This document shows positions 1 through 64,000 of a stretch of DNA of 64,000 bases, piece by piece. The DNA lies in contig NZ_AP018722.1 in NCBI RefSeq assembly GCF_004001325.1, positions 434,001-498,000 on the forward strand. Direction: 5' to 3'. Each line of letters begins with the position of its first letter. Within the stretch, counting starts at the first letter, position 1. A program made the position numbers and the translations under genes. The notes under the pieces are model-generated. The model was given only the letters and a program-made list of their open reading frames with translations, was not told the DNA's origin and made no database searches. This DNA is from Thiomicrorhabdus aquaedulcis (lineage in GTDB: Bacteria; Pseudomonadota; Gammaproteobacteria; Thiomicrospirales; Thiomicrospiraceae).

Positions 1-2
1 TG

Positions 3-164
3 CACGCCATTGAGGTGATGATTCGGCAAGATCGTTCATTGTTTGAAATGTCGGCTGCTTTTATGGCCGCTTACGCCAATGGCGTGTCGCCCAACTTAGC
101 AGTTGAGATTGGTCGTCAGCGTATTCCACCCGAGTTTGAAGTGCCGCGCGAGGAGTCGGTTTAA
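3..164 (+). CDS. motA: MotA C-terminus (partial)
   Basis: This open frame runs in from the left edge and stops at 162-164, one base before the motB start. The visible 53 residues (ending IPPEFEVPREESV) include AYANGVSPNLAVEIGRQ, which resembles the cytoplasmic C-terminal tail of MotA-type stator proteins. MotA is the inner-membrane proton/sodium channel partner of MotB in the flagellar motor. The tight spacing with motB indicates one operon. The membrane segments lie outside the window, so the call rests on the tail and the neighbour. Confidence 0.8.
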   Translation, partial: HAIEVMIRQDRSLFEMSAAFMAAYANGVSPNLAVEIGRQRIPPEFEVPREESV

Positions 165-165
165 C

Positions 166-921
166 ATGTCACGGCGCGGCGGCGGGCACGACGAAGGCGG
201 TGCGCACGGCGGCTCATGGAAAATTGCGCTGGCCGATTTAATGACCGTCTTGATGGTGTTTTTTTTGGTGATGTGGCTCATGGCGGTGGTTGACCCCAAA
301 GAGCGCGAAGCCTTTGTAAACAGTTTGGCCGGCAAACCGCCCATAGGAGCCGAAATTCAAGACGACAAATTATTGCCACCGCAAACCGAAATTGTTCAGC
401 TTGATTTAAAACCGCCCGCGTCTGCTAAAGAGATTGAAGAGGCGTTTAAAGGCACTAATCCCAAAGACATTGATATTGAAGACGGCGTTGACTTTACCAA
501 GATTACCTTGCGCTCGGACAGCTTTTTTGAAAGTGGCCGTGCCACCATCAGCGATAAAACCCGTGAACAATTAGAGACTTTGGGCGAAACCCTAAGCGGT
601 CGTGGACAGGTCATGATTATTACCGGTTTTACCGACAATTTGCCCATTAGCAACTTTCAGTTTCCATCTAACTGGGAACTTTCGGCCGCGCGTGCGGCTA
701 TGGTGGCACGAGTGTTTGTCGATTTGGGAGTGGATAAAAACCTGATTGCCATTCAGGGCAAAGCCGACAACGAAGAGGTCGCACCCAATGAAACCGCCTA
801 CGGCCGGTCTTTAAACCGTCGGGTGGTGATTGAAATTGATAAACGCACGCCTTCAGCCAATGCTCAAAAAGCGACAATAAATCTTAACCCTTCTTTGACC
901 AGGCCTGGTCAAACACAATAA
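166..921 (+). CDS. motB: Flagellar motor stator protein MotB
   Basis: 251 residues. The start at 166 is chosen because motA ends at 164 and the protein then begins MSRRGGGHDEGG, as usual for MotB; a longer frame from 103 would overlap motA. One transmembrane helix covers about residues 20-38, with Asp24 (ALADLMT) matching the ion-binding Asp of the stator channel. The C-terminal half is an OmpA-like peptidoglycan-binding domain (TGFTDNLP, NWELSAARA, NRRVVIEI). It couples ion flow to torque and anchors the stator to the wall. Its last residues (LTRPGQTQ) are encoded by a copy of the dispersed palindrome, so the C-terminal tail appears to be built from that repeat. Confidence 0.95.
   Translation: MSRRGGGHDEGGAHGGSWKIALADLMTVLMVFFLVMWLMAVVDPKEREAFVNSLAGKPPIGAEIQDDKLLPPQTEIVQLDLKPPASAKEIEEAFKGTNPKDIDIEDGVDFTKITLRSDSFFESGRATISDKTREQLETLGETLSGRGQVMIITGFTDNLPISNFQFPSNWELSAARAAMVARVFVDLGVDKNLIAIQGKADNEEVAPNETAYGRSLNRRVVIEIDKRTPSANAQKATINLNPSLTRPGQTQ
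894..913. repeat. Dispersed palindrome copy, 20-nt perfect
   Basis: Perfect 20-nt palindrome centred at 903/904, inside the last codons of motB (read as TRPGQ). It could also form a hairpin just before the stop. Confidence 0.9.
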
Positions 922-960
922 CTCTAGTTTTTACACACGACCTTTTACACGCTAAACAGC

Positions 961-1722
961 TTAAGAACACACGCCGCATGCGGGGTCGGGTTTTAGGTTT
1001 AGGGTGCGAATGTGCAGGGTGTAGGCGTCTATTATCATAAGTTTGCCGTGCAACGTCGGCAAGTTGAGCAGGGCTTTAACCGCTTCGATGGCTTGCATAC
1101 TGCCCACCATGCCCACAACGGGCGACAATACACCGCTTTGTGAACAGCTCAGTTCGCCATTACTTGCCTCACTGTACAAACACTGGTAGCAAGGGCCGTT
1201 TGCTTGTCTAAAATCGTAGGTGCTTAATTGACCTTCCCACCGAATCGCCGCACCCGACACCAAAGGTACTTTGGCGGCAAAGCACGCGCGGTTAAGCGCA
1301 AAACGGGCGGCAAAATTGTCGGTGCAATCCAGCACCACATCGGCCTGTTTTACCAAATCGAGCACCTGCGCTTCGGTTAAGGTTTGGGCGACGGTGTCTA
1401 TGGTGATATGGTGATTAAGTTGAGTTAAATTGGCTTTGGCCGAATCGACTTTGGCCTGACCAATATTGGCTTCACGGTGCACAATTTGGCGTTGTAAATT
1501 GGAGTCGTCTACCACGTCAAAATCGACCAGGGTTAAATGACCTACGCCGGCGGCGGCTAAATACAGCGCCACGGGCGAGCCTAAGCCGCCTAAGCCAAAA
1601 ATGACCGCGTGCGATTGCGCTAGGGTAAGTTGGCCGGCGTAGTCGATTTGGGGCAGTAAAATTTGCCGACTGTAACGCGACAGTTCGGCGTCGTTGAGTT
1701 CGGTTTTTGTGTGATCGGTCAT
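961..1722 (-). CDS. moeB: MoeB/ThiF-family adenylyltransferase
   Basis: 253 residues. The ATG at 1722 is chosen over an upstream GTG because GGAG lies 8 nt before it. The protein is an E1-like enzyme that adenylates the C-terminal glycine of a small sulfur carrier (MoaD or ThiS). Visible: SRYSRQILLP near residue 16, ATP-binding GLGGLGSP at 43-50, DxxDN-like DCTDNF, and a zinc pair of CxxC motifs (CYQC in the second half and C249/C252 at the end). No rhodanese domain is present, so this is the short bacterial form. It is last in the minus-strand run hemA-prfA-prmC-moeB. MoeB and ThiF cannot be separated from sequence alone. Confidence 0.88.
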   Translation of the reverse strand: MTDHTKTELNDAELSRYSRQILLPQIDYAGQLTLAQSHAVIFGLGGLGSPVALYLAAAGVGHLTLVDFDVVDDSNLQRQIVHREANIGQAKVDSAKANLTQLNHHITIDTVAQTLTEAQVLDLVKQADVVLDCTDNFAARFALNRACFAAKVPLVSGAAIRWEGQLSTYDFRQANGPCYQCLYSEASNGELSCSQSGVLSPVVGMVGSMQAIEAVKALLNLPTLHGKLMIIDAYTLHIRTLNLKPDPACGVCS

Positions 1723-1743
1723 GTAAAACACTCCAAATGTAAA

Positions 1744-1775
1744 GCGGTCTTTGACCAGGCCTGGTCAAAGACCGC
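1744..1775. repeat. Dispersed palindrome copy, 32-nt perfect
   Basis: Longest perfect form in the window: arms of 16 nt meeting at 1759/1760 around the AGGCCT core, in the 60-bp prmC-moeB gap. It can fold into a 16-bp hairpin in RNA, but no T-run follows on either side, so terminator function is unclear. Confidence 0.95.
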
Positions 1776-1782
1776 AGTGAAT

Positions 1783-2688
1783 TTAACTGGGTTTTAACGC
1801 TGCGGTAATGCGCGGTTGTTGACCCAAGTCGTGGTAAAGCGTCACCGCCGCATAACCGCGTGCGTGCAGTAACGCCGCCACCGCATCGGCTTGGTTGTAT
1901 CCGTGTTCTATTAGCAGATGGCCTTGCGGTTTTAAATGCGACCAGGCCTGGTTAATAATAATTTTAATGTCGTCTAAACCGTCTTGCCCTGCCACCAAGG
2001 CTCTTAATGGCTCAAAGCGCACGTCGCCTTGGGTTAAATGCGCATCATCCGCTTCAATGTAAGGCGGGTTAGAAACGATGCAATCAAATTGCCGCAAGGC
2101 CAACTCTGGTAACGCAGCGCTACTAAACGCACTCAACCAATTGCTGTGTAAAAATTGTACCGGCAGTTGGTGTGTGGCGGCGTTGTGTTGCGCCACGGCC
2201 AGTGCAGCATGACTCATGTCAACCGCAAACACCCGGGCGTTTGGGTAGAGGGTTTGCAATGCCAGCGCCAACGCGCCCGTGCCACAACCTAGGTCTAAAA
2301 ATGTCAGGTCGGCGGTGTTAATGTGCTTGGGTGGCATACGCTCAAGCACGGCTTCTATTAAGGTTTCGCTGTCGGGACGCGGAATTAACGTGTCGGCGGT
2401 GACCTTAAGGGTTAACCCCCAAAATTCGCGCTCACCCGTTAAATGGGCAATGGGGTGACCCAGCACACGTTGCGAGAAGAGTTGGTTAAAATACTCAATT
2501 TGTTGTGGCAACAGCGGTTGGTCTGACCAGGTGATTAAGTGGGTGCGCGACACCTGCAAAACGTGTGCCAGCAGCAGGTGCGCGTCGAGTTTAGGTGAGT
2601 CGGTTTGGCCGGCCAAAATCAGGGTTGAGCAGGCATGGTCAAGCAGGCTTTGTAGGGTGGTGACCGTGTTTGCAGGGTGTGCGTTCAT
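1783..2688 (-). CDS. prmC: Release factor glutamine N5-methyltransferase PrmC
   Basis: 301 residues, the usual length. It methylates the glutamine of the GGQ motif in release factors, using SAM. Visible: an N-terminal helical domain (1-85), PRPDSE at 103-108, the SAM motif LDLGCGTG at 131-138 and catalytic NPPY at 207-210. It follows prfA by 62 bp on the same strand, the classic substrate-enzyme pairing. A palindrome copy at 1941-1952 is read in frame as NQAW, and a degenerate copy is seen near 2626-2643. Confidence 0.96.
   Translation of the reverse strand: MNAHPANTVTTLQSLLDHACSTLILAGQTDSPKLDAHLLLAHVLQVSRTHLITWSDQPLLPQQIEYFNQLFSQRVLGHPIAHLTGEREFWGLTLKVTADTLIPRPDSETLIEAVLERMPPKHINTADLTFLDLGCGTGALALALQTLYPNARVFAVDMSHAALAVAQHNAATHQLPVQFLHSNWLSAFSSAALPELALRQFDCIVSNPPYIEADDAHLTQGDVRFEPLRALVAGQDGLDDIKIIINQAWSHLKPQGHLLIEHGYNQADAVAALLHARGYAAVTLYHDLGQQPRITAALKPS
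1941..1952. repeat. Dispersed palindrome copy (12 nt, in prmC)
   Basis: ACCAGGCCTGGT inside prmC, read as QAW. Confidence 0.85.
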
Positions 2689-2750
2689 GCGTTGTTTGAC
2701 CGTTTTTACTCTGGTTAGTTTTGTTGGCTTGGTTGACTTTATTAGCTTGG

Positions 2751-3842
2751 TTAGTTTTCGGATTGCGCCAAGGTGGCCAATTGCTCGGCTTGGTACTCTT
2801 GGTTGAGCGGGTTAATCACTTGGTCGAGTCCGCCGTTCATAATCTCGTCAATTTTGTACAACGTTAAGTTAATACGGTGGTCGGTAATGCGGCCTTGCGG
2901 GTAGTTGTAGGTGCGAATGCGTTCAGAGCGGTCGCCACTGCCCACCAAACTTTTACGCTCTTTGGCGATTTCGTTTTGATGCGCTTGTTGTTTGGCGTCG
3001 TTAATGCGCGCGGCCAACAACATCATGGCGCGTGCGCGGTTTTTGTGTTGCGAGCGTTCGTCTTGGCACTCCACCACCGTGCCGGTGGGCAAGTGGGTAA
3101 TGCGAATGGCCGAATCGGTTTTGTTAACGTGCTGACCACCCGCACCCGAAGCGCGAAAGGTATCGACTTTTAAATCCGCCGGGTTTAGGTCAATTTTTTC
3201 AACGTCCGGTGGTTCGGCCATAATCACCACGGTGGCCGCCGAGGTATGAACGCGCCCTTGGGTTTCGGTGGCGGGTACGCGTTGCACGCGGTGTGCACCC
3301 GATTCAAACTTTAAGCGCGAATACGCGCCTTCGCCAATAATGCGGGCAATAATTTCTTTGTAGCCACCGTGTTCGCCGTCGCTGGTGTTGATGACCTCAA
3401 CCTGCCAGCGCATTTTTTCGGCAAAGCGGCTGTACATTTTAAACAGGTCGCCTGCAAAAATCGCCGCTTCGTCGCCACCGGTGCCGGCGCGCACTTCTAA
3501 AAAGATGTTGGCTTGGTCGTTGGGGTCGGTGGGCAGCAGCATGGTTTGCAACTCGGTTTCGAGTTTGGTTAACTGTTTTTCAATGCTGGGGAGTTCTTCT
3601 TGCGCCATCTCTTTTAAATCGCGGTCGCCCGAGGCAATCATCTCTTTGGCTTCGGTTAAATCGGCTTCGGCCGCCACAAAGGCGTTAAAGCTGGCGACCA
3701 CCGGCGACAATTGCGCGTGTTCTTTTGACAGTGCGGTAAACTTTTTTTGGTCGTGCGTGGCGTCGGGTTGCGAAATTAACGCGCCCACTTCGTCAAGGCG
3801 TTCGACCAGATGTTCTAGTTTGGAGCGAATGGAGTTTTTCAC
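2751..3842 (-). CDS. prfA: Peptide chain release factor 1
   Basis: 363 residues, full length for RF1. It recognises UAA/UAG stop codons and triggers peptide release on the ribosome. Visible: a coiled N-terminal domain, the anticodon-like tripeptide PAT at 190-192 (RVPATETQG), which marks RF1 rather than RF2, and the GGQ motif at 235-237 ([14 protein letters not shown]). The start is [10 protein letters not shown]. It lies between hemA and prmC, as in many gammaproteobacteria. Confidence 0.98.
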
Positions 3843-3906
3843 TGGGTTCTCAATTTAATAAAATTTTTTATGAACAATTTGCGGTGTTTAAGTGGGGATA
3901 AAAACA

Positions 3907-3924
3907 TTGACCAGGCCTGGTCAA
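3907..3924. repeat. Dispersed palindrome copy, 18-nt perfect
   Basis: TTGACCAGGCCTGGTCAA in the hemA-prfA gap (hemA ends at 3958, prfA starts at 3842). Confidence 0.95.
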
Positions 3925-3957
3925 GTTGTTTTAGCGTTTGTTTTTGAGTTTTGTTCG

Positions 3958-5219
3958 CTAATGCGTTGGGTATATTAAAAGTTTTTGAGCCGATTCGATG
4001 AGCGGCGTGTTGCCTTCTAGCCCGGCTTTGTGCAGGGTGGCGGTGGGTGTGTGAATCAGCTTATTGGTAAGCTGGTTGGCCAGGCGTTTAATAATGTCTT
4101 CGGGGTTGCCACCTAGCTCTAAGTGATGCAATGCTTGTTTAAGCAAGTCGTCTTTGATGTCACACGATTGTTGTCTAAAGTGCTGAATAAGAGGGTTAAC
4201 GTGTGAGATGGCGTGCAATTGCCCCATGAAATTAGCCGCTTGCACTTCAATGATTTCTTCGGCGGCCAAGGCGGCGGTTTGGCGTGATTGTTTGTTGGTC
4301 TGAATAATCGCTTGCAAATCGTCCACGGTGTATAAATAGACGTTTTCAAGCTCGCCCACACTCGCTTCGATGTCGCGTGGCACAGCAATATCAACCATAA
4401 AAATAGGGCGGTTTTTGCGTTTTTTTAACGCAGGCACAACGTGCGATTTTTTTAAAATGGCTTGTGGGCTGCCCGTTGAGCCAATCACAATGTCGGCTTC
4501 GTGGAGGTGGTGCTCAATTTCGTGCAGTTCGATGGCATAGCCGCCAACGGTTTCGGCCAGTTTGTGAGCGCGCTCTAAGGTGCGGTTGGCAATAATAATT
4601 TTGCCAATGTGACTCTCTTTTAAATGACGTGCCACCAGCTCAATGGTTTCGCCGGCGCCCAGTAACAGCGCCGTTTGTTGCGATAAATCGCCAAAAAATT
4701 GCTTAGACAGCGTAACCGCCGAAAACGCCACCGACACCGGGCTTGAGCCAATGGCGGTATCGGTTCGTACTTGCTTTACCGTTTTAAAAATGTGTTGAAA
4801 TAGATTTTCGAGCGTTTGATGAATGCTGTCGGCTTTGTGCGCGGCGTTGTAGGCTTCTTTTATTTGACCAAATATTTGCGGTTCACCCAACACCAGCGAA
4901 TTAAGCCCGCTGGCAACGCGCATAATGTGTTTTACCGCCGCTAAATCTTGATGAATATACAAGTAGGGGGTGACACTGTTGGGGCTTAGGTAAAAAATTG
5001 ATGCAGCCAGGCCACCATGTCGTCGGGTTGGTGGTCGTTTTTTAATCGGCAGTAAATTTCTGTTCGGTTGCAAGTGGATAAAATGATACACTCTGAAATC
5101 AAAGACTTTTCTTTAAGCTCAAGCGCCGCACGCAGCGCGGTTTCGGGCGAAAACGAGATGGTTTCGCGGACGTCAATCGGCGCTGTTTCATGGTTAACCC
5201 CTAGGGTATATAGTTTCAT
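3958..5219 (-). CDS. hemA: Glutamyl-tRNA reductase HemA (frameshifted in this sequence)
   Basis: HemA reduces glutamyl-tRNA to glutamate-1-semialdehyde, the first committed step of C5 tetrapyrrole synthesis. The N-terminal part starts at 5219 (MKLYTLGVNHETAPIDVRE) and carries the catalytic Cys50 in STCNRTE. It stops just after AWLHQFFT. The rest continues in another frame (SPNSVTPYLYIHQD, SGLNSLVLGEPQIFGQ, NADPH domain, C-terminal dimerisation helix). Adding one base to the six-A run at 4992-4997 (plus strand) restores a 420-residue protein of normal length. Loss of this gene should be severe for a C5-pathway organism, so an undercalled homopolymer is the likeliest explanation. Transcription is divergent from the TPR gene. 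Confidence 0.92.
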
Positions 5220-5486
5220 AGTGCGATAACAGCAACCTAATGTTAACAAACTGTGTGTAATAACAGCGTTAAAAACCAACGTAAACAGAGTGTAATCTGC
5301 AGCCAAAGAGGCATAATTCTGCTAAATTATCACACTAATTGCAAGTTTTATCCCAATACGCCTCTTGAGGTAGTAAGGTTAAGGGGTTGGCTAGGGGTGT
5401 TGGCGAGAAAAAATATCACACAATTCGCCTATAATCTCTCGGTACAGTTAGGCAAACGCAAGGGTTAATACAAAAGAGGCATTGTT

Positions 5487-5566
5487 GAGACCTTTGCACG
5501 AGTCAAGGTACGGTAAAAAATATCTCGTTTTTTCATCGCACCTCACACTCCACTCGCAAAGGTTTT
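5487..5566. mobile_element. Short internally deleted MITE (80 bp)
   Basis: The ends GAGACCTTTGCACGAGT and a degenerate inverted partner (CACTCGCAAAGG) match the two ends of the 159-bp elements at 35117 and 56888, but the middle is missing. No clear target duplication is seen. It lies in the divergent hemA/TPR-gene gap (5220-5700). Confidence 0.75.
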
Positions 5567-5636
5567 AATTGTTTATGAGTAATTGTTTATGAGTAATTGT
5601 TTATGAGTAATTGTTTATGAGTGATTGTTTATGAGT
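5567..5636. repeat. Five 14-bp tandem repeats
   Basis: AATTGTTTATGAGT is repeated head to tail at 5567, 5581, 5595 and 5609, with a fifth copy at 5623 differing in its first base. The array ends 64 bp before the TPR lipoprotein gene, so copy-number change could alter its promoter spacing. Confidence 0.95.
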
Positions 5637-5654
5637 TTTACCAGGCCTGGTCAA
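5637..5654. repeat. Dispersed palindrome copy (one mismatched pair)
   Basis: TTTACCAGGCCTGGTCAA, immediately after the 14-bp array, upstream of the TPR gene. Confidence 0.88.
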
Positions 5655-5700
5655 AGGGTTTTAATATCTTCCATCGCACTACACGTTTAAAGGATAAGCT

Positions 5701-7727
5701 GTGTTGTTATTAGGGTACAAACAAGGCTACACACCGAAGTATACAAAAAGTCTTAAGTCGGTCAGTATTCCGCGCAAAATTTCGGTTAAGCCGCTCGCAC
5801 GATTTAAAGGCGTTGGTGCTTTAGCGTTGACGTTTACATTGGCCACATCGCTTACCGCAATTACCAGCCTTACAGGGTGCTCTAACCTTGCATCGCAAGA
5901 AAAATCGGCCATAGAGGTGACTCCGGCGAAGATGCCTGAGCCGGTTTTTTCTAAACCCTTACAACCCACAGCGCCTGCGGCTCAAATGAGCGCGCAAACC
6001 ATGTTTAAGGTGATGGCAGCCGAGATGTTAGTGCAAAAAGGTGCGCTGAGTCAGGCGTACCAAATTATGTTTGAGCTGGCTCAAGAAAATCAAGACGCTC
6101 AACTAGCGCAGCGGGCTTTTCAGTTGTCGCTGCAAACTTTTAACGCTCAAAGTATCGAACAATCTACCCAGCTTTGGCGTGAGTTAGCACCGCAAGAAGC
6201 ACTGGTGTGGCGGGCGTCTTTTTTAATTGCCTTGCGGTATGAAAACCTGCCGTTGGCCATTGAACAATGGCAACGTTACCATTCGTTGTCGACAGATGGG
6301 TTAGCGCAAGATTTAATTGGTTCGGCCCAACGAGTCGCCGCATCGACACCCGCCAAAACCGGGTTAGCATTTTTTGCGAACTTGGCGACTGAATACCCGA
6401 GTGAGTGGTCGGCCTATTACGCATTGGGAACAGTAGCAAGTGCTTACAACGAGGTGGCTCACGCCATTGGATCGTTAGAAAAAGCACGTGAATTAATATC
6501 TTTATCGTTGGCTCAGCAACCCAAAGAATTTACGGTGGTTGATGACAAAGAGGCTAACGATAAAACAGCCGAGGCCAATGACGTTGAGCCAAAAGAACTA
6601 ACGGGCGCTGAAGCAACCGAGTTTAATCAAAGTAGCCAAGTTAAAGAGCTTAAAGAAGCCAATGATTCGGTAAATCAATTGCTTGCCAAACTGTATTTGC
6701 AACTGCCTTCTGCACAAACCGGTTTAGATGCGTTAGCCACCGCGGTTCACGACAATCCACACGATTGGTTATTGCAAGAACGCTATGCACGGTTAGAAGT
6801 TAAGGCAGAGCGCTTTGAATCGGCCGAGAAGCGTTATCAAAGCATATTAGAAACCAATCCCGATGCGGTCACTTCACGCTTATCTTTGGCACTGCTTTAC
6901 ATGGAACGTAAAGCGTATAAAGAAGCCGAGCTGCATTTACAAATAGTGTCACAAACCGACAGTTATCAAATGGTTGGTGCTTATTATTTGGGGGTGTTGT
7001 ACCAAGCGCAAAAACAGTTTGATGCCGCGTTAGCTGCATTTAAACAAGTAGATACCTCAAATTATTACGTGGACGCGCAGTTGCACATTGCTGAGATTTA
7101 TTTTGCACAGCAAGGCGTTGAAAAAGCCTTAACCGTTCTTGAGCAAATTGTTGCAGATGCGCCGCAGGATCAAATAAAAGTGTTGCGTGCAAAAGCAATT
7201 TTTCATACTTATGTAAAAAAATATCGCGAGGCCATCGATTTTTACCAAGCGGTGTTAGCAATAGAACCCAATCATGTCGACGTATTGTTGGCGCAAGCTG
7301 TGTTGTTTTATAACGATAAAAAGTTTAATGAGTACGAGGCTAATTTATCTCAAGTCATTGCACTGCGCCCTAATAATGTCGAGGCCTTAAACGCTTTAGG
7401 ATACTTTTACGCCGAACAAAACATCAAACTTGATGAGGCTGAAGGCTTGTTAAGTCAGGCGCTAAAGTTAGCCCCTGACAATTATTACGTGCTAGACAGC
7501 ATGGGTTGGTTGTACTACCAGCAAAAAATTACACCCATGCGGTTTTGTTTTTACAAAAAGCCCTAGAAGTGCAAGTGGATGAGGAAGTCTTGATGCATTT
7601 GATTAAGGCTCTGTGGCGTGATAATCAGCCCGCTAACGCCAAAGCAGTATGGGAAAAACATCATAAACAGTTTTTAAATAATCTTCAGCTTCAAGGTCTT
7701 ATAGAGCAATTACAGCGTGCGCCTTAG
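5701..7727 (+). CDS. TPR-repeat lipoprotein (frameshifted in this sequence)
   Basis: GTG start with AAGGA 7 nt upstream. A long N-terminal leader ends in a hydrophobic stretch and the lipobox LTGC (Cys60), so it is probably an envelope lipoprotein. The body is helical with many tetratricopeptide units (e.g. ALNALGYFYAEQNIKLDEAE, VLLAQAVLFYNDKKFNEYEA), indicating a protein-protein scaffold. An acidic, low-complexity insert sits near residues 278-320. The frame breaks at a six-A run near 7526-7531 (YYQQK then NYTHAVLFLQKALE in the other frame). One more A gives 675 residues. In related genomes a gene of this kind precedes lolB-ispE, but neither is present here before tRNA-Gln. The exact function is not known. 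Confidence 0.85.
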
Positions 7728-7789
7728 CGCGTTTCATTTTGTTGAAGGGCGTAAAATTCAAATAATTTAAATAAAGTGCCAATTTTTAC

Positions 7790-7817
7790 TTGAACTTAAA
7801 ATAAATAAATGGATAAT
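7790..7817 (+). promoter_or_regulatory. Promoter for tRNA-Gln (and probably prs)
   Basis: TTGAAC at 7790-7795 and GATAAT at 7812-7817 with 16-nt spacing, about 34 nt before the mature tRNA. Confidence 0.6.
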
Positions 7818-7850
7818 ACGCTCCTGTCTTCAACGACACAGATATTATAT

Positions 7851-7925
7851 TGGGCTGTAGCCAAGCGGTAAGGCATCTGGTTTTGATCCAGTGTACCGAA
7901 GGTTCGAATCCTTCCAGCCCAGCCA
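7851..7925 (+). tRNA. tRNA-Gln (anticodon UUG)
   Basis: Acceptor arms TGGGCTG (7851-7857) and CAGCCCA pair fully. The anticodon loop reads TTTTGAT with TTG, the T-arm holds GGTTCGAATCC, and CCA is encoded at 7923-7925. It stands directly upstream of prs, a frequent gammaproteobacterial arrangement. Confidence 0.96.
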
Positions 7926-7995
7926 ATATCCTTCCGAATTCCCCACATCATTTTTATCCTCGAACAGGAGCGCCTTAAATGGCTAGCAAAATGTC

Positions 7996-8934
7996 ATGAT
8001 ATTTGCGGGAAACGCAAACGTCAGTCTTGCAGAAAAGATATCCCAGTATTTAGATATACCACTTGGAAAAGCCGACGTTGGTCGTTTTAGTGATGGCGAA
8101 ATCATGGTAGAGATTAAAGAATCTGTTCGTGGTCAAGATGTCTATGTTTTACAACCTACCTGTACACCAGAACCCGCGGTTAATTTAATGGAAATGCTGG
8201 TGATGATTGATGCACTTAAACGTGCCTCGGCCGCCCGAATTACTGCAGTAGTGCCATATTATGGTTTTGCTCGTCAAGACAGACGCCCGCACTCTGCGCG
8301 CGTGCCTATTACCGCACGCTTAACCGCCGACATGATTACTGTGGCCGGTGCGCATCGTGTGATTACGGTAGATTTGCACTCTGATCAAATTCAAGGCTTT
8401 TTTGACATTCCTGTTGACAATATTTACGGTTCGCCTTTATTGGTCGAAGACATGCAGCGTAATTGTGATTTAGCCAATGTAACGATTGTTTCTCCCGACA
8501 TGGGTGGCGTGGTACGAGCGCGTGCGGTGGCTAAGGCCGTCGATGCCGATATGGCTATTATTGACAAACGTCGTCCTAAAGCCAACGTGGCGCAAGTCAT
8601 GAACATCATTGGCGATATAGAAGGGCGCGATTGCATCATCATCGACGACATGGTTGATACTGCGGGTACGTTATGCAAAGCCGCTTCGGCGTTGATGGAG
8701 CGTGGTGCAAAAAGCGTTTCGGCCTATGTTGTACACGCGGTATTATCAGGCCCAGCGGTTGAAAACATTAGAAACTCGGTATTAAAAGAGTTGGTGGTGA
8801 CAGACAGTATTCCGGCTACGGTAGAGTCGATTGCATGTGAGAAAATTCGTCGAGTTTCCATTGCCAATATTTTAGGTGAAACTATTCGCCGAGTGCATCA
8901 AGAAGAGTCGGTAACTGCGTTAATGCAACATTAA
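7996..8934 (+). CDS. prs: Ribose-phosphate pyrophosphokinase
   Basis: Makes PRPP from ribose 5-phosphate and ATP for nucleotides, His and Trp. The catalytic features [44 protein letters not shown] and the PRPP loop [15 protein letters not shown] are all present. From 7996 the protein has 312 residues. However, the only good Shine-Dalgarno (AGGAG, 8 nt away) serves an ATG at 7979 that reads MASKM and then goes out of frame 17 nt before this start. The real N-terminus is probably MASKM-x-MIFAGN, with a one-base discrepancy around 7991-7996. The PRPP made here is also the donor expected for the UbiA-like enzyme at 63418. Confidence 0.95.
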
Positions 8935-8958
8935 TAACAAGCTGTTAACGCAATACTA

Positions 8959-8985
8959 ACGCCCCTTGTGGGCGTTTTTTGTTTT
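8959..8985 (+). terminator. Rho-independent terminator after prs
   Basis: ACGCCC and GGGCGT pair around CTTGT, followed by TTTTTT. Confidence 0.88.
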
Positions 8986-9223
8986 TACGCCATGATAAAG
9001 AGTTACATAAGCAAATTTAAGTTAATCACGAAGTGCTTGATTGCTTTATGAAAAGCACCAAAAAAGCTGGTAAAGCACTTTGTTTTGAGTATAATCCCCG
9101 CTTTACTCGTGTTTGGTCGCAAAACATGAGATTTATTGATTGATAATTTTATAAAGCCCTTCATATTGAGAGGCACAGCGTGCTAAGAATACGTCTAAAA
9201 TTATCCTTATTTGGAGAAATAAA

Positions 9224-9814
9224 ATGAGCCAAGCTTGGACAGCTGAAATCCGTACAGCAGCAGAAGAAGGGAAAGGTGCGAGCCGCCGCCTTCGTAATAC
9301 AGGTAAAGTACCTGCCATTATTTACGGTGCAAACAAAGACGCGGTATCGGTTACTTTAGACGGTAACTTTATTAAACACGCGCTAGAAAAAGCCGAAGTT
9401 TTTAACACTGTGTTAACTGTAAGCGTTACCGGTGGTGCAGAAGAAATGTGCGTTGTTAAAGACATTCAACGTCATCCAGCAACTGGAATGGTTGCACACA
9501 TTGACTTACAGCGCGCTGGTGCAGACAACAAATTAGTGAAGAAAGTTCCACTTAAATTTGTTGGTAAAGCAGTTGCTCCTGGGGTTAAAAAAGGTGGCTT
9601 GATGTCATTCCTTCAATCTACTGTTGAAGTAACGTGTTTGGCTAAAAACCTACCGTCAGCCATTGAAATTGACGTTTCAAGCCTAGAAGAAGGCGCAAGC
9701 ATGCGTTTGTCTGACTTGGTTCTGCCTGAAGGCGTAAGCATTACAGCCCTTTCGCATGGCAATGCAGACTACGACCAATCGGTTGTTAGTGTTAGCAAGC
9801 CAAAACGTAAGTAA
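9224..9814 (+). CDS. rplY: 50S ribosomal protein L25 (CTC form)
   Basis: 196 residues. Binds 5S rRNA in the large subunit. It has the L25 N-terminal domain (KGASRRLRNTGKVPAIIYG, VKDIQRHPATGMVAHIDL) and the extra C-terminal beta domain typical of the long CTC/TL5 type (from about residue 95, ending LSHGNADYDQSVVSV). The start MSQAWTAEI follows TTTGGAGAAATAAA, a good ribosome site. Order prs-rplY-pth-ychF is conserved in this class. Confidence 0.96.
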   Translation: MSQAWTAEIRTAAEEGKGASRRLRNTGKVPAIIYGANKDAVSVTLDGNFIKHALEKAEVFNTVLTVSVTGGAEEMCVVKDIQRHPATGMVAHIDLQRAGADNKLVKKVPLKFVGKAVAPGVKKGGLMSFLQSTVEVTCLAKNLPSAIEIDVSSLEEGASMRLSDLVLPEGVSITALSHGNADYDQSVVSVSKPKRK

Positions 9815-9823
9815 GATGAATGT

Positions 9824-9849
9824 ACTATTGACCAGGCCTGGTCAATAGT
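9824..9849. repeat. Dispersed palindrome copy, 26-nt perfect
   Basis: Palindrome centred at 9836/9837 in the 57-bp rplY-pth gap. The flanking ACTA/TAGT extends the 18-mer. Confidence 0.95.
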
Positions 9850-9871
9850 CATTTATATTAAGAGCCGGCGT

Positions 9872-10447
9872 ATGTCATCTGTTCAAATCATTGTTGGTCT
9901 GGGAAACCCAGGCGAAAAATATGAACAGACTCGACATAACGCCGGTTTTTGGTTTGTGGACGAAGTAGCGCGCCAATACGGTGTTGTATTTCGTCCAGAA
10001 CCCAAATTTTCAGGTTTGGCTGCGCGTGTTCAATCTAATGGATTAGACGTGTGGCTGCTAAAACCCGCCACTTTTATGAATCGCAGCGGCCAAGCTATTA
10101 ATGCTCTCGCACACTTTTACAAAGTACCGGTACAAGATATTTTAGTCGTACACGATGAATTGGATTTAGCCCCGGGCGTAGCCAAACTTAAAGTGGGCGG
10201 TGGGCACGGTGGACACAATGGTTTACGCGATACTATCGCCACTATGGGTGGAGATTTTTTGCGTTTGCGCTTAGGCATCGGACATCCCGGACATCGTGAT
10301 CAAGTGGTGGACTATGTGCTAAAAGCGCCGGCTAAATCCGAGCGCGAACTTATTGACGAAGCCATTTATCGCGCCACCAAAATAGTGCCCGAACTGCTGC
10401 GCGGCGAACTGCCTAAGGCAATGAATCAATTACACACGGCCGTTTAA
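9872..10447 (+). CDS. pth: Peptidyl-tRNA hydrolase
   Basis: 191 residues, normal length. Cleaves peptidyl-tRNA released from stalled ribosomes to recycle the tRNA. Visible: GLGNPGEKYEQTRHNAGFW with catalytic His22, KPATFMNRSG, VHDELDLAPG and GGHGGHNGLRD. ATG at 9872 follows AGAGCCGG. It lies between rplY and ychF, with which it is usually linked. Confidence 0.97.
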   Translation: MSSVQIIVGLGNPGEKYEQTRHNAGFWFVDEVARQYGVVFRPEPKFSGLAARVQSNGLDVWLLKPATFMNRSGQAINALAHFYKVPVQDILVVHDELDLAPGVAKLKVGGGHGGHNGLRDTIATMGGDFLRLRLGIGHPGHRDQVVDYVLKAPAKSERELIDEAIYRATKIVPELLRGELPKAMNQLHTAV

Positions 10448-10557
10448 ATAAAATTTTATAACGGTTTACAGCGGTTACACAAGTAACCGCATTGCTTAGC
10501 TTTGTTGCTTGAGCCCATATTAGTAAACTTTTTACGACGTTCTTAAGGAGAAATTCA

Positions 10558-11649
10558 ATGGCCATTAAATGCGGTATTGTAGGCTTACCCAACGTTGGCA
10601 AGTCCACTTTATTTAATGCATTAACCAATGCAGGAATTGAATCGGCCAACTATCCGTTTTGCACCATAGAACCCAACGTGGGCGTGGTGGCCGTGCCCGA
10701 TCCTCGTGAAACGGCATTGGCTGAGATTGTTAAGCCCGAGCGCATTTTATCGGCTACTGTCGATTTTATGGACATAGCAGGCCTAGTAGAAGGCGCGTCA
10801 AAAGGCGAAGGGTTAGGCAATAAATTTTTAGCCAATATTCGTGAAACCGACGCCATTGTCCAAGTTGTACGCTGTTTTGAAAACGACGACATTGTGCACG
10901 TGGCCGGCAAAGTGGATCCACTTTCAGACATCGAAATCATCAACATGGAACTCTCGTTGGCCGACATGGAATCGCTTGAAAAAGCCATTCAGAAAGTTCA
11001 GCGTATTGCCAAAAGCGGTGATAAAGAAGCCTCCGCACGTTTAGCCGTACTTGAAAAGACCCTTGCGGCCGTTGAGAAAGGTATTTTAGTGCGCTTGGTC
11101 GATTTAACCGATGACGAACGTAAAGAATTAAGCGATTTACATTTGTTGACTATCAAGCCCATGATGTACATTGCCAATGTCAATGAAGATGGTTTTAAAA
11201 ACAATCCCATGCTTGATGCCGTTACGCAATTGGCCGAAGAGCAGGGCGCTGTTGTAGTCGCCATTTGTGCGGCCATTGAAGCCGAAATTGCTGAACTTGA
11301 GCCAGAAGATAAAGCCGAATTTTTGCAAGAAATGGGACAAGAAGAGCCTGGTTTAAACCGTGTTATTCGTGCGGCATACGATTTATTAGGACTGCAAACC
11401 TATTTTACTGCTGGCGTAAAAGAAGTGCGCGCCTGGACGGTTAAAAAAGGCGCAACGGCACCGCAAGCCGCCGGTGTTATTCACACCGATTTTGAACGTG
11501 GTTTTATTCGAGCCGAAGTAACGGCTTACCCAGACTATATTCAATTTAAAGGCGATACCGGTGCCAAGGCCGCCGGTAAACAACGTCTAGAAGGCAAAGA
11601 GTACATTGTGCAAGATGGCGATGTGATGCACTTTAGATTTAACGTTTAA
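10558..11649 (+). CDS. ychF: Redox-regulated ATPase YchF (Obg family)
   Basis: 363 residues, the standard size. Walker [10 protein letters not shown] near residues 9-17, [17 protein letters not shown] as switch/G3, a coiled insertion, and a C-terminal TGS domain ([29 protein letters not shown]). Members hydrolyse ATP rather than GTP and bind ribosomes; the physiological role is unsettled. AAGGAG lies just before ATG 10558. Confidence 0.97.
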
Positions 11650-11680
11650 CCGTTAACGCTAAAACGTTCAATAAAAGATA

Positions 11681-11698
11681 TTAACCAGGCCTGGTTAA
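11681..11698. repeat. Dispersed palindrome copy, TTAACC variant
   Basis: TTAACCAGGCCTGGTTAA, perfect, between ychF and the tRNA-Met promoter. It is the last copy before the 16.4-kb stretch without the motif. Confidence 0.93.
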
Positions 11699-11717
11699 AT
11701 AAATAAGCTTATTGGCC

Positions 11718-11745
11718 TTGACATAAAATATAAAATATTTATAAT
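11718..11745 (+). promoter_or_regulatory. Consensus sigma-70 promoter for tRNA-Met
   Basis: TTGACA at 11718-11723 and TATAAT at 11740-11745, 16-nt spacing, ending 14 nt before the tRNA. Confidence 0.88.
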
Positions 11746-11759
11746 ACGCGCACAAATAA

Positions 11760-11836
11760 GGCTACATAGCTCAGCTGGTTAGAGCACATCACTCATAATG
11801 ATGGGGTCCCAAGTTCGAATCTCGGTGTAGCCACCA
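11760..11836 (+). tRNA. tRNA-Met (elongator, anticodon CAU)
   Basis: Acceptor arms GGCTACA and TGTAGCC pair, the anticodon arm is ATCACTCATAATGAT, and CCA is encoded at 11834-11836. The sequence matches elongator methionine tRNA more closely than the initiator. An integrase remnant begins about 210 bp downstream, so this tRNA may have been an integration site. Confidence 0.93.
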
Positions 11837-11847
11837 TATTCATAAAT

Positions 11848-11873
11848 TAAGCGTCCAATGGGCGCTTTTTTTA
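11848..11873 (+). terminator. Terminator after tRNA-Met
   Basis: AAGCGTCC and GGGCGCTT pair around AAT, followed by a T-run. Confidence 0.85.
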
Positions 11874-12046
11874 TGCCTGTCACAACGTAAAATCAACAAC
11901 TTAGAGATATTGTCGTCTTTTGTTGTCTTATCCGTCTTTTGCTAGCTATGATTTTGAATAACAAAATCAATAACAAAATGTCAGATTGTCTTGTTTGTTA
12001 TATTATTTTGTAGAGCTGAAATGTTTTATTCAAAGGAAATGCAGAT

Positions 12047-12427
12047 ATGGCTGGGTCGATCGGAGATATTACAAGAAGAACACCGCAGATATCCACAGAT
12101 AAATTTCTTAAGAGTTTAAAGTCCGCGGATAAGAGTTACAGGATTACCGACGCCGGCTGTAAAGGATTAATGATTGGCGTGACGGCCGCGGGTGGACGGA
12201 ATTGGATTTATCGTTACACTTTTAATAATAAACCCATCAATATGGCGTTAAAGGCAAGTTATCCAGCACTTTCATTGGCTGATGCCTGAGATCGCAGCAG
12301 ATTGTTGCAAGGATTAAAAGCACGTGGCATCAATCCTATTGAGCAACGTCGTAAAACTGAGCAACAGGCAAAGGATAAAACCGTAAAACCCGAGGTGGTG
12401 ACCCTTGAGCAGGCCAGCTCAGTTTGA
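12047..12427 (+). pseudogene. Tyrosine-recombinase (P4-type integrase) N-terminal remnant
   Basis: The translation from 12047 shows the N-terminal DUF4102 arm-binding domain of P4-like integrases (ITDAGCKGLMIGVTAAGGRNWIYRY, SYPALSLADA). An in-frame TGA at 12287 replaces what is usually Arg in LADARDR. The frame then continues as DRSRLLQGLKARGINPIEQRR and ends at 12427. The catalytic domain is gone, so it cannot be active. With tRNA-Met just upstream this looks like the scar of an integrated element, and it marks the left edge of the RuBisCO cluster. No matching att repeat of the tRNA 3' end was seen in the window. Confidence 0.8.
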
Positions 12428-12497
12428 AAAAATTTAGAAATACCAGATTTTTTAACCCAAATCCCCATCTATTCTGATTAGCATTTTGTGTGTTTTT

Positions 12498-12524
12498 AGA
12501 GGCTATTCAACACCTCTTTTTTTA
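12498..12524 (+). terminator. Terminator between integrase remnant and cbbR
   Basis: AGAGG and CCTCT arms with a loop of about 10 nt, followed by seven T. Confidence 0.75.
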
Positions 12525-12667
12525 TGTTTTCACGGTTTGTCATAATTAACCTACCGTTTTTAGTTGGTTTTTTGGTAGTCTTGCAAACTTAATGGGCTGT
12601 TATTGTTTGAAATTCAGCAGGCCTGTTGAGTTGTAATTAGCTTAATCATTTAAATTCAGGAAAGCCT

Positions 12668-13597
12668 ATGCCAAAGAATTTTATTTTAGCGCGCAATGCT
12701 ACGTTACGTCAGCTGCAAGTGTTTGAGTGCATTGGTCGTAAACAGAGTTTTACTAAAGCCGCTGAGGAGTTGCATCTGACGCAACCGACTGTTTCCATGC
12801 AGGTGAAAAAGTTGTCTGAAGTGCTGGATGTAAAGCTGTTTGAGCAAGTGGGAAGGCAAGTTTACCTGACCGAGTCGGGCAGTTATTTGTATGAATCCGC
12901 GAAAAAAATACTCGCTGAACTCAGTAATACCGAAGAGCAAATTAACCGTGTAAAGGGCTTGGCGGGCGGGAGCGTCAAGTTCTCCGTCATTTCTACTTCG
13001 CAGTATTTTGTGCCTAGAATTATCCAAGGGTTTATGGCGAGTTACCCGAATGTGTCGGTGTATATGCAGGTGGGGAACCGTGAAAACTTGGTGCAGCGAA
13101 TTATTGAGAACAAAGATGACTTTTACATTTTAGGTCAGCCACCTGAAGGGTTGAATGTGGAGAGTTTTCAATTGGCTGAGAACCCATTGGCCTTTGTGGT
13201 TAATTCTAAACACCCTCTAGCTAAAAAGAAGAAATTGACGCTAGAAGATGTCAAATACGAACCGTTTTTAATGCGCGAAAAAGGCTCGGGTATTCGCACG
13301 CATATTGAGAATGTGTTTGCTGAAGAGGACTTTGTCCCCAATGTCAAAATGGTGATGGGGGGCAATGAATCGATACGGTTAGGCCTTTTACAAAATTTGG
13401 GTATCTCTGTGGCGTCCTTGCCAACCCTAGTTGAAGACATCGAAAACGGAAATTTATCGATTTTGGACGTAAAAGGTTTTCCAATTATGCGACATTGGTA
13501 CTTAGTTTACCCAAAAGGCAAAACCTTTTCGATTGCCACAGAGAAGCTTGTAGAGCTATTAAAAACCGAAGTTAAAGAGCTTTATAAATGGGTTTAA
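12668..13597 (+). CDS. cbbR: LysR-type regulator CbbR
   Basis: 309 residues. The N-terminal winged helix-turn-helix (TLRQLQVFECIGRKQSFTKAAEELHLTQPTVSMQVKKL) and a periplasmic-binding-like effector domain (SVKFSVISTSQYFVPRIIQGF to the end) are typical of CbbR/RbcR, which activates Calvin-cycle genes in response to metabolites. AGGAAA precedes ATG 12668. It sits 183 bp upstream of cbbM on the same strand rather than divergent, which is unusual for CbbR. Confidence 0.9.
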   Translation: MPKNFILARNATLRQLQVFECIGRKQSFTKAAEELHLTQPTVSMQVKKLSEVLDVKLFEQVGRQVYLTESGSYLYESAKKILAELSNTEEQINRVKGLAGGSVKFSVISTSQYFVPRIIQGFMASYPNVSVYMQVGNRENLVQRIIENKDDFYILGQPPEGLNVESFQLAENPLAFVVNSKHPLAKKKKLTLEDVKYEPFLMREKGSGIRTHIENVFAEEDFVPNVKMVMGGNESIRLGLLQNLGISVASLPTLVEDIENGNLSILDVKGFPIMRHWYLVYPKGKTFSIATEKLVELLKTEVKELYKWV

Positions 13598-13692
13598 TCA
13601 CTTTACATAGATGATTTACTATGCGAAACATCATTTTTCTTGATTTGTTTAATTTTCTAACTCCCCATAAGATGGCCTCACGAAATTTGGAG

Positions 13693-13719
13693 TGAGTCAA
13701 AAACACGTTTTTTGGCTCA
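13693..13719 (+). promoter_or_regulatory. Hairpin between cbbR and cbbM
   Basis: TGAGTCAAAAA (13693-13703) pairs with TTTTTGGCTCA (13709-13719) with one wobble, loop CACGT. It could terminate cbbR transcription or act in the cbbM leader. No separate U-tail follows. Confidence 0.55.
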
Positions 13720-13780
13720 TTGAAAAAAACAGGGAATCTTAGACATCTTGTTTAACCCTTCCTAACTTGAGGTATAGAAA

Positions 13781-15181
13781 ATGGATCAATCGAATCGTTA
13801 TGCTGACTTAATGCTAAAAGAAGAAAACCTAATTGCTGATGATAACCACCTTTTAGTGGCATATCGTCTAAAACCAGCTCCTGGTTATGGTTTTCTAGAA
13901 GTAGCGGCTCACATTGCAGCAGAATCTTCTACGGGTACTAACGTAGAGGTGTCTACTACCGATGACTTTACTCGCGGTGTTGATGCGCTTGTTTATGAAA
14001 TCGATGAAGTGGCTTTTGGTGAAAAAGGTGGTCTGATGAAGGTCGCTTATCCGGTCGCTTTATTTGATCCTAACCTAACGGACGGCATTTATAACATTTC
14101 TCACATGTGGTCTCTAATCCTAGGTAACAACCAAGGTATGGGTGATCATGAAGGTTTGCGTATGTTGGATTTTTACGTTCCTGAGAAAATGGTTAAGCGT
14201 TTTGACGGTCCAGCGACAGATATTTCTGATCTTTGGAAAGTATTGGGTCGTCCAGAAGTTGACGGTGGTTACATTGCGGGTACGATTATTAAGCCTAAGT
14301 TAGGTCTTCGTCCTGAGCCATTTGCTAAAGCTTGTTATGATTTTTGGCTTGGTGGTGACTTCATCAAAAACGATGAACCACAAGCTAACCAAGACTTCTG
14401 CCCAATGAAAACCGTTATTCCTTTAGTTGCTGAAACGATGGAACGTGCACAACAAGCAACAGGTCAAGCTAAATTATTCTCTGCTAACATAACCGCTGAC
14501 TTCCACGGCGAAATGATTCACCGAGGTGAGTTCATCCTGAATGAGTTTGCTAAATACGGTAACGAAAAACACGTTGCGTTCTTAGTTGACGGTTTTGTAA
14601 CCGGTCCAGCAGGTGTTACTACAGCACGTCGTGCTTTCCCTGATACTTACCTTCACTTTCACCGTGCAGGTCATGGTGCTTTAACGTCTTATAAGTCACC
14701 AATGGGTATGGATCCATTATGCTACATGAAGTTAGCTCGTTTGATGGGTGCTTCAGGTATCCATACTGGTACGATGGGTTACGGAAAAATGGAAGGTCAC
14801 TCTGGTGAGACTGTTCTTGCTTACATGCTTGAGCGTGATGAGTGTCAAGGGACATACTTCTATCAGAAATGGTACGGTATGAAGCCTACTACGCCAATTA
14901 TTTCTGGTGGTATGAACGCGCTACGTTTACCTGGTTTCTTTGAGAACTTAGGTCACGGTAACGTTATCAACACTTGTGGTGGTGGTTCATTTGGTCACAT
15001 CGACAGCCCAGCGGCTGGTGGTATTTCTCTAGGTCAAGCCTATGACTGTTGGAAAACAGGTGCAGATCCTATTGAATACGCTAAAGAGCACCCAGAATTT
15101 GCTCGCGCATTTGAATCTTTCCCTAGTGATGCAGATAAATACTACCCAGGTTGGAGAGAGAAACTAGGCGCTCATAAGTAA
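13781..15181 (+). CDS. cbbM: Ribulose bisphosphate carboxylase, form II
   Basis: 466 residues. Fixes CO2 onto RuBP in the Calvin cycle. Form II signatures: [12 protein letters not shown] (Lys171), GGDFIKNDE with carbamylated Lys196 and Mg ligands Asp198/Glu199, [11 protein letters not shown], and [15 protein letters not shown] for phosphate binding. There is no small-subunit gene beside it, as expected for the homodimeric form II enzyme. Codons favour T-ending forms more than the neighbours, consistent with high expression. It is followed by a strong terminator and then by the activase genes cbbQ and cbbO. Confidence 0.99.
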
Positions 15182-15217
15182 TCGAGTTTTGATTATTCTA
15201 TGAACGATTAGTAAAAG

Positions 15218-15253
15218 AACCTCTACCTATGACTTATGGGTAGGGGTTTTTTT
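15218..15253 (+). terminator. Terminator after cbbM
   Basis: CCTCTACC (15220-15227) pairs with GGTAGGGG (15239-15246), followed by seven T. It probably makes cbbM a strong monocistronic message with partial read-through to cbbQ. Confidence 0.88.
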
Positions 15254-15400
15254 ATAACAAAATAATACCATTTAAATACTAGGTTATTTATGACTTTGTT
15301 TTATGCCTAAAATGCAGTCATAAATCACTTTTCAGATCATTTTTCAAATCATTTTTCAAAAATAGAATTTTTAATCATTAATGTCACGGGGAACACAGGC

Positions 15401-16201
15401 ATGGATATTTCACAATACAAAATTGAAAACGAACCATTTTACGATGCACAATCAAATGAAGTTGAGCTATACAAAGCCGCCTATGGTGGACGTCTACCCG
15501 TGATGGTCAAAGGACCAACTGGGTGCGGTAAATCTCGTTTTGTTGAGCATATGGCTTGGAAATTGAATAAACCGATCATCACTGTTTCTTGTAACGAGGA
15601 CATTACAGCCGCCGATTTGGTTGGACGTTATTTGTTAGATGCCAACGGTACACGTTGGGTAGATGGCCCTTTAACTATGGCCGCTCGCTATGGTGCAATT
15701 TGCTACCTGGATGAAATTGTTGAAGCACGTCAAGACACCATGGTGGTGATCCATGCGTTAACCGACCATCGTCGTGAATTATCATTAGATAAAAAGGGTG
15801 AGTTAATCAAAGCGCATCCCGATTTCCAACTAGTGATTTCTTATAACCCAGGTTATCAGTCTCTAATGAAAGACTTAAAACAGTCTACTAAGCAGCGTTT
15901 TTGTGCATTAAATTTTAATTATGCGGATGCCGAAACCGAAGCACACATTCTTCAAAAAGAGGGAAGTATTGATGCCGAAACCGCCAAGAAATTAGTTCAA
16001 ATTGGTGAATCGGCACGTAAATTAAAAGGGCACGGCTTAGATGAAGGTATCTCAACTCGTCTAATGGTGTACGCGGCAATTTTAATCAATAATGGTATTT
16101 CACCGATAGAAGCTTGCAAAATGGCAATGGTTTGTCCCATTACCGATGATGCCGACATTCGCGAAACGTTGGATAACGCAATCGAAATGATCTTTGGTTA
16201 A
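15401..16201 (+). CDS. cbbQ: CbbQ-type AAA+ ATPase (RuBisCO activase subunit)
   Basis: 266 residues, MoxR/NorQ family. Walker A GPTGCGKS at 38-45, Walker B CYLDEIVEA, sensor region ISYNPGYQ, and a C-terminal CbbQ_C domain. CbbQ hexamers work with CbbO to release inhibitory sugar phosphates from RuBisCO. The position after cbbM identifies this as the form II-associated pair, as described for Hydrogenovibrio and Acidithiobacillus. ATG 15401 follows a GGGGAA site. Confidence 0.96.
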   Translation: MDISQYKIENEPFYDAQSNEVELYKAAYGGRLPVMVKGPTGCGKSRFVEHMAWKLNKPIITVSCNEDITAADLVGRYLLDANGTRWVDGPLTMAARYGAICYLDEIVEARQDTMVVIHALTDHRRELSLDKKGELIKAHPDFQLVISYNPGYQSLMKDLKQSTKQRFCALNFNYADAETEAHILQKEGSIDAETAKKLVQIGESARKLKGHGLDEGISTRLMVYAAILINNGISPIEACKMAMVCPITDDADIRETLDNAIEMIFG

Positions 16202-16218
16202 TTAATCGTTTATTCATA

Positions 16219-16353
16219 TTAACCACGAAGGCACGAAGGCACGAAGATAATCGAGTTTATTGATGTTAGATCCAAAAATATAAACTCGCTATTTTAGCCT
16301 TCTCTTTCGTTATTCTAAATAAACACTTCGTGTCTTCGTGTCTTCGTGGTTTA
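16219..16353. repeat. Long inverted repeat between cbbQ and cbbO
   Basis: Arms of 28 nt at 16219-16246 and 16326-16353 match with 3 mismatches (two would be G-U in RNA). Each arm is itself built from ACGAAGGC-like 8-mers, separated by 79 nt. It fills most of the 184-bp gap and could form a stable hairpin that protects the cbbQ message or limits cbbO. Confidence 0.85.
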
Positions 16354-16385
16354 CCCATAAGGCACTTCATGACAGAGAGAAATGA

Positions 16386-18652
16386 ATGATGAATGAAGAA
16401 TTGTTAGCCGAATACCAACATAAATTTAAGTGTAAATTTCCAAAAGCGTTAGAACTGTTTCCAAAGCTTCTTGAGCATGCTGTAAATTCCTTGCCACCGC
16501 ACAAGGTTGAGGCGTATTTAGAGGGTGCTAACTTTTTGTGCATGATTGGACAAGGCGTTGAACCGGTATTGGTTTACATGGAAGTGATGCCAGAAATCAC
16601 CGCACACTTTGGTCCTGGCACCAACAAGATGATTGCCGATTACAGTTATCAACTGGCTCGTAGTCCCAATAAAAAAGCGTTAATTCCTTTTTTATCAACC
16701 TTGGGAAGCGTGTGCCGTCGTATTGATCGCATTGAAGAGCTTGAGTTATACCTACAAATCATTGATGAGTATGTCGACAAAACCCAAACCGTTATTCACG
16801 GCCATCACTCTTTGTATGAAAGCCCAGGAATGATTGCGCTGTTAGAGTCAATGCCTCAACTTATCTCAAAATTATGCTTAAACGGTATTCGCAACTTTAT
16901 TGATTACGGTGCACGAAACTATCTGAATGCCCCGGATGAACAGATTGCGTATTTTCAACTTAAGTCACAAGATGCGAAAAGTATCATTACTCGTGAGCGC
17001 GCAGGCACTAATTTTAAAGATGTTGAACGGCATATAGACATGCTAAAAAGCTGTATGTGGGATTGCGATTTACCCTTCAAAACCTTTGCTACTGCTTTTG
17101 ATCAATTACGCAAACCTGTGCCTTATCTTGATGAACAACTCCTTGCAGTACCTGATGTTTACGATGAGGAAAATGGGGTCTCAGGACTGGATCGTTACCG
17201 TGCGACGGTTGCGCATATGCTCGCGCACAAAACGTGGTCGGGTAAATTAATGGCCGATAACTACGCACCGCAAATGCAGTTATTTATCTCTGTGTTTGAA
17301 GATTGTCGTGTTGAATACTTAGCCATGCAGCGTTATCCCGGTCTAAGAAAATTGTTTATGGCTTTACACCCATACCCAAAAAAAGGCGCGTGCGATGACT
17401 CTAAACAGTCCTGTGTTCGCTACCGTGCTACACGTATGTCACGTGCCTTATTAGATGAGAATTTTGACACTGAAAACCCTCTTTTAGAGGAGTTTCGTGA
17501 ACGTTTTAACAAGATTATGCTTGAGAAAGGGAAGAATTCGACCACTCAAGACATGTCTGAGTTAGGGATTGATTTCTATGTGAAATCGCGTAAACAGTCG
17601 TCTGATAGTTTGCCTGGCGTGTTTTTTGACGATACCGAAGTCTCTTATCGCGATGATAATCGCTGCATGTGGTTCTATTATGAAGAATACGATGAACCTG
17701 ATGAAATAATGCCTAATGAGTATGAAAACGAAGAGCGAATTATCGAAAACGAAGGGGATCTTCCGCCAAGGCACTATGATGAGTGGGACTACGTTTCAGA
17801 AAGTTATCGTCCGGATTGGACAACCGTCTATGAACGTCTTCATCCTTCTGGAGATGCGGGTAAGATTGATCGCTTAATGGAAAAACATGGCGATTTAGCT
17901 AAGCGTTTGAAAAAAATGATTGAGATGCTTAAACCACAAAATAAAAAGCGTATTCGCTTTCAAGAAGAGGGTGAAGAGCTGGATTTAGATGTAGCTTTGC
18001 GCTCAATGATTGACTTTAAAAGCGGACAAGCGCCAGATCCTCGTATCAACTATAGCCATACAACGGACAGTCGTAGTATTGCGGTTATGCTGTTGGTCGA
18101 TACTTCACAGTCATTAAATGAACGCAATCAAGAAACCGGACAAACTTTACTCGAGCTTTCTGAAGAAGCCCTGGCTATAACGGCTTGGACGATTGAACAG
18201 CTCGGTGATAAGTTTGCCATTGCAGGTTTTTGTTCTGACACACGTCATGAAGTGCGTTACCAACATATCAAAGGTTATTCAGAAGGTTATACCGATGAGG
18301 TCAAAGCCCGCATTGCGGGAATGGAAGCCTCTTATTCAACTCGAATGGGAGCGGCTATGCGTCATGCGGCTCACTATCTGGAAGCCCAAAAAGCTGAGAA
18401 AAAACTTTTGTTGGTTTTAACCGATGGTGAGCCTGCGGATGTGGATGCTAAAGACCCTAAAATGCTCATTCAAGATACTCATAAAGCGGTTGAAGAGTTG
18501 CAAGGTAAAGGCATATACACATATTGCATTACGGTTGATCCAAAGGCCGATGAATATGTTGCCGATATTTTGGTAATCAATATACCGTGATTGACCATGT
18601 AGAAAAATTACCTGAGTTGCTTCCGCAAGTCTTTATGAAATTAACCCATTAA
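16386..18652 (+). CDS. cbbO: CbbO, von Willebrand A-domain activase partner (frameshifted)
   Basis: CbbO is the adaptor that links the CbbQ ring to RuBisCO. It has a long N-terminal region of unknown fold and a C-terminal vWA domain with the MIDAS motif DTSQS near residue 572, plus LTDGEPADVDAKDP. The frame ends early at 18590 as ADILVINIP. With one more T in the four-T run at about 18569-18572 it continues as FGNQYTVIDHVEKLPELLPQVF and stops at 18652, giving 755 residues. ATG at 16386 or 16389 are both possible. Confidence 0.94.
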
Positions 18653-18694
18653 CAATGACTGTTTATGCTCAGGTCTTTAAGTAAGGAATATCTT

Positions 18695-19132
18695 ATGGAA
18701 CCCATCATCACCGTTCGTTCGGTATTTGATTTTCGTGGTGAAACTTTTTGCTATGAGTCAGATATTGCATTGCCACCAAGTATTGATGACATAGATTTAT
18801 TCTTGGAGCAACTTCCTAATAGAGTCGCAAAACAGAATCAATTAGATGTGATTTCTTATAAATTTGAGATATTGCAATCGACTGATATGGAAGTCATTCG
18901 CTTTCAATCGCGCATTGAGTCGAATGAAGTGAATCTGCCGATGTATATTGAAGAATTTCTTGAAATCTATCAAGAGATCGGTTCAGAGTCTTATCTTCTA
19001 ACCATTGCAGAAAACTATCAACTGAATGTCGATGAAAACCCGCAGATAGCTCAAGCGCTTAAAGAAGCTTATCAATTAGGAAATACTTATAAACCAAAGA
19101 AAAGAAAGCCTACTAATAATGGTTGGTGCTAA
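18695..19132 (+). CDS. Unknown protein of the cbbMQO cluster
   Basis: 145 residues. The start at 18695 (MEPIITVRSVFDFRGE) is chosen because AAGGAA lies about 7 nt before it. It is acidic overall with a basic tail (YKPKKRKPTNNGWC), no signal peptide and no membrane segment. I do not recognise a family. It follows cbbO by 42 bp on the same strand and is the last gene before a 229-bp gap, so it is probably co-transcribed with cbbQO. A role with RuBisCO activation is inferred only from position. Confidence 0.8.
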   Translation: MEPIITVRSVFDFRGETFCYESDIALPPSIDDIDLFLEQLPNRVAKQNQLDVISYKFEILQSTDMEVIRFQSRIESNEVNLPMYIEEFLEIYQEIGSESYLLTIAENYQLNVDENPQIAQALKEAYQLGNTYKPKKRKPTNNGWC

Positions 19133-19361
19133 GTTCATTGCCTTAACACACTGTAATCCCGCCATTTTTAACCGATGTTAAAAGTGAATTCTACCTGTTA
19201 CGTCAGTTATGTCGATTTTTAAGTTGCTGGCGATATAACTACGTCTATTTACAAAAATAATTGGGTTTAAACAGGCTGCAGGTTTATGATAGAGAGTTGT
19301 TTGCGAATGATTGGGTGTTTCGCATTATCAGGTTAAGACTTTACTAATAAAAGGAATTAGG

Positions 19362-22300
19362 ATGCTTGATGATAACTCTGAAAAAGTAGCGGCTCAGCGG
19401 TCAAAAAAGAGAGCAAAACACCTTATTGGGTTGTTATTGGTGCTTCGGCAGGGGGGTTAGAGGCATTAAAAGAGTTTTTAAGCGCATTTAAAAAGCCTTA
19501 CGATGCCATTGTTATTATTGCCCAGCATTTAGACCCTAAACACCCCACTATATTACGTGACTTATTAGCCCGAATTACCGATATGCCCGTGGTGTTGGTC
19601 GAGCAGGATATGCGCCCAGAATTGGGGGTTATTTATGTAGTGTCCCCTGGACACAATGCGTTAATTCAAAACAAAAAAATTGTATTGCAACCCGCGGCGG
19701 CGATTGGGCCAAAACCCTCTATAAACTTGCTGCTTAGTACGCTTGCTGAAGACGTTGGTGAACACGCCATTGCGGTGATTTTGTCGGGTACGGGTTCGGA
19801 TGGTGCGCTGGGTATTATGGCCATAAAGTCAGCCAATGGCGTGGTAATCGCTCAGGACGAAAAAACCGCCAAATACAGTGGCATGCCGCGTTCGGCTATT
19901 GACAGTGGTTTTGTGGATATGGTATTGCCACCCGCCGCCATTGCAGATGAAATTCAGGCCTTTATTGAATCAGCAGGTCAAACATTTAAGCAACTGTCTT
20001 CACCCAAAATAAAATCGTCACTCGAAAAAATCTTTCAACGCATTTTTGATCAAACAGGCTACGACTTCAGCGGTTATAAACTTAAAACCATTCAGCGTCG
20101 TATTGCACGGCGTATGGCGGTGCATAAATTGGTCACCATTGATGATTATGTAACGTTGTTAACGTCCTCGAGTGTAGAGGTTGAAAGTTTATTTAAAGAT
20201 TTATTAATTTCGGTGACGGCCTTTTTTAGAGATAAAGAAGCGTTTGAGGATCTAAACGGCGTTATTGAAAATTTGGTTGCACAAACCCCCGAACAAAAGC
20301 AGTTGCGTATTTGGGTGCCAGGTTGCGCCAATGGAGAAGAGCCCTATTCGATTGCTATTTTGGTGCAGTTGGCCAAGTTAAAATTGCGTAAAGATGTCAA
20401 TTATCAGGTTTTTGCAACCGATATTGACGAATTTGCCCTGTCCCAAGCGCGTCGTGGATTATACAGCGCAGAACAGCTTAAAGAATTGCCCGCTGAGATT
20501 ATTCAGCACTATTTTGTGCTCAAAGACGACAAGTATTTAATTAACAAAAACATTCGCGATCATGTGGTGTTTGCCAAACAAAACTTAATTATGGATCCGC
20601 CGTTTTCTAAAATTGATTTGATAAGTTGCCGTAACCTTTTAATTTATTTTACGTTGGAATTGCAAAAACAAGTTTTTCAAACCTTTCATTTTGCACTTAA
20701 ACCCAGCGGGTGTTTATTTTTGGGTAAGTCAGAGTCAGCCACTACGGCTGTGCCAGAGCTGTTTGAAAGTTTGATTAAACGCAGTCAGATTTTTGCGCGT
20801 AAATCAACGGGATTGTCGCAACGCTTGGATCATATTAGCAGTGCCGTATCGCTTTCTAATATTCGTCAAACTCAAACCATGCCGCAATTCAGTCAAGAAC
20901 ATAAGCAGTCGCTAGACCAGCTAGACCGACTGTTGTTGGATCAAATGATTCCCACCGCCATTGTGTTAGACGGCAGTGGTCATATCATGCACATTCGTGG
21001 CAATGCAAATCAGTATTTGTCGTTTCCGCAAGGGCGCATAGACACCAATGTTTTGTCTTTAATTCGCGATGACTTAAAAGTAGACGTGCGTGCTTTGTTG
21101 CAAAAAAGCAAACGTGACGGCAAAGCCAATACCCAAGCCTTGTTTTATAACAATCAGCTGGCCGATAAAGCCCTGTTTTTAGCCATGCAGCGTTTTGAGC
21201 AAGCGCCTAAAAATCAAGAGCTGTTTGTGTTGTCGTTTACCGAGGTCGATTTAAGCGAGGCTTTTATAAGCGGCACCAGTTCTTTAAACGACAAAAGCAT
21301 CAATGCTAACGACAATTTGCGAAAAGAAATTGCCATCTTTAAAGAGCGTTTGCAAACATCAATTGAAGAACTTGAAACCACCAACGAAGAGTTGCAATCC
21401 ACTAATGAAGAGATGCAATCAGCCAACGAAGAGTTGCAGTCGGCCAATGAAGAGCTGCAAACGGCTAACGAAGAGTTGCAATCAACCAATCAAGAGCTTT
21501 CTACGGTTAATGAAGAATTAGAAGTTAAATCGTTTGAGCTTGAGCAGGTTAATAACGACCTTGAAAACATGCTGGTCAGCATGAATGAAAAAATTATTTT
21601 AGTCGACTCTCGTTTACGCTTAGTGCGTTTTACCGCCAGAGCAGGGCAAATGTTTGGCTTGGATGCTCAGCATTTTGGACAACCTATTACCACAGTAGGT
21701 CTAAAAATTGACGTGCCTAATTTTAGAAATTTACTCATAAGCGTGTTGCAATCAGAGCAAGAGCAATGCATCAAAGTTAGACAAAACGCCGTAATGTACC
21801 AACTGCGAATAGCGTCTTATAAATCGAATATGACAGGACTGGTTGGGTTAATGCTGTTTTTTGAGCACAGCAAGCATGTCTCAACGCTTAATCCCGAAAT
21901 TAATTGTCATTTAACGCTAAAAATTATTGGCGATGATTTGCCTTATACGTTGGTGGTGATAGACGAGGTTGGCGTGATTACGTATGTTAATCAGCGGATT
22001 ACAGAACTTTTAGGGTACGATCCACTCGACTTATTGTATAAAAATGTAAGTGTACTAATGCCTACGCCGTATAAAGAGCATCACGACCAATATTTGCAAT
22101 CTTACATGACCGGCCAGGTCGAAGGTGTAATGGGTCAGTGGCGCGATGTCAGTGCCTCTACCGCAACCGGTGAACGAGTGCTGTTAAAGTTAAAAATAGA
22201 GCAAACATGGATTAACGCCGAAAGACACTTTATGGGAACCATGTTAAGTTTTGAACAATATCAAGCCATGCAAACCATGCGCTCTAAGCACAATCAGTGA
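19362..22300 (+). CDS. CheB-CheR-PAS hybrid chemotaxis methylesterase/methyltransferase (frameshifted)
   Basis: Starts at ATG 19362 after AAGGAATTAGG. The first 15 codons are out of frame with the rest until one base is added in the six-A run at 19403-19408, giving 979 residues. Order: CheB methylesterase (IGASAGGLEAL, AQHLDPKHPT, GTGSDGALG), CheR methyltransferase (RIARRMAVHKL, WVPGCANGEEPYSIA, SCRNLLIYF), a long coiled coil of repeated NEELQSx heptads (nt 21355-21530), and PAS domains (VVIDEVGVITYVNQRITELLGY). There is no response-regulator receiver before CheB. Such fusions are common in proteobacteria and are thought to modify receptors or couple to second messengers. It begins a three-gene operon with cyclic-di-GMP and PAS proteins. 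Confidence 0.92.
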
Positions 22301-22316
22301 GCAGGCTATAAAAACG

Positions 22317-24557
22317 ATGAGCGATGCCAAAGAACTTATGCAAGAAGAGCTAGTTGAAACGTTGCAGATTTTACAACAAGATTTGTGCGCGTTTAAAAAT
22401 GAAAACGAGCAACTTAATGCCGAAGTGATAACACTGCATGAGCAGTTAGATCTTTTGCAGCAACAAATGATTGAAGCCGAATCAGAATATTTGACCAACG
22501 AGCAAAATGGCTCAAAAGAAATTCATCAGTTGCATCAGTACCGAACACTGTTTTGTCAGCTGCCTTATGCATTTATTTTGATTGACGGACATGGCCAAAT
22601 ACAACAAGTAAATCAAAAAGCCAGTGAGCTTTTAAATTTATCCGAAGTGCAATTACTCACCACTAATTTTCGCAAACTCTTAAGCGTAGAAAGCAGTTTT
22701 ATGTTGCTTAACGCCATGCGCCAGCAAAAAATTCAAAACTCCCCTGAAATGCAAAGTCATTTTTCACATTTTGTGACCTTATTGACCGGCCAAATGATGA
22801 CCTTAAACGTGCATTATGTGTGTGACGAGGCGTTGGGAGGTTCCTCTTTTTGCCATCAATACATCCTATCGCTCCAACCCATTGCCTTAAATACGTTAAG
22901 CGAACAATCGCTTCGCATAGCACACATTATTATTGACCAGTTGCGTGAGGGGGTGATGATTACCGATGCCAAAAATCGTATTATTAAGGTCAATCAAGCC
23001 TTTTGCGAAATCACTGGTTACACTCAAAATGAGGTGATAGGAGGTTGTCCTAGTATTTTGCAGTCGGGTCGCCACACCCCAGGTTTTTACAAAGAAATGT
23101 GGGTTAAATTGCAAAACAATGGCTGGTGGGCCGGTGAGATTTGGAACAAGCGTAAAAGCGGTGAGGTCTATCCCGAATGGTTGCAAATTAGTCGTATTAA
23201 AGACGAGGCCAACGGTCAGGTTTTTTATGCGGCCACGTTTGCAGACATTACCGAGCGCAAAGAGCACCAACATCAATTAGACCGTTTGGCTTTTTACGAC
23301 GCTCTAACAGGCCTGCCCAATCGCACTTTGCTTAATCAGTTTTTAGAAGTACAACTTAGCCGAGCTTGCCCTAATGGCAATAATTGTTTGGCGGTTTTTT
23401 TTATTGATTTGGACAAGTTTAAAGAGGTTAACGATCATTTTGGGCATGCAGAAGGCGATATTATTTTGCGTGAGGCCACGCAGCGTATTACCAGCCGAAT
23501 TAGAGAAAACGATTTAGCCTCGCGAATTGGTGGCGATGAGTTTGTACTAGTGTTGTCGCGTTTGCAATCAGAAAACAACGCCGATGAAATTGCCAAAGAT
23601 ATTATCGAATTGTTAGCGACACCTTATCAAACCAGTAAAGCTGTTCATCGTTTAAGTGCCACTATTGGCATCGCTTTTTTTCCTACACATGGGGTAACAG
23701 GCAGCGATTTAATGCGCCGCGCCGATGCCGCTATGTACCGTGCTAAAGCACTTGGTCGCAATCGTTTTCAGGTGTTTGAGGTGCAAGACGAAACGCATTT
23801 AGTGTCCACCAATCAGGCTATGCATCAGTTATGGAAAGCCATTGAAGAGCCGCATAAATATATTGAAATGCACTATCAGCCAATTTTTTGCGCCGTAACA
23901 CAAGTGTTGCTTGAATATGAGGCTTTGGTTCGTTTAAAAGATGATAAAGGGGCGTTAATTTATCCCGACCAATTTATTGAGGTGGCCGAACAAAATGGCT
24001 TAATTACCAAGCTAGGATTGGTCATTTTTGAATCGGTGTGTCGCGATGTGAGTACGCTGCCAGTGGTCGATCGACTTAATATTGACGTGAATTTATCTGT
24101 TTTGCAATTTCAAGATGTGCAACTTTTAGAGCAGTTGTTGGCGATTGCTCAAAAATATCAACTGTCTTTAAGTCAGTTTAATTTTGAGGTAACCGAAACG
24201 GCCACCATGCAAAATTTAAACAGTATGGTGAATGTGTTAGAAGCCTTGCAAAGCAATGGCTGTAATATTTTGCTAGACGATTTTGGAACAGGATTTGCCT
24301 CTTTGTCTATGCTCAAAAACTTGCCCATTAATGTGGTAAAAATTGACCGTAGCTTTATCAGTGAGCTAGAAACGTCCGACGAAGCGCGCAGTTTGGTTAA
24401 GGCCATGATTGCCATGGCAAAAGCACTTTCTTTAAAAATAACCACAGAAGGCGTTGAAACCCAAGCGCAACTCGACTGGTTGGTAACGCAAAAAGTAGAT
24501 TACATTCAGGGGTATTTACTGGGCAAACCGCAAAAATCATTTTATAAAGTGCATTAA
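22317..24557 (+). CDS. PAS-GGDEF-EAL cyclic-di-GMP enzyme
   Basis: 746 residues from ATG 22317, 17 nt after the CheB/CheR stop. An N-terminal coiled coil (1-70), two PAS modules (IDGHGQIQQVNQKASELL; GVMITDAKNRIIKVNQAFCEITGY) with a PAC segment, a GGDEF domain with intact RIGGDEF near residue 404, and an EAL domain with YEALVRL near residue 533 and DDFGTGFASLSML. Both active sites look complete, so it may make and break c-di-GMP. No membrane segment, so cytoplasmic. It probably acts with the upstream CheB/CheR fusion. Confidence 0.94.
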   Translation: MSDAKELMQEELVETLQILQQDLCAFKNENEQLNAEVITLHEQLDLLQQQMIEAESEYLTNEQNGSKEIHQLHQYRTLFCQLPYAFILIDGHGQIQQVNQKASELLNLSEVQLLTTNFRKLLSVESSFMLLNAMRQQKIQNSPEMQSHFSHFVTLLTGQMMTLNVHYVCDEALGGSSFCHQYILSLQPIALNTLSEQSLRIAHIIIDQLREGVMITDAKNRIIKVNQAFCEITGYTQNEVIGGCPSILQSGRHTPGFYKEMWVKLQNNGWWAGEIWNKRKSGEVYPEWLQISRIKDEANGQVFYAATFADITERKEHQHQLDRLAFYDALTGLPNRTLLNQFLEVQLSRACPNGNNCLAVFFIDLDKFKEVNDHFGHAEGDIILREATQRITSRIRENDLASRIGGDEFVLVLSRLQSENNADEIAKDIIELLATPYQTSKAVHRLSATIGIAFFPTHGVTGSDLMRRADAAMYRAKALGRNRFQVFEVQDETHLVSTNQAMHQLWKAIEEPHKYIEMHYQPIFCAVTQVLLEYEALVRLKDDKGALIYPDQFIEVAEQNGLITKLGLVIFESVCRDVSTLPVVDRLNIDVNLSVLQFQDVQLLEQLLAIAQKYQLSLSQFNFEVTETATMQNLNSMVNVLEALQSNGCNILLDDFGTGFASLSMLKNLPINVVKIDRSFISELETSDEARSLVKAMIAMAKALSLKITTEGVETQAQLDWLVTQKVDYIQGYLLGKPQKSFYKVH

Positions 24558-24558
24558 A

Positions 24559-25143
24559 ATGACTATAAAACGGCTAGACGCAGACAGCGAACAGTATTTA
24601 AGTTTGGTCGTAGACGCTCAAAATTGCATTATTAACGTTTCAAACAGTTGGGAGCCTTTGGCCGTTCAAGGAGGCGCGGGCGACAGTCTGCAAGCAAATA
24701 AGATTTTAGGCTTGCCTTTAAAAGACTTTATTCAAAGCGATATAACGTGGATGGCGGTTGAAACGGCGCTTAAATTATGCCGTTTAAAAAGACAACCTTT
24801 AAGCAAGCCTTATCGTTGTGACAGCCCAACGCACCAGCGCTTTATGCAAATGGATTTAATTCCACTGCAACCCTTTTCAACAGGTCTGGTAAAAATGCAA
24901 CACGGTTTATTAAAAGAAGAGCCCTTTAAAAAACCGCTTTACATTCAAGATATGACCGCCAGTCAAGGCAAAACAAGTCTTCCTCATTTAATTTTACGGT
25001 GCAGTTTTTGTAATTCTCTTAAAAATCCTAAGCTGGGTTTTTGGCAAACGCCCGAGATATTTGAGCACAATCAAACCATCGAGCAACCCTTGCAAGTGGT
25101 GCACACGGTTTGCCCAAGTTGCAAAGAGGCGCGCTGGGGCTAA
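24559..25143 (+). CDS. PAS-like protein with C-terminal zinc ribbon
   Basis: 194 residues, starting one base after the GGDEF-EAL stop. The first 120 residues look like a degenerate PAS fold (LSLVVDAQNCIINVSNSWEPLAVQGG, LGLPLKDFI). The C-terminus holds two CxxC pairs (CSFC and CPSC), suggesting a small zinc-binding domain. It is likely a cytoplasmic partner or sensor in this operon. No enzymatic motif is seen and the function is unknown. Confidence 0.85.
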   Translation: MTIKRLDADSEQYLSLVVDAQNCIINVSNSWEPLAVQGGAGDSLQANKILGLPLKDFIQSDITWMAVETALKLCRLKRQPLSKPYRCDSPTHQRFMQMDLIPLQPFSTGLVKMQHGLLKEEPFKKPLYIQDMTASQGKTSLPHLILRCSFCNSLKNPKLGFWQTPEIFEHNQTIEQPLQVVHTVCPSCKEARWG

Positions 25144-25206
25144 TTGACCGGAGTAACGGATGATGCATAAACGTTATGAATGCATATTGGTACAACCACA
25201 TCACCT

Positions 25207-25659
25207 TTAATGCATGCGCCTTATTCTTTTAGATGGGTTAACGGGTTGGTTTAATACCTGTGCTTCAATGGCTTGCCAATAATTAAAAAACCGTTTTAAG
25301 CGTGTATCTTGGCTAAGCCAATGCAATTTTGAAAATGGTCGCACTTCTGTTTTTTGCCAACGGGTCTTAATTGACGCTGCCCAATTTTTTAGAATAGGGT
25401 CTTGGGGCTGCTGTATAACCAATAGTAAAGCCGGATTTTGCTCTACCAAGGCGCTTAACACCTTAATAGTATCACCCTGATACACTGTGGCATTGAGCTC
25501 GCACAGGGTTTCGTATATGTACACCCAGCGTTTAAAAGACCAGCCTTGTTGTTTAACATAAGCGTCATCCCAAACGTAGACTAAACTGTCATTCGCGTTA
25601 AAATCGTTTGGGCAATACAAGGCTTCATCGTGCAGTAAAAACACTCGGTTAGTGCTCAT
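25207..25659 (-). CDS. Photolyase-like N-terminal (Rossmann) domain protein
   Basis: 150 residues from ATG 25659, overlapping the previous stop as TAATG, so translation is probably coupled. The pattern (VFLLHDEALYCP, FKRWVYIYETLCELNATVYQGDTIKVLSALVEQ) resembles the alpha/beta antenna domain at the start of photolyases, here as a separate polypeptide following the FAD-binding domain gene. Conserved family residues are few, so this is inference from pattern and context. No palindrome copies occur in this pair. Confidence 0.6.
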   Translation of the reverse strand: MSTNRVFLLHDEALYCPNDFNANDSLVYVWDDAYVKQQGWSFKRWVYIYETLCELNATVYQGDTIKVLSALVEQNPALLLVIQQPQDPILKNWAASIKTRWQKTEVRPFSKLHWLSQDTRLKRFFNYWQAIEAQVLNQPVNPSKRIRRMH

Positions 25660-26459
25660 TACCAACCCTCGTTTATAGTATGAGCAAACAGGGTTTGTTG
25701 CAGTTGCTCGTAGGTGTAATCAAAAATAGCGTTACTTGGATGGTTAAAGCTTTGTAGAGCAGGGCTGTATTTTTTAACATTATCTAAATTAAAAAAGTAC
25801 GGTTTGGCGCTAAACGTAGACGCCACCCATTGCCAAGAATAATTGTTAGAAGCTACGTCGCCGTCTAATAAATGGTGTAAAAACCATTGCGCGCCAGCTT
25901 GCCATTTTACCCGTCGCCAATGCACTGTATAAGCCGCTAAATAAAGCCTGGCGTGATTGTGTAAATAACCCGTGGTTATAAGCTGCTTAATTAATGCGTC
26001 AATAAATTCCACCCCGGTTGCGCCGTGTTCAATGTCTTTGGGCAGGGCATTGGCGTACTCTTCTGCTGTAAAACCAGTTTTGTAGGGCTCAATGTCTTGC
26101 CATAATAAATGCGGCTGACGGTGATGCACTTGGTGAAAATATTCACGCCAGCACACTTGTTGCAAAAAACGTTTGCTCTCATCACTTGAGCCCTGTTGTT
26201 GAGCCATGTCAACCAGCTCAATGGGTTGCACAACACCGTGGCGAATTGCAGCAGACAACTGGGTAACCGCACCCTCTAAGTGGTTACGCGTGCGCGCGTA
26301 GTCCTTAATATTTAACTGCGCCAACTGATTAAGCGCGCGTGTGCGACCGCCAACAAGCGCGCTAACCGCCGTTGGCTCAGTTAGCCCGAACAGCTGACTT
26401 ATAAAGCTTGTGCGCTCTGCTCTAGACGTAAATTGCGTGGGCAGCGTTACCAGTGTCAT
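25659..26459 (-). CDS. Cryptochrome/photolyase FAD-binding domain protein
   Basis: 266 residues from ATG 26459 (AAAGG 8 nt upstream), not the longer frame. It contains only the helical FAD-binding half of a photolyase: GGRTRALNQL, CWREYFHQVHH, HNHARLYLAAYTVHW, HHLLDGDVASNNYSWQWVAS. The N-terminal antenna domain is missing here but may be supplied by the next gene. Could be a flavin photoreceptor or repair enzyme. A normal full photolyase is encoded at 36356-37878, so this is a second system. Confidence 0.88.
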   Translation of the reverse strand: MTLVTLPTQFTSRAERTSFISQLFGLTEPTAVSALVGGRTRALNQLAQLNIKDYARTRNHLEGAVTQLSAAIRHGVVQPIELVDMAQQQGSSDESKRFLQQVCWREYFHQVHHRQPHLLWQDIEPYKTGFTAEEYANALPKDIEHGATGVEFIDALIKQLITTGYLHNHARLYLAAYTVHWRRVKWQAGAQWFLHHLLDGDVASNNYSWQWVASTFSAKPYFFNLDNVKKYSPALQSFNHPSNAIFDYTYEQLQQTLFAHTINEGW

Positions 26460-26593
26460 AAAACTTACCTTTGATTGTGCAAATAGTGTCCAATGATTAT
26501 ACAATAATGCGTTGACAATACAATTTTGCAAGGACGCACACAGCATGAAAAGGCTTAAATTGGGTTTAATCACATTGGGCGGGACACTTCACT

Positions 26594-28099
26594 TTGCTTG
26601 CGCATAATGAGTTGACGGACCTCTTGCAATGGCCGCAAGACCCCAAACTGACCGATTGGGTGTTTGTAGACGTCGAAACCACCGGTGGTAAACATCAAAA
26701 AGATTTTATTACCGAAATCGCGGTATTGCATATTTATAAGGGTGAGTGGGTCAGCACCTGGCACTCGCTTATAAAGCCGCCGATAAGCATTGCGCCGTGG
26801 ATTACGAACATAACCGGTATTAGCAACGCCATGGTGGCCAACGCGCCCAGTTTTGAAGAGGTGGCTCACGATTTGGCCGCGCTGTTAAACGGCAAAATTT
26901 TAGTAGCGCACAATGCGCGCTTTGATTACGGCTTTATTAAAAGCGAGTTTAAGCGCCAAGGCATAGACTACCGAGCCAATACGTTATGCACGGTAAAGTT
27001 ATCGCGTGCACTTTTTAAGCAGCACGCCCGGCACAGTTTAGACCATATTATTAAACGCTTTGACCTAGACTGCCCTAATCGGCATAGGGCGTTAGACGAC
27101 GCCAAGGTGTTGTGGGCGTTTTTTCAATTATTACCCCGATATCACACCCTGAAAAATATTTGGCTGCAAGTGAGTGACCAGCTTAAGCAACCCAGTTTGC
27201 CGCCGAATCTTGCCCCCAATAGTTTAGACGGTTGTAAAGACGTGCCAGGCGTGTATCGGTTTTACAATCAACATGGCAGCGTAATTTATATAGGCAAATC
27301 GGTGCAACTTCGCTCGCGCATACTCAGCCACTTTAACAGCGACCATCGCCACTCAAAAGAGCTGCAAATTAGCTCAGAAATGCACGCGCTCGACTGGACG
27401 GTGTGTGCCGGAGACCTGGGAGCGCAACTGTTAGAGGCGCAAGAAATTAAACGATTTGCGCCCAAATACAACGTGCGATTACGCAAGCTCACCAAGCTTT
27501 GGAGTTTAAGTGCACAGCACGATGCCCAAGGCTACCAGCAACTTAAGTTAGGGTACTCAAACAATCTTACGGCCGACCGTTTGGGTGCGTTATATGGGTT
27601 GTTTCGCTCTCAAAAACAAGCGCAAACCGTGCTAGAAAAATGGGTCACTCAACACCAGCTTTGCCACCGTTTAACCGGGTTAGAAAATAAAAAATCGGGT
27701 GCGTGTTTTGCCTATCAGCTTAAAAAGTGCAAGGGTGCGTGTTGCGCCCAAGAGTTGCCCGCACGGTATAATGTGCGCCAACAAATAGCACTTACCACGT
27801 TAAAAAACCAAACCTGGCCATGGGCAGGGCCTATTTTGGTGAAAGAAACCACAGACGATTGCGAGCAAGTGCATTTAATTAACCAATGGTGCTGGCTGGG
27901 AAGCGCTTACAACGACGTGCAATTGCAAGACTTGCTCGAGCGCGCACAAGACGCAAGTGACGACCACTATGTAATAGACTTGGATCAGTACCACATTTTG
28001 TGTCGATTTTTGCTTAACCCAAGTGCACACCCATTAATGCACGTTACGCATGTTCCGCACATTAAGCTCAACGACGTAAAAGAGGTTATCGTCTTTTAA
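26594..28099 (+). CDS. DEDDh exonuclease fused to GIY-YIG endonuclease domain
   Basis: 501 residues if the TTG at 26594 is used; the start is uncertain. An N-terminal DnaQ-like 3'-5' exonuclease (FVDVETTGG near residue 23, AHNARFDYGFIKSEF, HRALDDAKV) is followed near residue 215 by a UvrC/Cho-like GIY-YIG domain (GVYRFYNQHGSVIYIGKSVQLRSRI) and a cysteine-bearing tail (GACFAYQLKKCKGACC). The fusion is known from other bacteria and is presumed to act in DNA repair. Its gene is divergent from the split photolyase pair, 134 bp away, so a joint repair role is plausible. Confidence 0.92.
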   Translation: MLAHNELTDLLQWPQDPKLTDWVFVDVETTGGKHQKDFITEIAVLHIYKGEWVSTWHSLIKPPISIAPWITNITGISNAMVANAPSFEEVAHDLAALLNGKILVAHNARFDYGFIKSEFKRQGIDYRANTLCTVKLSRALFKQHARHSLDHIIKRFDLDCPNRHRALDDAKVLWAFFQLLPRYHTLKNIWLQVSDQLKQPSLPPNLAPNSLDGCKDVPGVYRFYNQHGSVIYIGKSVQLRSRILSHFNSDHRHSKELQISSEMHALDWTVCAGDLGAQLLEAQEIKRFAPKYNVRLRKLTKLWSLSAQHDAQGYQQLKLGYSNNLTADRLGALYGLFRSQKQAQTVLEKWVTQHQLCHRLTGLENKKSGACFAYQLKKCKGACCAQELPARYNVRQQIALTTLKNQTWPWAGPILVKETTDDCEQVHLINQWCWLGSAYNDVQLQDLLERAQDASDDHYVIDLDQYHILCRFLLNPSAHPLMHVTHVPHIKLNDVKEVIVF

Positions 28100-28101
28100 A
28101 G

Positions 28102-28119
28102 ATGACCAGGCCTGGTCAT
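28102..28119. repeat. Dispersed palindrome copy, ATGACC variant
   Basis: ATGACCAGGCCTGGTCAT, perfect 18-mer between two convergent genes. First copy after the 16.4-kb gap in the motif. Confidence 0.93.
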
Positions 28120-28156
28120 ATTGAGTTTTTAAACATTGTGCATGCTGCTGTGATGG

Positions 28157-29032
28157 TTATTCAGCCGCTAACTGTTCTAACCGATACACGCCGTTTTTGC
28201 CGCCTAAGTGTTGGGCTAGAAAGGGTAGGGTGGTTTGTAAGGTGTTCCAAAGTGTCCAGGGTGGATTAATAAAAATCATGCCGCTGGAGGTCATGCCACG
28301 CTCGGTGGTGTCGGCTTGCAGGCCCAGTTCAAACAGTTGAATGTTACGAACGCCACTGGCCTTTAGTTTTTTGACCAGTTGATTAATCTGCCCGCGATTG
28401 ACCACCGGATACCACAGCGCATAAGTACCGGTGGCAAAGCGTTTGTGGCAGGCGTGCAGTACTTCTACCACGCGGTCGTAATCGGTTTTGACTTCGTACG
28501 GTGGGTCTATTAACACCAGGCCACGACGTTCGCGTGGCGGCATAGCGCCAATAGCGGTTTGAAAACCGTCTTGGTTAAAGACTTTAATGCGACGGTCGCC
28601 TTTGACGTTTTGCGTTAAGGTGGTCTGTTCGCGAGGGTGCAGTTCACACAGCGATAGGCGATCGTCTTCGCGCAATACATGGCTGGCAATCCACGGCGAA
28701 CCGGGATAAAAAGCCAGTGAATCCGTCGCGCCATTGAGGCGATTAAACTCTTGCACCACCTCTAAATAACGTTGTACGGCTTCGGGCAATTGCGTGCCTT
28801 GCGCTTGCAGTGCCGTTTGCAGTGTCATTAAGGGCGCAATGCCGTTTTCGTATTCACGGTTTTTTTGGGCTTCTTGCTGATCTAGCTTAAAACTACCGGG
28901 GCCCGAATGGGTGTCCATGTAAAAAATGGGAGCGGGTTTTTGGGTTAGATAATCTAGGGTGTGCACCAAGCACAGGTGTTTAAGCACGTCGGCAAAGTTT
29001 CCGGCGTGAAACGAGTGTAAATAACTGAGCAT
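28157..29032 (-). CDS. rlmJ: 23S rRNA (adenine-2030-N6)-methyltransferase RlmJ
   Basis: 291 residues. Begins MLSYLHSFHAGNFADVLKH, the RlmJ hallmark, and continues YMDTHSGPGSFKLD (SAM region) and LVLIDPPYEVKTDY (catalytic DPPY). Methylates A2030 of 23S rRNA. It lies downstream of the phosphomannomutase gene on the same strand, with a 48-bp gap. Confidence 0.96.
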   Translation of the reverse strand: MLSYLHSFHAGNFADVLKHLCLVHTLDYLTQKPAPIFYMDTHSGPGSFKLDQQEAQKNREYENGIAPLMTLQTALQAQGTQLPEAVQRYLEVVQEFNRLNGATDSLAFYPGSPWIASHVLREDDRLSLCELHPREQTTLTQNVKGDRRIKVFNQDGFQTAIGAMPPRERRGLVLIDPPYEVKTDYDRVVEVLHACHKRFATGTYALWYPVVNRGQINQLVKKLKASGVRNIQLFELGLQADTTERGMTSSGMIFINPPWTLWNTLQTTLPFLAQHLGGKNGVYRLEQLAAE

Positions 29033-29080
29033 AGTGTGTTTAACCTTTTGCGCTAACTGTTATGGCGTATCAACAACGCA

Positions 29081-30442
29081 TCAAGCGTTAATCAAATCTT
29101 CAATTTCGGCAACTTTTTGCCAAACCAATTCGGGATTGCCACGCGCTTCAATGTTTAAGCGCAGCAGCGGTTCGGTGTTTGAGCTGCGAATATTCATGCG
29201 CCATTCGCTAAACTCAAGGCTTAGGCCGTCGGTTTGGTCAAGGTGTGGATTTTGCGGGGCAAAATGGGCACGCACTCGGGCTAAAATGGCCGCGCTGTCT
29301 TTTACCGTGTAGTTAATTTCGCCACTGCACGGATAAGCAGCCATGCGCTGCGCCACCAGTTCGGACAGTTTTTTGCCGGTGGTGCTCATTAATTGAGCAA
29401 TCAGCAGCCACGGAATCATACCGCTGTCGCAATACCAAAACGTTTTAAAGTAGTGATGCGCCGACATTTCGCCACCGTAAACAGCGTCTTCTTTGCGCAT
29501 GCGCTCTTTAATAAAAGCGTGGCCGGTTTTGGATTGAATGGGCACGCCGCCGGCTTGTTCTACTTGTTCAATGGTGTTCCAGGTTAGGCGCGGGTCGTGG
29601 ACAATTTTGCCCCCGGGGTGTTTGGCCAACAGCGTTTCGGCCAGTAAGCCCACTAAGTAATAGCCTTCGATAAATTCGCCGTTTTCGTCAAATAAAAAGC
29701 AACGGTCAAAATCGCCGTCCCAAGCAATGCCCATGTCGGCGTGTTGCGCCACCACGGTTTGCGCGGTAATCGCGCGGTTTTCGATGAGCATCGGATTGGG
29801 TACACCGTGCGGAAAATCGCCGTCGGGTGCGTGGTGCAATGTGGTTACCTTAAACGGCAAATGGCTGGCCAAGGCATCAAACGTCGGGCCGGCCGCACCG
29901 TTGCCAGCATTAACCACGAGGTTAAACGGTTTTAAGCAGGCCTGGTCAACGTAGGTAAGCAGGTGGTTAATGTAAGCGTTTTTGCACGGGTTTAGGCTTA
30001 TTACGCCCACGTGTTCAGCGCTTTTTAACGGTGCAAATTGCTGGTTGGCAATGCACGCTTTCATTTCGTTTAACCCCGAATCGCCGCTGACGGGTCGCGC
30101 GTCGGCCGCCACCAGTTTCATGCCGTTGTAACCTTTGGGGTTGTGGCTGGCCGTGACCATAATGCCGCCGCTGGCGGCTAAATGGGCGGTGCCAAAATAG
30201 ACCTCTTCTGTGCCGCACAAGCCTATGTTAATTACGTCTACACCCGAATCAACCAAGCCTTGCATTAGAGCATTGGCGAGTTCTAAACTTTCTAGGCGAA
30301 TGTCGTAACCCACCACCACGTTGGCGGGGTGCAACTGGGTGGCAAACGCGCGACCAATTTGATACGCCAAGGTGGCATTAAGTTGTGCGGGCACTTGGCC
30401 ACGAATGTCATAGGCTTTAAAGCACGATAGGTCTTGGGTCAT
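29081..30442 (-). CDS. algC: Phosphomannomutase/phosphoglucomutase
   Basis: 453 residues, AlgC/ManB/CpsG family. The phosphoserine loop is TASHNPKGYNGMK with Ser99, the metal site is DGDFDRCF near residue 240, the sugar loop GGEMSAHHYF and the phosphate loop RSSNTEP. Interconverts hexose 6- and 1-phosphates for nucleotide-sugar synthesis. Upstream on the same strand are a UDP-sugar dehydrogenase homologue and pgi, so this is a sugar-phosphate block. A degenerate palindrome (29935-29949) is read as DQAC. Confidence 0.94.
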   Translation of the reverse strand: MTQDLSCFKAYDIRGQVPAQLNATLAYQIGRAFATQLHPANVVVGYDIRLESLELANALMQGLVDSGVDVINIGLCGTEEVYFGTAHLAASGGIMVTASHNPKGYNGMKLVAADARPVSGDSGLNEMKACIANQQFAPLKSAEHVGVISLNPCKNAYINHLLTYVDQACLKPFNLVVNAGNGAAGPTFDALASHLPFKVTTLHHAPDGDFPHGVPNPMLIENRAITAQTVVAQHADMGIAWDGDFDRCFLFDENGEFIEGYYLVGLLAETLLAKHPGGKIVHDPRLTWNTIEQVEQAGGVPIQSKTGHAFIKERMRKEDAVYGGEMSAHHYFKTFWYCDSGMIPWLLIAQLMSTTGKKLSELVAQRMAAYPCSGEINYTVKDSAAILARVRAHFAPQNPHLDQTDGLSLEFSEWRMNIRSSNTEPLLRLNIEARGNPELVWQKVAEIEDLINA

Positions 30443-30464
30443 GAAAGTATCTCTTTGCGGGATT

Positions 30465-30480
30465 TGACCAGGCCTGGTCA
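30465..30480. repeat. Dispersed palindrome copy, 16-nt perfect
   Basis: TGACCAGGCCTGGTCA upstream of algC; the first of two copies 55 bp apart in the same gap. Confidence 0.93.
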
Positions 30481-30520
30481 GTGTTAAAACACACGTTAAA
30501 CTAAGGTTAAACGTGGTTTG

Positions 30521-30532
30521 ACCAGGCCTGGT
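30521..30532. repeat. Dispersed palindrome copy (second in the gap)
   Basis: ACCAGGCCTGGT, flanked by TTTG and TAGA, between the ugd-like gene and algC. Confidence 0.9.
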
Positions 30533-30571
30533 TAGATTGAAAACGGTTCTTAGACGGGGTTTTAGCGCGCC

Positions 30572-31816
30572 TTAACGCCCAATGCCGTAGTAGTCAAAGC
30601 CGTACGATTTAACCCACGGTTTTTGATACAAATTACGGCCATCTAAAATAATTTTGGTGCGCATATTGGCCGACAATAGGTTCATGTCGGGTAACCAAAA
30701 TTGTTTCCACTCGGTCACTACGCACAAGGCATCGGCCTGTTCGGTGGCGGCGTACATGTCGGGACTGATGTGAATGCGCGCGCGCTGCTCGGCGGTTAAC
30801 TCGGTTTGCATCCACTGAGAAAAGTTGTCGTCTAATTTGGGGTCAAACACTTTAAGCGTGCAGCCTTGCGCCAAAAACGCCTTAATCAGCACCAAGCTGG
30901 GGGCGTTTTCGATGGAGTTCGAGTTGGGCTTGTAGCTAATGCCCCACAACGCCACGGTTTTGCCTTCTAGGTCGCAGTCAAAATGTTGCCAAAGTTTTCT
31001 AAACAACACCTCTTTTTGTTCCTTGTTAATGTCCAGCACCGACTGCAACAAGCTCGAATGCGAACCTGCCGACTGAATTAACGTCTGTGCGCGGCTTAAA
31101 TCGCGTTCAAAGTGGGTACCGCCAAAACCGATTCCAGGGTACAAATACGAAAAACCAATGCGACTGTCGGCTCCTAAACCTTGGCGAACTTCTTCAATGT
31201 CGGCGTTTAAGTATTCAGCCGCTTGCGCCAAGTCGTTCATTAACGAAATACGCGTGGCCAACATAGCGTTGGTAGCGTATTTGGTGAGCTCGGCCGATTC
31301 GGGTGACATTAAAATGGTCACGTCGCGGTTGCGGTTAAATGGCGCAAATAAGCGTTTAAACAGGTCAATAGCGTATTCGTTTTCACTGCCAATCACCAAA
31401 CGGTCGGGGCGTAAAAAGCCGCTGATGGCTTGACCTTCGGACGCAAAGTCGGGGTTAACCAACCACGGCATTTTGGCCAGTTCACCAATTTGACGCGGTG
31501 TGCCCAATGAAAAGTTAGAGCGAATAATCAAGCACGATTTAGGCGTAACGTAGTTGGCCAACAAACGCGCGTACTCTTTGCCTTTTGAGCATTCGTCGGG
31601 GTTAGAGGCAATAATATGCACCTTGGCGTCAGCGTCTAAGGTATCGCTGTAGGTTAAGCGTTCGGCCGCTACTTGGGCTTTTAACAACTTAACCAGGCCT
31701 GGTTCGGTGCGAGCCAAGTCGGGAGTGCCGATTAGTGTGACAAAATTTCCGGTTTCGGCTAAACAACCTGCGCACACCAACGAGCTAATTTCTGATCCAA
31801 ATACATTAATTTTCAT
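30572..31816 (-). CDS. UDP-glucose/GDP-mannose dehydrogenase homologue lacking catalytic Cys
   Basis: 414 residues from ATG 31816, whose ATGA overlaps the pgi stop. The fold matches UDP-glucose 6-dehydrogenase throughout: NPDFASEGQAISGFLRPDRLVIG, ESAELTKYATNAMLATRISLMNDL (Lys179 and Asn183 kept), GISYKPNSNSIENAPS. However, the catalytic motif GFGGSCFPKD is GFGGTHFERD, with His235 where the thiohemiacetal Cys should be. The N-terminal dinucleotide loop is also altered (VFGSEISSLV instead of GxGYVG). It is therefore unlikely to be a normal four-electron dehydrogenase; a two-electron, binding or regulatory role is possible. Confidence 0.85.
   Translation of the reverse strand: MKINVFGSEISSLVCAGCLAETGNFVTLIGTPDLARTEPGLVKLLKAQVAAERLTYSDTLDADAKVHIIASNPDECSKGKEYARLLANYVTPKSCLIIRSNFSLGTPRQIGELAKMPWLVNPDFASEGQAISGFLRPDRLVIGSENEYAIDLFKRLFAPFNRNRDVTILMSPESAELTKYATNAMLATRISLMNDLAQAAEYLNADIEEVRQGLGADSRIGFSYLYPGIGFGGTHFERDLSRAQTLIQSAGSHSSLLQSVLDINKEQKEVLFRKLWQHFDCDLEGKTVALWGISYKPNSNSIENAPSLVLIKAFLAQGCTLKVFDPKLDDNFSQWMQTELTAEQRARIHISPDMYAATEQADALCVVTEWKQFWLPDMNLLSANMRTKIILDGRNLYQKPWVKSYGFDYYGIGR
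31691..31704. repeat. Dispersed palindrome copy (in ugd-like gene)
   Basis: AACCAGGCCTGGTT, read in frame as EPGLV. Confidence 0.88.
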
Positions 31817-33384
31817 TTGTCTTGTTCCACTGTTTTGTTCCAAATGGCGTTAAGAATTCCGGCGGTTGAGCTGTCAAGACCGGTTACGTTTTGGGTTTGA
31901 ATGTTGTCTAAAATGCCCATGGCCAAACGTTTGCCCAGCTCTACACCCCATTGGTCAAAGGGGTTAATTTTCCAAATGACCGACTCGGTAAACACTTTGT
32001 GCTCGTACAACGCCACTAACATACCTAAATGATAGGCGTCTAATTTGTCCATTAACAAGGTGTTAGACACTTGGTCGCCGGGGTAAAACTGGTGCGGATT
32101 GTCCGAGGTTTGGCCAATCATTAACGCGCGGCTTTGCGCCAAACAGTTGGCAATGTTTAGATTGTGGTGGTAGGCCGAACGCTCGTTTTGCATGCTGTCT
32201 TCTTTAAACAAAATAAAGTCGGCCATGACTTTTTCGGTGCCTTGGTGCATTAGCTGATAAAACGCGTGCTGGGCGTTAGGGCCGACTTCGCCCCATAAAA
32301 TAGGGCAGGTGCGGTATTCGACCGTGGTGCCGTCGCGCTTGGTGCGCTTGCCGTTGCTTTCCATTTCAAGCTGTTCAAGATAGCTCGAAAAATACTTTAA
32401 GCGAGAATCGTACGGCAAAATGGCTTGAGCGGCGCGGTCTAAAAAGTTGGTGTTCCACACCCCAATTAAGCCCAGCAATACCGGGATATTTTGTGCAAAC
32501 GGCGTGTTTTTATAGTGTTGATCCATGGCGTACGCGCCGGCCAACATGTCTTTGTAACCCTGCATACCCAAGTGCAAGGCAATCGACAAGCCAATGCTTG
32601 ACCACAACGAAAAGCGTCCGCCAACCCAGTCCCAAAAATGCAACTGAAACTTAGGCAAAATGCCCCATTCGGTCATTTTAGGCACGTTGGTCGAGGCAGC
32701 AATAAAGTGGTGCATGGTCGCGTTTTCGGTTTTGGCGGCGCTTTGAATCCACTTTTTAGAGGTTTCGGCCAACGACAAGGTGTCAATGGTGGTAAACGAT
32801 TTAGACGCAATAATAAACACGGTGGTTTCGGGTTCTAGCTCGTTAAGCAATTCTTGTAACTGGTGCGCGTCTAGGGTCGACACAAAGTGAATGCCAGGCG
32901 CGGTGGGCAGTTTGTCGCCCTCTAACGCGCGGGTAATCATTAACGGCCCTAAATCACTGCCGCCCACGCCAATGTTAATTACGTCGGTAATAGGCTTGCC
33001 CGAAAAACCACGCAATTGGCCACTGTGTGCACAGTCTACAATGTGTTGCATTTTTTCCCATTGTTCGGCCACTTGCGGCATGGGGTTTTCGATGTTACGC
33101 AGTGCCGTGTGCAACGCCGCACGCCCTTCGGTAATGTTAATGGCTTCACCGCTGTACTGCTTTTCAATCCATTCATTTAACTCACTCTCTTTGGCCAGCT
33201 CAATTAACAGCTCTAAAATGGGTTGGTCAATTTTTTGTTTAGAGTAGTCAAACAACAAACCTGGCATGCGGGCGTGAAACTCCTCAAATCGATTTTGATC
33301 GGTGTCAAAAAAGCATTTTAGGTGTTTGTTCTGTGTGGGTTCAATGTGTTGCGTGAGTTTTGCGTATGCTTGGGTGTGAATCAT
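31813..33384 (-). CDS. pgi: Glucose-6-phosphate isomerase
   Basis: 523 residues. Interconverts glucose 6-phosphate and fructose 6-phosphate. Visible: INIGVGGSDLGPLMI, ASKSFTTIDTL, DWVGGRFSLWSSIGL with the active-site region, LLGLIGVWNTNF and WGVELGKRLA. The start is MIHTQAYAKL. Its last codons overlap the following dehydrogenase homologue, so the two are translationally coupled. Confidence 0.97.
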   Translation of the reverse strand: MIHTQAYAKLTQHIEPTQNKHLKCFFDTDQNRFEEFHARMPGLLFDYSKQKIDQPILELLIELAKESELNEWIEKQYSGEAINITEGRAALHTALRNIENPMPQVAEQWEKMQHIVDCAHSGQLRGFSGKPITDVINIGVGGSDLGPLMITRALEGDKLPTAPGIHFVSTLDAHQLQELLNELEPETTVFIIASKSFTTIDTLSLAETSKKWIQSAAKTENATMHHFIAASTNVPKMTEWGILPKFQLHFWDWVGGRFSLWSSIGLSIALHLGMQGYKDMLAGAYAMDQHYKNTPFAQNIPVLLGLIGVWNTNFLDRAAQAILPYDSRLKYFSSYLEQLEMESNGKRTKRDGTTVEYRTCPILWGEVGPNAQHAFYQLMHQGTEKVMADFILFKEDSMQNERSAYHHNLNIANCLAQSRALMIGQTSDNPHQFYPGDQVSNTLLMDKLDAYHLGMLVALYEHKVFTESVIWKINPFDQWGVELGKRLAMGILDNIQTQNVTGLDSSTAGILNAIWNKTVEQDK

Positions 33385-33561
33385 GTGAACTCTGCCTTAT
33401 TAAGCTTTTTAAGCCGTTAAATTAGTCTACGTATTCTAAACCACTCGTTATTTTTAAAACACACATTTTAAAAAAAATAACCCAGTGGTATTGGGGTTAA
33501 ATGCGGGAAGCATGAGCACTCAATCAAATCTTATTTTGGCTCAAATTAGCGCTAATTAACG

Positions 33562-34923
33562 TCATTTAACCTCATCGGGCACAAACTTAAGCACATTGCC
33601 ATTGATGCAATAGCGTTTAAAGGTGGGGGCAGGGCCGTCGTTAAACACGTGGCCTAGGTGAATCCCCGAACTGGCGCTGCGCACCTCAACGCGTTGCATG
33701 CCGTGGGCGTTGTCAATGTGTTCGGTAATGGCGCCCGCTACTGGGTTAAAAAAGCTGGGCCAACCTGTGCCGCTGTCAAATTTGGTGTTGCTCTCAAACA
33801 GCGCCGCGCCGGTAATAGGGTCTACAAATTTTCCGGGTCGTTTTTCGTCTAAATGCGAGCCGCTAAACGCGTATTCGGTGCCTTGTTCAAAGGCAATGCG
33901 TTGTTGCTCTGGGGTAAGCAATCTAAAACCTAGCCATTTCCAAAAGCGCGGTTGATCGCCGTTGTAGCCGGTAAAGCGCGACACTTCTTTGCCGTTTTCA
34001 AACAGCACAATGGTGGGGGTGGCAAACAGGGCTTTTTCAAGTGTCCAGCCTTGTGGCGGGTTAGGGTTTAGGGTGGCCACAATGGGCACTTCGCTGCTCC
34101 ATTTGCTTAACACTTCGGTTTTAAACTGTTGGCAAAACGCGCAATCGGGCGCTTCAAACACAATCAGCTGACGCGCAGAATTTAAAGTAGCCGCATCCAG
34201 TAACGGATGAGTTTTTAAGGTGCTGGCGTCGCTGGGATAGGCCACGCCCGTGCCGCCTAAGCCGCAATAGCCGTTAGGGTTTTTTTGCAAATAATCTTGG
34301 TGATAGTCTTCGGCCGCCACGTAGTTACGTAGGGGCGCAATTTCGGTGGTGATGTTGCCCAGTTTTGCTTTGCTAAGGGCGCTTTGATAAGCCTCTTTGG
34401 TGGTCAGCGCGGTGGTTTTTTGGGCATCGTCGGTGTAATAAATTACGCTGCGGTAGTTGGTGCCCACATCGTTGCCCTGGCGGTCGCCTTGGGTGGGGTT
34501 GTGATTTTCCCAAAACTTAACCAATACGGTTTCTAAACTGACCAGGCCTGGGTTAAAGGTAACTTTAATCACCTCGGCGTGATTGCGTGCGGTGGCAATG
34601 CCCGCTTGAATTTGTTTTTCTAGACCCAGCACATCGTAATACCCGGCACTGGCATTGTCGCCGCCGGCGTACCCGCTTTGGACATCAACCACACCGGCTA
34701 TTTCGGCCATGCGTTTTTCGGCACCCCAAAAGCAACCCATGCCCAATACAATCGATTGAGTGGGTAGGGCGGTTATAACCGATTCGTTTTGAGTGGTATT
34801 AGGCATGTTAGACTCCTTGGCGCAACTGGGTAGGGTGAAAATAGACAACATTAGCGGCACAATGGGCATAAACCAAAGCTTACGCCAAGCGGTTTTAAAG
34901 GGGGTAGTCCAATGGTTTTTCAT
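33562..34923 (-). CDS. MsrA-thioredoxin-MsrB trifunctional methionine sulfoxide reductase, lipoprotein
   Basis: 453 residues. An N-terminal signal with lipobox LPSC (Cys34) predicts an envelope location. MsrA follows (GCFWG at 63-67, NYRSVIYY, GYCGLGG), then a thioredoxin-like insert with CAFC near residue 260, then MsrB (GTGWPSFF near residue 386 and catalytic RYCING near 439). The MsrB part has Thr where the recycling Cys often sits and lacks the two CxxC zinc motifs. Repairs oxidised methionine in exported proteins. The order MsrA-Trx-MsrB differs from Neisseria PilB, where the thioredoxin-like domain comes first. Confidence 0.93.
   Translation of the reverse strand: MKNHWTTPFKTAWRKLWFMPIVPLMLSIFTLPSCAKESNMPNTTQNESVITALPTQSIVLGMGCFWGAEKRMAEIAGVVDVQSGYAGGDNASAGYYDVLGLEKQIQAGIATARNHAEVIKVTFNPGLVSLETVLVKFWENHNPTQGDRQGNDVGTNYRSVIYYTDDAQKTTALTTKEAYQSALSKAKLGNITTEIAPLRNYVAAEDYHQDYLQKNPNGYCGLGGTGVAYPSDASTLKTHPLLDAATLNSARQLIVFEAPDCAFCQQFKTEVLSKWSSEVPIVATLNPNPPQGWTLEKALFATPTIVLFENGKEVSRFTGYNGDQPRFWKWLGFRLLTPEQQRIAFEQGTEYAFSGSHLDEKRPGKFVDPITGAALFESNTKFDSGTGWPSFFNPVAGAITEHIDNAHGMQRVEVRSASSGIHLGHVFNDGPAPTFKRYCINGNVLKFVPDEVK
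34542..34551. repeat. Dispersed palindrome copy (in msr gene)
   Basis: CCAGGCCTGG, read as PGL. Confidence 0.8.
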
Positions 34924-35116
34924 GTTTCACCTTGTTTTTTATGATGGGCAATGGGTTAGGTAAAAAAATGATGCAAAGAAACTTTAATGAATGTTTAAAC
35001 CTAAATTCGTGACAAAGCCGTTACAATCCGTGTATTAGAATTGCAGTCTTACGATTTTACGTTATCTTTTAAAACGTACCAACGGTTAATGTTTATTGGT
35101 TAATGTTTATTTAAAG

Positions 35117-35275
35117 GAGACCTTTGCACGAGTGGGGCATGAGAAAAAAATGAGGAAAAATTTACCTGATTGAGGCGGGAAACGCAGTGAATAGCTGGCT
35201 ATTCACAAGTTTTCCAACGAAAAGCAGGTCAATTTTAACCATTTTTGGCCGTACATCCACTCGTGCAAAGGTCTC
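35117..35275. mobile_element. MITE, 159 bp, with TAAAG target duplication
   Basis: Terminal inverted repeats GAGACCTTTGCACGAGT and ACTCGTGCAAAGGTCTC, directly flanked by TAAAG on both sides (35112-35116 and 35276-35280). No coding capacity. The ends resemble those of IS5-type elements, which could mobilise it; that parent is not in the window. It lies in the 374-bp gap between the msr gene and the TudS-YbgA gene. Confidence 0.9.
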
Positions 35276-35297
35276 TAAAGGTCTTTAAAGGATTGTT

Positions 35298-36332
35298 ATG
35301 TCGTTTCCACGTTTAAAAATAGCCGTGTCCGATTGTTTGCGCGGTACGCCATGTCGTTACAACGGTGGGCATGCTCAAGACGACTTTGTAAACCAGCACT
35401 TGGCGCAGTACGCCGACTTTTACCCGTTTTGCCCAGAAGACGCGGTAATGGGCTCACCGCGTGAAACCATTCGTTTGGTGGGTGAAGAAGATGATACGCA
35501 CTTGCCGCGTACGGTGGTGCGCGGAACAAAAACACACATTGATTATACCGCACCTTTGCACGCTTACAATCACACCAAAGTGGCGCATTTATTAACTCAA
35601 AACATCGACGGTGCCGTGGTAAAAGCCCGATCGCCCAGTTGTGGGTTAGAGCGCATTAAAGTCTATCAACCCACGGGTCAATGGCATGGCTCAAAAGACC
35701 CCTTAGTGACTGGGCTGTTTACCCAGCATTTAATAGAGCAAGCCCCGCATTTGGCCATAGAAGAAGAAAACCGTCTGCAAGACGCTTGGTTGCGCGAGCA
35801 GTTTGTCTTGCGCGTGTTTACCAGCGCCCGCTGGCGTGAGTTTGTGTCACCCGCATCGTCTGAATCGACGGCCTCGGCCTCGTCTACATTGCCAGCACAG
35901 CCTACCGTAGCGACTTTTCAGGCGTTTCATCGTGACCATAAATATTTATTATTGTCTAAAAATCAAACACTTTACAAACACATGGGCGCATTAGTTGCCA
36001 CTACGCGAGCGCACAATTTAACCAACAGTTTAGAGAGCTACCAGGCCTGTTTATTTGAGCTTTTAGCCTGTTCGGCCAGTAAAGGTCAGGTTAAAAATGT
36101 ACTGGATCATATTTATGGCTACTTTAAAACCCAGTTAAGTCACGATCAAAAAAACCACTACCACCAAACCTCGGCCGAGTTTGTAAACGGTATTATTCCG
36201 CTTATTGCAGTAATAAAAGTCTTACAACAGTTTTTAACTCAATATCCGTCAAGCTACTTGGTAAGCCAAGTATTTTTTAATCCCTATCCCGCCGATTTAG
36301 CTTTGCGTTCGCAAGTAGAAGCCTTTCGATAA
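35298..36332 (+). CDS. TudS-like (DUF523) - YbgA (DUF1722) protein
   Basis: 344 residues. The N-terminal DUF523 domain has the three cysteines expected to hold an Fe-S cluster: Cys13 (SDCLRG), Cys45 (FCPED) and Cys115 (RSPSCGLER). Related TudS proteins remove sulfur from thiouracil. The C-terminal half is the helical YbgA domain (FQAFHRDHKYLLLSKN, NPYPADLALRSQV). In E. coli ybgA neighbours the photolyase gene phrB, and here a photolyase gene lies 23 bp downstream in convergent orientation. A degenerate palindrome near 36040 is read as YQAC. Confidence 0.9.
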   Translation: MSFPRLKIAVSDCLRGTPCRYNGGHAQDDFVNQHLAQYADFYPFCPEDAVMGSPRETIRLVGEEDDTHLPRTVVRGTKTHIDYTAPLHAYNHTKVAHLLTQNIDGAVVKARSPSCGLERIKVYQPTGQWHGSKDPLVTGLFTQHLIEQAPHLAIEEENRLQDAWLREQFVLRVFTSARWREFVSPASSESTASASSTLPAQPTVATFQAFHRDHKYLLLSKNQTLYKHMGALVATTRAHNLTNSLESYQACLFELLACSASKGQVKNVLDHIYGYFKTQLSHDQKNHYHQTSAEFVNGIIPLIAVIKVLQQFLTQYPSSYLVSQVFFNPYPADLALRSQVEAFR

Positions 36333-36355
36333 ACTTAAGTTTGCTTAAAGTTTGC

Positions 36356-37878
36356 TTAAAGTTGCTCTGTACCCTTTTTGGTAATCCACACGGCGGCTTT
36401 TAAACTTTGCACCCGTTCCATATGCGCTTCGCGGCTGGTTTTTAAATCGACCAACGGCAATGGATAAGTGGTGCCCAGCGTAATGCCTTTTAAAGTGCAC
36501 TCGGCCACATGCAACCACGGCGCGTGAATGGCCTTGGCAGACAACGCGTTTAACTCAGGCAGCCAGGTTTTAATGTAGTCGCCTTTGGGGTCAAATTTTT
36601 CGCTTTGGGTAATGGGGTTAAACAACCGATAGTAGGGCGACGCATCAACACCACAGCCGGCCACCCATTGCCAGCCCATGACGTTATTGGCCGGGTCGGC
36701 GTCTAATAACGTGTGTTCAAACCACGCTTTACCCACCAACCAGCTTTGGTTTAAGTTTTTGGTTAAAAACGACGCCACCAACATGCGCACTCTATTGTGC
36801 ATCGTGCCGGTAGCCCACAGCTCACGCATGCCCGCATCAATTAGCGGATACCCGGTTAAGCCCTTTTGCCACGCCAAAGTATCGGCATTAGCCGCTTGCC
36901 AAGGCATGCTTTGGTACTTGAGCATAAACGGCTCAAACTGCGAACTGGCAAACCAAAACAACAAATGGCGTGCAAATTCTTTCCACACCAACTGGCGCAA
37001 CCAGGCCTGGGCACTGTCTATTTGTGCAGAGGTGCGATTGGGTTGGGCTTTGTAATCTTCTAAATAAAAGTACACCATGCGCGGACATAACTGACCAAAA
37101 TGCAAATAGGGCGATAACTTACTGCTGGCCGCCAAGGCCATAAAGTCGCGGTCGTGAGGGTAGTCGGTTAAATGGTGCTCAACAAAATAATCAAGAGCCT
37201 GCCACGCACCCGCCTCGCTAATAGCGTGCTGGTTCCAATGGCTTAACACCTTTTGCGCCCAAGGTGTTTGCAGTAAATGGTCTAAATCAGTGGGCAAGGC
37301 GCTGTGCTTAGGCGGCGCAAGCATGCAACGTTCTGCACTAAAATCGCTGGGATTAAACACATCCAACGGCTCTAGCAAGGCTTGTTTTTCCATTAAGGCT
37401 TTGTAAAACGGAGTAAACACCAAATAAGGTTTTGTTGTTTGTTAAAAAACTCGCTAGGATTAATCCAAAACTCTGAAAAAAACGGCGTAAGCGCCACTTT
37501 ACACGCCTGACACACCGCCAACGCCTGTTGTTGCATGGTGTTAAACGGCAACCCAACGGCAAAGCTGTAATGCAGGTGCTTAATATTATGCAAGCCAATC
37601 AACGCAGATAATTGCTGGGTAAAGTCGCCTTCAATCATCCATAAATCGGCATTGTGCGCCATTAAATCGGCTTTTAAGGCTAACAAACTTTGCGCCAACC
37701 AGGCCTGGTTAGCATTATCAGTAAGCGGTTCACCAATAAGGTGTTGTGAATCGTGAAAGTACGCCACAATCACCTTACCCGGACGCGCCAAAGCCGCCTG
37801 CAACGCCGGCAAATGGTTAAGCCTAAATTCGCGCTGAACCCATACCAACGTGGGGGCGTGTGATAAAACAACGGCCAT
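36356..37878 (-). CDS. phrB: Deoxyribodipyrimidine photolyase, class I (frameshifted)
   Basis: ATG at 37878 is preceded by GGAG 8 nt away. The N-terminal antenna domain (PTLVWVQREFRLNHLPALQ, VIAYFHDSQHL region) runs to NKQQN and then shifts. Adding one base to the four-T run at 37430-37433 (plus strand) gives NKQQKPYLVFTPFYKAL, the expected linker, and a 507-residue protein. The FAD domain is complete (SKLSPYLHFGQL, WLRQLVWKEFARHLL, MHNRVRMLVASFLTKN, DADPANNVMGWQWVAG, YYRLFNPITQSEKFDP). Repairs cyclobutane pyrimidine dimers using light. Two palindrome copies lie in the coding region, both read as QAWL. Confidence 0.94.
37001..37010. repeat. Dispersed palindrome copy (phrB, FAD domain)
   Basis: CCAGGCCTGG, read as QAW. 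Confidence 0.8.
37697..37710. repeat. Dispersed palindrome copy (phrB, N-terminal domain)
   Basis: AACCAGGCCTGGTT, read as NQAW. Confidence 0.88.
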
Positions 37879-38013
37879 GCAAACAACTCCTTTTAAACTA
37901 CGTGAATGCAACGTTAAGCACTTGCACGGCTTTTAAACTAATTAAGAGTAAATTGTATAGTATCTGTATAGGGCTGATGTGAATATTACGTTAATTACGT
38001 GTTTAAACTTTTG

Positions 38014-38025
38014 ACCAGGCCTGGT
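38014..38025. repeat. Dispersed palindrome copy (intergenic)
   Basis: ACCAGGCCTGGT within TTTTGACC...GGTTACATT, upstream of phrB. The same right flank (ttacatt/tcacatt) recurs at 45120 and 47065. Confidence 0.88.
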
Positions 38026-38099
38026 TACATTCGTTTTACCGCAAACAAACCCCGTTATTACGGGCTTGATTCGTAAAAGCCCCACGTCATTGCACACAT

Positions 38100-38325
38100 A
38101 GCCCACAAACAAACCCCACGTCATTGCGGGCTGGTAAATTACGTCATTGCGGGCTTGACCCGCAATCTATGGCTAAATACGGCACACGGGGCAGATGCCG
38201 TGTCGTAGCACGGCATGACGGTGGGGCGTTGCATTGCGGCACTACAACCACACCACGGCATTACAATCACACCACGGCATTACAATCACCCCACGTCATT
38301 GCGGACTTGATCCGCAATCTCCCAA
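38100..38325. repeat. Hairpin repeat family A, first block
   Basis: Several copies and fragments of a two-hairpin unit: CGTCATTGCGGGCTTGACCC...CAATCTATGGC, then ATGCCGTGTCGTAGCACGGC ending in ATGACGG. Together with short runs of ACCACGGCATTACAATCAC they fill the 500-bp phrB to nuclease gap (37879-38380). No gene is seen here. Confidence 0.88.
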
Positions 38326-38380
38326 AGGTATCGGCCAAACTTGTTGGGCTAGGTAGGTATTGCCGGTATTTGCGGGGTGG

Positions 38381-39952
38381 CTAAACCGTCAGCCAATCCA
38401 TCTGCACTAAATTGCGGGCGTTTTGGTTAAAAATTAGCCCAATTTGATGAATGGGTTTGCCCGCCTGTGACCAGGCCTGGTGCTTTTGGGCGTAGTTTTT
38501 GGTAATGATTTGTTGCAAAGCAGGGTTAGGGGTTTGGGGTTGATAGTCGGTAGATTTATCGAGTTTAAATTCCATAATAAACAAGTGATCACCCAACTTA
38601 ACCGTTAAATCAACTTGACCATGGTTGCTAATGTCTTCGGCGGTAATGTGTGCGTTTAAACTTGATAAATAAGCAAACATCACCGACGCATAATAGCCTT
38701 CGGCTGAATCAATGTCGTTTTTGGTAAAGTTGCGCCAGGGAATGCTGGCAAACAACGATACAATTTCGGCTTGTACGCCGTCAAAATCAGCGGCTTTTAA
38801 TAACACCAGTAAATTACGGCGGTGCGAACGCACGCTTTCGGCCAGGTGGGTATAGCCACTTAATAGCTGACTGTACAAAGCCGACTGCACTTCGCGGTTG
38901 GGAATGCGTAAATGAAAATTAAGTTCTTCCAGCTCATCTTCATTAACGCTGTCAATGGTTAAATACCCCGCCTGAAACAACAAGGTAATAGGGTTGATGT
39001 TCTCGACATCAAACGAATTTAATATATTTTCATCCACTTGAATATTGTCTAACTCAGGCAAGAAATAGCGATTTTTCTTAAACAGTTTAATTAAAAAACT
39101 CGGGCTACCGGTTTCAAACCAGTAACTGCGATAGAGCAACCCTTTGCTGATAAACAACAACACATCATACGGGTTGTACACCGCCTCGCCTAAAAACTGA
39201 TAACCGTTGTACCACTCTTTAAGCTTTGCCCAATCGACACCGTCTAAATGCTCGGCAAAAGACGTTTGCAAATCGTTTTGAGTGTAGCCACAAATAGTCG
39301 CAAAACGACTGTCTAACGTAATATCTTCTAATTGATTTAACCCGCTAAACAAACTCACTTTAGAAAACTTGGTCACCCCTGTCATAAACACAAACTGCAA
39401 ATACGCGTCTTGGCCTTTTAACACTGAATAGATGTTTTTTAAACCTTCACGAACTTGTGCGGATATTTCAACGTTGTCGATGTTGTCTAGAATGGGTTTA
39501 TCGTATTCATCGACTAAAACAACGACTTTTTGGCCGTATTTGGCATGGGCTTTTTGAATAAGTTGCCGAAAACAGCTGGCTAAATCGGTATTAAACTCGC
39601 ACTCAATGCCCAAAAGCGTTTGTGCGCCATAAAATAAATCTAAGATTCGAACATCCAAATCTTTACGAGATTGAATCGTGCCATCGGCAAAATCCAACTT
39701 AATAACGGGATAAGTTTTAGACCAATCCCATTTATCGTAAATATACAGCCCTTCAAATAAAGCCTTATTGCCCTCAAACAACTCTTTAAAGGTATCCACC
39801 AACAAACTCTTACCAAACCGCCGTGGACGCGATAAAAAATAGCGCGAAGGTTGTTGCACCATTTTCCACACCAAAGGGGTTTTATCGATGTACACAAAAT
39901 CATCAAGGCGCACCGCACTAAATGTTTGAATACCAATAGGGAGTTTTTTCAT
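38381..39952 (-). CDS. AAA-ATPase-like / PD-(D/E)XK nuclease family protein, paralogue 1
   Basis: 523 residues, MKKLPIGIQTFSAVRLDDFVYIDKTP start. The N-terminal AAA_ATPase-like domain (PF09820 type) has RRFGKSLLVDTF as Walker A and VVVLVDEYDKPILDN as Walker B, followed by FVFMTGVTKFSKVSLFSGLNQL. The C-terminal DUF1703-type nuclease domain has VDLTVKLGDHLFIMEFKLDKS (D...ExK). It is one of three tandemly oriented paralogues here; it differs from the others mainly in a 50-residue stretch near 100-150 and in scattered central positions. The family is widespread and its role is unknown, with mobility or defence suggested. Confidence 0.9.
   Translation of the reverse strand: MKKLPIGIQTFSAVRLDDFVYIDKTPLVWKMVQQPSRYFLSRPRRFGKSLLVDTFKELFEGNKALFEGLYIYDKWDWSKTYPVIKLDFADGTIQSRKDLDVRILDLFYGAQTLLGIECEFNTDLASCFRQLIQKAHAKYGQKVVVLVDEYDKPILDNIDNVEISAQVREGLKNIYSVLKGQDAYLQFVFMTGVTKFSKVSLFSGLNQLEDITLDSRFATICGYTQNDLQTSFAEHLDGVDWAKLKEWYNGYQFLGEAVYNPYDVLLFISKGLLYRSYWFETGSPSFLIKLFKKNRYFLPELDNIQVDENILNSFDVENINPITLLFQAGYLTIDSVNEDELEELNFHLRIPNREVQSALYSQLLSGYTHLAESVRSHRRNLLVLLKAADFDGVQAEIVSLFASIPWRNFTKNDIDSAEGYYASVMFAYLSSLNAHITAEDISNHGQVDLTVKLGDHLFIMEFKLDKSTDYQPQTPNPALQQIITKNYAQKHQAWSQAGKPIHQIGLIFNQNARNLVQMDWLTV
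38470..38481. repeat. Dispersed palindrome copy (nuclease 1)
   Basis: ACCAGGCCTGGT near the 3' end of the gene, read as HQAWS. Confidence 0.88.
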
Positions 39953-40009
39953 TTTGTTACCTTAAAAAATCTTGCTGTGGTCTTGCAGAGTAAATGAATA
40001 AAAAATTAT

Positions 40010-40140
40010 AGCACGGCACACGTGAGAGATGCCGTGTCGTAGCACGGCATGACGGCGGAGGACGTTGCGGCACTACAACCACACCACGTCATTGCGGGCT
40101 GGTAAATTACGTCATTGCGGGCTAGACCCGCAATCTATTG
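40010..40140. repeat. Hairpin repeat family A, second block
   Basis: A family A ATGCCGTG hairpin and a CGTCATTGCGGGC pair in the 205-bp gap between nuclease paralogues 1 and 2. No gene is seen. Confidence 0.85.
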
Positions 40141-40157
40141 CGGTTTACGGCGCAACC

Positions 40158-41735
40158 TTAAACCTGCGCCCAATCCAGCTGCACTAAATTGCGGGCGGTT
40201 TGGTTAAACACAAAGCCTAATAAATAAATAGGCTTACCCGCGTTTGACCAGGCCTGGTGCTTTTGCGCGTACTGTTTATTAATAATTTGCTGTAACGCAG
40301 GGTTAGGGGTTTGGGTTTGATAGTCCACCGACTTATCCAACTTAAATTCCATAATAAACAACTGCCCAGCCAGCTTAACGGTTAAATCTACCTGACCGTG
40401 GTTAGAGGTGTCTTCGGCGGTAATTTGCGCGTTTAAACTGCTTAAATAGGCAAACATCACCGAGGCATAATACCCCTCGGCCGAATCAATGTCGTTTTTG
40501 GTAAAGTTGCGCCACGGAATCGACGCAAACAAAGAGACAATCTCGGTCTGCACCCCCGTAAAATCAGCGGTTTTTAACAACGCCAACAAATTACGCCGGT
40601 GCGACCCCACGCTCTCGGTCAATTGGGTGTAGCCGCTTAACAGTTGGCTGTACAACGCCGAGCGCACCTCCCGGTTAGGCACGCGCAAATAAAAGTTAAG
40701 CTCTTCCAGCTCATCGACCTCAACCTTATCAATGGTTAAATACCCCGCCTGAAACAACAAGGTAACGGGGTTAATGTTGTCTGTATCAAACGAATCCAAA
40801 ATGTTTTCAGCGGCTTCCAGGTTTTGTAAATTAGGGATAAAGTATTGGTGCTTTTTAAACAACTTAATTAAAAAGCTAGGATTGCCGGTTTCAAACCAAT
40901 AATTACCGTAGCGATGCCCCTTATCTATAAACAACAACACATCAAACGGGTTGTAGACTGGCTCACCCAAAAACTGATAGCCGTTGTACCACTCTTTTAA
41001 TTTAACCCAATCCACGCCCGCCAAATGCTCGGCAAAACTGGTTTGCAAATCGTTTTGCGTGTACCCGCATAATGTGGCAAAACGGCTGTCTAACGTAATG
41101 TCGTTAAGCTGGTTTAACCCACTAAACAAACTCACCTTAGAAAACTTAGTCACCCCAGTCATAAACACAAACTGTAAATACGCGTCTTGACCTTTAAGCA
41201 CCGAATAAACGTTTTTTAACCCCTCACGCACTTGCGCGGATATTTCGGGATTATCAATGTTGTCTAAAATAGGTTTGTCGTATTCGTCTACTAATACCAC
41301 TACTTTTTGGCCGTATTGGTCGTAGGCTTGTTTAATAAGCTCTTCTAAACAGCCCGACTTATCTTTGGATAAAAACGCGCCGCAATCCAACTTTAAGCGG
41401 TTTTGATTGTCTAAAAAGATTTTATAAAGTCGGTCTTCTAATTGCGCGCGGTTTTCTATTACACCGCTGGCAAAATCCAATTTAATCACCGGATAGGTTT
41501 TAGACCAATCCCATTTATCGTAAATAAACAGTCCTTCAAACAGCGCTTTATTGCCCTCAAACAACTCTTTAAAGGTGTCTACCAACAAGCTTTTACCAAA
41601 CCGCCGTGGGCGCGATAAAAAATAACGCGAGGTCTGCTGCACCATTTGCCACACCAAAGGGGTTTTATCAATGTAGATAAAATTGTCGTTGCGCACCGCG
41701 CTAAACGTTTGAATACCGATGGGGAGTTTTTTCAT
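40158..41735 (-). CDS. AAA-ATPase-like / PD-(D/E)XK nuclease family protein, paralogue 2
   Basis: 525 residues from ATG 41735, preceded by AAGGTGTCTGGCC; longer frames run into repeats. Same architecture as paralogue 1: Walker A RRFGKS, Walker B VLVDEYDKP, nuclease VDLTVKLAGQLFIMEFKLDKS. The segment SGVIENRAQLEDRLYKIFLD (about residue 85 onward) is unlike paralogues 1 and 3, the middle (SALYSQLLSGYTQLTESVGS) matches paralogue 1, and the last 90 residues are nearly identical to paralogue 3. This pattern suggests exchange of modules among the copies. Confidence 0.9.
   Translation of the reverse strand: MKKLPIGIQTFSAVRNDNFIYIDKTPLVWQMVQQTSRYFLSRPRRFGKSLLVDTFKELFEGNKALFEGLFIYDKWDWSKTYPVIKLDFASGVIENRAQLEDRLYKIFLDNQNRLKLDCGAFLSKDKSGCLEELIKQAYDQYGQKVVVLVDEYDKPILDNIDNPEISAQVREGLKNVYSVLKGQDAYLQFVFMTGVTKFSKVSLFSGLNQLNDITLDSRFATLCGYTQNDLQTSFAEHLAGVDWVKLKEWYNGYQFLGEPVYNPFDVLLFIDKGHRYGNYWFETGNPSFLIKLFKKHQYFIPNLQNLEAAENILDSFDTDNINPVTLLFQAGYLTIDKVEVDELEELNFYLRVPNREVRSALYSQLLSGYTQLTESVGSHRRNLLALLKTADFTGVQTEIVSLFASIPWRNFTKNDIDSAEGYYASVMFAYLSSLNAQITAEDTSNHGQVDLTVKLAGQLFIMEFKLDKSVDYQTQTPNPALQQIINKQYAQKHQAWSNAGKPIYLLGFVFNQTARNLVQLDWAQV
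40247..40258. repeat. Dispersed palindrome copy (nuclease 2)
   Basis: ACCAGGCCTGGT, read as HQAWS at the same place as in paralogues 1 and 3. Confidence 0.88.
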
Positions 41736-41789
41736 GGCCAGACACCTTAAAAGTCTTGTAAAACAAAAGTGTGCAAAATTATAACATGC

Positions 41790-41965
41790 GCACGGGGCAG
41801 ATGCCGTGTTGTGGCACGGCATGACCGTGGTTTGTTATTCGTCATTACGGGCTGGTAAATTACGTCATTGCGGGCTGACAAATTACGTCATTGCGGGCTT
41901 GACCCGCAATCTATGGCTAAGAACAGCACACAAGGCCGATGCCGTGTCGTGGCACGGCATGACGG
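41790..41965. repeat. Hairpin repeat family A, third block
   Basis: Two ATGCCGTG hairpins around three CGTCATTGCGGGCT units (spaced by GGTAAATTA or GACAAATTA), between nuclease 2 and the porin promoter. No gene is seen. Confidence 0.88.
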
Positions 41966-42029
41966 AAATGGCAAAGGTGTTGCAAAAAAACAACATAAAC
42001 AAACTCTGTGGTTTTTTTTACAAAAATAG

Positions 42030-42058
42030 TTGCACCGCCAAAATCAATCCCCTATAGT
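42030..42058 (+). promoter_or_regulatory. Promoter of the porin gene
   Basis: TTGCAC at 42030-42035 and TATAGT at 42053-42058, 17-nt spacing, 57 bp before the start codon. Confidence 0.65.
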
Positions 42059-42114
42059 TGCCCTCAAGTTCACAAGCGTGAACACTTTTAAAAAAACCAA
42101 AAAGGATTTACAAC

Positions 42115-43167
42115 ATGAAAAAGAATATTATTGCTCTAGCAATCGCTTCTACTATCGCTGCTCCAGTAGCATTTGCTGATGCTCCTACTGTTTACGGACA
42201 AGTTAACATGGCTGTTGAACAAGTTGATTTAGATGAAGCTGGTGTTAAAAGTGATTCAAAATCTGGAACTCAAGTTAACTCACGCGCTTCACGTCTTGGT
42301 ATCAAAGGTTCTGAAGATTTAGGCAACGGTCTTAAAGCGGTTTACGGTTTAGAATTCCAAGTAAACATTGATACTTCAGATGTTAAAGATTCTACAGAAA
42401 ATAAATTTAATTCACTAACTGCTCGTAACCAATTTGTTGGTTTGGCTGGTGGATTTGGTACAGTATTAATGGGTCGTCATGATACTCCGTTCAAAATGTC
42501 TCAAGGACAAGATTTATTTAACGATTCAGGTTTTGCTGATATCGCTCCTTTGAACGGTTCTTTGGGTGCGTTTAATGCTGGTGGTGAAATCCGCGTTGCT
42601 AACACTGTAGCGTATGTTTCTCCTGAATTTGCTGGCGTTAAATTAGCGGCTGCATTTGTTCCTAAAGAAACTGGTGGTGATCAAGCTGAAGAATCTTCAT
42701 TGTCTGACCTAATGTCTGCAGCGGTAATGTACGGTTCAACCAAAAAAGGATTGTACTTGTCTGCAGCAGTAGATCAAGCATCGGCTGAATACATTGCTAA
42801 TACTAACAATGACAACATCAATCACCTACGTTTAGTTGCACAGTACGCAACTGGTGGCCTAATGGCTAACGTAATGTACCAAGATTTCTCTGGTGATGCG
42901 ATTGAAGGATCTGATGCTGAAGGTTCAGCAATCAACGGACAAGTTGGTTACACAATGGGTAAATTCATGCCTAAATTGTCTGTAGCGTCTGTTGATCGTG
43001 AAAAGAAATTTGGTTACGAAGATTCAACTAACTACGCTGTTGGTTTAGATTATTCTTTCGGCAAGAAAACAGTAGGTTATGTTGAGTACACTGCACTTGA
43101 AAACATCAAAGGCGAAGACAAAACTGATACTAACGTAGTTTCTGTTGGTATGAACCACAAGTTCTAA
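42115..43167 (+). CDS. Outer-membrane porin (Gram-negative porin family)
   Basis: 350 residues. Signal peptide MKKNIIALAIASTIAAPVAFA with cleavage after AFA, then APTVYGQVNMAVEQV, SRLGIKGSEDLGNGLKAVYGLEFQ and RNQFVGLAGGFGTVLMGRHDTPF, the pattern of neisserial-type porins, ending in MNHKF with the terminal Phe needed for assembly. It forms a diffusion channel. Acidic loops (GEDKTDTN, GDAIEGSDAEGS) suggest cation preference. AAAAGGATT lies upstream of the ATG. Codons are biased as in highly expressed genes. It sits alone inside the repeat-rich zone. Confidence 0.95.
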   Translation: MKKNIIALAIASTIAAPVAFADAPTVYGQVNMAVEQVDLDEAGVKSDSKSGTQVNSRASRLGIKGSEDLGNGLKAVYGLEFQVNIDTSDVKDSTENKFNSLTARNQFVGLAGGFGTVLMGRHDTPFKMSQGQDLFNDSGFADIAPLNGSLGAFNAGGEIRVANTVAYVSPEFAGVKLAAAFVPKETGGDQAEESSLSDLMSAAVMYGSTKKGLYLSAAVDQASAEYIANTNNDNINHLRLVAQYATGGLMANVMYQDFSGDAIEGSDAEGSAINGQVGYTMGKFMPKLSVASVDREKKFGYEDSTNYAVGLDYSFGKKTVGYVEYTALENIKGEDKTDTNVVSVGMNHKF

Positions 43168-43206
43168 TTACCCGCTGTCGTAAGACAGGGTAAGCAAGCT
43201 TGACCT

Positions 43207-43237
43207 AAAGCCCCGGCCTTAAAACCGGGGCTTTTTT
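43207..43237 (+). terminator. Porin terminator
   Basis: AAGCCCCGG and CCGGGGCTT arms with the loop CCTTAAAA, then TTTTTT. Confidence 0.93.
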
Positions 43238-43267
43238 GTGTCTGCGTTTTTTAAACGTAAACCAATC

Positions 43268-43460
43268 CCCGTCATTGCCGGCCTAACCCGCCCTCACGTC
43301 ATTGCGGGCTAGACCCGCAATCTATGGCTAAGTACGGCGTTCGTGGCAGATGCCGTGTCGTAGCACGGCATGACGGAAAATGTAGCACGGCATGACGGAA
43401 AATGCAGCACGGCATGACGGTGGCAAATTACGTCATTGCGGGCTAGACCCGCCCTCACGT
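43268..43460. repeat. Hairpin repeat family A, fourth block
   Basis: CGTCATTGCGGGCTAGACCC and ATGCCGTGTCGTAGCACGGC units, plus short repeats of TAGCACGGCATGACGGAAAA, leading straight into the 93-bp repeats. Confidence 0.87.
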
Positions 43461-44191
43461 TACTCGCTCCCACGCTCCTGCGTGGTAGCGGTTAGACTGG
43501 TTGTTCTGGATAAGATTGGTATGCATTCCCACGCAAGAGCGTGGGAACGAGGGCAAACAAAATAACCAGGCGTTGCTCGTTCCAACCGACCTACAACAAC
43601 TTACTCGCTCCCACGCTCCTGCGTGGTAGCGGTTAGGCTGATTGTTCTGGATAAGATTGGTATGCATTCCCACGCAAGAGCGTGGGAACGAGGGCAAACA
43701 AAACAACCAGGGCTGGTGCTTGTAAGGTGTAAAAGGAAAGGCAATGAACCAACCCATTGAAGTTTTTGAAACAAAAGATGCACAAATTCAGTTGCAGGTA
43801 TCTTTGCAAGATCAGTCTGTTACTCGCTCCCACGCTCCTGCGTGGTAGCGGTTAGACTGGTTGTTCTGGATAAGATTGGTATGCATTCCCACGCAAGAGC
43901 GTGGGAACGAGGGCAAACAAAATAACCAGGCGTTGCTCGTTCCAACCGACCTACAACAACTTACTCGCTCCCACGCTCCTGCGTGGTAGCGGTTAGACTG
44001 GTTGTTCTGGATAAGATTGGTATGCATTCCCACGCAAGAGCGTGGGAACGAGGGCAAACAAAATAACCAGGCGTCGTTCCAACCGACCTACAACAACTTA
44101 CTCGCTCCCACGCTCCTGCGTGGTAGCGGTTAGGCTGATTGTTCTGGATAAGATTGGTATGAATTCCCACGCAAGAGCGTGGGAACGAGGG
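43461..44191. repeat. Five 93-bp repeats (family B) with partly identical spacers
   Basis: Copies at 43461-43553, 43602-43694, 43821-43913, 43962-44054 and 44099-44191. Each starts TACTCGCTCCCACGCTCCTG and ends CACGCAAGAGCGTGGGAACG plus AGGG; the ends are inverted relative to each other (CCCACGCTC / GAGCGTGGG). Copies 1-2 and 3-4 are separated by the same 48-bp spacer. A 5' rhuM fragment lies between copies 2 and 3 and the full rhuM start follows copy 5, so the block looks like a segmental duplication. Confidence 0.93.
43744..43820 (+). pseudogene. Truncated duplicate of the rhuM-like 5' end
   Basis: 77 bp (MNQPIEVFETKDAQIQLQ onward) that differ by one base (Val for Ile/Phe region) from the start of the gene at 44241. 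The upstream 40 bp are also shared. The copy is cut exactly where family B repeat 3 begins, so it is a dead duplicate. Confidence 0.92.
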
Positions 44192-44202
44192 CAAACAAAA
44201 CA

Positions 44203-44214
44203 ACCAGGCCTGGT
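44203..44214. repeat. Dispersed palindrome copy upstream of rhuM-like gene
   Basis: ACCAGGCCTGGT. The duplicate at 43704 has a G change in the core (CCAGGGCTGG), so one base destroyed the palindrome there. Confidence 0.88.
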
Positions 44215-44240
44215 GCTTGTAAGGTGTAAAAGGAAAGGCA

Positions 44241-45105
44241 ATGAACCAACCCATTGAAATTTTTGAAACAAAAGATGCACAAATTCAGTTGCAGGTATCT
44301 TTGCAAGATCAGTCTGTGTGGCTTAATCGCCATCAACTTGCGTTGCTGTTTGACCGAGACATAAAAACCATTGGTAAGCACATTGCTAACGTATTTAAAG
44401 ATGAAGAGTTAGAAAAAATGCAGTTGTCGCAAATTTTGCGACAACTGCCGAGGATGGCAAAACCTATCAAGTTGAGCACTACAACCTAGATGTGATTATC
44501 TCCGTTGGTTACCGAGTCAAATCTGCGCGCGGTGTGCAATTTCGTAAATGGGCAACACGGGTATTAAATCAGTATTTGGTGGAAGGCTACGCACTTAACG
44601 AAAAACGTTTGCAGGAACGTAATATAGAGTTTGAACAGGCGATTACCCTGTTGTCTTCTACCCTTTCTAATCAGGCATTAGTGAATGCCGATGGGCAAGC
44701 CGTATTACACGTTATTAGTGATTACGCACGCAGTTGGTCTTTATTGCAAAATTACGATGAACAAAGCTTTATTGATAATAAAACCGAACAAACCGACATG
44801 GTGAGCATTGGTTTAAACGATGCGCTAAAAGCCATCGAAGCCCTTAAAAAAGAATTGATAGTCGTGCAGCGCATTTGTTATATTTTGTGATTAAAAACCA
44901 CCCGTTAGCGGATGGTAATAAACGCTCTGGGTCGTTATTATTTTTGTGGTATTTACGTTTAAACCAACACTTTTTGGCCAAACCCGTCGAACAGTTAATT
45001 AACGATAATACGCTGGTAGCTTTGGCGCTATTAGTTGCTGAAAGCAAGCCAGATCAAAAAGAACTGATGATTCGCTTAATTGAGCATTTTGTACTTTTAA
45101 AGTAA
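44241..45105 (+). pseudogene. RhuM-like DNA-binding / Fic-domain protein, broken
   Basis: The N-terminal part (MNQPIEIFETKDAQIQLQ, VWLNRHQLALLFDRDIKTIGKHI) is the RhuM-like region. The frame is lost at the six-A run near 44414-44419; adding one A gives LEKNAVVANFATTAEDGKTYQVEHYNL and joins GYRVKSARGVQFRKWATRVLNQYL. A second defect near 44860 looks like a real internal deletion: KKELI runs out of frame into RAAHLLYFVIKNH. The C-terminus keeps the Fic motif HPLADGNKRSG. Intact relatives are about 330 residues. Fic domains transfer AMP to targets, but this copy is probably inactive. Confidence 0.88.
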
Positions 45106-45119
45106 ATATCTTAAATACC

Positions 45120-45131
45120 ACCAGGCCTGGT
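45120..45131. repeat. Dispersed palindrome copy after rhuM-fic remnant
   Basis: ACCAGGCCTGGT followed by CACATTAGATTTACCGC. Confidence 0.88.
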
Positions 45132-45164
45132 CACATTAGATTTACCGCAAACCAAATCCAATTC

Positions 45165-45345
45165 CACGTCATTGCGGGCTTGACCCGCAATCTATCTATG
45201 GCTAAGTACGGCACAGATGGCAGATGCCGTGTCGTAGCACGGCATGACGGTGGAGGACGTTGCGGCACTACAACCACACCACGTCATTGCGGGCTGGTAA
45301 ATTACGTCATTGCGGGCTAGACCCGCAATCTATGGCTAAGTACGG
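45165..45345. repeat. Hairpin repeat family A, fifth block
   Basis: Complete two-hairpin unit plus further CGTCATTGCGGGCT units in the 247-bp gap before nuclease paralogue 3. No gene is seen. Confidence 0.88.
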
Positions 45346-45352
45346 CGCAACC

Positions 45353-46930
45353 TTAAACCTGCGCCCAATCCAACTGCACTAAATTGCGGGCGGTTTGGTT
45401 AAACACAAAGCCTAATAAATAAATAGGCTTACCTGCGTTTGACCAGGCCTGGTGCTTTTGCGCGTACTGTTTATTAATGATTTGCTGTAACGCAGGGTTA
45501 GGGGTTTGGGCTTGGTAATCCACCGACTTATCCAACTTAAACTCCATAATAAACAACTGCCCAGCCAGCTTAACGGTTAAATCTACCTGGCCATGGTTGC
45601 TAGTATCTTCGGCGGTAATTTGCGCGTTTAAACTGCTTAAATAGGCAAACATTACCGAGGCATAATACCCCTCGGCCGAATCCATGTCGTTTTTGGTAAA
45701 GTTGCGCCACGGAATCGACGCAAACAAGCTTTGAATGTGCGCGGTTAAGGCGGTAAAGTCGGCAGCTTCAAACGCATCAAATAAATTGTCTTGGTGGCCA
45801 AGTCGATATTGCCCCGGCGTTTGAGTGTAAAGATCAACCAGTTGATCGGCCAACGACAACTTAACTTCTTTATTAGGCATGTCTAAGTGATAACGCAGGC
45901 GATCGCGTTTTTCGGTGACCTGTTTAATGGTTAAATAACCCGCTTGGTACAGCAAGGTAATGGGGTTAATGGCTTCAATTTCAAACGAATCCAAAATTTC
46001 TTCACCCACCTCAATGCCTTCTAGGTCGGGCAAAAAGTAACGCTCTTTTCTAAACAGCTTTAGCAAAAAGCTGGGGCTACCGGTTTCAAACCAATAATTG
46101 CGATACGTTTGGTGATTGGCAATAAACAACAACACATCAAACGGGTTGTACACCGGCTCACCCAAAAACTGATAACCGTTGTACCACTCTTTAAGCTTGT
46201 CCCAATTTACCCCCGCAAGATGCTCGGCAAAACTGGTTTGCAAATCGTTTTGAGTGTACCCGCACAGGGTCGCAAAATCTCTGGACAAGGTAATGTCTTG
46301 CAGTTGGTTTAACCCACTAAATAAACTCACCTTAGAAAACTTAGTCACCCCAGTCATAAACACAAACTGTAAATACGCGTCTTGACCTTTAAGCACCGAA
46401 TAAACGTTTTTTAACCCCTCACGCACTTGCGCGGATATTTCGGGATTATCTATGTTGTCTAAAATAGGTTTGTCGTATTCGTCTACTAATACCACTACTT
46501 TTTGGCCGTATTTTTCAGCTGCACTTACAATTAACTGCATTAAACAACCAGCCGGATCGGCTAAATTAAAGTGTTGGCATTCAATGTTTAAACGGCGCTG
46601 ATTTTCGGCCAATAGGTTGTAAATGGTTTGATCCAACCCGGCGCGACTTTCAATAACGCCATTGGCAAAATCCAATTTAATCACTGGATAGGTTTTAGAC
46701 CAATCCCATTTATCGTAAATAAACAGTCCTTCAAATAGCGCTTTATTGCCCTCAAATAACTCTTTAAAGGTGTCTACCAACAAGCTTTTACCAAAGCGAC
46801 GCGGGCGCGATAAAAAATAACGCGACGGCTGCTGCACCATTTGCCACACCAATGGGGTTTTATCAATGTAGATAAAATTGTCGTTGCGCACCGCGCTAAA
46901 CGTTTGCACACCGATGGGGAGTTTTTTCAT
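45353..46930 (-). CDS. AAA-ATPase-like / PD-(D/E)XK nuclease family protein, paralogue 3
   Basis: 525 residues from ATG 46930 (same AAGGTGTCTGGCC leader as paralogue 2). Walker A RRFGKS, Walker B VLVDEYDKP and nuclease VDLTVKLAGQLFIMEFK are intact. Its region about 85-140 (NGVIESRAGLDQTIYNLLAE) and the middle module (QVTEKRDRLRYHLDMPNKEV to FEAADFTALTAHIQS) differ completely from the other two, yet both sides are nearly identical to paralogue 2. That sharp boundary is the clearest sign of module swapping in the trio. Confidence 0.9.
   Translation of the reverse strand: MKKLPIGVQTFSAVRNDNFIYIDKTPLVWQMVQQPSRYFLSRPRRFGKSLLVDTFKELFEGNKALFEGLFIYDKWDWSKTYPVIKLDFANGVIESRAGLDQTIYNLLAENQRRLNIECQHFNLADPAGCLMQLIVSAAEKYGQKVVVLVDEYDKPILDNIDNPEISAQVREGLKNVYSVLKGQDAYLQFVFMTGVTKFSKVSLFSGLNQLQDITLSRDFATLCGYTQNDLQTSFAEHLAGVNWDKLKEWYNGYQFLGEPVYNPFDVLLFIANHQTYRNYWFETGSPSFLLKLFRKERYFLPDLEGIEVGEEILDSFEIEAINPITLLYQAGYLTIKQVTEKRDRLRYHLDMPNKEVKLSLADQLVDLYTQTPGQYRLGHQDNLFDAFEAADFTALTAHIQSLFASIPWRNFTKNDMDSAEGYYASVMFAYLSSLNAQITAEDTSNHGQVDLTVKLAGQLFIMEFKLDKSVDYQAQTPNPALQQIINKQYAQKHQAWSNAGKPIYLLGFVFNQTARNLVQLDWAQV
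45442..45453. repeat. Dispersed palindrome copy (nuclease 3)
   Basis: ACCAGGCCTGGT, read as HQAWS. Confidence 0.88.
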
Positions 46931-46984
46931 GGCCAGACACCTTAAAAGTCTTGTAAAACAACAGAAAACAGAAGGATTAAAATT

Positions 46985-47285
46985 ATAGCACGCACACAAG
47001 GCAGATGCCGTGTCGTAGCACGGCATGACGGAAATAGGGTTTGGCATTACATATAAAACAAAGCAACCAGGCCTGGTTACATTGGTTTTACCCCAAAAAC
47101 CCCCCGCCATTGCGGGCTGGCAAATTACGTCATTGCGGGCTTGACCCGCAATCTATGGCTAAGAACGGCACACAAGGCAGATGCCGTGTTGTAGCACGGC
47201 ATGACGGTGATTTGTTACGATGGTTTTTCACTCGCTCCCACGCTCCTGCGTGGTAGCGGTTAGACTGGTTAATCTGGTTAAGATT
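46985..47285. repeat. Family A repeats, palindrome copy and a truncated family B copy
   Basis: Family A hairpins at about 46998-47030 and 47103-47210 surround the palindrome AACCAGGCCTGGTT at 47065-47078. A partial family B repeat (its first 40-45 bp) follows at about 47229-47280. This fills the 379-bp nuclease 3 to mltB gap; no gene is seen. Confidence 0.85.
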
Positions 47286-47309
47286 GATTTGTTACGATGG
47301 TTTTTTGCG

Positions 47310-48776
47310 TTAATAACTGTGTGAAAAGCTGTCTAACGGGTTGTTAAACGGGGTGTGGGTTTCGGATGGTTGGTTGTCGTTTAACGGAGCAGTTTGCGGC
47401 TCTTGTGGATTGGCTAAGGTTGCATTGGTTTTAGTGGACTGGGTTTGTTTTAATAACACTAAAGCATGCGCCGAAGGATAGCCATCGGCGGGTAGGTTGT
47501 TGGCCACTTGAAACGCTCGTAAAGCGTTGCGCGTTTTGGTGCCGGCAATGCCGTCGGGTTCGCCGGCTGGATAACCTTGTTGATTAAGCAAAGTTTGTAT
47601 TTGGCGCATGTCGTCTAGGCTTAAACGCACGTCGTCAGCCGGTTTGGTTTTAGACAGGGCGGGTTGGCCAGCAATACGGTCGGCCAAATGGCCAACGGCC
47701 AGGGCGTATTTGTCGGCGTTGTTCCAGCGTTTAATAATTTTAAAGTTGTCGTACACTAAAAAAGCCGGGCCGCGATAGTCGCTGGGCAGTACCAAGCGTG
47801 CTTGGATGTTTTGCGCGTTGGGTTGGCCACTAAGCGTTTGACCATTGACCGATTTTAAGTCCAAGGCGTGCCATTGCGCCAAACTACGAGTGGTTTTACC
47901 GTCAGCTTGTGCGTAGTTAAAGTTTTGAGGTAGGGTCACTTCTGTTCCCCAGTGTTGGTTTTGGAGCCAGCCTAGATGCTGCAAAAAATTTCCGGCCGAA
48001 TGCAAGGCATCGGGTAGGCTGTCCCATAGATTTATCTTGCCATCGCCGTCACCGTCAACCGCATATTTAACGTAGTTTGAAGGCATAAATTGCACGTGTC
48101 CCATCGCACCGGCCCAAGAGCCTTTCATTTGCGATAAGGCGACGTCGCCCCGGTTTAAAATAAGCAGGGCGTTAAGCAGTTCGTTGGTAAAAAAGCCGCT
48201 GCGTCGTGGGTCAAATGCCAAGGTGGCTAACGATTCAATAATGGGCTGACTGCCGGTAAAACGGCCATAGTTAGTTTCCATGCCCCAAAACGCGAGCAAT
48301 ACAGTCTGTGGAACACCGTATTTTTGAGTCACTTGGTTAAGCAGGGCTTGGTGGTTTTTAAGTTGAATTTGACCGTTTTCAATGCGCCCAGAGCTTACGG
48401 CACGCTCAAAGTATTCCCAAAATGTGCTGATAAATTCGGGCTGTTTGCGATCGGATTCTAAAATTTTTGGGTTCAGTTTTACATCCGCAAACGCCAAATT
48501 TAACGTGTCTTGAGAAATTCCCGCTTGGCGTGCTTGCACTTTAAACCCGGTTAACCACGCCGCAAACTCGGCTTGCGTGGGCAGTTGCTCTTGCTTGGCC
48601 GCATTGCTTGGGTTAGTTTGAGCCGCGGCCAGCGCGCTGTGCGCTAACAGTGGCAGTGTTAAGCTTAACGCCAAGACATTACGCAAAAACACACCAAAAA
48701 ATGCGCGCGTGGCGTTTAGTTTTAAGATGCGTTTAAAAGCAGGGTTTAAAACCGGATTGACAGTAGAAATGGTCAT
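47310..48776 (-). CDS. mltB: Lytic murein transglycosylase, MltB family
   Basis: 488 residues. An N-terminal hydrophobic leader (FLRNVLALSLTLPLLAHSALA) suggests export. The SLT_2 catalytic domain has the Glu in FWGMETNYGRF, then SWAGAMGHVQFMPSNY and DGDGKINLWDSLPDALHSAGNFL. A peptidoglycan-binding_1 domain follows (LNQQGYPAGEPDGIAGTKTRNALRAFQ), with a low-complexity Thr/Asn/Pro tail. Cleaves glycan strands to 1,6-anhydromuropeptides during wall remodelling. It borders the accessory zone and is transcribed away from rlmKL. Confidence 0.95.
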   Translation of the reverse strand: MTISTVNPVLNPAFKRILKLNATRAFFGVFLRNVLALSLTLPLLAHSALAAAQTNPSNAAKQEQLPTQAEFAAWLTGFKVQARQAGISQDTLNLAFADVKLNPKILESDRKQPEFISTFWEYFERAVSSGRIENGQIQLKNHQALLNQVTQKYGVPQTVLLAFWGMETNYGRFTGSQPIIESLATLAFDPRRSGFFTNELLNALLILNRGDVALSQMKGSWAGAMGHVQFMPSNYVKYAVDGDGDGKINLWDSLPDALHSAGNFLQHLGWLQNQHWGTEVTLPQNFNYAQADGKTTRSLAQWHALDLKSVNGQTLSGQPNAQNIQARLVLPSDYRGPAFLVYDNFKIIKRWNNADKYALAVGHLADRIAGQPALSKTKPADDVRLSLDDMRQIQTLLNQQGYPAGEPDGIAGTKTRNALRAFQVANNLPADGYPSAHALVLLKQTQSTKTNATLANPQEPQTAPLNDNQPSETHTPFNNPLDSFSHSY

Positions 48777-48857
48777 AATGAGGCTGAGCGTCTTTGGTAA
48801 ATAAGAAAGAGAACAGCATTCTACACAAACTGCGTTTAAATTAAACCCACTTTTAGA

Positions 48858-48873
48858 TGACCAGGCCTGGTCA
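48858..48873. repeat. Dispersed palindrome copy between mltB and rlmKL
   Basis: TGACCAGGCCTGGTCA in the 328-bp divergent gap (48777-49104). The rest of the gap holds no gene I can support. Confidence 0.92.
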
Positions 48874-49104
48874 GAGTGTTTAGGTTAATAATGGCAACGA
48901 GTAATGTCTGTTAAATAAGTTCTACTTTGAGTTGTTTGCCAAGAACCTTCACATTAGCCATTGCCACGTCCAGCCCTTTAATGGCGCACTATTTTAGCTA
49001 AACCCAAGATTGCTTTGCATTCTTTGCAATGGTTGGGGGGTAAAACAGTTAAAATTGCGCTTTGGTTTTTTGTGCGCGTTTGTGCAGCGGTTTTTATTAA
49101 ATGA

Positions 49105-51362
49105 ATGACAATGGATAACATTATGTTGAAGTGTTTTGCTACCTCGCCCGGTGGATTAAGTGAGTTATTGCGTGAAGAATTAATGGCGCTGGGCGCCACC
49201 AATGTTAAGGCGCAACCTCGCGGCGTGAGTTTTGAAGGCGCTTTAGAAACCGCTTATCGCGCGTGCTTGTGGTCGCGTTTGGCCAACCGCGTGTTTGTGA
49301 CGGTGTTAGAAGCCGAGCTCGAAACCCAAGACGATTTATCGCCCCAAGTGGCGAACGTTAACTGGAGCGCGCACATGAGCGCGAGCAGTACGTTTTCGGT
49401 GTCGTTTTCGGGTAAGGGCATGGGCATTGAGCACAGTCATTACGGCGCGCTTAAAATCAAAGACGGCATCGTTGATTATTTTAGAGAACTGGACAACACC
49501 CGTCCGTCGGTGGACGCCGAGTATCCCGATTTGCGGGTACACGGTCACTTAAACCGCAATCAATTGACAGTAAGTATTGATTTAACCGGCTACAGCTTGC
49601 ACCAACGTGGTTACCGCGAAGGCGAGCAAGTGCGCGCGCCGCTTAAAGAAAACGTGGCGGCGGCGTTATTAATGCGCGCCGGTTGGCCCGAAATTGCCAA
49701 ACAAGGCGGCAGTTTGTACGACCCTATGTGTGGGTCGGGCACGTTTTTAATTGAGGCGGCTATGATGGCGTCCGACTTAGCACCAGGCCTGTTTAAGTCT
49801 AATTTAATGGCCTTAAACACCTGGAAAATGCACGATAAAACCTTGTGGGATTCGTTGGTGGTCGAGGCCGAAGCGCGAGAAGCCGAAGGACTGCGTAATT
49901 TACCGGCCATTTACGGTTCGGATTCGTCTAATAAATCGTTAGACATTGCCTACGATGCCATTGCCAGCGCGGGTTACAGTGATGCCATTGAAATTAAACA
50001 AATGACCGTTGAACAAGGTCGTCGTTGGGGCGATTGGAAACCAGGCCTGGTCATTTGTAATCCGCCGTATGGCGAACGTTTGGGCGATTTAGAAAGCGTT
50101 AAGGTTATTTATGGGGCGTTGGGACACTATTTAAAAACCGAATTTGACGGGTGGTTGGCCGCGATTTTAACCTGCAACCCCGAACTGGGCATGTATTTGG
50201 GCATTAAAGCCAAACGCAGTCATCCGTTTTTAAACGGTGCTATGGAATGTAAGCTGTTTAGATTTGAGTTAATTGAAGAGTTTCATCGTCAACCCTCGGT
50301 AAAAGGCGGCGCGAGCTTAGCCGAAGAGGTGCAGCACGCTCTGCCGCATATGGCGCAAACCGAAGGGGCAAAAATGTTTGCCAATCGGGTGCGTAAAAAT
50401 TTAAAAACCGTGTCCAAGTGGGCGGCTTCGCAAAAAATTAACGCTTACCGCGTGTACGACGCCGACATGCCCGAATACGCTTTGGCTTTAGATTTATACC
50501 ACACCGAAGACGGTGGCGATTGGTTGGTGGTAAACGAATACGCCGCGCCCAAAACCATCGAGCGCGGCAAGGCCAAAAAACGTTTGCACGAAGCCATGTC
50601 GGTGTTGCCCGATGTGTTTTCCATGCCGGCTGAGCACATTATTTTTAAAGTGCGTGAGCGCCAAAAAGGCACGGCACAATACGAAAAAATGGACGAAAAC
50701 AAACACTTTTTTACGGTCATAGAAAACGCCACCAAAGTGCGCGTTAACTTTACCGACTATTTAGACACCGGCCTGTTTTTAGACCACCGATTGGTGCGCG
50801 CCTTAGTGGCCGAAAAGTCGCGTCGTAAAACCCTGTTAAACCTATTTTGTTACACCGCCACCGCTACCGCGCAAGCCGCAGTACAGGGGGCAAAAAGCAG
50901 TTTAAGTGTCGACATGTCCAAAACCTATTTGTACTGGGCTAAACACAATTTAATGAACAATAAAATCGATGAAAACAAACATGTGCTTAAACAAGCCGAT
51001 GTGTTGGACTGGTTGGCCACCGAAAGCCAAGCGCCCAGCCAAACGTTTGATGTGATTTTTTAGACCCGCCGTCGTTTTCAACCAGCAAACGCATGGAAGG
51101 CACGTTGGATATTCAGCGGGATCACGTTGGGTTAATTGAGCAAACCCTTAAACTGCTCAACCCTGGTGGGGAATTGGTGTTTTCAAACAACTTACGCAAG
51201 TTTAAGCTCGAAGCCGAGGCGTTTGCCGACTGGGATATTACTAACATTACCCAACAAACCATGCCCAAAGATTACGAGCGTAACAGCAAGATTCACCAGG
51301 CCTGGGTGTTTAAAAAACACACAGGAGCCGCATTAGCCGCGCCTGATTTGCAAGCACAGTAG
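49105..51362 (+). CDS. rlmL: 23S rRNA methyltransferase RlmKL (frameshifted)
   Basis: Dual enzyme that makes m2G2445 and m7G2069. An N-terminal THUMP domain, RlmL domain with YDPMCGSGTFLIEAA and VICNPPYGERLG, then RlmK domain with LFLDHRLVRALVAEKS and LLNLFCYTATATAQAA. The frame stops at 51063 just after FDVIF. Adding one T to the six-T run at 51056-51061 gives [25 protein letters not shown], the expected catalytic motif, and continues to 51362 (752 residues). Start could be ATG 49105, 49111 or 49123. Two exact palindrome copies and one degenerate copy are inside the gene. Confidence 0.95.
50040..50051. repeat. Dispersed palindrome copy (rlmL, before NPPY)
   Basis: ACCAGGCCTGGT, read as KPGLV just before the catalytic CNPPYG. 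Confidence 0.85.
51296..51305. repeat. Dispersed palindrome copy (rlmL, C-terminus)
   Basis: CCAGGCCTGG, read as HQAWV. Confidence 0.8.
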
Positions 51363-51372
51363 AGCCATATTT

Positions 51373-52703
51373 ATGTATAAACTATTTGGGTTACGGGTGG
51401 ACGAAACGCTAGAAATAAACCGGCATCAAAGCTATTTGCTTGAGCAAAAAGCGGCGTTTATGACCGAGTTTACCGCCTGGTTTGCTCAGCACGACATGGC
51501 GCAATCACATTATACACCGCTGTTAAATGACGGCGTGTATGAGGCATTTGTTAACAACGACGACCAAGATGGGTTTTACAGTGTACTGTATTATCAAGCG
51601 TTGGCGTGGCACGCTAAAGATTTTAGTTTAAGCCGGGTACTGCTGATTTTGTCCGAATGTCGGCAGTTGTTTGTGTTGATGAGTGAGCGTAAAAACAATC
51701 ATCGGTTGGCCAAAGCATTGTGTCGCATGATTGATGTGGCGCAGCTTATTGTGTCTAACGTGTATCAAATGCACGAAACCTTACAACATTTAAAAGCCAA
51801 ATCTCAGTCCGAAGTGCAATGCATGCGCCGTTCGTTTCAGCTTATTTCGGCGCAAGTACCTGAAGAATTAGTGCAAGCCTTTATTGACCATCAAAACTGG
51901 AAAATTAGAGCGTTTTCATGCGCTTTGGGCGAAATAGACGACGGCGATTTTCCGTATTCTACCCACGAATGTTTGCTTGGAAAGTGGTTAAACAGCGGAG
52001 GTTTTGCGCGGATTCCAGAGCACGAATTAAAGGGGTTTGAAGCCGCTCACGAGCAAGTGCATCGCTTGGGTTTTTTGGCGTTAAACGAGGTTAAAATGCG
52101 CCATCCTGAGCGCATTGTTGATTTTTAAGTGAGATGGAGCTGGCCTCGGACGAGGTGTGCAGGGTGTTGCACGACCGCATTGACGAAGAGTTTGTGCGCG
52201 CCGCCAGTTTAGATGCCTTAACCGGTTTACCCAATCGTAGTGCCTTTGACGCGGCCTTTACCAATACCTTGGCATTTGCCAAACGCCACGAATTTTGGGC
52301 GGGGTTAATTTTATTAGACATCGACTTTTTTAAAACCATTAATGACGATTATGGGCATTTGGCCGGCGATGCGGTGTTGATAAACCTGGCTGAGGTGCTG
52401 TTAGACACTCTGCGTTTAGAAGACCATGTGTACCGCTGGGGCGGTGAAGAATTTGCCATTTTGGCGTTGGATAAAACGTCCGACGGCATTGAAAACTTAG
52501 CGCAACGTATTTGTACCCGCGTGGCCGAACACGCGTTTAAACTGCGCGGTGCGCCTTTAATTAAGCTTACGGTTAGTTGCGGTGCGGTTAGTTTTGCGTG
52601 CGAACAAACCTTAACGCCTTCAGAACGCCTAAACCTAGTAGACGTGCAGTTGTATCAGGCCAAAGCCAATGGGCGTAATCAGGTGTGTTACCAACGTGTG
52701 TAA
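51373..52703 (+). CDS. CZB-domain diguanylate cyclase (frameshifted)
   Basis: An N-terminal helical region (1-160) is followed by a CZB zinc-sensing domain (DHQNWKIRAFSCALGEIDD, ECLLGKWLNSGGF, AAHEQVHRLGF) and a C-terminal GGDEF domain with RWGGEEFAIL. The frame breaks at the five-T run at about 52123-52127: VDF-stop versus VDFLSEMELASDEV. One added T yields 443 residues. The architecture resembles E. coli DgcZ, in which zinc at the CZB domain inhibits c-di-GMP synthesis. It starts 10 bp after rlmKL and may be co-transcribed with it. Confidence 0.9.
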
Positions 52704-52847
52704 ATAACGCCCGTTGACGTTCATTTACTTGATATACATTAAGTTTTGCAGACGTGATGGTTTGTGAAATGAAAGCCCCTAGATTACGCTAATCGTCTTT
52801 AAAACACTTTAAACACAGATAAAAACAAGCGGAGCGCTAAACCACAC

Positions 52848-54254
52848 ATGACACAGCCTACAACACAGCACATGGAACAAAAAATTCAATTTGATGAAGC
52901 GCTCATCAAACGCTACAACCAGTCGGGGCCACGTTACACATCGTATCCGACGGCTTTGCAATTTGATGAGGCGTTTGGTGAGACCGACTACCAACAAGCG
53001 TGCGCCCGCAGTAATCAAACGGGGCGCGGTTTATCGCTGTATTTTCACATTCCATTTTGCGATACCGTGTGCTTTTTTTGCGCCTGCAACAAAGTTTGGA
53101 CGCGTGACCGCTCTAAAACCACGCCCTATTTAGAGCGCCTGTTTAAAGAAATTGAACTGCAAGCGGCTTTGTTTGACCCCAGCCGAAAAGTCGAGCAACT
53201 GCACTGGGGCGGTGGCACGCCAACGTTTATTAACAACGACGAGATGCAAGCCTTAATGGCCAAAACGCGCCAACATTTTAATTTGTATGACGACGACTCG
53301 GGCGAGTACTCGATTGAAATTGATCCGCGTGAGGCCAATCGTCAATCGGTTAAGTTGTTGCGTCAGTTGGGCTTTAATCGCATGAGTTTGGGGGTGCAAG
53401 ATTTTGACCCCGTGGTGCAAAAAGCGGTAAATCGCATTCAAACCCAAGCCGAAACCTTTGAGGTGTTGGAAGGCGCGCGTGAGGCGGGTTTTTTATCGGT
53501 GAATGTCGATTTAATTTACGGCCTACCGCACCAAACCGAACGCAGTTTTATGCGTACGCTTGACCAAGTCATTGATGCACAACCCGATCGGTTTTCGATT
53601 TTTAACTACGCCCACATGCCCGCGATGTTTCCCACACAAAAGAAAATGAACGAGGCCGATATGCCGTCTGCCGATGAAAAATTGGCCATATTGCAAGCGT
53701 CAACTGAGCGCCTATTGCAAGCAGGCTACGTCTACATTGGCATGGATCACTTTGCTAAACCCGACGATGAACTCGCCGTGGCGCAACGTAATGAAACCTT
53801 GTATCGCAATTTTCAGGGGTATTCGACTCATGCGGAATGCGATTTGGTGGGAATGGGGGCGACCTCAATTTCGCTCATCAACAACACTTACGCGCAAAAT
53901 CGCAAAGGGCTAGACGACTATTATCACGCCATTGACGCCGGGCATTTAGCCGTGTTTAGAGGCGTGGCGCTCACCGAAGACGACGAGCTGCGCCGCGACG
54001 TTATTACCCGTTTGATTAGCCACTTTCACCTCAATTTTGCCAAACTAAACGCACAATGGAATATCGAATTTAACGAATATTTTGCCCCCGAACTGGTGCG
54101 CCTACAACCCATGATAAACGACGGCCTAATCACCCTTGACGACCACGACATTTACGTAAGCGCAAAAGGCCGCTTGCTCATCAGAAACATCTGCATGGTG
54201 TTTGACGCCTACCTAAAAAGCGATGCACTAAATCGGTTTTCAAAGGTTATTTAA
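52848..54254 (+). CDS. hemN: Oxygen-independent coproporphyrinogen III oxidase
   Basis: 468 residues. A radical-SAM enzyme that decarboxylates coproporphyrinogen III to protoporphyrinogen IX without oxygen. The cluster motif is CDTVCFFCACNK (CxxxCxxC), with YFHIPFC before it, GGGTPTFI and VDLIYGLPHQT after it, and a HemN C-terminal domain (YAQNRKGLDDYYHAID, LTEDDELRRDVITRLI). Start at 52848 or at the downstream Met in MEQKIQF. Acts downstream of HemA in this window's haem pathway. Confidence 0.97.
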   Translation: MTQPTTQHMEQKIQFDEALIKRYNQSGPRYTSYPTALQFDEAFGETDYQQACARSNQTGRGLSLYFHIPFCDTVCFFCACNKVWTRDRSKTTPYLERLFKEIELQAALFDPSRKVEQLHWGGGTPTFINNDEMQALMAKTRQHFNLYDDDSGEYSIEIDPREANRQSVKLLRQLGFNRMSLGVQDFDPVVQKAVNRIQTQAETFEVLEGAREAGFLSVNVDLIYGLPHQTERSFMRTLDQVIDAQPDRFSIFNYAHMPAMFPTQKKMNEADMPSADEKLAILQASTERLLQAGYVYIGMDHFAKPDDELAVAQRNETLYRNFQGYSTHAECDLVGMGATSISLINNTYAQNRKGLDDYYHAIDAGHLAVFRGVALTEDDELRRDVITRLISHFHLNFAKLNAQWNIEFNEYFAPELVRLQPMINDGLITLDDHDIYVSAKGRLLIRNICMVFDAYLKSDALNRFSKVI

Positions 54255-54293
54255 CGATTAGCGTTGTTGGCGCAAAAAACATAAAACAGCATA

Positions 54294-54330
54294 AAACCGC
54301 GTTGGTCAGGCCTGGTCAACGCGGTTTTGT
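54294..54330 (+). terminator. hemN terminator built on a palindrome variant
   Basis: CCGCGTTG and CAACGCGG form the stem around a degenerate palindrome (GTCAGGCCTGG), with AAAA before and TTTTGTTTTG after. It would work on both strands, serving hemN and the convergent GNAT gene. Confidence 0.85.
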
Positions 54331-54340
54331 TTTGTGTGTT

Positions 54341-54940
54341 TCAGCCATTTCTTACCAAGCACAACCAGGTTTTTCCTTGTTGTTGGGCGTGGGTGTAGCG
54401 GGTTTTTAGGGGTTGGGGTAAGGTGTGGGAATTGTGTGGTAGATAGCCGTTTTGCAGGTAAAAGTTATGTAAGTGCGGCGGGGCAAACGCGATAATTTTC
54501 TTTGATGGCTGGGTGTTTTGTGGCTGGAGTTGCTCGTTAAAAGCAAAGTGCAACAGCGCGCTGGCTAGGCCTTGTCCACGGCAGTCAGGGGCAATAAACA
54601 AACCGCGTAGCCAAAACACATTAGAAGAGTTGTTGGGTAATGCGTTAGGTAATGCGTTAGCCTCTTGGTTGTTCTCATTGCGATTGTCTGTGTCTAAATC
54701 GTGTTTGCTTATGTTTTCTAGGCGGACTAATCGCAATGCGCCCGCAAGATGGTGTGCCTGTTTGACCCAAACGACAATATCGTTTTGTTGTGGCGCACTT
54801 TGTTGGTGTTGCTTAAAAAAGTGTTTAAGCGCAAAGTGCTCGTTTTGCTTTGACCAGGCCTGGTCAGAGTAAAATTGGGGTTTTTGAGTGTCTGCTTGAT
54901 TGTTTAATTTACCGTTTGATTTACCGTTTTTTAAGGTCAT
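54341..54940 (-). CDS. GNAT-family N-acetyltransferase
   Basis: 199 residues. The acetyl-CoA binding motif is FIAPDCRGQGLASALLHFAF (R/QxxGxG/A), after the beta strand FWLRGLFI; FYLQNGYLP follows. Asn-rich inserts are present near residues 85-105. The substrate is unknown. It converges on hemN and is divergent from tapT, 9 bp away. A palindrome copy near the N-terminus is read as DQAWS. Confidence 0.85.
   Translation of the reverse strand: MTLKNGKSNGKLNNQADTQKPQFYSDQAWSKQNEHFALKHFFKQHQQSAPQQNDIVVWVKQAHHLAGALRLVRLENISKHDLDTDNRNENNQEANALPNALPNNSSNVFWLRGLFIAPDCRGQGLASALLHFAFNEQLQPQNTQPSKKIIAFAPPHLHNFYLQNGYLPHNSHTLPQPLKTRYTHAQQQGKTWLCLVRNG
54851..54866. repeat. Dispersed palindrome copy (GNAT gene)
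   Basis: TGACCAGGCCTGGTCA, read on the minus strand as DQAWS. Confidence 0.9.
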
Positions 54941-54949
54941 TTTTTATCG

Positions 54950-55585
54950 ATGTCTCGAATCATTTGTTTACAGTGTCAGCGGCCGCAAAGCGTTTGCGTA
55001 TGCGATTGGATTACCCCTATTGCGAATGTTGTAGAGGTGGGGGTTTTTCAACATCCAACCGAGGCCATGCAAGTAAAAGGCACGGCCAAATTGGTGGCGT
55101 TGTCGTTAAGCCAGGTGCAGCTTTGGGTGGGCGAACGTTTAAGCGACGTGCCCGAACTGGAGGCGTGGTTGGATTGCGCCCAGCAGCAACATAAAACGGT
55201 GCTGTTGCTTTATCCTCCGACCGAAACGTCCGTTGAAACCCCAAGCCAACCCACGCAGCCGCTGATTAATATCGCCGATTTGTGTGGATTGACGCAGGCG
55301 CAACTGAGTCAGTTGTGCGTGTTGGTGTTGGACGGCACGTGGCGTAAAACGCATAAAATGCTCTGTTTAAATCCGCGTTTGGCCGCCCTTACGCGTCTGC
55401 AAATTGAGCCTAATACACCGTCTAACTACCGCATTCGCAAACAAAAAAATGCTCAAAGCTTGTCTACCGTCGAGGCAGTGGTGCAGGTTTTATCTACTTT
55501 AGAAAACGCCCCACAACGCTATACGCCGTTGTTGCAAGCGTTTAACGCCATGGTGCAACAGCAATGGCAGTTTAGGGTGCGTTAG
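54950..55585 (+). CDS. tapT: DTW-domain tRNA aminocarboxypropyltransferase (TapT type)
   Basis: 211 residues. N-terminal cysteines CLQCQRPQSVCVCDW fit a zinc or Fe-binding head. The DTW motif appears as DGTWRKTHKM, with NYRIRKQKNAQSLSTVEAV, as in TapT/YfiP, which adds the acp group to U47 of tRNAs. The start is MSRIICLQCQ at 54950. Confidence 0.88.
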   Translation: MSRIICLQCQRPQSVCVCDWITPIANVVEVGVFQHPTEAMQVKGTAKLVALSLSQVQLWVGERLSDVPELEAWLDCAQQQHKTVLLLYPPTETSVETPSQPTQPLINIADLCGLTQAQLSQLCVLVLDGTWRKTHKMLCLNPRLAALTRLQIEPNTPSNYRIRKQKNAQSLSTVEAVVQVLSTLENAPQRYTPLLQAFNAMVQQQWQFRVR

Positions 55586-55628
55586 CAGGGTTTATAAGCA
55601 ACGTTTATAAGCAACCTAAATTCGCTTT

Positions 55629-55642
55629 GACCAGGCCTGGTC
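55629..55642. repeat. Dispersed palindrome copy after glycosyltransferase gene
   Basis: GACCAGGCCTGGTC directly after the restored stop codon at 55643-55645. Confidence 0.92.
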
Positions 55643-56811
55643 TTATTTTTTCTTAGAATTTGTATGGCTGGACGTGCTCTTTTCGGTTTCGTCGCCCATC
55701 GCTTCGCGGAGTTTTTGAAGATGAACAGGTTGGAGATGGAAAAGTTAAAGCCCATTCCAATCAGCACGCCAATAATTAACGCCAAAATGGTTTTGTCTTC
55801 AAAAAACGGTACGTAGGTGGTTAGGGTGTAGTAGGTGCCGTAGTTCACCGCAAAGCCTATCAGCGAGCTGGATACAAACGCGCCCCATTGGGTTTTTTTG
55901 GCGGTTTTTTCGCGGTGGCTAAAGGTGATGATGCGGTTGAGCATCCAGTTCCAGGTAACGGCGGGCCAAAACGACAGGGCGCGTGCCGTGGTGTGCGATA
56001 GCCCGGCCATTTGCAGCAGTAAATAAAACAGCAAATCGACAATAAAACCACTGCTGCCGACCAGCGCAAACTGAATAAACTCCGCTTTGGTTTGAAATTT
56101 GTACTGGTACAAACGGCGCAAGTGGCGCAGGTATTTAAGTTGCTCGCCCAAGGTGAGTTTGGATTCGCCGTGCACGCGGTCTACAAAGTGAATGGGCACT
56201 TCTGAGACCTTATCAAAGTCGCCTTTTACCATCACCTCTAAGGCGATTTTATAGCCAATTGGCGATAAACGGGCACTTTCGGGCATGTCGGCGGTACGCA
56301 CGGCAAAAAATCCCGACATGGGGTCTTTGACCTTGGTAAGCGGCAAGGCGGGCAAGGTGGCCACCGCCGAGTTGATGTAACGCCACAGCGTCCAACTGTC
56401 GTCAATGCTGCCGCCTTCGACGTAGCGTGAGCCGAGGACAAAATCGCTTTCGCGGCTTTTAAGCTGGCGCACCATCTCAACAATGGCGCTGGCGGGGTGG
56501 GATAAATCGGCGTCCATAACCACAATGTAATCGCCTTGGGCGTTTTCAAAGCCTTCTATCACCGCGGGCGAAAGCCCTCGGTTTTGGGTGCGAGTGATGA
56601 TGCGAATAGGGTGGTGTTGCGCAAGACTGGCGACCAGTTCGACCGAGCCGTCTTGCGAATGGTCATCCATAATTAAGATTTCGTAGCTGTGCCCGTGGCC
56701 TTGAAGAGCGCTGGCAATCATCTCGCTTAATGGGGTAAGGTTTTTAACCTCTTGGTAAGTGGGGACAATAATCGAAATATCGGGGCGGTGGTCGTTGTGC
56801 GTGGACGTCAT
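55643..56811 (-). CDS. DPM1-like glycosyltransferase with GtrA domain (probable frameshift)
   Basis: A GT2 domain (DISIIVPTYQEVKNL, MDDHSQDGSVEL, MDADLSHPASAIVEM with the DxD-like motif) is followed by a GtrA-type four-helix membrane domain (FALVGSSGFIVDLLFYLLLQ to NFSISNLFIFK). As written the frame runs past a palindrome copy to 55582. One added base in the five-T run at 55712-55716 (plus strand) gives FKKLREAMGDETEKSTSSHTN and a stop at 55643, 389 residues, more natural than the palindrome-encoded tail. It probably loads or moves a polyprenyl-linked sugar and belongs with the glycan cluster upstream. Confidence 0.87.
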
Positions 56812-56887
56812 CTAATCAGGCCTGGTAGAGTGTGAATGGTGGCTATTATCGCTAATATTATGGCCGTTGAAGTGTTTTGTTCAATCT

Positions 56888-57046
56888 GAGGCCTTTGCAT
56901 GAGTGAGGTGCGAGAAAAAAATGAGATAAAATTTGTCTGATTGAGGCGAAAAACGCAGTGAATAGCTGGCTATTCGCAAGGTTTTCAACAAAAATCAGGT
57001 AAATTTTAGCCATTTTTTACCGTGCCTTGACTCGTGCAAGGGTCTC
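56888..57046. mobile_element. MITE, 159 bp, with AATCT target duplication
   Basis: Inverted ends GAGGCCTTTGCATGAGT and ACTCGTGCAAGGGTCTC, flanked by AATCT at 56883-56887 and 57047-57051. Same length as the element at 35117. It is inserted at the 3' end of the acyltransferase gene and supplies the last nine codons and stop of that gene. Confidence 0.9.
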
Positions 57047-58376
57047 AATCTGTTTGCCTAGGCGAATAAACCGCGCCTCGACCCAGTGGTTTAGCCATAA
57101 CGAGAGGTACAGCGTAAACCCCACCGCCAGCGTAAACACCAGCGGCACGTGCCAAAAACTCACGGCTGCAATGTGTTTGGGTTCAACCGTGCCCAGCACC
57201 AAAAACCAGGCAATGGCCACAAACGGAAAATGAAAAAAATACATAGGGTACGCCAGCTCGGACAATAAGCGCCAAATGCGCCAGTGGGTGAGGGATGGGC
57301 GGGTGCTATGGTTGGTGAGGTGTGTGGCGGGTCGCGCACTAAAATGCGTCAGCAGTATTAACGCTAAAATAATGGCGGCAAACAGCGCGCGGTGCAGGGT
57401 AATTAAGGTTAAGTTAAGCCATTCGTTAAAGTATTGGTAGTACACCGCTTGTGGGTTGTAGACCGGAAACAGCATTAACGCATACAGCATGGCCAGCCCC
57501 AATACCCATAATGCGCTGCGCGGTATTAAACCTAGGCGGATGGGGCGGCGTGCTGGGTTATTAAGCGGATAGTTAAATACCAGTACCGCCCACAACACAC
57601 CCAGCAACAGCGGAGTAATGCGGGTTTGAATCACGTAATAGAGCGTGTCCATGTACAATTTTGGGTCTACGCCAAACGCAAATTGATACCAATGCGTTTG
57701 GTAGGTAAGCGGATGGTGCCAAGCCGCCCAAAACCGCACGACAATCGACAGTGCAATTAACCCCATAAGCCAGCGTATTGGGTGATTGGCGCGGGCTAAA
57801 AACAGCATTAAAAACGGCAGAATGAGATAAAACTGTACCTCAATCGACAAACTCCACTGTACGGGAATAATGCCTTTGGCAAAGATGTTTTCTATAAATA
57901 ACAGGCTGTACCAACCTTGCGTGAGCAGTTTGCTGGGGTCGGCTAGACCGTACAGCAACAGCGCCACTAAAAACAGCGGGTAGAGCCTAAAAAACGGTGC
58001 AGGTAAAAGCGTTTTACGTCAATTTTGCCGTATTTGTGGTGTACTTTTAACAGGGCGGTGCCCAGTAAAAAGGTGCTGAGCATAAAAAAAACATCGACCG
58101 CTTTGTCGCCGCCCAGTAAAAAATCAGCGCGGTGGGAATGTCGGCAATAAAGTGATTGAGCTTGTCGATGTCTTTTTTAAAGACAAAAAACACGGCAAAA
58201 AACACGTGAAACAAAATAACCGCTAACACGCTTAGGCCTTTTAAAAAATCGACCACCGCAAATTCTTTTGGCGGTTGTGCCAAAATCACCTTGGCCAACG
58301 CAATGGGACGCGTGATGGGGGTGAGTAATTTGGCCAACAAGCCTTGCGCGGTGGTTACGGTGGTTAAGGCGGTCAT
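57017..58376 (-). CDS. Acyltransferase 3-like membrane protein (two frameshifts)
   Basis: An integral membrane acyltransferase (AT3 family): FLKGLSVLAVILFHVFFAVFFVF near the N-terminus (usual motif with His), HRFFRLYPLFLV, and PVQWSLSIEVQFYLILPFLM, with many helices. Two one-base deficits, both in six-base A/T runs (near 58103-58108 and at 57989-57994 on the plus strand), break it. Restoring both gives 453 residues. It overlaps the GT39 stop by ATGA. The last residues ETLARVKAR come from the inserted MITE. It likely decorates a glycan or lipid with an acyl group. Confidence 0.88.
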
Positions 58377-60001
58377 GGCGTATTGAGTGTTGACGTTTTG
58401 AGTGCTCTGGGTGCGAGTGTCTCAGAGGTCTGAGTGAGCGCGGGTTTTAACAAGTTAAAACAGTGGTAGAAATAATAGCTCACCACAATGGCGCCATTCA
58501 CTTTCATGTCTTGGGTTTGCCGTAGCTCACAGCGTTCAAAATGGTGGGCTTGATTGGTTTTGGGTGGCACAGGCTCGTAATGGGGCACCACTAAAAGACC
58601 GTTGCTGCCGGGTGCGGGCGGGTTAAACCAGTAGTCGTATTGGGTGGCGCGCACGTCGGTTAAGTACACCGGTTGAGGCCTGGCGTACCAAGCCAAATGA
58701 CTGGCAACACTCCAGTTAGACACAAACAGCGGCAGCTCGGCCGGGTTTTGAGCCAGTTGCGCTTGCAAGGTCAGTGCGGTTTGAGTGGCCTGTGGCCAGC
58801 CGTAGTCGCCTTGAATGGGATTTTGGTGATCTTTAAAGGCCAACCATGGACTAAACAATAGGCTGTGTGCCACCAGTACCAAGGTAAAACTCACCACCAG
58901 ATGCACGCTGACTAAAGGCTTTAGCCATTTTTTGGTCTGCATTTGCCATAGGCTGTGCACCACAATGGGAATCAGCAGCAGCCACGCCAGTGACAACCAG
59001 TGCGGCAAACTTTTTTCGTAACCCGAACCCCAGGCAAATAAAAGGGTAATGGGTAAACTGAACAGCAACAGCAAGCGTGGGGCAAAGGTTTGATAATGTT
59101 TAAGGCGCAACATCGCCCACCAACCCAACAAAAACAGCAACGGGGTGTAGGTAATAAATTGGGTGGCTTGCGTTTGCATTAGGCGACTTAACCGCCATTG
59201 GCTTGCCCCCGTGCCGTGATTTATTTGGTATAAAATGGACGCCCAATCGTGCGTGGCGTTCCAATACAGAATGGGTGAAATCATCAACAACGCCGTAGCA
59301 ATGGCCAACCATAGGCCTTTTTGCGTGAGCCAATCTAAGCGTTTTTGCACCAACATCACCGCCAACAACGACACCACTAAGGTGACGGCGGTGTATTTAG
59401 ACAGCGCGGCCAATCCCACCAATGCACCCAGTAACACCCAATACCGTAACGGCGCTTGGGTGTGTTTAAGCAGTTTAATCACTACCAGTATTAAGGCCAA
59501 CACAATCACCATTAACGGATTGTCGGGCAACATGGCCATGCCCATCAGCGCCAAAATAAGCGTGCTGTTAAGCAATGCCAAACTCCAAAACCCCAGCCAG
59601 TGTTGCGATCCGATACCTGACCAGGCCTGGTCAAGGTTTGCATTGGCTGTATTGATGGTATCAGTTGCTTGACCAAATAAGGTAAGCGTTAACCTATACA
59701 GCAACGCGTTTAACGCGACATACAATCCAATGGGCACCAGTCGGGCGCTCCAATCGTAAGGGGCAAGCCACATAGGAATGATTTGCAGCCAGCCCACCAT
59801 GGGAGGGTGGTCGTAATAACTCCAGTCGGGATGCAGGCCGTACAGTGCGTAATGTGCCTCGTCGCCCCCCAGCTCGGCGTAAAACGCCACAATAAAATGC
59901 AGCAGTGTCATGAATCCCACCAACCCTACGCTGGCGCGTGCTGGGGTTAGGCTGCTTAGGTAGGTTTTAAAAGTGGGCAGGTTCATGTTTGCGGCCGGCA
60001 T
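58373..60001 (-). CDS. GT39/ArnT-like polyprenyl-phosphate sugar transferase
   Basis: 542 residues, about ten or more transmembrane helices. The conserved first-loop motif is ELGGDEAHYALYGLHPDWSYYDHPP, with DNPLMV later, as in dolichyl/undecaprenyl-phosphate-dependent transferases. A large non-membrane C-terminal part follows (YGWPQATQTALTLQAQLAQ, SNWSVASHLAWYARPQPVYLTD). The stop overlaps the acyltransferase start and the start overlaps the DprE2-like stop (TAATG), so the three are coupled. It may transfer the polyprenyl-linked pentose made by the neighbours. A palindrome copy at 59618-59633 is read as DQAWS. Confidence 0.9.
   Translation of the reverse strand: MPAANMNLPTFKTYLSSLTPARASVGLVGFMTLLHFIVAFYAELGGDEAHYALYGLHPDWSYYDHPPMVGWLQIIPMWLAPYDWSARLVPIGLYVALNALLYRLTLTLFGQATDTINTANANLDQAWSGIGSQHWLGFWSLALLNSTLILALMGMAMLPDNPLMVIVLALILVVIKLLKHTQAPLRYWVLLGALVGLAALSKYTAVTLVVSLLAVMLVQKRLDWLTQKGLWLAIATALLMISPILYWNATHDWASILYQINHGTGASQWRLSRLMQTQATQFITYTPLLFLLGWWAMLRLKHYQTFAPRLLLLFSLPITLLFAWGSGYEKSLPHWLSLAWLLLIPIVVHSLWQMQTKKWLKPLVSVHLVVSFTLVLVAHSLLFSPWLAFKDHQNPIQGDYGWPQATQTALTLQAQLAQNPAELPLFVSNWSVASHLAWYARPQPVYLTDVRATQYDYWFNPPAPGSNGLLVVPHYEPVPPKTNQAHHFERCELRQTQDMKVNGAIVVSYYFYHCFNLLKPALTQTSETLAPRALKTSTLNTP
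59618..59633. repeat. Dispersed palindrome copy (GT39 gene)
   Basis: TGACCAGGCCTGGTCA, read on the minus strand as DQAWS, in a loop between helices. Confidence 0.9.
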
Positions 60002-60738
60002 TATAATTTGAGTTTTTTAAAGATAAATTCGGGAATGTTGCGAATTATAAGCATAATGCCCGCCCAAAAAAACGGCGTGTACAGCGTGTGTTTGCGTTGG
60101 TTAATGGCGCGCACAATGGCCTTGGCCACCTGATCTGGGCTGGCCCACAACGCGCCTTTTTTAAATTGGGCGGTCATGGGGGTGTCTACAAACCCGGGTT
60201 TAATGTCTAACACATTCACGCCACTGGGGCTTAAACGGTTGCGTAAGCCCTGCAAAAAGGTCGATACCATGCTTTTGGCCGCGCCGTACACGTAGTTGGA
60301 TTGACGCCCTCGGTCACCGGCTACGCTGGTAATGACCGCCAGTGTGCCGCTTTGTTGTTGTTCTAACCGATTGGCCAAATTGCTTAATAACGCCACGGTG
60401 CTGATGGCGTTGGTGGTAATCTCATTTAGCAGTAAGGCAACGTCGTGTTGACAGGCAATTTGATTGGGCAGGGTGCCGTGGGCAATCAGCGCAATGTCCA
60501 GCGTGCCCAGGGTGTCAAACACTTGGTTTAACACGGCTTGGTGTGCGTCAAAATCGTTAACGTTAAAAGTGGCAACATGCACCGCAGTGGCCCCGCGCAC
60601 TGTGGCGTCGTTGGCAATGTCTTGCAAACGCTCGGTGTTGCGGCCGAGCAAGTAAAGTGTGGCATGTTTGTCGGCGTAACGGCGAATAACGGCCAGTGCT
60701 ATGGCCGAAGTGGCGCCAATAACAAGAATATTTTTCAT
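60001..60738 (-). CDS. DprE2-like SDR reductase
   Basis: 245 residues, short-chain dehydrogenase: dinucleotide motif IGATSAIALAVIRRYA, IAHGTLPNQ, catalytic YVYGAAKSMVSTF (YxxxK) after VITSVAGDRGRQS, and DIKPGFVDTPMT. This pattern fits the NADH-dependent 2-keto sugar reductase that completes the epimerisation of decaprenyl-phosphoryl ribose to arabinose. The DprE1-like partner is encoded 827 bp upstream, with mazEF in between. The start is MKNILVIGATSAIA. Confidence 0.88.
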   Translation of the reverse strand: MKNILVIGATSAIALAVIRRYADKHATLYLLGRNTERLQDIANDATVRGATAVHVATFNVNDFDAHQAVLNQVFDTLGTLDIALIAHGTLPNQIACQHDVALLLNEITTNAISTVALLSNLANRLEQQQSGTLAVITSVAGDRGRQSNYVYGAAKSMVSTFLQGLRNRLSPSGVNVLDIKPGFVDTPMTAQFKKGALWASPDQVAKAIVRAINQRKHTLYTPFFWAGIMLIIRNIPEFIFKKLKL

Positions 60739-60848
60739 GGTTGTCTCATTTTTGTGTTTTGTGTGGTGTGAGTAACTTACAGCTTTAAGACCTAAAATCT
60801 TAGATTATTTATCTTTTAGGGTTGGAACGCTTTGGTTGGGATACTCAA

Positions 60849-61157
60849 TTAAGACAGCATTTGCATTAACGTATCGTGCCATTGGCTCAAAGGGATTTCT
60901 CCCATTTTATTTTTTAAGCGTTTTTTATCTACCGTTCGAACTTGGTCTAGGAGAATTCGCCCTTTTTTGTCATTAAAAATGACCTCTGGTCGACAGCCTA
61001 ACGCCTGACTTTTTGATGTAATCGGCGCAATAATGACGCGTGGTAAGATACGATTCATATCGTCTGGAGAAATAATTAAACAAGGGCGGGTTTTTTTAAT
61101 CTCGGTGCCAATCGTTGGATCCAATTCTACCCAGTAAACTTCACCCCTGGCTACCAT
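60849..61157 (-). CDS. mazF: MazF/PemK-type mRNA interferase toxin
   Basis: 102 residues from ATG 61157, which overlaps the end of mazE. Visible: RGEVYWVELDPTIGTEIKKTRPCLIIS and VIIAPITSKSQ, RILLDQVRTVDKKRL, the family hallmark with the catalytic Arg/Thr set. It would cleave mRNA at short motifs unless bound by MazE. Together with mazE it is inserted between the DprE2-like and DprE1-like genes. Confidence 0.93.
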   Translation of the reverse strand: MVARGEVYWVELDPTIGTEIKKTRPCLIISPDDMNRILPRVIIAPITSKSQALGCRPEVIFNDKKGRILLDQVRTVDKKRLKNKMGEIPLSQWHDTLMQMLS

Positions 61158-61390
61158 TGCCAATCTTCTTGTTCACTTTCTAAGTCTTTCATCTCTGATA
61201 AAGGCTCAATATCTTTCTCGGGGTTGTAATGATCAAACCACCCTTTTCTAGGCGTATTAGATGGCTTTAAAAGTAGTACACCATCTTGAACTTCCATTTC
61301 AACTTCATTGTCTATATGAAGTTGCTCAATGATTGAAGATGGAATGATAATTCCACGGGAATTGCCAATTTTGCGAAGTGTTGTTTGCAT
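61151..61390 (-). CDS. mazE: MazE-type AbrB antitoxin
   Basis: 79 residues from ATG 61390, with GGAG 6 nt upstream. MQTTLRKIGNSRGIIIPSSII is a SpoVT/AbrB DNA-binding fold, and the acidic tail (KDIEPLSEMKDLESEQEDWQW) is the toxin-neutralising part. Probably autoregulates this pair. Confidence 0.92.
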   Translation of the reverse strand: MQTTLRKIGNSRGIIIPSSIIEQLHIDNEVEMEVQDGVLLLKPSNTPRKGWFDHYNPEKDIEPLSEMKDLESEQEDWQW

Positions 61391-61564
61391 AGACAGCTCC
61401 AAAGTAATAACAATGTTAAAACAAATTCTAACTCAATTAAAAAGGTTAAACAAGGTTTTGCTCATTTTTCCCCAGCCATATTGTGCGCAGAACCAATGCC
61501 ATTGAAATTTAGACAGATTTTAAAATTCCAACCTCAAATTGACAAGCCTTAAAGCCTTAAAGCC

Positions 61565-62962
61565 TCAAAGTCCTAAGCGTTGTGATTGCAACGATTGAAA
61601 CGCGTCAAGCGCGCCATAATGCGCACGCACGTTTTGAAAGTCGTGCCAGTTTGGGTAACTTTGTTTAAAGGTTTGTTCGGACATGCGCGCGTCTTTGGTT
61701 AAGTAAATTCGGCCACCAAAATCGAGCACCATGCGGTCTAACTCGGTTAAAAAACTGAGCAACGTCGCATCCATTTTAAAATCTAGGGCCAAGGTGTAAC
61801 CGCGCATAGGAAAACTCAAATAGTTGGCGTTGCCTGCGCCAAACGCTTTTAACACCGCCAAAAACGAACCTCGTTTGGAGTGGGCTATTTTGGTTAAGAT
61901 CAAGGTTAAGGCTTCTAGGCCAGCGGCGTGCGGTATCACAAATTGATATTGGCAAAATCCGGCTTTGCCGTACAGCTTGTTCCACTGTTTAATGCCGTCC
62001 AGCGGGTAAAAAAACGGCTGATAATGCACCGTATCTTGGCTGTGTGCGCCACGCGTTTTATGGTAATACAGCTGATTAAACAGTTTAACGCTGAACGGAT
62101 TAAGCGCAAAGCCGGGCGCGTAAAATGGCACGCTTAATGCCCCGGCTTTGTGCGCCAAGAGTGCGTTTTGTGTGCGATTAGAATGCGGCAGAACTTGCTG
62201 GTCAGCGTCTTGGTCAGCGTGTTCACCCAGCATTAACAGCGAGCGCCCAAGTTGCGCACCACTGGCCAAGCAGTCAATCCAGGCTACCGAGTAGGTGGCG
62301 TGTTGGTGCGCGTCAAACAGCGCTAAGGTGTCGCTTAAATTGGCGGTTTTAAAGGTGGTTTGGGTAATGTACGCGCTGCTTATGCGGCGCATTGCAAAGC
62401 GTGCGGCCACAATAACCCCCGTTAATCCCATGCCGCCACAGGTGGCCAAAAACAGTTCACGGTGTTGCTGGGGTGAGCATTCTAAGTGTTCGCCCGACGC
62501 CAAACACACGGTTAGGCTAAGCAGATGATCGCTAAAACTGCCTTCTAAATGATGGTTTTTACCGTGCACGTCGCTGGCAATAGCGCCGCCTACGGTAATA
62601 AATTTGGTGCCGGGAGTAACCGGCAAAAACCAGCCTTGGGGTACAAAGCGGCTTAAAATTTCGTCAAAGGTGACCCCCGCTTGGCACGCTAAAATGCCGC
62701 TTTGTGCGTCAAAACTTTGGTAGTGGTTAAGGCTTTGGGTGTCGAGTATGCAGGGGGCAAGCGAGCTGTCGCCATAACTGCGACCCATGCCGCGCGCAAT
62801 AATCGGTCGCATGGGTTGGGCATTTTGCGCGGCTTGGAGAGAGCTGGATAGCGCATCCAAGCTGTGCGGTTGCAGTCGTTGTGCGGTTATTGTAGGAAAG
62901 TTACCCCAGCCGCTTTCTGCGTTTAACGTGCCTAGGTTTAAAGAAGGGGTGGGCGCGCTCAT
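61565..62962 (-). CDS. DprE1-like FAD-dependent oxidase
   Basis: 465 residues. FAD-linked oxidase family: ARGMGRSYGDSSLAP, PVTPGTKFITVGGAIASDVHGKNHH and MGLTGVIVAARF match the decaprenyl-phosphoryl-beta-D-ribose 2-oxidase type, with the conserved HGKNHH. It oxidises the ribose 2-hydroxyl; the DprE2-like enzyme then reduces it with inversion to arabinose. Its start overlaps the GtrA stop (ATGA), so the two are coupled. No membrane segment is seen. Confidence 0.92.
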   Translation of the reverse strand: MSAPTPSLNLGTLNAESGWGNFPTITAQRLQPHSLDALSSSLQAAQNAQPMRPIIARGMGRSYGDSSLAPCILDTQSLNHYQSFDAQSGILACQAGVTFDEILSRFVPQGWFLPVTPGTKFITVGGAIASDVHGKNHHLEGSFSDHLLSLTVCLASGEHLECSPQQHRELFLATCGGMGLTGVIVAARFAMRRISSAYITQTTFKTANLSDTLALFDAHQHATYSVAWIDCLASGAQLGRSLLMLGEHADQDADQQVLPHSNRTQNALLAHKAGALSVPFYAPGFALNPFSVKLFNQLYYHKTRGAHSQDTVHYQPFFYPLDGIKQWNKLYGKAGFCQYQFVIPHAAGLEALTLILTKIAHSKRGSFLAVLKAFGAGNANYLSFPMRGYTLALDFKMDATLLSFLTELDRMVLDFGGRIYLTKDARMSEQTFKQSYPNWHDFQNVRAHYGALDAFQSLQSQRLGL

Positions 62963-63357
62963 TTAAAAACAAACCGTTTATCAAGTTGGTATTTAACGTA
63001 ATAGCCAATGGTTAAGCCAATCACTCCGCCCAAATAGCGCATCTCTTTGGTTTGAAACAGCGCGTCAAATCCCAGTTCAAAGCCCCAAAAAATCAGCGTG
63101 GTGGCCAAGCCCATTACGGTGTATAGGGTAAAGGTTTTAGAGTTGTGTTGCAGAGTGTGGGTTTGGTATTTAAAAATATAGCGTTTGTCTAAGGCGTATT
63201 TAAGCACCAGCCCAACCGCCGTACCCACCAAAATAGCGAGGCTAATGGCGTACAGCCCAAAGTACATGTGCACAAACAGCTCTTGTGCGCCAATGTTGGC
63301 TGCGGTGGCGATTAGGGCAAAAATCGTGTACATTATGGCTATTTTTGTGCCTGTCAT
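62959..63357 (-). CDS. GtrA-family membrane protein
   Basis: 132 residues with four hydrophobic helices and the GtrA pattern (FALIATAANIGAQELFVHMYFG, YALDKRYIFKYQ, KYQLDKRFVFK). GtrA proteins are thought to flip polyprenyl-linked sugars, and relatives in mycobacteria accompany the DprE enzymes. It is first in the minus-strand group and divergent from the UbiA-like gene, 60 bp away. Confidence 0.88.
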   Translation of the reverse strand: MTGTKIAIMYTIFALIATAANIGAQELFVHMYFGLYAISLAILVGTAVGLVLKYALDKRYIFKYQTHTLQHNSKTFTLYTVMGLATTLIFWGFELGFDALFQTKEMRYLGGVIGLTIGYYVKYQLDKRFVFK

Positions 63358-63417
63358 CGGGTGGGTTTCTAGGTGGGTTTTCAGATTAATTCACTGTTTA
63401 TTAGGGTTAAAAATTTT

Positions 63418-64000
63418 ATGGATTCTACCACTTCTAGTCAGGCTAATAAATCGGTTTTGCTGGGTTTACTTAAGTTAATGCGCCCGCGTCAGTGGATTAA
63501 AAACGGTTTTGTGTTTGCGCCCTTGTTGTTTGCCGGACAGTTTTTAGAGTGGAATGCGCTCACGCAAACCCTGTTGGCGTTTGTGTTGTTTAGCGTGGCT
63601 TCGTCGGCCACTTATGTGGTAAACGATTTAAAAGACATTGAGGCCGACCGCTTGCACCCTATCAAGGCGGTTAAACGACCGTTGGCGTCGGGTCAAGTTT
63701 TGCCCGGTCAGGCCAAGGGGTTGTTGGTGGGCTTGTACGCGGTATTGTCGGTGGGGTTTTGGCTGCAACCGGCGGTAATGGCGGTGATTGTCGCCTATTT
63801 ATTGTTAAATGTGGCGTACAGCTACAAGCTTAAACATCTGCCGGTGGTGGATATTTTTACCATTGCCATTGGCTTTGTCTTGCGAGTGTACGCCGGCGCT
63901 ATGGCGCTGGCGGTGCCGTTGTCGTCGTGGATGTTTGTCACCACTTTATGTTTGGCGCTGTATTTGGCGGCGTTAAAGCGTCGGCAAGAGCTGCTGCAAA
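63418..64000 (+). CDS. UbiA-like polyprenyl-phosphate phosphoribosyltransferase (partial)
   Basis: Runs off the right edge; 194 residues visible from ATG 63418. MRPRQWIKNGFVFAPLLFAGQF, then YVVNDLKDIEADRLHPIKAVKRPLASG (NDxxDxxxDxxHP) and several helices, match decaprenyl-phosphate phosphoribosyltransferase, which joins PRPP to the lipid carrier. Divergent from GtrA-DprE1. It would supply the substrate for the DprE1/DprE2 pair. Ubiquinone-type UbiA is less likely because of the HPxKxxxRPLASG motif. Confidence 0.9.
   Translation, partial: MDSTTSSQANKSVLLGLLKLMRPRQWIKNGFVFAPLLFAGQFLEWNALTQTLLAFVLFSVASSATYVVNDLKDIEADRLHPIKAVKRPLASGQVLPGQAKGLLVGLYAVLSVGFWLQPAVMAVIVAYLLLNVAYSYKLKHLPVVDIFTIAIGFVLRVYAGAMALAVPLSSWMFVTTLCLALYLAALKRRQELLQ

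Follow-up and report, generated by a model that had tools for sequence, protein, structure and literature searches.

Across 229 NDP-sugar dehydrogenases, 18 residues are invariant, Lys204, Asn208, Asp264 and Lys320 among them; Asp29, Thr83 and Arg327 bind NAD, and Lys204, Asn208, Lys320 and Arg244 contact the sugar nucleotide (PMC4794789). These enzymes (UDPGDH, UDP-ManNAcDH and GDP-ManDH) make up the TIGR03026 family. Dimer and active-site contacts were taken from work on human UDP-glucose dehydrogenase (UGDH; PMC3184952), and the roles of the catalytic motif positions from both papers. The nearest solved relative of the gene described here is the UGDH BceC of Burkholderia cepacia (PDB 2y0c/2y0d/2y0e), which was matched over the whole length at 36% identity (E ~1e-75).

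The window (the whole 64,000-nucleotide stretch of Thiomicrorhabdus aquaedulcis DNA that was analysed) carries a UGDH homologue, termed psiUGDH, with the three-domain fold and full-length homology of a UGDH and without the catalytic Cys and the NAD site (Table 1). The protein scored above the TIGR03026 nucleotide sugar dehydrogenase cut-off (225.7 bits vs 189.8). Each of the three UDPG_MGDP_dh Pfam domains was also matched, with only a low score for the NAD-binding domain (30.3 bits against a cut-off of 27). The AlphaFold model, for which a 36-row alignment was supplied as input, had a pLDDT of 90.5 and aligned with BceC and Porphyromonas UGDH with Z ~41 over 371-385 residues. The predicted three-domain fold is the same as that of BceC (Z ~40.5), with an N-terminal domain ~40 residues shorter.

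Table 1. Coordinates of psiUGDH, its sequence motifs and the adjoining genes in the window.
Feature	Coordinates	Strand	Details
psiUGDH, UGDH homologue lacking the catalytic Cys and the NAD site	30572..31816	minus	414 aa; ATG at 31816-31814, stop codon ends at 30572
Altered catalytic motif GFGGTHFERD, residues 230-239	31100..31129	minus	canonical motif GFGGSCFPKD
Altered nucleotide-binding loop GSEISS, residues 7-12	31781..31798	minus	replaces GxGYVG
Active-site Lys179 ... Asn183, retained (Lys204/Asn208 of S. pyogenes UGDH)	31268..31282	minus	each in 61/61 orthologues
Lys296, retained (Lys320 of S. pyogenes UGDH, contacts UDP-glucose diphosphate)	30929..30931	minus	61/61
DGRN motif of UDP-binding domain, retained, residues 392-395	30632..30643	minus	61/61 at all four positions
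pgi, glucose-6-phosphate isomerase, upstream and overlapping	31813..33384	minus	NF001211, 673 bits, cut-off 492
ATGA 4-bp overlap of pgi stop and psiUGDH start	31813..31816	minus	pgi stop at 31815-31813
Phosphomannomutase/phosphoglucomutase-like gene, next downstream of psiUGDH	29081..30442	minus	NF011943, 607 bits, below 801 cut-off

Sixty-one sequences of the psiUGDH clade were read and were aligned jointly with 39 Cys-bearing sequences; two of the 61 come from f102, another gammaproteobacterial family, and the window's own family contributed nearly one per genome. Among named organisms, the closest matches came from Thiomicrorhabdus (T. arctica, 66% identity). In the whole-genome collection, 58 of the 63 genomes of the window's family had a match. 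The five absences look like assembly gaps, since four of these genomes also lacked pgi and in the fifth pgi was cut by a contig end.

The altered catalytic motif, the altered GxGYVG loop and the retained Lys179 and Asn183, all reported in the first-pass annotation, were borne out by the ORF sequence. His235 of the window protein stands at the position of Cys260 (S. pyogenes) or Cys276 (human), and Asp239 is retained. The same annotation had asked whether the His was conserved as a clade feature, and had named close relatives with Cys as the sign of a local mutation. Cys was found in none of the 61 orthologues, against 39/39 of the canonical sequences, and the position was occupied by Ser (24), Asn (19), His (10), Tyr (5), Asp (2) or Gly (1). 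The conserved feature is thus the loss of Cys; because the position varies across the clade, the window His appears as one outcome of a released position and not as a conserved trait. The same variation led us to reject the idea that the His has taken over as nucleophile or binds a metal.

The most divergent clade member (L176:397-1695, genome G015) read GFGGVGFSEG, in which Gly replaces both the Cys and the Asp264 equivalent; this member may have decayed further. Outside the clade, Cys was also absent from a protein of an uncultured Oleispira MAG (L009:6001-7320, GYGGSFFPND, Phe at the Cys position) and from one of a Hydrogenedentota MAG (L019:5968-7263, GYGGLGLPKD, Gly at the Cys position). 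Since both retain the NAD-binding Asp29 and Arg327 and fall apart from the psiUGDH clade in the tree, Cys has been lost more than once, these two being separate losses.

The residues of the NAD site were lost almost without exception: Gly9 and Asp29 (NAD ribose) were found in 0/61 orthologues and Arg327 (pyrophosphate) in 2/61, and the Thr83 NAD loop was deleted in 61/61. No psiUGDH has Cys260, Gly9 or Thr83, and Gly12, Thr118 and Glu141 are unfixed, whereas all six were reported to be invariant in 229 sequences (PMC4794789). The change in the GxGYVG loop is real and belongs to a more extensive loss that takes in the whole NAD site. The UDP-sugar pocket was kept: Lys204, Asn208, Arg244 (the residue reaching across the dimer) and Lys320 were present in all 61 orthologues, as were Asn219, Gly257, Gly258, Asn287 and the Arg of DGRN, and the Asp264 equivalent was present in 60. 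Likeness to the TIGR03026 family thus extends to ~10 of the 18 superfamily-invariant residues and to the specificity positions of the UDP-glucose type (as opposed to the UDP-ManNAc and GDP-mannose enzymes), namely Leu211 (Leu in 53, Ile in 8), Phe142 (59/61) and Asp at index 391 (61/61). Of the columns invariant in canonical sequences, psiUGDH retained a smaller fraction in the NAD domain (0.46) than in the central (0.73) and C-terminal (0.79) domains.

Compared with BceC (deposited-chain numbering), Lys222, Asn226, Arg262, Lys339, Arg439 and Asp282 are retained in psiUGDH, and Cys278, Gly17, Tyr18, Asp38, the Thr94 loop, Arg346 and Lys127 are lost. Some residues of the sugar loop have drifted (Glu141 replaced by Asp in 39/61, Glu145 by Asp in 10, the equivalent of BceC Lys165 lost in all), and the affinity may have changed with it. 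From these residue patterns, psiUGDH is very probably not an NAD-dependent UGDH, and it probably binds UDP-glucose. The two-electron oxidation proposed for assay in the first-pass annotation is unlikely, because the entire NAD site is lost.

The dN/dS of psiUGDH was calculated for pairs unsaturated at silent sites (dS < 1.5, six pairs) and had a median of 0.047 (listed values from 0.017 to 0.09): the clade is under strong purifying selection. A tree was built in which the clade was compared with 21 Cys-bearing UGDHs, two atypical sequences and four dehydrogenases from further afield. The psiUGDH sequences formed one clade (support 100/100) under an approximate root, the distant dehydrogenases not forming one outgroup and one of them lying on a very long branch. 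The f102 sequences fell inside the clade, beside genus g5 (96/89), and this nesting suggests a transfer of psiUGDH between families. With a catalytic residue gone clade-wide and both the fold and purifying selection retained, psiUGDH has the attributes of a pseudoenzyme; no published description of a UDP-glucose dehydrogenase pseudoenzyme was found in a literature search that covered few subscription journals.

Translational coupling to pgi had been noted earlier, and the ATGA overlap was confirmed. In every relative, pgi is the upstream neighbour of psiUGDH; in 50 of 57 homologous loci the two genes overlap by 4 or 11 bp, and wherever the contig was long enough the order galU-pgi-psiUGDH was found across the family; BceC differs in lacking this setting. 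In the window genome galU lies at contig position 2026881, ~1.5 Mb away, with pgi and psiUGDH still joined, so galU adjacency is not essential. Downstream, most loci of the 23-member subclade that includes the window's gene have pmm (21 loci in total), and most others have pssA-leuA, identified by reading the sequence. The three f102 genomes with psiUGDH carry galU-pgi beside the gene; the other three have pgi without galU and no psiUGDH, and glgC was read nearby in two of them.

Among ~30 sampled loci of Cys-bearing UGDHs, none had galU-pgi beside the gene, and descent from an old galU-ugd-pgi operon is accordingly unsupported; at one such locus a 26% nucleotidyltransferase match lay 2.3 kb away. 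A single 943-codon open frame (L052:3789-6584) spans pgi and psiUGDH in MAG NP51, which is nearest to T. arctica; the frame arises from an A-run difference at the junction and is either a real fusion or an assembly error. As Rosetta-stone evidence this frame was set aside, since it rests on the A-run difference of one MAG.

Loss of the Cys and the NAD contacts, a retained UDP-hexose pocket and a fixed cassette with galU and pgi are together what would be expected if UDP-glucose were bound but not oxidised. With about evenly balanced confidence, we read psiUGDH as a pseudo-dehydrogenase that binds UDP-hexose without oxidation and probably acts as a regulator responsive to UDP-glucose or as a partner of Pgi/GalU. 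At the base of the clade, a UGDH ancestor would have lost the Cys and, with the GxG loop, the adenosine-ribose Asp, the Thr83 loop and the pyrophosphate Arg, its ability to bind NAD; it would have kept the UDP-hexose pocket of the central and C-terminal domains, including the Arg across the dimer. The homodimer would bind UDP-glucose, the product of GalU, and the bound state would be relayed to the operon partners, Pgi first and possibly GalU; in this way the UDP-glucose level could control flux among fructose-6-phosphate, glucose-6-phosphate and UDP-glucose. The regulatory output and its target are put forward tentatively, and the genes may be linked in an operon simply to be expressed together.

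A likeness may be proposed to OpgH (E. coli) and UgtP (B. subtilis) as UDP-glucose-binding reporters of carbon status. Those two are glucosyltransferases acting on cell division (PMC3723540, PMC5889556); they are likened without any claim of sequence relation, and a division role is not implied for psiUGDH. More speculative, though possible, is the full history: close to where the Thiomicrospira-type order arose, a UGDH would have been converted, once, to a UDP-glucose-sensing pseudoenzyme controlling Pgi and/or GalU, in a cassette passed on or inherited as a unit, also into the second gammaproteobacterial family, and serving autotrophs as a dedicated feedback switch where UDP-glucose synthesis branches off from gluconeogenic hexose phosphate. 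If the regulatory reading is true, psiUGDH would be a clean case of an enzyme turned metabolite sensor inside a small operon, in organisms whose control of carbon-storage and envelope flux is poorly known.

The main rival, itself unlikely, is a redirected enzyme that would bind a UDP-hexose and use Lys179, Asn183 and Asp239 for an NAD-independent reaction (e.g. elimination, epimerisation or hydrolysis). The near invariance of the Lys204, Asn208 and Asp264 equivalents, not strictly required for pure binding, would suit such an enzyme, as would the strength of purifying selection. However, the Cys position is free, the remainder of the catalytic motif (S-C-F-P-K) drifts, and no new invariant residue of catalytic type lies in the pocket among the residues fixed specifically in psiUGDH (A16, Q48, R189, Y224, L225, F231, R273, W276, Q317, M385).

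Less likely still, psiUGDH would have no role for a ligand and would have kept the UGDH fold only as a dimeric scaffold, serving Pgi (or GalU) as a structural or chaperone-like partner. Such a partner would fit the tightest genetic link, that with pgi through the overlapping start, its retention in the window although galU has moved, and the single open frame of the one MAG; it leaves unexplained why the UDP-glucose pocket (Lys320, Arg244, Lys204, Asn208, Gly257, Gly258) is invariant while the NAD pocket is free.

We regard as highly improbable a working NAD(P)-dependent dehydrogenase with a noncanonical cofactor loop that would perform the first two-electron oxidation only (alcohol to aldehyde). 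Asp264 and Lys204, residues of that first oxidation, are still present and the model still predicts a folded Rossmann-like domain, but Gly9, Asp29, Thr83 and Arg327 are lost in 59-61 of 61 orthologues, with the Thr83 loop deleted, and a change of dinucleotide would call for a newly conserved loop, whereas columns 9-12 are free.

A decaying gene or local mutation, to which the loss of several family-invariant residues might point, has a negligible probability and was ruled out by clade-wide conservation, intact frames in ~60 orthologues, dN/dS of 0.02-0.09, the invariant pocket and the fixed operon place, the five family genomes without psiUGDH also having pgi missing or cut. Of the first-pass proposal of a new or regulatory function rather than decay, the second half thus stands, and a regulatory role is plausible.

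In the complete genomes G026, G030, G032 and G062, psiUGDH is the only PF00984 protein; this excludes an obligate-subunit role in a real UGDH and makes a role as its regulatory subunit unlikely. Because the TIGR03026 cut-off is cleared, automatic annotation calls psiUGDH a nucleotide sugar dehydrogenase, and pathway reconstructions would assign UDP-glucuronate synthesis to these sulfur oxidisers, of which at least four with complete genomes have no intact superfamily member at all. Most genomes hold another PF00984 protein, the window's included, where it is an E. coli-type Ugd with intact Cys (GYGGYCLPKD; L182:5683-6984, C1 ~1054853-1056154).

Repeated sequences were observed in and around these genes. 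The palindromic 12-mer ACCAGGCCTGGT occurs in 24 copies in the window against 0.00 expected (e.g. 30467-30478, 30521-30532 and 31692-31703), and one copy within the psiUGDH gene encodes EPGLV. Genome-wide, 718 copies were counted (reversed control, 0); some congeners have 333-557 copies and in others it is near absent. It resembles a highly iterated palindrome. The E. coli-type Ugd of the window genome contains an in-frame insert with RHSGLDPESSAP, a peptide repeat also found in the neighbouring ORFs 461-1672 and 8488-9765 of L182, and this insert is like a repeated palindromic element inside genes.
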